From: a virus
Direction: 5' to 3' (one strand)
Virus record (IMG/VR): IMGVR_UViG_3300034374_002499
Location: 1 to 21,496 of that record
DNA length: 21,496 nt
Shown here: positions 1-21,496 of the stretch, piece after piece
Numbering within the stretch: position 1 is the first letter of the stretch
Layout: every line of letters starts with the position of its first letter
Position numbers and translations under genes: made by a program
The notes under the pieces: generated by a model
The model's input: only the letters and a program-made list of their open reading frames with translations
The model's database searches: none
What the model was told of the DNA's origin: nothing

Positions 1-3000
1 CCTGCGCCCCTAGCAATGTTTGTGTAGGCATCCGTAACGTATCGAGCCGCCTCGCCCTGATCTGCTCCGGTAGACATCATGAATGTATACGGGTTGATAG
101 GAACGCCAGCAGGAACCATCGTTGTGTCTAGCTTCATTGGCTCAGGCTTGGTCTCAGGTTTAGGCTCAGGCGCCAACAAGCCTTGTGCTGGGCGAACTGG
201 GAAGTTAGCTCCATCCCCGTAATCATACGCCGCCGCTACAGCCGGAACTACAGCGTCAAGAAGGTTGTAATTAGCCTCTGGTGTCTTGGCTTCGCCTACG
301 GTCACCTGTCTAGGATAGTTAATGTCTAGCGGCTGTCTGTATGGAACAACCTCCATATCTTCATCTAAGTACGGGCTGAGAGAGCGATCCATCACAACCT
401 GCTCATTGCGCGGGAATCTTGGGTCCTCGGTTGACTCAGGCATGAACTCTCGCATCAGGCCGCGAGGCTGATCTCGCTCCTCTATGTTTCTAGCCTCAAC
501 CTCACCCATCATTGCTTCGTACATTTGATACGGAGATCTCTGGCCCTGCAATGAATCACGCTCGTATGCGCTCATCGCCCTTAACTTGTTTTCTCCTCGA
601 TCCAGCATTCTGTAAAGCTCTGACATCTGCTGAATAGAAGCATCCTGCGGCGGGTTGGCTATAACATCGCGGATAATGCCAAGCTTGCGCTCTACCGACT
701 GCTTGCTTTCACCAAACTCACCCGACTGATATGCGTCCCTTCGGTCTCTAAACAAATCCTCGTTGCCGCCAACAGCGAATGATTCGTTTTCCTGAATGGA
801 GTGTTGCATTTCATGCAGAATGGTAGCCCTAAACTGTTCTGGGCTCGTGCCTTGACCAACTCGAATTAATGGGCCATCGAGCATGGCTTCATTTGGTGCA
901 AGCTCTGGAGTTATTTCAACCTTGAGTGAGCTGAGCTTCCTGTTCATGGCCGTATCAAGGCCATACGTATCCATTACTCTGTTTGCGCTTTCATCGTTGT
1001 CATAAGCGCCGAGCAAGTCTGGATCATCTACCACGTCAGTAATCGGATAAACACCGGCCTGCTCAGGCATGTTGATCTTAGTGCTCTCGTAGTTGCTGTG
1101 CTCTGTTCGCCACCGGCCATCATACTCGTTGAATTCCCAGCCGGTCTTATTCCAAATCTCAGCAGGATCTACGCCACGGTCTCGCATGGTCATCGCCATG
1201 CCGAGCATATCCTCTGCCTTTTTGCCAATAGTAGAACCAACACCCAATAGAGATGCGTCAACGTCCTGAGAGCCAACCGTAAGCCCTGCTGTGCCAATAG
1301 CCATTCCTGCGCCGGCAACGCCTTTTACTGTAGCCCTGTCGTACACTGGATGCTTCTTGCCGCGCACCGAGATCTCACCGACAACATTCCCCAGCTCAAC
1401 CGCTCCCTGTCGAGTAGGTCTCAGTCTTGGTTCGGTAGCAGACTTTTCGTAGCGTGTCAGCTCTACGCCTTCAGGGAACTCGGTAGACAGCGTGTAATAA
1501 TGCTGTTTGCCGTCTTGAACTGAGATCAATGGAAAGTCGCCAGCGGGATCTGGATCGAACCCTTCTGGGGCCTGAGTCCACTTCCATCCAGCCTTTCGCT
1601 TGAATAGATTTGTCTTGATCTTTCTTCCCGTCTTGGCTCCAGCCTCAGCCGGCGCATCCGATACCTGAAACGCCGGTTTACCTTCTGGGCTTACCGATAA
1701 CAGTCCGTAGTTGGGATACTCACCTGTAATGTCTTTTGGTGCGCCATCACCCATCTGCAAGTATCTACCGCCAGCCTGCGGCTCAAACTGCTGTCCTAAG
1801 AATGGCTTAAATGCCTTGTCTTCTGGGTCAAAGAATCGTTGTGGTGCTGGGAATACATTGCGTAGTTTGGATACGTTTTTCAATGGACCTGCCTCCGCAT
1901 TTTTTGGCATTACAGCGGCACCTAACAATGAGCCACCAGCAAGGCCGGCTAATAACATTGGATTGGCATTGCCCAATATGTTCGGTCCAACATACTCAGG
2001 GTCGAATGCGGCGTTAACTGAGCGAACCCTGTTACTTGGAACCTTAAGCTCTTCAACCGGACCGCCTTTGTTGCTGACCGAAAGAGCATCGTATCCCAAG
2101 TTCCTTAAAAGCTCATCGTTTATTCCGCCTATTGGGATATTGGAATAATCTTCAAAGTGATACGGGTTGTTTATATTTGTTACCAAAGGCAAGACGTTTT
2201 GAGAAGTCCCTCTATGCAGTATGCGCTCTGCTATCTGCGCGTATCCGCTTGCCTTTTCTGGTGACGGAGTTATGTACACACCTTCACCACCAAGCGCACC
2301 AGATTCTGAATTTAAAATTTCTCTTATATCTGCACTAGTACCATGATAAAAGCGGTTAGCAGGATCAGTAATGTCTCCGTATCCTTGCTCTTTCGCCCTC
2401 TGTACAATACTGGCGTAATCCATCGGAAGCTCGCCAGATGCTATACGCTGAGCAACAGATTCTGGGTATCCCATGTCAACAAGGCGCTTGACCTCATCGC
2501 CTATTGATCGTGCCGCTTTCGTTCCAGCAGATAATACGCCGGCTTCTACATCCTTTGAAGTTAATGCACCGGCAGTTAATAGCCCTGCCGTTATCGCGGC
2601 CTCTGGGCGCACAAACATGTAATCTTTAAATTTGTTTCTTGCGGCAACACGCTCAGCTTCATCACCATATTTCTCTACCTGAAGGCCAGCATCTGTTAGC
2701 CGGTCAATCAAACCTTTTGGCGTATTCTCTGGAACTATTGCTCCAGCAAAGTCGGACATCTGTACAGCACGCTCAGGCTTTGATTCAAAGTATTCAGTTG
2801 GCGCAGATCGAAGGTAATCTCGATACTCGTTTATTACATTTTTAATGTCGTTAGGCACATCTTCAAAATCAAACTTTTTTAATGCCTGATCTATCCCAAT
2901 TTTCTCTGACTCAGCAATCATTTTGCCGACTTCGTCAAAGTAATAAAAAGATCCAGTTTCGTATTTGTAATACTTTTTCAGCAAATCCTGTAAGTCAGAC

Positions 3001-3863
3001 AGTATTTCGTTAGCTGTGCTCTTGGCGACAGAAACCTCTTCCCCAGACTGCAACAGACCTTTTCTCTGCCTTGCATCCTGAAGGCTCTTGAGTTGCTCTG
3101 TCGTTGATGCTCGTAGGTTGCCAGCCCCAAACGTCATGGTGCTTTCTTTGCCAGCTCCAGCATTCTTGCTCATCCACTTAGATAGATTCTCAGCAGTGTA
3201 TGGCTTCAGGTTCGGTCTTTCGCTGTATCTGTCGTAATCAGGATTGGTAACGAAATACTCATCTGGCTCGAAGTATTTGCTCATCAAGCCATCTTTCCAC
3301 TCATCGAACTTATCTGCGTACTGCATTTTCAGCTCGCTCAGAGCGTAGAGATCAACGTCACCGTCTCGCTTCCTTGGAACATCAACGCCAATATCATTGA
3401 AGAACTTAACGCTTGCGGCTGTATTGTACTCGAGAAAATCGCTTACCTGAGCATAGTCGTATGGGCTAGCATTAGACTTATACTTTAGCTGAGATAAATT
3501 GTAAGACGGGTCGTCTACGTTCCCGAACTCCCTATACGCCCTAAAGTCATTATCGAAGTCGTTGGTAGCACTTGACTTAGCAAGCCTAACCGGCGATGGC
3601 GCTCTGATCGTATAAGCGTCAGCAGAGTAAAGCGGATTTCCTTTAAGCGCAGGATCAAACCTGTCCGGTTTCCCTACCAGAGTAATCTCGCCAAAGCCCT
3701 CAAATGGAATGTCTTTCTGAGTCACCGCAATTGAAGGATTCGGTAGGCCGCCTATGGCTTCCTGTCTCGCAAGCTTCTTGGCGCTGGTGTTGTGCATAAA
3801 CAGCAGATCTTTAACGCCTTCGACAGCCTCATCAATAAGGCCGAGTGCTTTACGCTTTGCCAT
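1..3863 (-). CDS. Giant phage polyvalent protein, ART-like and HExxH domains (C-terminus off window)
   Basis: One stop-free frame runs from ATG at 3863 to the left edge (1287 codons plus two bases), so the C-terminus is missing. Domains seen: residues ~20-100 with MHNTSAKKL, GGLPNPSIAV, FEGFGEITL and ADAYTIRAP, as in the N-termini of large phage polyvalent proteins; ~360-400 with EYFESKPERAV and FAGAIVP, a common domain of these proteins; ~503-620 an ADP-ribosyltransferase-like domain with FYHGTS (505-510), GVYITPSPEKASGYA and the closing RSVNAAFDPE; ~1010-1130 a metallopeptidase-like domain with HEMQH (1017-1021) and GEVEAR (1120-1125). Three hydrophobic segments lie at ~419-442, ~633-660 and ~847-873. 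Family knowledge: polyvalent proteins carry many effector domains and are thought to enter the host with the DNA. Position right after terL fits a late gene. No strong Shine-Dalgarno is seen. ART activity and delivery are inferred. Confidence 0.88.
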   Translation of the reverse strand, partial: MAKRKALGLIDEAVEGVKDLLFMHNTSAKKLARQEAIGGLPNPSIAVTQKDIPFEGFGEITLVGKPDRFDPALKGNPLYSADAYTIRAPSPVRLAKSSATNDFDNDFRAYREFGNVDDPSYNLSQLKYKSNASPYDYAQVSDFLEYNTAASVKFFNDIGVDVPRKRDGDVDLYALSELKMQYADKFDEWKDGLMSKYFEPDEYFVTNPDYDRYSERPNLKPYTAENLSKWMSKNAGAGKESTMTFGAGNLRASTTEQLKSLQDARQRKGLLQSGEEVSVAKSTANEILSDLQDLLKKYYKYETGSFYYFDEVGKMIAESEKIGIDQALKKFDFEDVPNDIKNVINEYRDYLRSAPTEYFESKPERAVQMSDFAGAIVPENTPKGLIDRLTDAGLQVEKYGDEAERVAARNKFKDYMFVRPEAAITAGLLTAGALTSKDVEAGVLSAGTKAARSIGDEVKRLVDMGYPESVAQRIASGELPMDYASIVQRAKEQGYGDITDPANRFYHGTSADIREILNSESGALGGEGVYITPSPEKASGYAQIAERILHRGTSQNVLPLVTNINNPYHFEDYSNIPIGGINDELLRNLGYDALSVSNKGGPVEELKVPSNRVRSVNAAFDPEYVGPNILGNANPMLLAGLAGGSLLGAAVMPKNAEAGPLKNVSKLRNVFPAPQRFFDPEDKAFKPFLGQQFEPQAGGRYLQMGDGAPKDITGEYPNYGLLSVSPEGKPAFQVSDAPAEAGAKTGRKIKTNLFKRKAGWKWTQAPEGFDPDPAGDFPLISVQDGKQHYYTLSTEFPEGVELTRYEKSATEPRLRPTRQGAVELGNVVGEISVRGKKHPVYDRATVKGVAGAGMAIGTAGLTVGSQDVDASLLGVGSTIGKKAEDMLGMAMTMRDRGVDPAEIWNKTGWEFNEYDGRWRTEHSNYESTKINMPEQAGVYPITDVVDDPDLLGAYDNDESANRVMDTYGLDTAMNRKLSSLKVEITPELAPNEAMLDGPLIRVGQGTSPEQFRATILHEMQHSIQENESFAVGGNEDLFRDRRDAYQSGEFGESKQSVERKLGIIRDVIANPPQDASIQQMSELYRMLDRGENKLRAMSAYERDSLQGQRSPYQMYEAMMGEVEARNIEERDQPRGLMREFMPESTEDPRFPRNEQVVMDRSLSPYLDEDMEVVPYRQPLDINYPRQVTVGEAKTPEANYNLLDAVVPAVAAAYDYGDGANFPVRPAQGLLAPEPKPETKPEPMKLDTTMVPAGVPINPYTFMMSTGADQGEAARYVTDAYTNIARGA

Positions 3864-3891
3864 AACAAACACCGTGATCAATAGTCTCGTG

Positions 3892-3921
3892 ATTGTACCA
3901 CATTAAGCCACGCCCTTTAAA
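3892..3921 (-). promoter_or_regulatory. Possible promoter for the polyvalent gene
   Basis: On the minus strand a TTTAAA element is followed after 18 bases by TACAAT, 29 bases before the polyvalent-protein ATG. TACAAT matches the -10 consensus at five of six positions, TTTAAA the -35 at four of six. The -35 lies inside the last codons of terL. The match is modest and the gene could simply be co-transcribed with terL. Confidence 0.3.
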
Positions 3922-5177
3922 TTCCTGCGTATAGGATCGCCCCAGTTACTTAGCGGCCTGAACCCAACCGCAAGATACCTCATAGCATCGGCGCCGTGAG
4001 ATGACCAGTCATGCAATGGCCTTGCCTTGAACGACTTGTTGTTCTCATCGTAGTCCCTTCGATACTGCCTGAGACAGTCAATGCCCCTCTCGCACTTCTC
4101 AGCGTCAAACCAAGCGCGATTAAGCATAGACCTGACCGCTTGTATTCCATCGTCCACCATGAGCTGTGGAGCGATTGTAATCGGCCTCACGCCAAGCGCA
4201 TCCAATGTCTCCAACCTTGACTTGCCCGTACCCAGCTCTCGAACCCGAACGTCATGCGGCAGAATGTGATCGGTGTAGTTGTATCCCCGCGAATTGAGAA
4301 CAGACACATAGTGATCCAATCCAACACCAGATGACTCATAGTAATCAATCAGCCTGACCTCTGGGCCTACCATCTGAGCGAACCAGATCGCTGTAGAGTC
4401 ACCGACACCTAAGTCCCAAGCCGTCACAACGCCCACAGAGCGATCATAAGGCACCGGACCTATTCTGCCCTCAGCGTTAGCCTCTCGCATCTCTACGGTG
4501 TAATAGGCGCCTTCTACGTGTATCAGGAACTCGCCTTCCCAGATGTGATCATAGACATCCGGTCTTAATTCTTTGTCGTTCAGCCGCTCTTGGTTTAGTA
4601 CATCAGGGAACCACGGGTTGTCACGCCAGTTGATCTCGCAGATCTTTACATCGTTACTTGGCGCCACTCTAAAACGCTGGTGTACAGCCGAATGCTTTGA
4701 CTCTGGATTGTACGTGACCCAGATCTCGGAGTCGTCTTCTCGAACCGTAGGGATAAGCTTCTGCCATGCGCCTTCGGATACGTTCTCAGCCTCGTCTACC
4801 CAAGCCAGTATGATCCTAGCCTTTGACTTGATCGAGTCTAGGTTTCGCCTTAGACCAGCGAACACGTAATTGATCCGACCATCCTTCGACCTAACGAACT
4901 TCTCACCGATCTCATAATAAGCGTCGAGCCAGTCAACCGACCTAATCGCAGACTTGACCTCTTCGAGTGATGACTCATCCAACGAGTTTAAATGCTCACG
5001 AGCACAGAGTATCTGACCCTGCTTGCCTGACATGCCCCACTTATAACCGTATACAGCAGACATCAATGCAAACGATCTAGTCTTACCTGACCCCCTGCCG
5101 CCATACGCTACACGGTAACGAGCCTCGCCATTGAACAGGTCAACTATTTTAGGCGGAAGCTCAATCCTCGCGTTCAT
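3903..5177 (-). CDS. terL: Terminase large subunit
   Basis: This is the ATPase and nuclease of the DNA-packaging motor, which docks on the portal and cuts concatemers. The 424 residues are full length for the Terminase_3/XtmB-like family. Seen: Walker A GGRGSGKT at 26-33, Walker B ILAWVDEA at 123-130 with D128 and E129, a coupling motif VTYNPES near 154-160, and a C-terminal RNase H-like nuclease with candidate acidic residues D255 (AWDLG), D309 (PHD) and D397 (HGADAMRYL). The start overlaps the end of the small terminase gene by 17 bases, as expected for coupled terS-terL. All key motifs are intact. Confidence 0.97.
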   Translation of the reverse strand: MNARIELPPKIVDLFNGEARYRVAYGGRGSGKTRSFALMSAVYGYKWGMSGKQGQILCAREHLNSLDESSLEEVKSAIRSVDWLDAYYEIGEKFVRSKDGRINYVFAGLRRNLDSIKSKARIILAWVDEAENVSEGAWQKLIPTVREDDSEIWVTYNPESKHSAVHQRFRVAPSNDVKICEINWRDNPWFPDVLNQERLNDKELRPDVYDHIWEGEFLIHVEGAYYTVEMREANAEGRIGPVPYDRSVGVVTAWDLGVGDSTAIWFAQMVGPEVRLIDYYESSGVGLDHYVSVLNSRGYNYTDHILPHDVRVRELGTGKSRLETLDALGVRPITIAPQLMVDDGIQAVRSMLNRAWFDAEKCERGIDCLRQYRRDYDENNKSFKARPLHDWSSHGADAMRYLAVGFRPLSNWGDPIRRNLKGVA

Positions 5178-5469
5178 GCTTTGCTATCAACTCAATGATC
5201 GTAGGCATGTGCATTGCGCCATCACTCGATGTTAGATCAAGCTCTTGAGCCTTCAGGTCTGGCATATACTTGCCTATCATCTTAATGCGAGCATCGAGTG
5301 CCACTTTGTTCTTCTGAAGATCGTTCGTAAATGTCGATGAATCAGGGTCTAGCTCTTCGATTTTTTCGATGAGATCAAATAGATACTGAACTGACCCACG
5401 CTCCTTAATGTACTCGCGTAAAGCCTCTTTGCGTATCTGCTGATTCTCTTGCGCCCTTGTTCTAGCCAC
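5161..5469 (-). CDS. terS: Terminase small subunit
   Basis: This is the DNA-recognition partner of TerL. The 102-residue protein is helical and charged, with a basic N-terminus (MARTRAQENQQIRKEAL) followed by a helical core (VQYLFDLIEKIEELD, ALDARIKMIGKYMPD) resembling oligomerisation regions of small terminases. No full HTH can be assigned by eye. It starts at GTG 5469, preceded by AAGGAG that overlaps the stop of the upstream gene. The call rests on these features and on the direct overlap with terL. Confidence 0.85.
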   Translation of the reverse strand: MARTRAQENQQIRKEALREYIKERGSVQYLFDLIEKIEELDPDSSTFTNDLQKNKVALDARIKMIGKYMPDLKAQELDLTSSDGAMHMPTIIELIAKHERED

Positions 5470-5472
5470 TGT

Positions 5473-5670
5473 CTACTCCTTGTTAGGAACGTTCTGACAT
5501 GGCGTAAAATGACCTTCACTTGGACTCGCATCAGTGCCATGTCGGCGTCCCGATTCGCTTTCTTGATTTCCTGTTTGATATTGTACACGATTTCTCCCTC
5601 CGAATATTCTGTCAAAGTTCTCATCAAAGCTTAGCTTATTTGTTGGCCTTTGCTTACTTCCCTTGCCCAT
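5473..5670 (-). CDS. Small MGKGSKQRP-type phage protein
   Basis: The 65-residue protein starts MGKGSKQRP and continues LSFDENFDRIFGG, a pattern I recognise from short phage proteins of unknown function often encoded near packaging or replication genes. The C-terminal half is polar and probably disordered. ATG 5670 is chosen because GGAGG lies just upstream; a longer frame from 5715 lacks such a site. The final codons supply AAGGAG, the ribosome site for terS, so the two are likely translationally coupled. Confidence 0.75.
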   Translation of the reverse strand: MGKGSKQRPTNKLSFDENFDRIFGGRNRVQYQTGNQESESGRRHGTDASPSEGHFTPCQNVPNKE

Positions 5671-5755
5671 CGTTCCTCCAGTAATAACATAGCCCAGCCC
5701 ACACAAGGACCACAACAGCGTTTGCTAATACCCATATGGCTATAGACTCAATCAT
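5654..5755 (-). CDS. 33-residue single-span membrane protein
   Basis: ATG 5755 overlaps the stop of the upstream gene (ATGA) and has GGAGG six bases upstream. The peptide is MIESIAIWVLANAVVVLVW followed by AGLCYYWRNDGQGK: one hydrophobic helix (about residues 5-26) and a short basic tail, suggesting a small inner-membrane protein with its C-terminus in the cytoplasm. It overlaps the next gene by 17 bases. Function is unknown; small membrane proteins of this type in phages can act in lysis or superinfection control, but nothing here decides that. Confidence 0.65.
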   Translation of the reverse strand: MIESIAIWVLANAVVVLVWAGLCYYWRNDGQGK

Positions 5756-5930
5756 CTGCGTCCTCCATATCTATTTGGCCAACAGGTGACCAGCCGCATC
5801 CTTCGCGCCTGTGCTTTGCCAGTGAGAGCGCCTCACCATCTGTATCCACTTCATAATCAATCCACCACTGGCATGTCTCTGTGCCGCAACGGAATGACTC
5901 TGAACAAAATGTTTTGTCTCGGTATACCAT
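5748..5930 (-). CDS. Small cysteine-rich, probably zinc-binding protein
   Basis: The 60-residue protein has C9, C15, C20, H40 and C45, spaced as in small phage zinc-finger proteins (DKTFC, RC, ETC, then H-RREGC). ATG 5930 is chosen over a GTG 15 bases upstream because it shares bases with the preceding stop (TAATG) and has GGAG just upstream. The acidic tail MEDADD carries the ribosome site of the next tiny membrane gene. Role unknown; nucleic-acid or protein binding through zinc is an inference. Confidence 0.75.
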   Translation of the reverse strand: MVYRDKTFCSESFRCGTETCQWWIDYEVDTDGEALSLAKHRREGCGWSPVGQIDMEDADD

Positions 5931-6130
5931 TACTCCAGCTCCCACTCTTGCCCCTGATCAGCCAACTCTTGCAGTGCAATTTCACGCTCTTTCTTTTCGG
6001 CGAGGCATTCTTGCACAAGCAGTCTAGCAAATCGCTCAATCGACTCTTTTGCGTAGTCGTCAAGATCGTCCCAGCATCCTTGTGATGTTAGGCCAGATTG
6101 ATAAAAGCAGTATTCAATTATGTCGTCCAT
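5930..6130 (-). CDS. Hypothetical acidic helical protein
   Basis: The 66-residue protein starts MDDIIEYCFYQSG and is largely helical and charged (residues 25-66 rich in E, K, L and A, perhaps a short coiled coil). It sits between the NinX-like gene and the zinc-protein gene, joined to both by TAATG overlaps, which supports real translation. I do not recognise the family. Confidence 0.7.
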   Translation of the reverse strand: MDDIIEYCFYQSGLTSQGCWDDLDDYAKESIERFARLLVQECLAEKKEREIALQELADQGQEWELE

Positions 6131-6420
6131 TACTCAACTCCCTTCATTTTGAGATAACACAACGCCGCCGCTTTGGTTGGTGTGTCTTCTTCGCATGAAA
6201 ATTTGTAACCTATATTTGCAATCCAACCACCAACTAGCGATGTTAGCCCGATGCCTTCACGCTCAATGATCGGCCCTATGTTTTCCCAGTCGTTGACGTA
6301 ATCAACACAAGTGTAATCACCAGCGCCTAAGCGTACGTCAACGTGATCTCCACATTGAGATAGCTCTTTTCCTGCAAATTCAATCTTAGCAATCGCAAGA
6401 TTAATCTCTGCGTCTGTCAT
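6130..6420 (-). CDS. NinX-like protein (DUF2591-type)
   Basis: The 96-residue protein contains YVNDWENIGPIIEREGIGL near 41-60, very close to the DWAQGGPIIEREGI signature of phage NinX proteins, then WIANIGYKF and a C-terminal PTKAAALCYLKMKG resembling the conserved TPL-AAMRCYV end. NinX function is unknown; it lies among Nin-region genes in lambdoid phages. This is the first gene after the repeat-rich non-coding region, with AGGGAG eight bases before the ATG. It heads the operon leading to the terminase genes. Confidence 0.75.
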   Translation of the reverse strand: MTDAEINLAIAKIEFAGKELSQCGDHVDVRLGAGDYTCVDYVNDWENIGPIIEREGIGLTSLVGGWIANIGYKFSCEEDTPTKAAALCYLKMKGVE

Positions 6421-6429
6421 TACTCACTC

Positions 6430-6478
6430 TCCCTTTCCGAATTATACGCACACTTATTCCGAATTAGACGCACTTAAC
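6430..6478 (-). promoter_or_regulatory. Tandem -10-like repeats before the packaging operon
   Basis: Two direct repeats on the minus strand read AAGTG..CGTCTAATTCGGAA and AAGTGTGCGTATAATTCGGAA. The second contains a perfect TATAAT (complement of 6441-6446), the first TCTAAT (complement of 6463-6468), 22 bases apart. No good -35 is visible, so an activator or a phage-encoded factor may be needed. Transcription from the second would leave a leader of only about 15 bases. Confidence 0.4.
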
Positions 6479-6521
6479 GCGGAGATTGCTACACAGTTAT
6501 ACATCATAAATGTAGCTTTTC

Positions 6522-6572
6522 TGCGCCATAATTGCGCCATATTGCGCCATAATTGCGCCACAATTGCGCCAT
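6522..6572. repeat. Five GCGCCA iterons
   Basis: GCGCCA occurs at 6523, 6534, 6544, 6555 and 6566, spaced 11, 10, 11 and 11 bases, within the repeated unit TTGCGCCATAA (minus strand TTATGGCGCAA). The spacing is close to one helical turn, so proteins bound at all five would sit on one face of the DNA. Confidence 0.8.
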
Positions 6573-6655
6573 ATATACACATTTATGTATTATTTACGCC
6601 AAAATACATTAATTTGTTTACTTTATAAGTCATTACCTAGCACTTTCTACAGAAA

Positions 6656-6708
6656 AGTAAACATATTTGTATCTTATATTGGATAATATATATACTTATA
6701 TGTTTACT
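6656..6708. repeat. 11-base perfect inverted repeat with TGTTTACT cores
   Basis: AGTAAACATAT at 6656-6666 is the exact reverse complement of ATATGTTTACT at 6698-6708. A third TGTTTACT lies at 6615-6622 outside the pair. The 31-base spacer is almost pure A and T. This suits a dimeric regulator bound at two distant half sites, or a cruciform. Confidence 0.7.
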
Positions 6709-6775
6709 ATAGTGTCCAATTGAGTAGCGCGCTTCCGACTACGACGCAAAGCAAAGTCATTAGTAGCCACGCCAT
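6707..6775 (-). CDS. Possible 22-residue membrane peptide
   Basis: Directly after the stop of the upstream gene, GAGGAG is followed by TTG 6778 and ATG 6775 and the peptide MAWLLMTLLCVVVGSALLNW-TL, entirely a single hydrophobic helix ending with TAG. The composition is that of a tiny membrane peptide, but the ribosome-site spacing to ATG (12 bases) is long and TTG is the alternative. It is the last frame before the repeat region. Confidence 0.4.
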   Translation of the reverse strand: MAWLLMTLLCVVVGSALLNWTL

Positions 6776-6794
6776 CAACTCGATCCACTCCTCG

Positions 6795-7001
6795 TCAGTC
6801 TTCAATGTAATCCTCCCACATATCTTGTTTAACGGGATCAATGTAATCCAGCTCAAAGTAGCTGACCCGTGGAACCAGTTCAGCCGGCGCCACAGCCTCC
6901 TCAACCCATGTAGCATACTGAGCATGCTCGTTGTCTGTATATACGCCGAGTATATACTCAGATGCACCAGTGTTCCGATCTACCATCTCCACCACGTACA
7001 T
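6795..7001 (-). CDS. Hypothetical acidic protein
   Basis: The 68-residue protein reads MYVVEMVDRNTGASEYILG and has an acidic C-terminus (DMWEDYIED). The frame is open from an ATG at 7019 that overlaps the upstream stop, but GAGGAGG lies five bases before ATG 7001, so 7001 is the better start. The beta-rich N-terminal pattern (hydrophobic strand, turn, strand) is seen; the family is not recognised. Confidence 0.65.
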   Translation of the reverse strand: MYVVEMVDRNTGASEYILGVYTDNEHAQYATWVEEAVAPAELVPRVSYFELDYIDPVKQDMWEDYIED

Positions 7002-7015
7002 AACGACCTCCTCGG

Positions 7016-7246
7016 TCATCTGTCGTCAGCAAAAACATCTATACTGTACTTTTCAAGTAATCGGTCGAATCGGGCAACCGTTGTAGCTGACCTGCCCAGC
7101 TCTGCCGCTATCGTCTTGTACGGGTATCCTTTCCTGCGTAACGCTTGGATCTTCCGCGCCTGAGACTTGGTACAAGTGTACACCAAAACGCCAACATTAT
7201 CACTTACTTGACGCTTGCTCTCTGAAAGCCATTCCGAATCAGCCAT
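7016..7246 (-). CDS. Small helix-turn-helix protein
   Basis: In the 76-residue protein, residues about 30-62 form an HTH of the sigma-region-4 or homeodomain-like kind: RKIQALRRKGYPYKTIAAEL, GRS, then the recognition helix ATTVARFDRLLEK. It likely binds DNA as a phage regulator. It starts inside the end of another HTH gene and its stop overlaps the next frame (ATGA), so the genes are tightly packed. Candidate targets include the repeat region just downstream, but that is inference. Confidence 0.75.
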   Translation of the reverse strand: MADSEWLSESKRQVSDNVGVLVYTCTKSQARKIQALRRKGYPYKTIAAELGRSATTVARFDRLLEKYSIDVFADDR

Positions 7247-7356
7247 ATCGTATTCCTATGTACGTTAAACTTCTCTGCCTGCTTTCGGTCCGGCAGACCC
7301 CTTGGGTTCGATCTTATTTCTCTGACTTGATCGTCTGTGAGTTTGATTCTTGGCAC
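7204..7356 (-). CDS. Very small HTH protein, homing-endonuclease-like DNA-binding motif
   Basis: The 50-residue protein reads MPRIKLTDDQVREIRS, then a second helix pair RKQAEKFNVHRNTIWLIRNG. This is the pattern of small HTH modules found at the ends of phage HNH endonucleases and in short phage regulators; here no nuclease part is attached. GTG 7356 is preferred because GGGGAGG lies eight bases upstream; a start at 7398 would lack a ribosome site. It overlaps its neighbours on both sides by 43 bases. Confidence 0.65.
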   Translation of the reverse strand: MPRIKLTDDQVREIRSNPRGLPDRKQAEKFNVHRNTIWLIRNGFQRASVK

Positions 7357-7514
7357 TTTGGTTTCCTCCCCTCGTAATCTGGCCAGTATCCCTTGCACAC
7401 CATATCGGTGTAGACACGCTCCTGAGCTTGAGCCTCCTGCATGTCTCCCGTTCCCACTAAGCCGAGCACTGTCAGAAAACCGACAGCGCCCAGAATGATT
7501 TGATAGCGCTTCAT
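7314..7514 (-). CDS. Small exported protein with cleavable signal peptide
   Basis: The 66-residue precursor starts MKRYQIILGAVGFLTVLGLV. It has a basic n-region, a hydrophobic core to about residue 21 and a signal peptidase I site AQA-QE after A30. The mature part of ~36 residues has two cysteines (C40, C54) and is polar, with a lysine-rich tail, suggesting a periplasmic peptide with one disulphide. There is no lipobox, so it is not a typical outer spanin. ATG 7514 (AGG four bases upstream) is preferred over 7529, which overlaps the upstream stop. Function unknown. Confidence 0.65.
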   Translation of the reverse strand: MKRYQIILGAVGFLTVLGLVGTGDMQEAQAQERVYTDMVCKGYWPDYEGRKPKCQESNSQTIKSEK

Positions 7515-7518
7515 GTGC

Positions 7519-8028
7519 CTAATATCCATAAACTTTGACTACGGTATTGCTGTAAAACTCTGAGTGTAAACGGTGCTTGTTTAGCACACTTTCTACGCTT
7601 GCGACTTGCTCAGAGTCTTTATTTACAGCAACAACAAAGAACAGGTTTGGATTGGCAACGGCACCAAGCAACCAGACTGCGTCTACACCAATCGCGCTCA
7701 GCTCATCGCATGCAAGTTTTGCGCGCGCTTCTGCCTTCTCGTCTGCTAAGCGCATTTTTTGTTGATTCATTGACGGTATAATCATTTCATTATCCTCCAG
7801 TGTTGGTCTCATCTCGTCAACATCAAACCCAATGGCCTCAAGCGCATCGAGCACTTCTTTCGGCAGGTAGCCGCCAATCCCATCGTAGTCAACGAGTTCG
7901 TTACCTTTGAACCACAAGCCGCCGCCATACTCATCGCCGTGCTCGTTGTGCTCGAACCAGCCGCGCTGGGTTCCGTCTTGCTCTGGCGCGTGTAAGCAAA
8001 TCTCAAAGTTTTCTGTGTGTAATGACAT
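7519..8028 (-). CDS. Two-part phage protein with an internal ribosome site
   Basis: From ATG 8028 (GGAGG eight bases upstream) the product is 169 residues. The N-terminal part contains GGGLWFKGNELVDYDGIGGY and LPKEVLDALEAIGFDVDE, a pattern I know from small phage proteins of unknown role. The C-terminal part starts at MIIPSMNQQKMRLADEKAEA, then a helical segment and a mixed fold ending in VVKVYGY. At the joint GGAGG lies eight bases before ATG 7785, so the last 89 residues may also be made alone. An upstream frame to 8103 lacks support. Confidence 0.7.
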   Translation of the reverse strand: MSLHTENFEICLHAPEQDGTQRGWFEHNEHGDEYGGGLWFKGNELVDYDGIGGYLPKEVLDALEAIGFDVDEMRPTLEDNEMIIPSMNQQKMRLADEKAEARAKLACDELSAIGVDAVWLLGAVANPNLFFVVAVNKDSEQVASVESVLNKHRLHSEFYSNTVVKVYGY

Positions 8029-8046
8029 TTTCATTCCCTCCGGCAT

Positions 8047-8064
8047 GGGCCGCTTACGCGACCC
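8047..8064 (-). other. Stop-codon hairpin with GUAA loop (copy A)
   Basis: The minus-strand RNA folds as GGGUCGC, loop GUAA, GCGGCCC (seven pairs, one G-U). The UAA of the loop is the stop codon of the 67-residue gene and GUAA is a GNRA tetraloop. GGAGGGA for the next gene follows directly. A counterpart lies at 13841-13856. Confidence 0.65.
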
Positions 8065-8257
8065 GCTCAATTTTTGTTTCTGTGAATTTATTTTCTTTGT
8101 CACGCGCTAGCCAGCTTGCGCGATTGTACCAAACGGGCCTTGATAGAATTGGAGTCCACTCATCGACATTCTGTAAGCCGCACTCTTTCATCTGCTCTCG
8201 CTCTTCCGCAACTGGGCGCGAGTAAACCATCCAAACGTGTTTTCTAAAAATATCCAT
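8054..8257 (-). CDS. First gene after leader A, hypothetical
   Basis: The 67-residue protein starts MDIFRKHVWMVYSRPVAEER and has a basic C-terminus (KENKFTETKIERVA). It is the first gene behind the promoter and leader at 8258-8349, with the ribosome site GAGGGA that the leader can mask. Its stop is in the loop of a hairpin. No family recognised. Its position as single cargo of a regulated early-type cassette suggests an accessory host-interaction protein, which is inference. Confidence 0.7.
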   Translation of the reverse strand: MDIFRKHVWMVYSRPVAEEREQMKECGLQNVDEWTPILSRPVWYNRASWLARDKENKFTETKIERVA

Positions 8258-8261
8258 GTTG

Positions 8262-8303
8262 TTTCCCTCTCAGTTAGTGGGTCTCCCTGACCCGACGAGA
8301 GAA
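8262..8303 (-). other. Structured leader with hairpin and masked ribosome site (copy A)
   Basis: The minus-strand leader has a hairpin GGGTC-AGGGA-GACCC (8279-8293). The flanks TTCTCTC (8297-8303) and GAGGGAA (8263-8269) can pair over seven bases, covering the ribosome site of the following gene. The copy at 14005-14046 has the same plan with a changed but still paired inner stem. Confidence 0.65.
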
Positions 8304-8342
8304 TTGTATGATACCTTTTACTGTGCTGTCTACCTTTCTATG
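8303..8342 (-). promoter_or_regulatory. Promoter-like block (copy A)
   Basis: TAGACA (complement of 8327-8332) is followed after 18 bases by TACAAT (complement of 8303-8308), five of six to the -10 consensus. It lies within CATAGAAAGGTAGACA, which is identical in copy B. The upstream end abuts the ninG stop codon. The identical 16-base block may be a regulator or phage sigma-like site. Confidence 0.55.
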
Positions 8343-8349
8343 CACATTT

Positions 8350-8754
8350 TTATATGTTTTTGTGTAATTCTTTTTCTCTCTCTTTCAACTCCTTAATCAG
8401 ATCCTCGATTTCGGTCCGGTAATACTTCTTTGTCTGGCGCTTGGTTTCGCTTAGCCAGTCAACAAACTCCTGACCGTAAGTCTCTCTCATGTACCGTGCG
8501 TAATCATCGTGGATCTTATGAGCGAACCGATTACAGCCCTTGCACTGCGGATGAACGTTCTCTTCTAATAGCTTGTGCGCCGTGTAGGTCCGAGAGATGT
8601 AATGACCACCGTCCATATTCTTCCAGTGATCAACTTTCCCGCAGGTAACGCACTTGCAGTACCCGTTCTCATCTGCGGCCTTCATGCGAACTATCCGTTG
8701 CAGAATAGTCGCGGCGTCCTCAACAAGGCCGGCTATCGTCTTCTTTTTTGTCAT
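8350..8754 (-). CDS. ninG: NinG recombination protein
   Basis: The 134 residues are short compared with lambda NinG but the core is typical: LQRIVRMKAADENGYCKC at 19-35 with C33, C35 and C38, GGHYISR at 49-55 and ENVHPQCKGCN at 65-75 with C71 and C74, followed by a helical lysine-rich tail. The cysteines and the HNH-like arrangement imply zinc binding. NinG (Rap) acts in recombination, probably on branched DNA. It overlaps the upstream zinc-ribbon gene. An ERF annealing gene in the same window supports a phage recombination role. The last codons form part of the block repeated upstream of leader B. Confidence 0.9.
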   Translation of the reverse strand: MTKKKTIAGLVEDAATILQRIVRMKAADENGYCKCVTCGKVDHWKNMDGGHYISRTYTAHKLLEENVHPQCKGCNRFAHKIHDDYARYMRETYGQEFVDWLSETKRQTKKYYRTEIEDLIKELKEREKELHKNI

Positions 8755-8902
8755 TTTGAGTAAATAACCTCTCTCTCCCTATGGCCGGCGTGAAGTGTAG
8801 ACAGCTAGTGCACACCCACCCCTTTAGCCTAAAATCATCCTGCGCCTTGAACACCTCTTCCATCTGCACATCGCAGTCATCGCACATCATTATCGCTATC
8901 AT
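8720..8902 (-). CDS. Small zinc-ribbon protein
   Basis: The 60-residue protein has two CxxC knuckles (C7-C10 and C31-C34), spaced as in zinc ribbons. The start ATG overlaps the stop of the metallophosphoesterase gene (ATGA) and the end overlaps ninG by 35 bases. Its partners in the operon are DNA-metabolism proteins, so a nucleic-acid-binding accessory role is plausible but not shown. Confidence 0.75.
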   Translation of the reverse strand: MIAIMMCDDCDVQMEEVFKAQDDFRLKGWVCTSCLHFTPAIGRERLFTQNDKKEDDSRPC

Positions 8903-10056
8903 CTTGGCCTCACTGTCGTTCTGTGGATTTCTCCGTCTGTTTTATGGTACGTAATAATTTTAGCCCCGCGCATCGAAACCCACCCTCCGCGTGCCGTATA
9001 GGAATCCCTAGCTGACAAGGTTGGGTGCTGTTCCGCTATGGCGCCAGCGTCCTCAACCACCCTTTCATGGTGGTAATGACCTGTATGAATGTAGGTCTGG
9101 CTTGCCCGCCCCCACATCGACCTGAACCTCGGCTCGCTGGCAAACAGCTTATGTAATTGCTGAAGCTTAACCTTGTGACCGTGGTGAAATCCAAGCATGA
9201 TCTCGCCGTGCAGGTAAGCGTAGTAAGGGAACTCGTTATCAATGACCTCTAGGCGCTTCTCTTTCGCATACTCACGCTTAATAGCCTTTCTTAGCCAAAC
9301 CGATCCGGCCATATCGTGGTTGCCTTCTGCCTGAACAACGACCACCTTACCAAAATGCTTGAGCATTAGATCGACTGCGTGAGTCATTACCTCAAGAGTC
9401 AACTCAACCAGCTTAGCGTAGCGGGTATCGGCGTCTAAAATATGCCCAGAACTTGGGGTTACCTGTAGCAATGAATCAAAGTGCAAGAAGTCACCTAACT
9501 GGCACAGTATCCCAACATCGGATCTTGGGCTTGCGTCAATCATGTCATTAACCGCATTCAAGAAAGTACTCTTGGCTATGCTTATATCCCAACTGTCGCC
9601 TGCCTCGGCTTCCCAAGCGTACATCCCTAAATGAAAGTCAGTAATAACTAGAAGACTGCACAGGTCTTCATCTGTGTTATCCGGCTTAGGTATTGGCTCG
9701 AATGGCTTAATGCTCTCAGAGGCGTTCTCAATGGCCTCTAGGACGATTTGTAATTGTCTTTCTTTGTCTGCGTCAGACTTGACCCACTGGATGACCGGCG
9801 CCCCGTCTTTATAAAGTGTAGATGTACCCTTGACCTTATAGCCATCAGGCACCGTGTGAATCATATCGTGCTGTGGAGAAAAGCCTTTGATTGCGGCTAA
9901 ATTTCTAACCCTTTTGCAAATTTGCTGTACGTTTCGCCCAGCGATTCCAATCTCGTTTGCGATTTCTCTAACAGACATACCATGCAAACGCATCTCGATT
10001 ACCTGCCTTTGCCGCTCTGTTTCGCAAAACGCTAACAGCCCACCCCAGTCATTCAT
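8899..10056 (-). CDS. HTH plus metallophosphoesterase (Mre11/SbcD-like)
   Basis: The 385-residue protein has an HTH of sigma-70 region 4 or LuxR type at about 13-50 (ERQRQVIEMRLHGMSVREIA, then AGRNVQQICKRV). A linker leads to a calcineurin-like phosphoesterase with all metal motifs: D140 and H142 (TDFHLG), D189 (LGDFLH), N246-H247 (EGNHD), H292 to H294 (FHHGH) and H327 to H330 (HTGHYHH). Such proteins hydrolyse phosphodiesters with two metals; phage members resemble DNA repair exonucleases. The HTH suggests sequence- or structure-specific DNA targeting. AAGGTG precedes the ATG. Neighbours (ninG, ERF) fit replication and recombination. The substrate is unproven. Confidence 0.88.
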   Translation of the reverse strand: MNDWGGLLAFCETERQRQVIEMRLHGMSVREIANEIGIAGRNVQQICKRVRNLAAIKGFSPQHDMIHTVPDGYKVKGTSTLYKDGAPVIQWVKSDADKERQLQIVLEAIENASESIKPFEPIPKPDNTDEDLCSLLVITDFHLGMYAWEAEAGDSWDISIAKSTFLNAVNDMIDASPRSDVGILCQLGDFLHFDSLLQVTPSSGHILDADTRYAKLVELTLEVMTHAVDLMLKHFGKVVVVQAEGNHDMAGSVWLRKAIKREYAKEKRLEVIDNEFPYYAYLHGEIMLGFHHGHKVKLQQLHKLFASEPRFRSMWGRASQTYIHTGHYHHERVVEDAGAIAEQHPTLSARDSYTARGGWVSMRGAKIITYHKTDGEIHRTTVRPR

Positions 10057-10065
10057 ATTGTCACC

Positions 10066-10392
10066 TTAGGTCTGATACGAACTTGCGGCCCTTTCATTGG
10101 CCTGCTCTGTTCGCCATGCCTCGAACGATAGCTTTGCCGCATCATACACCACTTTAGCCTTAATTGCCTCCATACGGGCGTCTATGGCGTCCTCGCGCAG
10201 TTTTCTGTACTCGTAGTCGGCCTCGGCTCGCATCTCTGCCTCAGCGACACCACAACCGGCGTCTTTGTGTTGTAGTGCTATCTTGGCCTTAACTGATTTA
10301 ACTGCGGCCTCTAGCAGGTTTGCCGCGTGCTCCTTGTCCGCCCAATCTGACCCGACTGTCACCAGCCTTTCGTACACGCTTTTTGGATTCAT
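10066..10392 (-). CDS. Helical phage protein in the recombination block
   Basis: The 108-residue protein is nearly all helix: SDWADKEHAANLLEAAVKSV near 15-34, then EAEMRAEADYEYRKLREDAI and AKLSFEAWRTEQANERAA. This arrangement is familiar from short phage proteins encoded beside recombination genes; the function is unknown to me. ATG 10392 overlaps the stop of the 124-codon frame upstream (ATGA). A coiled coil over residues ~50-95 is likely. Confidence 0.75.
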   Translation of the reverse strand: MNPKSVYERLVTVGSDWADKEHAANLLEAAVKSVKAKIALQHKDAGCGVAEAEMRAEADYEYRKLREDAIDARMEAIKAKVVYDAAKLSFEAWRTEQANERAASSYQT

Positions 10393-10519
10393 ACGCTATC
10401 TCCACATGTTTCTTCACCAGCTCCCTCAAGTGCTCTGGCACGTCTGAAAGCATCTCTCGCCGCCTGTCCAGCGATTGCTGGGATACTATCTCCCGAGCAT
10501 AGCTCCTCGGCCACCTCAC
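10298..10519 (-). CDS. Overlapping frame with a conserved VPEHLRELVKKHVE motif
   Basis: A frame starting at GTG 10519 (AGAGG seven bases upstream, in-frame TAA just before) gives 73 residues. Residues 7-46 include SYAREIVSQQSLDRRREMLS and DVPEHLRELVKKHVEIAYES, which I recognise as a conserved pattern of short phage proteins. The tail after about residue 46 looks unconserved and overlaps the 108-residue gene. The first 131 bases overlap another open frame (10389-10763). Either both are translated or one frame holds only the true end of a frameshifted gene. Confidence 0.6.
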   Translation of the reverse strand: MRWPRSYAREIVSQQSLDRRREMLSDVPEHLRELVKKHVEIAYESKKRVRKAGDSRVRLGGQGARGKPARGRS

Positions 10520-10763
10520 TTATCCACCTCTGTCTTAGCCATGTATGTCCTGCCCTCTGATAAGTTTCGCTACGCTTTCCAAGAGCACTGCTCTTAATTA
10601 AGCCCCTGCGGTGCATCTCCCTCAGGACATCCAGAAGCCGGCTAGAGTGCTTGGTCGTAGCAACCAACTCAAGCATCTCAGCCGCAGACCATGTAGCACC
10701 AGATCTGTATAAACTGGTGCTCATTACCTCTTTTATTTGGTCGTCAGTTGAATACCTAGCCAT
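10389..10763 (-). CDS. Winged-helix-like protein with doubtful C-terminus
   Basis: The 124-residue frame has an N-terminal part (SGATWSAAEMLELV, LLDVLREMHRRGLI, then a basic stretch) that looks like a winged-helix DNA-binding domain over residues ~20-75. From about residue 82 it overlaps another frame that carries a conserved motif, and its own C-terminus (rich in A, G and E) looks less typical. The ATG overlaps the end of the upstream gene by eight bases. DNA binding in replication control is plausible. The C-terminal third may not be real protein. Confidence 0.6.
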   Translation of the reverse strand: MARYSTDDQIKEVMSTSLYRSGATWSAAEMLELVATTKHSSRLLDVLREMHRRGLIKSSALGKRSETYQRAGHTWLRQRWISEVAEELCSGDSIPAIAGQAARDAFRRARALEGAGEETCGDSV

Positions 10764-11109
10764 CGTATGCCTGCCCGTACTTAGACTCGTAAATCGCCTT
10801 CATATGAGCCTTTTCTGGGCCAGAGAGCCAACTTATGTCGCTAAGGTCGTCTAGGTGAGACCTGTCTCTTAAAGACTTCTTTTTAGGACTCTGTATCGGA
10901 GAAGAGCCGCCTTGATCTTGCGCACGTGATAACCACGAGTTAATGAACCTCTTAATACCAGCCTTGGTCTTACGCCGTGAAGGGTTAGCGTCGAGCCAAC
11001 TCTCCATCTTCGCAAGTTCCGCGAATACATCCACTTTTGGATAGGTTTTTTGCCATTGAATGATGTCTGCATCATCTGCCTCCCATGTTTCTCCAGTGTT
11101 TAAAATCAT
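10756..11109 (-). CDS. O-type replication protein fragment
   Basis: The 117-residue protein contains IIQWQKTYPKVDVFAELAKM and ESWLDANPSRRKTKAGIKRF followed by INSWLSRAQDQGG. This block is characteristic of the C-terminal part of phage replication proteins of the O or DnaT-like kind. The usual N-terminal winged-helix origin-binding domain is absent here, though the next gene downstream has a winged-helix look. ATG 11109 overlaps the upstream stop (ATGA), and is preferred over a GTG at 11127. It may recruit the host helicase; this is inferred. Confidence 0.7.
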   Translation of the reverse strand: MILNTGETWEADDADIIQWQKTYPKVDVFAELAKMESWLDANPSRRKTKAGIKRFINSWLSRAQDQGGSSPIQSPKKKSLRDRSHLDDLSDISWLSGPEKAHMKAIYESKYGQAYDG

Positions 11110-11276
11110 TTCTTTTTCAGCTCCCACTGAGAATTCCCTGTGTGACCCAATCTATATACCTTTTGTAGCGTATACTTGATTGCAAAGTTTAGCTCGCTAT
11201 CTTCGCTTTCAAGTTTGTCGATTAGCTCATTGATTACGATTTTTCGTATCTGGCTCTTTGTTAGATCTACCTGCAT
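11106..11276 (-). CDS. 56-residue hypothetical protein
   Basis: This short gene fills the gap between two longer genes. It reads MQVDLTKSQIRKIVINELID and ends with QWELKKK. ATG 11276 follows the upstream TAA directly, with GAGGAGG eight bases before it, and its TGA overlaps the next ATG. The product is helical and charged, without a recognised family. Confidence 0.75.
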   Translation of the reverse strand: MQVDLTKSQIRKIVINELIDKLESEDSELNFAIKYTLQKVYRLGHTGNSQWELKKK

Positions 11277-11576
11277 TTACTCATCCTCCTCAGAGTAAAC
11301 TATCTTATTTCTTTCCGCGATTAGCTTTCGTTGAATCTTTCTCAGGTCGCCCATGTGAAAGTCGCAGTAGTTGCAATCAATCAGTCTAATCATCAAGCCT
11401 TGATCATCAAATACATCTGACAAGGTTATCAAGGCAGAGCCGTCATCGCCATCGGTGTACATTATTGACTCCTCTACCTGAATCGAGCTTGGATCGAATG
11501 TCTGCCTGAAGTCATAAAATTCATCGGCATCTTTGAACCCGAAAACTTTAATCTGCTCAAGATCGTGCTCTTTCAT
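11277..11576 (-). CDS. Acidic hypothetical protein
   Basis: The 99-residue protein starts MKEHDLEQIKVFGFKDADEF and is strongly acidic, with a central beta-rich part (ALITLSDVFDDQGLMIRLID) and C74 and C77 in DCNYCDF. ATG 11576 is chosen because it overlaps the upstream stop (ATGA) and has GGAGG eight bases upstream; an ATG at 11591 is less well placed. The acidity suggests possible DNA mimicry or a protein partner, but this is only a compositional remark. Confidence 0.7.
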   Translation of the reverse strand: MKEHDLEQIKVFGFKDADEFYDFRQTFDPSSIQVEESIMYTDGDDGSALITLSDVFDDQGLMIRLIDCNYCDFHMGDLRKIQRKLIAERNKIVYSEEDE

Positions 11577-11782
11577 TTCAGCATCCTCCACTCAGCAATC
11601 GAGACCTTCTCGCCGTACCGGTTTAAAACCGTTTTCCGGCTTGTCAGTATCGAGTGACCTTTCGACTTAAGTTCAGAGATTCTTGCAGGCGCCTCAAGGA
11701 TTCCCAATTCGGACCATGCGTTTAGTCTGGTCAGAACATTCCCCTCCTGCAAATAACTAAGGATTCTTTCTTGCTGTTTCAT
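11573..11782 (-). CDS. HTH_39-type DNA-binding protein
   Basis: The 69-residue protein has the pattern of the phage HTH_39 family: QERILSYLQEGNVLTRLNAW, then ELGILEAPARISELKSKGHS and a wing ILTSRKTVLNRYGEKVSIAEW. It covers the whole protein, so this is a stand-alone winged helix. GGAGG lies six bases before the ATG. Such proteins often regulate phage early genes or excision. Confidence 0.8.
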   Translation of the reverse strand: MKQQERILSYLQEGNVLTRLNAWSELGILEAPARISELKSKGHSILTSRKTVLNRYGEKVSIAEWRMLK

Positions 11783-11792
11783 AACTCACCTC

Positions 11793-11996
11793 CTAGTGAA
11801 TAATCTCGGTTTCCCGAGCCTCTTTTGCAATGTCGTCAGCCAGATCTAAGATAATGTCCTCGAACACGTCTTTTGGGTAGTTACCAATGATCCCCAATCT
11901 GTCTTCGTTAACAACCATCACAAATACTATCGACTCGCTGTTCATCAGCTCGTCAAGCGTTTTCAGTAGTTCTTGTTTATTCATTGATTTACTCAC
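11793..11996 (-). CDS. Hypothetical protein, mixed fold
   Basis: The 67-residue protein has an N-terminal helix (NKQELLKTLDELMN), a strand pair (SIVFVMVVNEDRLGIIGNY) and an acidic helix (DVFEDIILDLADDIAKEARE). GTG 11996 has GGGAG seven bases upstream and overlaps the preceding stop; ATG 11984 is the alternative. No family recognised. Confidence 0.7.
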   Translation of the reverse strand: MSKSMNKQELLKTLDELMNSESIVFVMVVNEDRLGIIGNYPKDVFEDIILDLADDIAKEARETEIIH

Positions 11997-12243
11997 TTTT
12001 AAACTCCCACACTTTCCCTTTTGATGTCCTAGCGGACACCACTAAGTTAATTAATACTGACGAGCTGTGATTAACGTATCGAATCTTGACATCTATCCGC
12101 TTGACCTGCTCTCGGCCTGCGGGGCGCATCATGGAGAGGGTCAACTCCGTCTCTGGGGTTCTTCGGTTCCCCAGCCTAACGCCCGTTAATCTCTGCGATT
12201 TTGATGTTGTGCTTACAACTGGTGGGAGGCAAACTACGTACAT
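11989..12243 (-). CDS. Hypothetical basic protein, start uncertain
   Basis: The frame from ATG 12243 gives 84 residues. The second half (QVKRIDVKIRYVNHSSSVLI, NLVVSARTSKGKVWEFKSE) looks like a genuine beta-rich protein. The N-terminal half is basic and lacks clear features. No ribosome site precedes any start; an upstream TTG at 12291 lies in the hairpin zone. A promoter-like TTGCAC with TATCAT 17 bases later would start RNA near the ATG, so a nearly leaderless message is possible. The same DNA may encode a plus-strand structured RNA, so the call is tentative. Confidence 0.45.
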   Translation of the reverse strand: MYVVCLPPVVSTTSKSQRLTGVRLGNRRTPETELTLSMMRPAGREQVKRIDVKIRYVNHSSSVLINLVVSARTSKGKVWEFKSE

Positions 12244-12293
12244 CATTGTTAATCGCACACCAATGATACCCCCGCACTCCCTCCAGTGCAACC

Positions 12294-12321
12294 GCCCCCG
12301 CCTCCCTCGGGGGCTTTTTTT
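12294..12321 (+). terminator. Rho-independent terminator facing plus-strand RNA
   Basis: GCCCCCG, seven-base loop, CGGGGGC, then seven T on the plus strand. The T run overlaps the stop codon of the XRE gene on the other strand. In the minus direction there is no T run after the stem, so it serves a plus-strand transcript. A second small hairpin (GCACT, six bases, AGTGC) lies just before it. Confidence 0.7.
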
Positions 12322-12523
12322 AATAACTAAGAAAGTCCTTTATGTCCACGCCTAGCGCAGTGCAGACCTTGAACACAGTAGACAGCTTCATATCCTTTGC
12401 CGTTCGATAATCCTGAACACGACTCCGGCCAACTCCCATTCGTTCAGCCAGCTCTGTATTAGACACGTTCTGAGCGGCCTGAGCGATCCGTATGGACCGC
12501 CCTACATCAAAATGGTATGTCAT
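12320..12523 (-). CDS. XRE-family (Cro/CI-like) regulator
   Basis: The 67-residue protein is a minimal HTH_3 domain: VGRSIRIAQAAQNVSNTELA, ERMGVGRSRVQDYRTAKDMK, then STVFKVCTALGVDIKDFLSY. Helices 2 and 3 are about residues 21-39. There is no dimerisation or cleavage domain, so it is more like a Cro-type or accessory repressor. ATG 12523 overlaps the end of the upstream gene; an in-frame ATG at 12535 is also possible. The plus-strand terminator begins at its stop codon. Targets are unknown. Confidence 0.85.
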   Translation of the reverse strand: MTYHFDVGRSIRIAQAAQNVSNTELAERMGVGRSRVQDYRTAKDMKLSTVFKVCTALGVDIKDFLSY

Positions 12524-12761
12524 CGCTAAAGTCATCCTCTACAAACTGCTTGGCCTGTTTTAGCGCCGGCTTCGCAACCGCATCTTTTGGCTTAACGGAC
12601 AGGCTGAAAAACTTCTTGCCCTGCTTGGATTGTTTTATCCAGCCGGACAGATAGTGATCAACCCCGTCCACGTCTATCGAACCCGTGAAGTCTGGATGCT
12701 TCTCAGACTCTTTCTTGTCATTGCGGAAAAGAACCCCGCGATTAGTGTTATCGTACTCCAT
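12507..12761 (-). CDS. Small protein with SSB-like acidic tail
   Basis: The 84-residue protein reads MEYDNTNRGVLFRNDKKESE, then GSIDVDGVDHYLSGWIKQSK and GKKFFSLSVKPKD, a beta-rich pattern like DUF736 and related phage proteins. The C-terminus, VEDDFSDDIPF, closely resembles the acidic DDDIPF tip of bacterial SSB that recruits repair proteins. It follows the ERF gene by one base. A single-strand DNA-binding role beside ERF is likely but inferred from the tail and context; no OB fold can be proved by eye. Confidence 0.7.
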   Translation of the reverse strand: MEYDNTNRGVLFRNDKKESEKHPDFTGSIDVDGVDHYLSGWIKQSKQGKKFFSLSVKPKDAVAKPALKQAKQFVEDDFSDDIPF

Positions 12762-12762
12762 G

Positions 12763-13383
12763 CTACTCTCCTGTTGCAGTTCTAAATTCGGTTGACTTCA
12801 TTATCAACCGTTCTTCTGTGGTGAAACATCCACCCTTGCTTGGCGCCTTCCATAGACCAATTTTCTCTTCCTCGGTGAGTTCGTCCCAAGCCTCTTTCGC
12901 CATGACCAAGTCACCGATTTGAATACCCGTTTTAATTGCCTCGATTGAGTCGGCTAGCTTGTCGCACAGCTCTTGGTACTCGTCTTTATGATTGTTGGTT
13001 GCGTCAGCATCCTTTGTATCGTCAATACAAAACAACCCATTCAGCGCATACTTACGAGCATACGAACTGGCCGCGCCAGTAATCTGTGATTCATCCATGC
13101 CTTTTTTAGATTCAGGCTCGCGAGCCAAAGCCTTTACCTCTATACCATATCCGCCAACGGAATCGCCTAAACGCGCTGTAGCCTCTACGTAAACGCGCCC
13201 ACCGATCTCACGTATGTCATCGCTAATGGTCAGCACACAATCGCCCAGAAGCGGTTTTACGGCCTCCAGAATGTCTTCGCACGAGCGATACTTGTAGCCG
13301 CCGAACTTGTTCACTTGACCTTTCGGCGCCTTGAGTTTCTGCTGAATAACGGCAAGTTTTTGGCTTATATGTAAATTAGTCAC
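12763..13383 (-). CDS. erf: ERF-family single-strand annealing protein
   Basis: This 206-residue protein pairs complementary single strands during phage recombination, typically with a 5'-3' exonuclease. Signature segments: LKAPKGQVNKFGGYKYRSCE at 17-36, AVKPLLGDC at 41-49, VYVEATA and the hallmark MDESQITGAASSYARKYALN at 96-115 followed by GLFCIDDTKDAD. GTG 13383 is preferred over ATG 13416 because AAGGAGG is six bases upstream and the usual family N-terminus begins there. It overlaps the preceding gene by eight bases. No partner exonuclease of the lambda type is seen; the metallophosphoesterase is a possible stand-in. Confidence 0.93.
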   Translation of the reverse strand: MTNLHISQKLAVIQQKLKAPKGQVNKFGGYKYRSCEDILEAVKPLLGDCVLTISDDIREIGGRVYVEATARLGDSVGGYGIEVKALAREPESKKGMDESQITGAASSYARKYALNGLFCIDDTKDADATNNHKDEYQELCDKLADSIEAIKTGIQIGDLVMAKEAWDELTEEEKIGLWKAPSKGGCFTTEERLIMKSTEFRTATGE

Positions 13384-13669
13384 TGTGACCCTCCTTAATT
13401 TGAAACGCTTCTTCAAGAAGCACTCGGTTTACAGCGCGAAATAGCGCCTCTTTATTCTCATCAATACACGCCTCGAATATGTCACTCATACGCGATTCCA
13501 TTAGCTTGACAGCCTCCTTGCTATCCTTGGCCGGTAAATACTCACCGATCATCAGCTCCCAAAGGTAGTTTGGATTCTCGCGTGCGTTATCGACCAGTAT
13601 CGTGTTCGCACAATCCCAGCAGTATTTGTCGTTATCAACGACTGCTGTACCACATCCATTACACTTCAT
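13376..13669 (-). CDS. Zinc-ribbon protein upstream of ERF
   Basis: The 97-residue protein begins MKCNGCGTAVVDNDKYCWDC, with two CxxC pairs (C3-C6 and C17-C20) forming a compact zinc ribbon. The rest is helical and acidic. ATG 13669 is chosen because AGGGAG precedes it and the frame further upstream (to 13765) overlaps another gene. It overlaps both neighbours. Zinc ribbons of this kind bind nucleic acid or proteins; the role here is unknown. Confidence 0.75.
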   Translation of the reverse strand: MKCNGCGTAVVDNDKYCWDCANTILVDNARENPNYLWELMIGEYLPAKDSKEAVKLMESRMSDIFEACIDENKEALFRAVNRVLLEEAFQIKEGHSD

Positions 13670-13823
13670 AACTTGCTCCCTGCATTGCGATCTCAGCGTA
13701 GCCATCCGCAAACCCACGTAGGTAGGCATCGCTCTCCTCTCTTGGTTGTGAAAAAAACTCTGCATCGGTGTAGCCTACAAAGTAGACCCACTCCTGAACT
13801 TCTTGATTGGTTAAATCGTCCAT
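13659..13823 (-). CDS. 54-residue hypothetical protein
   Basis: The product reads MDDLTNQEVQEWVYFVGYTD, then AEFFSQPREESDAYLRGFAD and GYAEIAMQGASYEV. The pattern of aromatic and acidic residues with YLRGFADGYAE looks like a small folded phage protein. ATG 13823 has GGAGG five bases upstream, just after the stop-codon hairpin of the preceding gene. It overlaps the next gene by 11 bases. Confidence 0.7.
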   Translation of the reverse strand: MDDLTNQEVQEWVYFVGYTDAEFFSQPREESDAYLRGFADGYAEIAMQGASYEV

Positions 13824-13840
13824 GTCTCCCTCCAGAGAAT

Positions 13841-13856
13841 GGCCGCTTACGCGGCC
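13841..13856 (-). other. Stop-codon hairpin with GUAA loop (copy B)
   Basis: The minus-strand RNA forms GGCCGC, loop GUAA, GCGGCC, six perfect pairs. The UAA is the stop codon of the 50-residue gene. GGAGGGA follows. Compared with copy A at 8047-8064 a U-G pair is replaced by C-G, so pairing is kept. Confidence 0.65.
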
Positions 13857-13999
13857 TTGTCTATCAGTTTTGTTAAAGCTTTGTTTAGCTTCTCCTCGCT
13901 TTTTTGTAGAAGGCCAAGGCTTTGTGATGTGCCTTTTTCAATGTGAAGCGCTAGCGCCCAGTCGTACATTTTTTTTGCCGCTTTTACTGATTTTTCCAT
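13847..13999 (-). CDS. First gene after leader B, 50-residue basic protein
   Basis: The product reads MEKSVKAAKKMYDWALALHI, then a helical, lysine-rich remainder ending KLIDKAA. It is the first gene behind leader B, preceded by GAGAGGGAA. It shows no resemblance to the first gene behind leader A. Its role is unknown; the position after an early-type promoter suggests an accessory or host-takeover peptide. Confidence 0.7.
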   Translation of the reverse strand: MEKSVKAAKKMYDWALALHIEKGTSQSLGLLQKSEEKLNKALTKLIDKAA

Positions 14000-14003
14000 T
14001 TTA

Positions 14004-14046
14004 CTTCCCTCTCAGTTAATGGCGCTCCCTGCGCCGACAAGAGAAG
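14004..14046 (-). other. Structured leader with hairpin and masked ribosome site (copy B)
   Basis: The inner hairpin is GGCGC-AGGGA-GCGCC (14021-14035). CTTCTCT can pair with AGGGAAG over the ribosome site. Compared with copy A two inner base pairs differ (G-C to C-G and U-A to G-C) while the AGGGA loop is unchanged. Confidence 0.65.
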
Positions 14047-14083
14047 TATCTCAAAAAACAGGACGTGTGTCTACCTTTCTATG
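14045..14083 (-). promoter_or_regulatory. Promoter-like block (copy B)
   Basis: TAGACA (complement of 14068-14073) and GATACT (complement of 14045-14050) are 17 bases apart. The -10 match is weak (four of six), but the upstream block CATAGAAAGGTAGACA is identical to copy A. This would drive the early or recombination operon starting at 13999. Confidence 0.5.
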
Positions 14084-14164
14084 AACTTTTTTAGTGTTTT
14101 TTGTAAATTATTTTTGTGTTGTAATGATCCGGCTACATAGTGTAGCAAGAGTGCACTACTTTCG

Positions 14165-14185
14165 GCCCCCGCTAGGGGGCTTTTT
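14165..14185 (+). terminator. Rho-independent terminator facing plus-strand RNA
   Basis: GCCCCC, loop GCTA, GGGGGC, then TTTTT on the plus strand. Its T run overlaps the lysozyme stop codon. The minus direction has no T run after the stem. A six-pair hairpin (GCTACA-TAG-TGTAGC, 14132-14146) lies upstream on the same strand, so it may end a small plus-strand RNA. Confidence 0.7.
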
Positions 14186-14603
14186 ATTGACCCGTGCGGA
14201 TCATTTCGGAGAGTTCGATTGCTCGATTTTTGACTTGGCGCGCCCACTTTGAGTCTAGCATCTCATCGGCGGCTTCGGGGTATCGACCTTCGGCTAGGTA
14301 GGCTAGGGTCTTCTTGAATTGCAGGAACCTTGTAAGGCCAAGGTTAAACACCATGTTTACCAGAGCCTCCTGACGTATCGGGTCAAGATCGGGGAACCAG
14401 CTCAGGCATTCGAGTTCTTTGTAGCATCGCTCGATATCGTTTTGTAGCAGGTAATCAATTTCTTTGTCTGACAGGCCGATCCCGACTTCTGGGTCAAGAC
14501 ATCTCCCAACGCCAGTTGTGATATAACCGAGATGATCTTCGTATGCCCACCTCGACACGCCTTCGTGGCGCTTCAATTGCTCGATCAGTCGCTTCATTTC
14601 CAT
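14184..14603 (-). CDS. T4-type lysozyme (endolysin, GH24)
   Basis: This 139-residue muramidase cleaves the glycan strands of peptidoglycan to release progeny. The catalytic triad of the T4 family is seen with exact spacing: E14 (RHEG), D23 (YEDHLG) and T29 (ITTGVG), compared with E11, D20 and T26 in T4. Conserved later segments are EALVNMVFNLG and KWARQVKNRA. No signal peptide or SAR helix is present, so export needs the holin encoded just upstream. ATG 14597 overlaps the holin stop (ATGA) and is an equally good start. Confidence 0.95.
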   Translation of the reverse strand: MEMKRLIEQLKRHEGVSRWAYEDHLGYITTGVGRCLDPEVGIGLSDKEIDYLLQNDIERCYKELECLSWFPDLDPIRQEALVNMVFNLGLTRFLQFKKTLAYLAEGRYPEAADEMLDSKWARQVKNRAIELSEMIRTGQ

Positions 14604-14935
14604 TTGGTCAGAGTGCGAATACCAAAAGAGGCCGCCACCGCCGCTCCTAAGAATGCCTTATACCAGTCAGGCATCGACTCCAATACCTCAAAGCCAGCAC
14701 TGACAATAGGCACAGCCTCGGGGATGAAAGCCATGCACAACGGCACAGAAAACAGGATCGTAAACCACTCGTCCTTCCAGCTCGTTCCAGCATTGGTCGC
14801 CTGAATGTTGTCCCAGTTCGCCTCGTGCTTGATTACTTCTAACTTGCGCTCGTGGGTTGCCTGCTTTTCCTCGGCCCTGCGCTTGAAGTAACCACCAACA
14901 AGCTCGGTTACTGGGCCGATCAGTGCCTGCCACAT
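14594..14935 (-). CDS. Three-helix holin (GTA_holin_3TM-like)
   Basis: The 113-residue protein follows the pattern of the 3TM holin family: an N-terminal helix with VTELVGGYFKRRAEEKQATH, the segment TSWKDEWFTILFSVPLCMAF with a membrane span at about 57-80, then ESMPDWYKAFLGAAVAASFG with a second span at about 92-107 and a basic end. It would form the hole in the inner membrane that lets the lysozyme out and sets lysis time. TAATG overlap with the upstream gene and ATGA overlap with the lysozyme gene show a tight lysis cassette. Confidence 0.88.
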   Translation of the reverse strand: MWQALIGPVTELVGGYFKRRAEEKQATHERKLEVIKHEANWDNIQATNAGTSWKDEWFTILFSVPLCMAFIPEAVPIVSAGFEVLESMPDWYKAFLGAAVAASFGIRTLTKWK

Positions 14936-15267
14936 TAGAGGCCGCCTTTAATCCAGAATCCTATGGCGCCCATCAATATTGCCATAGCCGCGCGTTCGAT
15001 CCATTGATCCTTGGCCTGCTTCAATTCAATAGATTGTATGCGCTTCTCGTGACCTTTAACTTCATCTTTTATGAGCGCTTGGATCTCATCAATCCGCTGG
15101 TGCGCCCTTGTAATGGCGTCAGTCAAGTTAACCTGACGTTGCTCAATACCCGCTAGGTTTCTAAGGGCATCAGCAATACTTGTCAAGGCTGATTTCATTT
15201 CATGAATGTCAGAGGCCATCGCCTCCTGCTGTGCCTCAAGCTTGGCGACAGAACGCTCAACGGTCAT
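14935..15267 (-). CDS. XhlA-like coiled-coil membrane protein (lysis accessory)
   Basis: The 110-residue protein has a long heptad-rich region (about 5-88: SVAKLEAQQEAMASDIHEMK, then QRIDEIQALIKDEVKGHEKR) and a C-terminal span (AAMAILMGAIGFWI, 93-106). This is the layout of XhlA-type proteins that accompany a holin. ATG 15267 has GAGAGG upstream; an open frame to 15351 overlaps a basic gene and is not preferred. It may be an antiholin or lysis-timing partner; this is inferred from position and layout. Confidence 0.75.
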   Translation of the reverse strand: MTVERSVAKLEAQQEAMASDIHEMKSALTSIADALRNLAGIEQRQVNLTDAITRAHQRIDEIQALIKDEVKGHEKRIQSIELKQAKDQWIERAAMAILMGAIGFWIKGGL

Positions 15268-15385
15268 TGCTCTTACCTCTCTTAGCAAGATAGGCCTTAT
15301 ACGCTCTGTTAGCAGAGGCCTTGGATTTATACATCGCCTTGCCCGAGCCAATGGCGTACTTTTTACCTACCTTCTTGACCGGCAT
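15257..15385 (-). CDS. 42-residue basic protein (MPVKKVGKKYAIG type)
   Basis: The product reads MPVKKVGKKYAIGSGKAMYK, then SKASANRAYKAYLAKRGKSNDR. Very basic, tyrosine-rich short proteins of this form are frequent in phages next to capsid or lysis genes. ATG 15385 overlaps the upstream stop (TAATG). The net charge suggests nucleic-acid binding or virion packing, but there is no proof. Confidence 0.75.
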   Translation of the reverse strand: MPVKKVGKKYAIGSGKAMYKSKASANRAYKAYLAKRGKSNDR

Positions 15386-15669
15386 TAGACTCGACCCTCT
15401 ACAATTCTTAGCTTCTTAAAATCGGGGTCGTTTAGTTTCTTCATGATCAGTCGCGTGCGGCCTTCTTTGTCATCCCAAGCCACGTTTTCTTCTTTCATCC
15501 ACTGCGCCAACAAGTGCATTGGTATAGACCCAACGCACCATGACTCCGGTAGTTTTCCGGCGCCAGCTTCACGCAACAAACGGGTCCGCTCTAAATACGG
15601 ATCGTTCGAGTACGTGTTTTCGACAACGAACTTGTTGTCATCAATCTTGTGAAATTTTTCCGAGATTTT
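15385..15669 (-). CDS. Conserved-looking phage protein after the capsid gene
   Basis: The 94-residue protein reads MKISEKFHKIDDNKFVVENT, then YSNDPYLERTRLLREAGAGK and SWCVGSIPMHLLAQWMKEEN with a basic end. I recognise this kind of protein in the head region of podovirus-like phages, without a known role. GTG 15669 is chosen because GGAG precedes it; a longer frame to 15717 only covers the basic tail of the upstream gene. It overlaps that gene by 29 bases. Confidence 0.75.
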   Translation of the reverse strand, partial: KISEKFHKIDDNKFVVENTYSNDPYLERTRLLREAGAGKLPESWCVGSIPMHLLAQWMKEENVAWDDKEGRTRLIMKKLNDPDFKKLRIVEGRV

Positions 15670-15829
15670 CACTCTTCTTTCTCCGCTTCGGCTTCGCCTC
15701 AACAACCGGCTCAACAACCGGCTCGATTTTCACGCCGTACAGCTCTGGGTTGCTTAGCTCAATGATATCACCACGGCGATACTTAACACCATCAATGAAC
15801 AATGCGCTTATAACTACTTTGTATTTCAT
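15641..15829 (-). CDS. Small protein downstream of the capsid gene
   Basis: The 62-residue protein has an N-terminal beta-rich half (MKYKVVISALFIDGVKYRRG, DIIELSNPELYG) and a tail with a tandem EPVV repeat followed by a basic KPKRRKK stretch. Position after the capsid terminator suggests a head-associated or head-completion protein, but the family is not recognised. Confidence 0.7.
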   Translation of the reverse strand: MKYKVVISALFIDGVKYRRGDIIELSNPELYGVKIEPVVEPVVEAKPKRRKKSENLGKISQD

Positions 15830-15845
15830 TCCAAACCCTTATGAG

Positions 15846-15866
15846 AAAAGGGGGCCGAAGCCCCCT
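15846..15866 (-). terminator. Terminator after the major capsid gene
   Basis: On the minus strand AGGGGGC, UUCG tetraloop, GCCCCCU, then TTTC directly behind the capsid stop. The seven-pair GC stem with a stable loop and T-rich end is a good rho-independent terminator. The weak T run may allow some read-through into the lysis genes. Confidence 0.8.
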
Positions 15867-15872
15867 GTATCA

Positions 15873-16829
15873 TTAAGAAGTGGTCAGGTCAGCAATAACA
15901 CCTGAAGCCTTCTCGTTTTTGCAAACCAAGGTAAGCTCGGTCAAAACCTGACGGCGAGTTGAGTCGCCAGTCTTGGCCAGTGCACTGTTCTTGGTCGGAC
16001 GAAGTACACCAACAGCCCACATATCTGACTGCATGATGAATACGTCACGCGAACGGTTCTCACGAGTAGGCTGAAACTCGATTGTTCCCCACGGCGTAAC
16101 GTAGACATCGACGGCATTTACGACAGAGTTGTTACCACCAACAGCGGCGCCAATAGTTGAACGCTGGTTGTTGTTACCCTCGAAACCAAGTGCCTTGTTC
16201 ATCTGGAATGCGGACAAGTAGCAAACGTCAGGCTTTCCACCCTGTTCCCAGATTGACTGCATTACTGAGTCAAACTGAGCTTGCGTGAATACGCGCTGAG
16301 TGCCGTCAGTAGCCGCAGTGCTACCGTCACCTGCCGCCTGAGCACCGCCAGAACCACGGCTGTCGTTGGTGATCAACCAAGTGGGAGCGCCTGCAAGTTC
16401 ACGAGCAGTGGTAGAGTTGCCAGCAACGCGAGCGTTGTTGTCAAACAGTGCCTTCTCAATATCTAGCTTCTGCTCCTTTGCTATACGGAGGGTCTGGTAT
16501 GCTATCTCCGCCGCACGGCCAGCCTTCTTCAAGCCTTCGTCAGTGTCAGGAATACTAACCGCATTTTTAAAAATTTGAGTATAGTTCCCTTGTCTGGTCG
16601 TGGCTGTGCGTGCTTCAGCGGCAGTATCATCACCTTCGATGTGTGCGTTAGCCGCAGACGAACGAAGGGCATCAGTCTGCCACTCGTGGAAAGTGTTGCT
16701 TGCCTTTACTTTTTTACAAGCAGAATAAAAGGGAGTTTCTTCGGGAGAAATATCGTAGATAACGTCCTGAAGGTCTTCGCGGATACCGACAGCATCATAG
16801 CTGTCAAAAGTGTTAGTAGGTTGTGCCAT
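15873..16829 (-). CDS. Major capsid protein (SU10-type)
   Basis: The 318-residue protein matches the SU10 major capsid family: AVGIREDLQDVIYDISPEET-PF at 13-34, NTFHEWQTDAL at 45-55, NAHIEGDD and NYTQIFKNAVSI, then a central insertion rich in G and A and a C-terminal part with SVVNAVDVYVTPWGTIEFQP. It would form the HK97-fold shell assembled on the scaffold encoded just upstream. GAGG precedes the ATG and a strong terminator follows, allowing high expression. Confidence 0.93.
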   Translation of the reverse strand: MAQPTNTFDSYDAVGIREDLQDVIYDISPEETPFYSACKKVKASNTFHEWQTDALRSSAANAHIEGDDTAAEARTATTRQGNYTQIFKNAVSIPDTDEGLKKAGRAAEIAYQTLRIAKEQKLDIEKALFDNNARVAGNSTTARELAGAPTWLITNDSRGSGGAQAAGDGSTAATDGTQRVFTQAQFDSVMQSIWEQGGKPDVCYLSAFQMNKALGFEGNNNQRSTIGAAVGGNNSVVNAVDVYVTPWGTIEFQPTRENRSRDVFIMQSDMWAVGVLRPTKNSALAKTGDSTRRQVLTELTLVCKNEKASGVIADLTTS

Positions 16830-16843
16830 GGTAAATTACCTCA

Positions 16844-17809
16844 TCAAGCGTTTAGTATTAAGCCGAGAGCATCATCTATGCTACCGGATCGTTTCAGTTT
16901 ACTTTTACGTTCTCTGACCGCCTTAACATTTGAATCGGTTTTCTTTGCACCAGCCCTGACAGGTCGCGTTTTAGGCGCCACCTTGGTCTTCTTGGCCTGT
17001 TGCTTACCACTCATCAGCTCTTGGTATTTAATAGCGTCCCGCATTACTCGAAGTGCTCGGTGGTCCATAACCATGCCGATCTCTTCTGGCGAGTAGCCGT
17101 ATACCTCTTGCCCAGTTCGTAGCATTTGCTCTCGAAGCTTAGACGCCTGATTAGGGTCGCTAAACTCGGGAACTGCTACCTTCAACTGCTCCAGCTCGCG
17201 TTGCAAAAAGGCCTGCTGGGCCTGTTTTTCTGCATGCGTCTGCTGTTGCATTATCTGTTGCAACTGCGCTCTCTGCTGTTCAAAGGCCTGCACATCCTCG
17301 TCATACTTCATCTTAGCTTCCATAAAACCTATGGGGTCGCTTTCGAACATAGACTTGTCTGGCGCCTTTGGTGGCATCGCAACCTGACCACTTTGTACCT
17401 GCTGGTAAAACTGATTCAGTTGTTGGCGTTCAGCCATCAAAGCATTAAAAGCCTCTTCTGCCTGCTTTCGCAAGTTCGCGGCTTCCTGCATACCCTTCTG
17501 GACGTACTGTTGACCTGAATAACCACGCTTGAGATCTTCTAAACTTACCTGCTCTTCCTTGCCGTTAACTTTAACGGTGTATAGCTCAGGGGCCGAATTC
17601 TCTTCGTCCTCTTCATAATCTTCTTCGTCCTCTTCAGCTTCGTACTCATCCTCATCGGAATCGTCTTCTGCTTCGGGTTCTTCTGTCTCCTCTTCTTCCT
17701 GCTCAGCCTCTTCGTACTCGGCCTCTTCGGCCTCTGGCTCTTCAGGTTGAATTAGTGACGCAATAGCACTCTCAATAGTGCCGTCTAGCCGAGTTTCAGT
17801 CGTTTCCAC
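16844..17809 (-). CDS. Scaffold protein with acidic head
   Basis: The 321-residue protein sits between portal and capsid, where scaffolds belong. Residues ~22-75 are almost only E and D with Y. They are followed by YTVKVNGKEEQVSLEDLKRG at about 80-100, then long glutamine-rich helices (about 100-220) and a basic C-terminus (KKTKVAPKTRPVRAGAKKTD, KSKLKR), as needed to bind the capsid protein. It starts at GTG 17809, overlapping the previous gene by 25 bases. A VNG-type segment after an acidic region is common in podovirus scaffolds. Confidence 0.88.
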   Translation of the reverse strand: METTETRLDGTIESAIASLIQPEEPEAEEAEYEEAEQEEEETEEPEAEDDSDEDEYEAEEDEEDYEEDEENSAPELYTVKVNGKEEQVSLEDLKRGYSGQQYVQKGMQEAANLRKQAEEAFNALMAERQQLNQFYQQVQSGQVAMPPKAPDKSMFESDPIGFMEAKMKYDEDVQAFEQQRAQLQQIMQQQTHAEKQAQQAFLQRELEQLKVAVPEFSDPNQASKLREQMLRTGQEVYGYSPEEIGMVMDHRALRVMRDAIKYQELMSGKQQAKKTKVAPKTRPVRAGAKKTDSNVKAVRERKSKLKRSGSIDDALGLILNA

Positions 17810-18054
17810 GGTCCTGATTTCCTCTTCTCTTCATTACGATCATGGATAGCTTCGTCCGCTAAAATGGATTGGAATTTATCCTCGATCTTGTTTAACGCCC
17901 ATATTATAACATGAGCGCGTTCACGGTCGTCTATATCCGACCCACTGTTAAGAAAGACAGATATCTGTTCATTCTTAATCTCTTCTATGACCGCCTGTAC
18001 CACTTCGTCATTGACGAGTCGCCGTACTGCGGCGGCCTTCTCTTTTACGTTCAG
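17785..18054 (-). CDS. Small protein between portal and scaffold, probable CTG start
   Basis: The frame has no ATG at its head. CTG 18054 lies six bases after GGAGG and overlaps the portal stop as CTGA, giving 89 residues (LNVKEKAAAVRRLVNDEVVQ, AVIEEIKNEQISVFLNSGSD). The first GTG (18003) would remove 17 residues that continue the helical pattern and has no ribosome site; ATT 18057 is also possible. The segment IDDRERAHVIIWALNKIEDK is reminiscent of small head-region proteins. Role unknown. Confidence 0.7.
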   Translation of the reverse strand: MNVKEKAAAVRRLVNDEVVQAVIEEIKNEQISVFLNSGSDIDDRERAHVIIWALNKIEDKFQSILADEAIHDRNEEKRKSGPWKRLKLG

Positions 18055-20147
18055 AATCTACCTCCAACCACTGCCTGAGCAGGTGATTGCTGTGGGTATC
18101 TTGGCTCTGCTTGCAGTGCCTTAATACGTTCAACATCTACGGCTGTACCGTACTTCCCGATAATCTCTGCCGCCTTGATCAATAGATCTTGATCCATCTC
18201 ATCGCGCTTGCGGTCATCTTCCGCCAAAGCCTTCTGCGCTTCAATCTGAATTTTCATCATATCAGTTTGCGCTTTCTGCTGTGCTTTTATTTGCTCGGCC
18301 TGTAAGTAAGCCTGATTTGGATCTGACTGCTGACCCTGCTGTGCCGCCATCTGCTGTTGTTGCATTAATAGCATTTGCTCGGTCTGTGGGTTCATTGGGC
18401 TAAAGTAACGATCTGCGTTACGTACACCATTGATCGCAAGCATGTCCGCCAGAGTGTTTCTGATTTGTGTCATTGTGACAAGGCCGTTCATTGGGCCGTA
18501 TGCCTGCCAGATCTGCATCTGCATGCCCAAGGCCTGATTAAGGGCCGCCATGCGCTGATCTTCTCGACCAGTACCCAAGCCTACGTTTACAGATACATCC
18601 ATTCCTGTATTCCACATGCGTGGATCTACGGGGATAAACTGGCCAGACAGGCGCATCATCTTCTGGTCGTCTGAGTTCTCAACCACAAGCTTCAGCATAA
18701 GCCGGAAAAGGCGCCTTACTCCGCCCTCTGCAAGGTTTCTAGCGATTACCTCGACCTGACCTGCCGCCGCCTGAATCGTGGCATTTACAGCCGTAGCGGT
18801 GGTGCTTTGTAGGGCATCTGGATTAAGTCCGGTTGAGGCCTTTGTAACGCCGGTCTTTGACTCGATCTCTTGGTCGAAATACTGCAAGGCAGGAAGGGTC
18901 TGGCCTGCGATGAATGGGACTACCAGCTCCCGAATTGAGCCGGCCTGTTTCACCCGAACAACGCCGCCAATCTCATTGTTCAGCAGGTCGTCAACGTTAA
19001 CCATTCCGTCAATGATTTCGGTTCTTGGGCTGTTCGTCAGGGCAACGTTATCTAGGATGCCGCGAAGCATCGCAGTGGCCGTGTCCTGCTCGTTGAATAG
19101 GATGTCGGCAATCGACCGGCCATAGAACGTGTGCGGCTCTGGATCAACCTCAAACACGGCGAACGGAACATCGCCCCAAGGCTCGTAATCGAGCACCTTG
19201 TAGTTCGATCCAGCCATCAGGATTTTGTGCATCTCGGGTACGCCGGTGCCGTTCACGTCAATCTTCATGTACGCTTCGGTCACCGCAACGATTCTCATCG
19301 AAGGGTCTTGTACGTCCTCGTCCGAGTAGTCTTCCTCATAGCCTCGGCGCTCGTATCTCTCAACTTCTGAAAAGGTATCAGAATGACCGAGACCGCCAAG
19401 ATCAGAAACAACATCAAAGTCATAACCCATAGCCACAAGCTCACCAACGCGCATCTCAGTGCGATGGGCAACAACGTAAGCATCTTCAATAGACTTCGCG
19501 TTACGGTCAACAAAGAACTCTTCAGGCGGGATAGACTCAACACACAGCTTTCCTTTCTCGGTCTGGTACGAGACTTTTAAATCATAATAGGGCGCCTCGA
19601 TCTGCATCCCCATTTCGTCAATCTCAGCCTTAATGGTCTGTGTCTCGCTAATGATCTGAACGTTCTCGTCATTAACGATGGCCATGTATTCCTGTTCGTT
19701 TAGATCAGTGTAGTCGTATGTCTCGGACTCGGTGTAAGTGTCCCAGTAGACCTTCGCAATACCGACCTTCTTCAGAAGCGCATCGTGGAAGCAGTCGTTT
19801 AGGATTCGGTATCCGCCAACCTCATTGAAAAGGTAATTAACATACTGCGTTGCCTGCTCTGCTACAGGAACGTCCTCTGGGTTTGTAGGAACAAACTCAG
19901 CCGGCTTATCGGTCGATAGGAATACACGTAGCAGTGAAGGTTTGATCGCCCGTATGGTGTCGCGTATCTTGGTTGCTACAACCTTTGACCGGCCCTCTTC
20001 TTCACCGATATCGACCTCGCCGTCAAAGTATCTCTGGGCCTTGATTCGGTCTTCAGCAATTTCTGACTCAACAAAATCAACCGCATCGTTCACGGCCTCT
20101 CGGGCAATGCCTTCGATTTCGCCTAAGTCTTTTGGTTCTGGTCTCAT
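18051..20147 (-). CDS. Portal protein (P22-like)
   Basis: The 698-residue protein is the dodecameric DNA gate of the head vertex and docking site of TerL. It has the length and layout of P22-like portals: an N-terminal helical part (AREAVNDAVDFVESEIAEDR), YFDGE, RSKVVATKIRDTIRAIKPSL, the conserved core CVESIPPEEFFVDRNAKSIE and YGRSIADILFNEQDTATAML near 340-360, then a clamp region with SKTGVTKASTGLNPDALQST. The C-terminus (about 575-660) is a glutamine-rich helical barrel-like region. TAATG overlap joins it to the upstream gene. Confidence 0.93.
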   Translation of the reverse strand: MRPEPKDLGEIEGIAREAVNDAVDFVESEIAEDRIKAQRYFDGEVDIGEEEGRSKVVATKIRDTIRAIKPSLLRVFLSTDKPAEFVPTNPEDVPVAEQATQYVNYLFNEVGGYRILNDCFHDALLKKVGIAKVYWDTYTESETYDYTDLNEQEYMAIVNDENVQIISETQTIKAEIDEMGMQIEAPYYDLKVSYQTEKGKLCVESIPPEEFFVDRNAKSIEDAYVVAHRTEMRVGELVAMGYDFDVVSDLGGLGHSDTFSEVERYERRGYEEDYSDEDVQDPSMRIVAVTEAYMKIDVNGTGVPEMHKILMAGSNYKVLDYEPWGDVPFAVFEVDPEPHTFYGRSIADILFNEQDTATAMLRGILDNVALTNSPRTEIIDGMVNVDDLLNNEIGGVVRVKQAGSIRELVVPFIAGQTLPALQYFDQEIESKTGVTKASTGLNPDALQSTTATAVNATIQAAAGQVEVIARNLAEGGVRRLFRLMLKLVVENSDDQKMMRLSGQFIPVDPRMWNTGMDVSVNVGLGTGREDQRMAALNQALGMQMQIWQAYGPMNGLVTMTQIRNTLADMLAINGVRNADRYFSPMNPQTEQMLLMQQQQMAAQQGQQSDPNQAYLQAEQIKAQQKAQTDMMKIQIEAQKALAEDDRKRDEMDQDLLIKAAEIIGKYGTAVDVERIKALQAEPRYPQQSPAQAVVGGRF

Positions 20148-21496
20148 TATTTGCCCTCAACATTTGGCAGTAAGCCAGTAGATTCTTGCGTAGCCTGTAT
20201 TGTACCAGCAGTTCTACCGCCAGACACTAAAGCATCTGCCACCTGTCCGGCCATAGCGGCAAGCTCAGACATTGCTGTCTCGTTAGTTAATGCCCTGCGT
20301 ACCATTTCTGGGTCACGCGAGAACAATACCTCGACGACTTGCATTCTTTGCTGATCTGTTAATGTGGGACGATCTCGTCTTAATAAGCGATCTAACATAT
20401 CAACAACGATTGTCGGGTCACCTGCCATTACTCGGCCAACGTCTTGCATGGAACCTCTCATTCCAGCTCTGGCGCGCTCTTGCGCCAATGGAGATGTGGG
20501 GCTACCGGCCGTTGTTGGAATTCCTTTTGCTACATCTGCGGTTTCACCGGCAAGTTCAAGCTGTCTTGTTAGCTGAGAGACATCTCTGTCGCTTAGGGCT
20601 GTTCTCAAAACCTGACCAAACTGCACATCTTCGTTTGCAAGGTTTTTAAGTGTCGTCCCTTGCCTCAATACTTTGTTGCGAATCGCATCCATTAGGCCGG
20701 CCCTAAACGCTTTTGCGGCCTCCGGCGTAAATGATTCCATTAGCAGTTCAAGCTCATCTACATTCATTGACAAGGCCTTGCGTCCTGCATCGAATGCGTC
20801 TCTGCCTGTTCTGGTCTGGGCGGCGGTCTGCCTTACAGCCTGTAGTTGTGGAGACAGCTCATCAATGCTCCGTCTCAAATTCTTTTCGATCTGAGAGACA
20901 ACCTCGCCCATTGTGCCTTGTCCGCCCCGATACAATGACGTAGCACGATCATTTAGCGTGCGGCGCATAATCTCTGCATCTTCCAATGAAGGCGCCCGAA
21001 CAAACTGTAGCTCTCCGTTATCGGCCACCTTAAATGGCGGAACGATTCTGCCTTCTGCCTTGTAGCGGGTCATTATCTCTTCGGCAAGGTCCGGCATTGC
21101 CTGTGCGGCTCGAAGCATTTCATTTGCTACGGACTCAGGAACAAATTGGTTGGCCCCGAAAACAGATCCGTATGCCTCACGCTCTGCGGCTTTCAATTGC
21201 TCATCAGTTTGGCGCATTGATCTTATAACATTCTCGTCCATATTTGGCGCCAGCTCTCGCTGTAGACCCTGCATAGCAATATCTGCTGTTTCGCCTGCAC
21301 GAGCCTGAGTTCGCTCTAATACACTGCGGCCAGACTCTCCGCCTTCTGACACAATGTTCTTTAATGCAATCATTAAGGTACGGTTGTCAGACATCAACCG
21401 ACCAGATTGAAGGTCTGCGATAATTTCCTCTACTGACTTGCCGGTTTGCTCTTGCAGTCTTTGTAGCTCCGCCTGCACAGCAGTTGCCGGCTTTTC
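20147..21496 (-). CDS. C-terminal part of a large probable internal or ejection protein
   Basis: The frame is open to the right edge, so the true start is outside; 449 residues are visible. A GTG at 21478 exists but reading continues upstream without a stop and no ribosome site is seen. The sequence is almost wholly helical, rich in A, E, Q and R, with segments such as LNDRATSLYRGGQGTMGEVV and SIDELSPQLQAVRQTAAQTR, as in podovirus internal virion proteins. It lies upstream of the portal in the late operon. Delivery with the DNA is inferred; no catalytic motif is visible in this part. Confidence 0.65.
   Translation of the reverse strand, partial: EKPATAVQAELQRLQEQTGKSVEEIIADLQSGRLMSDNRTLMIALKNIVSEGGESGRSVLERTQARAGETADIAMQGLQRELAPNMDENVIRSMRQTDEQLKAAEREAYGSVFGANQFVPESVANEMLRAAQAMPDLAEEIMTRYKAEGRIVPPFKVADNGELQFVRAPSLEDAEIMRRTLNDRATSLYRGGQGTMGEVVSQIEKNLRRSIDELSPQLQAVRQTAAQTRTGRDAFDAGRKALSMNVDELELLMESFTPEAAKAFRAGLMDAIRNKVLRQGTTLKNLANEDVQFGQVLRTALSDRDVSQLTRQLELAGETADVAKGIPTTAGSPTSPLAQERARAGMRGSMQDVGRVMAGDPTIVVDMLDRLLRRDRPTLTDQQRMQVVEVLFSRDPEMVRRALTNETAMSELAAMAGQVADALVSGGRTAGTIQATQESTGLLPNVEGK

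Follow-up and report, generated by a model that had tools for sequence, protein, structure and literature searches.

A promoter-linked, covarying RNA hairpin fronts arrays of swappable small genes in many environmental phages

We found that two repeated minus-strand stretches of a 21.5-kb virus record (the whole stretch of DNA analysed, hereafter the window) each comprise a real promoter and a short structured RNA leader, and that such leaders front strings of swappable tiny genes in many environmental phages. Observation supports four properties of the system: a covarying hairpin, its constant position with respect to the promoter, its link with a second hairpin built around stop codons, and changing neighbours of the gene cassettes behind it. 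Our leading explanation, to which we assign a probability of roughly one half, is that the whole forms a modular expression and boundary cassette in which a hairpin at the 5' end would protect the mRNA.

The window carries genes for a terminase, a portal protein, a major head protein, an Erf-like protein, an exonuclease, NinG/Rap and a lysozyme. Copy A is preceded by NinG and copy B by the lysozyme gene. Both display the same minus-strand order: promoter, purine, UC, a 5-bp hairpin with an AGGGA loop, a linker, GAGAGGGAA and a start codon (Table 1). They are collinear over about 100 nt (48 nt at 77% plus 51 nt at 82%). The original prediction had singled out a 16-base block common to both, and CATAGAAAGGTAGACA does occur exactly in each copy, with a chance expectation of 0.20 sites in the window when up to three mismatches are allowed. 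Its promoter-like elements are sigma-70-like (TAGACA-18-TACAAT in copy A, TAGACA-17-GATACT in copy B), and the hairpin that it had described twice, with two stem base pairs differing on both sides, formed in the predicted folds of both copies. The genes behind the leaders extend past the limits first proposed, to hairpins at their stop codons. Separately, tandem TGCGCCATAAT-like repeats lie between operons at 6522-6574 of the window and are possibly iterons or protein-binding sites.

Table 1. Positions of leader, cassette and stop-hairpin features in the window, and of hammerhead-like sequences in other viral loci.
Feature	Position	Strand	Remark
Copy A -35-like hexamer TAGACA	8327..8332	-	end of shared block 8327-8342
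Copy A -10-like hexamer TACAAT	8303..8308	-	
Copy A probable transcription start, G	8296	-	7 nt after -10; inferred from 49 distinct promoters
Copy A leader hairpin GGGTC-AGGGA-GACCC	8279..8293	-	+4 of inferred transcript
Copy A Shine-Dalgarno region GAGAGGGAA	8263..8271	-	
Cassette A gene, 67 aa	8054..8257	-	without Pfam or PHROG match
Stop-codon hairpin GGTCGC-GTAA-GCGGCC	8048..8063	-	closes cassette A
Array A second gene, 171 aa	7519..8034	-	preceded by stop hairpin and SD GGAGGGA
Copy B -35-like hexamer TAGACA	14068..14073	-	end of shared block 14068-14083
Copy B -10-like hexamer GATACT	14045..14050	-	
Copy B probable transcription start, G	14038	-	inferred
Copy B leader hairpin GGCGC-AGGGA-GCGCC	14021..14035	-	
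Copy B Shine-Dalgarno region GAGAGGGAA	14005..14013	-	
Cassette B gene, 50 aa	13847..13999	-	without Pfam or PHROG match
Stop-codon hairpin GGCCGC-GTAA-GCGGCC	13841..13856	-	closes cassette B
Array B second gene, 54 aa	13659..13823	-	
Hammerhead-like sequences	L250 1905 and 1455	-	
Hammerhead-like sequence	L354 1851	+	
Hammerhead-like sequence	L265 8268	-	
Hammerhead-like sequences, other loci	L219, L247, L251, L200, L369, L376, L378, L379, L380		

Relatives of the leader were collected by exact and degenerate scans of viral contigs, from protein-anchored loci, and by a scan in which the loop and the inner stem pairs were left free. The last pattern revealed at least 59 further 5-bp leaders on at least 58 viral contigs; these counts are lower bounds, and many of the contigs are closely related to one another. 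Over all fetched loci it gave at least 67 distinct matches with a stem of 4 bp or more, four of which look like chance (they have neither promoter nor gene), and at least 34 with shorter stems. Among the matches listed, GGCTG-GGGACA-CAGCC is the commonest form, and the stem is preserved across leaders while the loop changes. In an alignment of 21 distinct leaders, 96.2% of cells pair and three of the five base pairs show changes on both sides, counts that are raised because the rows were picked as distinct and stem-bearing. The covariation score of this alignment was 0.604, compared with 0.132 after shuffling and at most 0.106 in slid controls, and RNAalifold predicted the same stem unprompted; for most rows the search pattern itself had set the outer GG/CC of the stem. 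The search for further copies with compensatory changes was successful, and the proposal of a conserved RNA element in which pairing rather than sequence is kept holds up well.

No Rfam 15 covariance model matched at the leader, in the window and six relatives, up to E = 1, and the leader is an RNA family absent from Rfam 15. Descriptions of the leader and the stop-codon hairpin were not found in the open-licence literature, which is weak evidence of novelty because only open-licence papers were covered. One cultured phage, Aeromonas phage 59.1, carries a leader copy (E = 1e-6), located at 31,111-31,155 of KY290950. Other versions of the leader and stop hairpin gave weak, short matches only in BLAST searches of cultured phages; a Klebsiella phage match (E = 8) was not counted, as its hairpin would begin directly at the -10 element. 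Octadecabacter Antarctic DB virus 2, which is the window's closest structural relative, does not have the elements. Turning to genome contigs for hosts, a search with the NinG protein found nothing, and four sequences that match the class II hairpin exactly have no linker and look like chance. In five further loci (L165, L181, L215, L237 and L152) the first gene of the array carries another kind of hairpin near the likely start, for example GTCGGG-GATGT-CCCGAC, which suggests further leader classes.

The position of the hairpin relative to the promoter is nearly invariant. When pairs of -35 and -10 elements were scored upstream of 49 distinct leaders with the distance left unconstrained, the -10 element ended exactly 7 nt upstream of TCGG in 44 promoters, 6 nt in three and 8 nt in two. 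The base preceding TCGG was always a purine (A in 42, G in 7) and is likely the transcription start. Taking it as +1, the hairpin would begin at +4, and the spacing in these promoters would put the start of the stem no more than about 4 nt from the mRNA 5' end.

We then consider what stands behind the leader. It opens an array of small genes that are mostly unrelated between phages. The first of them usually ends in AA (or VA), since its stop codon sits in the loop of GCCGC-RTAA-GCGGC. Hairpins of this form were seen at both window sites (Table 1) and in L140-L257. Among the matches listed, with stems of 3 bp or less serving as an internal control, a leader followed by a stop-hairpin gene was found in 48 of the 67 matches whose stem has 4 bp or more and in none of the 34 with shorter stems, a contrast partly helped by selection as some loci were fetched through the stop hairpin. 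Many loci fetched by the loop-free leader scan alone also end in a stop hairpin. An ORF of at least 40 aa lay downstream of 62 of the 67 and 8 of the 34 matches listed, respectively. Across 47 leader-bearing contigs chosen without regard to the stop hairpin, 32 of 1460 ORF ends had the stop codon within a 5-bp Watson-Crick hairpin, and 30 of these were GCCGCRTAAGCGGC. For comparison, the opposite strand gave 2 of 1456, and stop trinucleotides away from ORF ends gave 20 of 15,593. The pattern of a stop hairpin with GGAG was present on at least 120 viral contigs. From all fetched loci, 224 stop-hairpin genes fell into 115 protein clusters with a median of 73 aa, and 190 of them end in AA. Pfam returned no family above cut-off for ten proteins, six of them representatives of cassette clusters. 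Intrinsic terminators carry a T-run behind the stem; on the coding strand the window stop hairpins have none, and no minus-strand terminator was called at either of them.

The arrays occupy a recurrent place, and their cassettes change neighbours. Among 28 contigs carrying both a relative of the exonuclease/NinG gene and a relative of the terminase gene, the leader lay between the two in 27, in either orientation; this tally ignores strand, and requiring the same strand reduces it to 7 of 28. Flanked by the phrog_704 exonuclease/NinG region on one side and the terminase genes on the other, the cassette array is an accessory-gene locus, and copy B of the window group marks a second site, between lysozyme and Erf. 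The cassette starting MTNQQYAAEK is first in L005 and second in L009. Another cassette, MNDSQYLEIL, occupies position A in both L005 and L119; in L002 it seems to begin at position B, where only four codons precede the contig end. Further cassettes were also found in differing contexts.

In some arrays a hammerhead-like sequence instead takes the place at the stop codon. With a descriptor for stems I, II and III, a CUGANGA...GAAA core and a UH cleavage site, we identified 13 distinct sequences of this kind among the fetched viral loci; the window has none. In 11 of the 13, stem I directly adjoins or overlaps the stop codon of the ORF before it (offset -3 or +3), and most of the sequences are then followed by a leader-type linker and ribosome binding site. 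The latter association is built into five of them (L369, L376, L378, L379 and L380), which were fetched with AAGGGAG required downstream, and the other eight were free of such selection. Rfam gave a weak, sub-threshold match for one hammerhead-like sequence.

Under the leading explanation, each copy would stand at the head of an array of small genes. Transcription would begin from a host-type promoter at the purine 3 nt before the G+C-rich hairpin, giving an mRNA that begins 5'-RUC-hairpin and continues with a short linker, an exposed Shine-Dalgarno sequence (AGGGA) and the start codon. Such a 5'-terminal stem-loop would hinder decay that depends on the 5' end (RppH/RNase E) and would provide a standard leader to any gene placed behind it. 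The leader and the stop-codon hairpin, or a hammerhead in some phages, would also supply shared sequence where cassettes exchange. We favour protection because a hairpin at the probable +4 together with an open ribosome binding site would match 5'-terminal stabilising stem-loops, of which protective examples are known in E. coli (work referenced in PMC3997798). Additional support comes from the hammerhead-like modules, which take an equivalent place between stop codon and ribosome binding site. Homologous exchange at the boundary hairpins is suggested by the changed neighbours of cassettes rather than by mapped junctions.

A broader and more tentative proposal, which we regard as possible though doubtful, is that leader hairpin, stop-codon hairpin and hammerhead are interchangeable RNA junction modules, each with a similar linker to the ribosome binding site, that would make inserted small genes express independently of their neighbours and would be coupled to cassette exchange. 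If true, they would be a natural counterpart of engineered gene-expression insulators. In an equilibrium folding test of 30 stop-hairpin modules, each placed in 20 upstream contexts, the opening energy of the ribosome binding site was 7.23 with the native hairpin, 6.93 when it was scrambled and 6.71 when it was deleted (sd 1.79, 1.81 and 1.89). Insulation of the ribosome binding site by the stop hairpin is therefore not supported, as the hairpin left this energy unaffected.

The loop itself would also suit a different function. A host CsrA dimer might bind the loop GGA as in glgC, bridge to the GGA of the Shine-Dalgarno sequence and block the ribosome, and strong transcription might even titrate CsrA. 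The AGGGA loop conforms to A(N)GGA, and work cited in PMC4005645 reports pentaloops of this sequence as high-affinity RsmE targets. The glgC leader has the same order, a loop site and then a Shine-Dalgarno site, with bridging over 10-63 nt (PMC7652899); both window copies have GGA in the loop upstream of the Shine-Dalgarno sequence, with a gap of 17 nt between the two GGA, and the gap is 15-19 nt in relatives that have the pair. Of 14 loop types, 9 contain GGA, where 4.9 would be expected (p 0.014); this is a counter-point to pure protection, which needs no GGA. However, GGA is absent from the loops ACAGG, ACGGG, ACAAC, GAGACA and GAGGCA of relatives, the commonest loop among the matches listed (GGGACA) lacks the A of ANGGA, and Shine-Dalgarno sequences contain GGA regardless. 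Phage-encoded CsrA was found in none of 25 records. The window structural genes resemble those of phages of Rhodobacterales (likely alphaproteobacterial relatives), an order that, to our knowledge, mostly lacks CsrA. Cumulatively, we consider regulation by CsrA or RsmA unlikely.

It is also conceivable that the conserved sequences matter mainly as DNA, as boundary homologies for Erf-type cassette swaps, with RNA structure secondary. The stop hairpin is kept in sequence and not in pairing alone, as seen in the predominance of GCCGCRTAAGCGGC, and occurs in 115 protein clusters; leader linkers and stop linkers are alike within one phage, and an Erf-like gene is present in the window. Yet the leader stem covaries, which recombination homology would not need, and the leader has a fixed position relative to the promoter; we judge this reading improbable.

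The original prediction envisaged a switch in which TTCTCT pairs with the Shine-Dalgarno sequence and is released under some condition. The pairing is possible on paper and appears in the predicted fold if TTCTCT is transcribed. The switch nevertheless fared poorly: TTCTCT lies at -7 to -2, between the -10 element and the probable +1, and would thus be untranscribed, and it is replaced in relatives, by TTGGACTC in L018 and by TAGGTCTT and TGAATTT in L045. Promoter geometry therefore makes the switch very improbable. The accompanying claim of direct evidence for control of translation was too strong, as the hairpin lies directly upstream of the Shine-Dalgarno sequence and does not sequester it. 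Least credible is a recent duplication of an ordinary promoter with an RNA devoid of any role: the 77-82% likeness of the window copies would fit it, but the stems covary and the arrangement is kept on at least 58 other contigs and in the cultured Aeromonas phage.

The leader family is linked with a large reservoir of small phage genes that are unannotated and have the stop-codon hairpin in common. The two boundary elements are simple sequence markers by which arrays of accessory genes in metagenomic phages can be found and delimited. They also raise the question of how newly exchanged genes stay well expressed in phages.

Phage morons are small accessory genes with their own promoter that are exchanged between phages, and mosaic phage genomes have boundary sequences. 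The cassettes probably share these traits of morons; we know of no description of morons or mosaicism in which a shared stop-codon hairpin ends unrelated genes. Stabilising stem-loops of the ompA/papA type would, given the probable start site, resemble the leader in having a hairpin a few nucleotides from the mRNA 5' end and a free ribosome binding site downstream. Unlike them, the leader is common to unrelated small genes, its covarying stem is fixed to the promoter, and its stabilising effect is putative. Leaders targeted by CsrA/RsmA, such as glgC, likewise have a loop GGA just upstream of a GGA-containing Shine-Dalgarno sequence at a bridgeable distance, whereas the present leader belongs to phage genes, several relatives are without the loop GGA, and CsrA binding is hypothetical. 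The SAS/ESAS elements of cluster K mycobacteriophages are short repeats of unknown function directly upstream of many start codons, some with an added inverted repeat (PMC3203893), a position like that of the leader. The ESAS repeats are 17-bp imperfect inverted repeats, mostly with a spacer of 4-13 bp (PMC3203893), whereas the leader has a 5-bp stem at the probable +4 and, unlike SAS/ESAS, a partner element that wraps the stop codon. Phage hammerheads near genes are known from haloviruses HF1/HF2 and from a triple array flanking ardA in Agrobacterium (PMC3088659). Like these, the candidate hammerheads of the related arrays lie between or just upstream of phage genes; unlike them, most directly adjoin a stop codon and then have a leader-type linker to the ribosome binding site.
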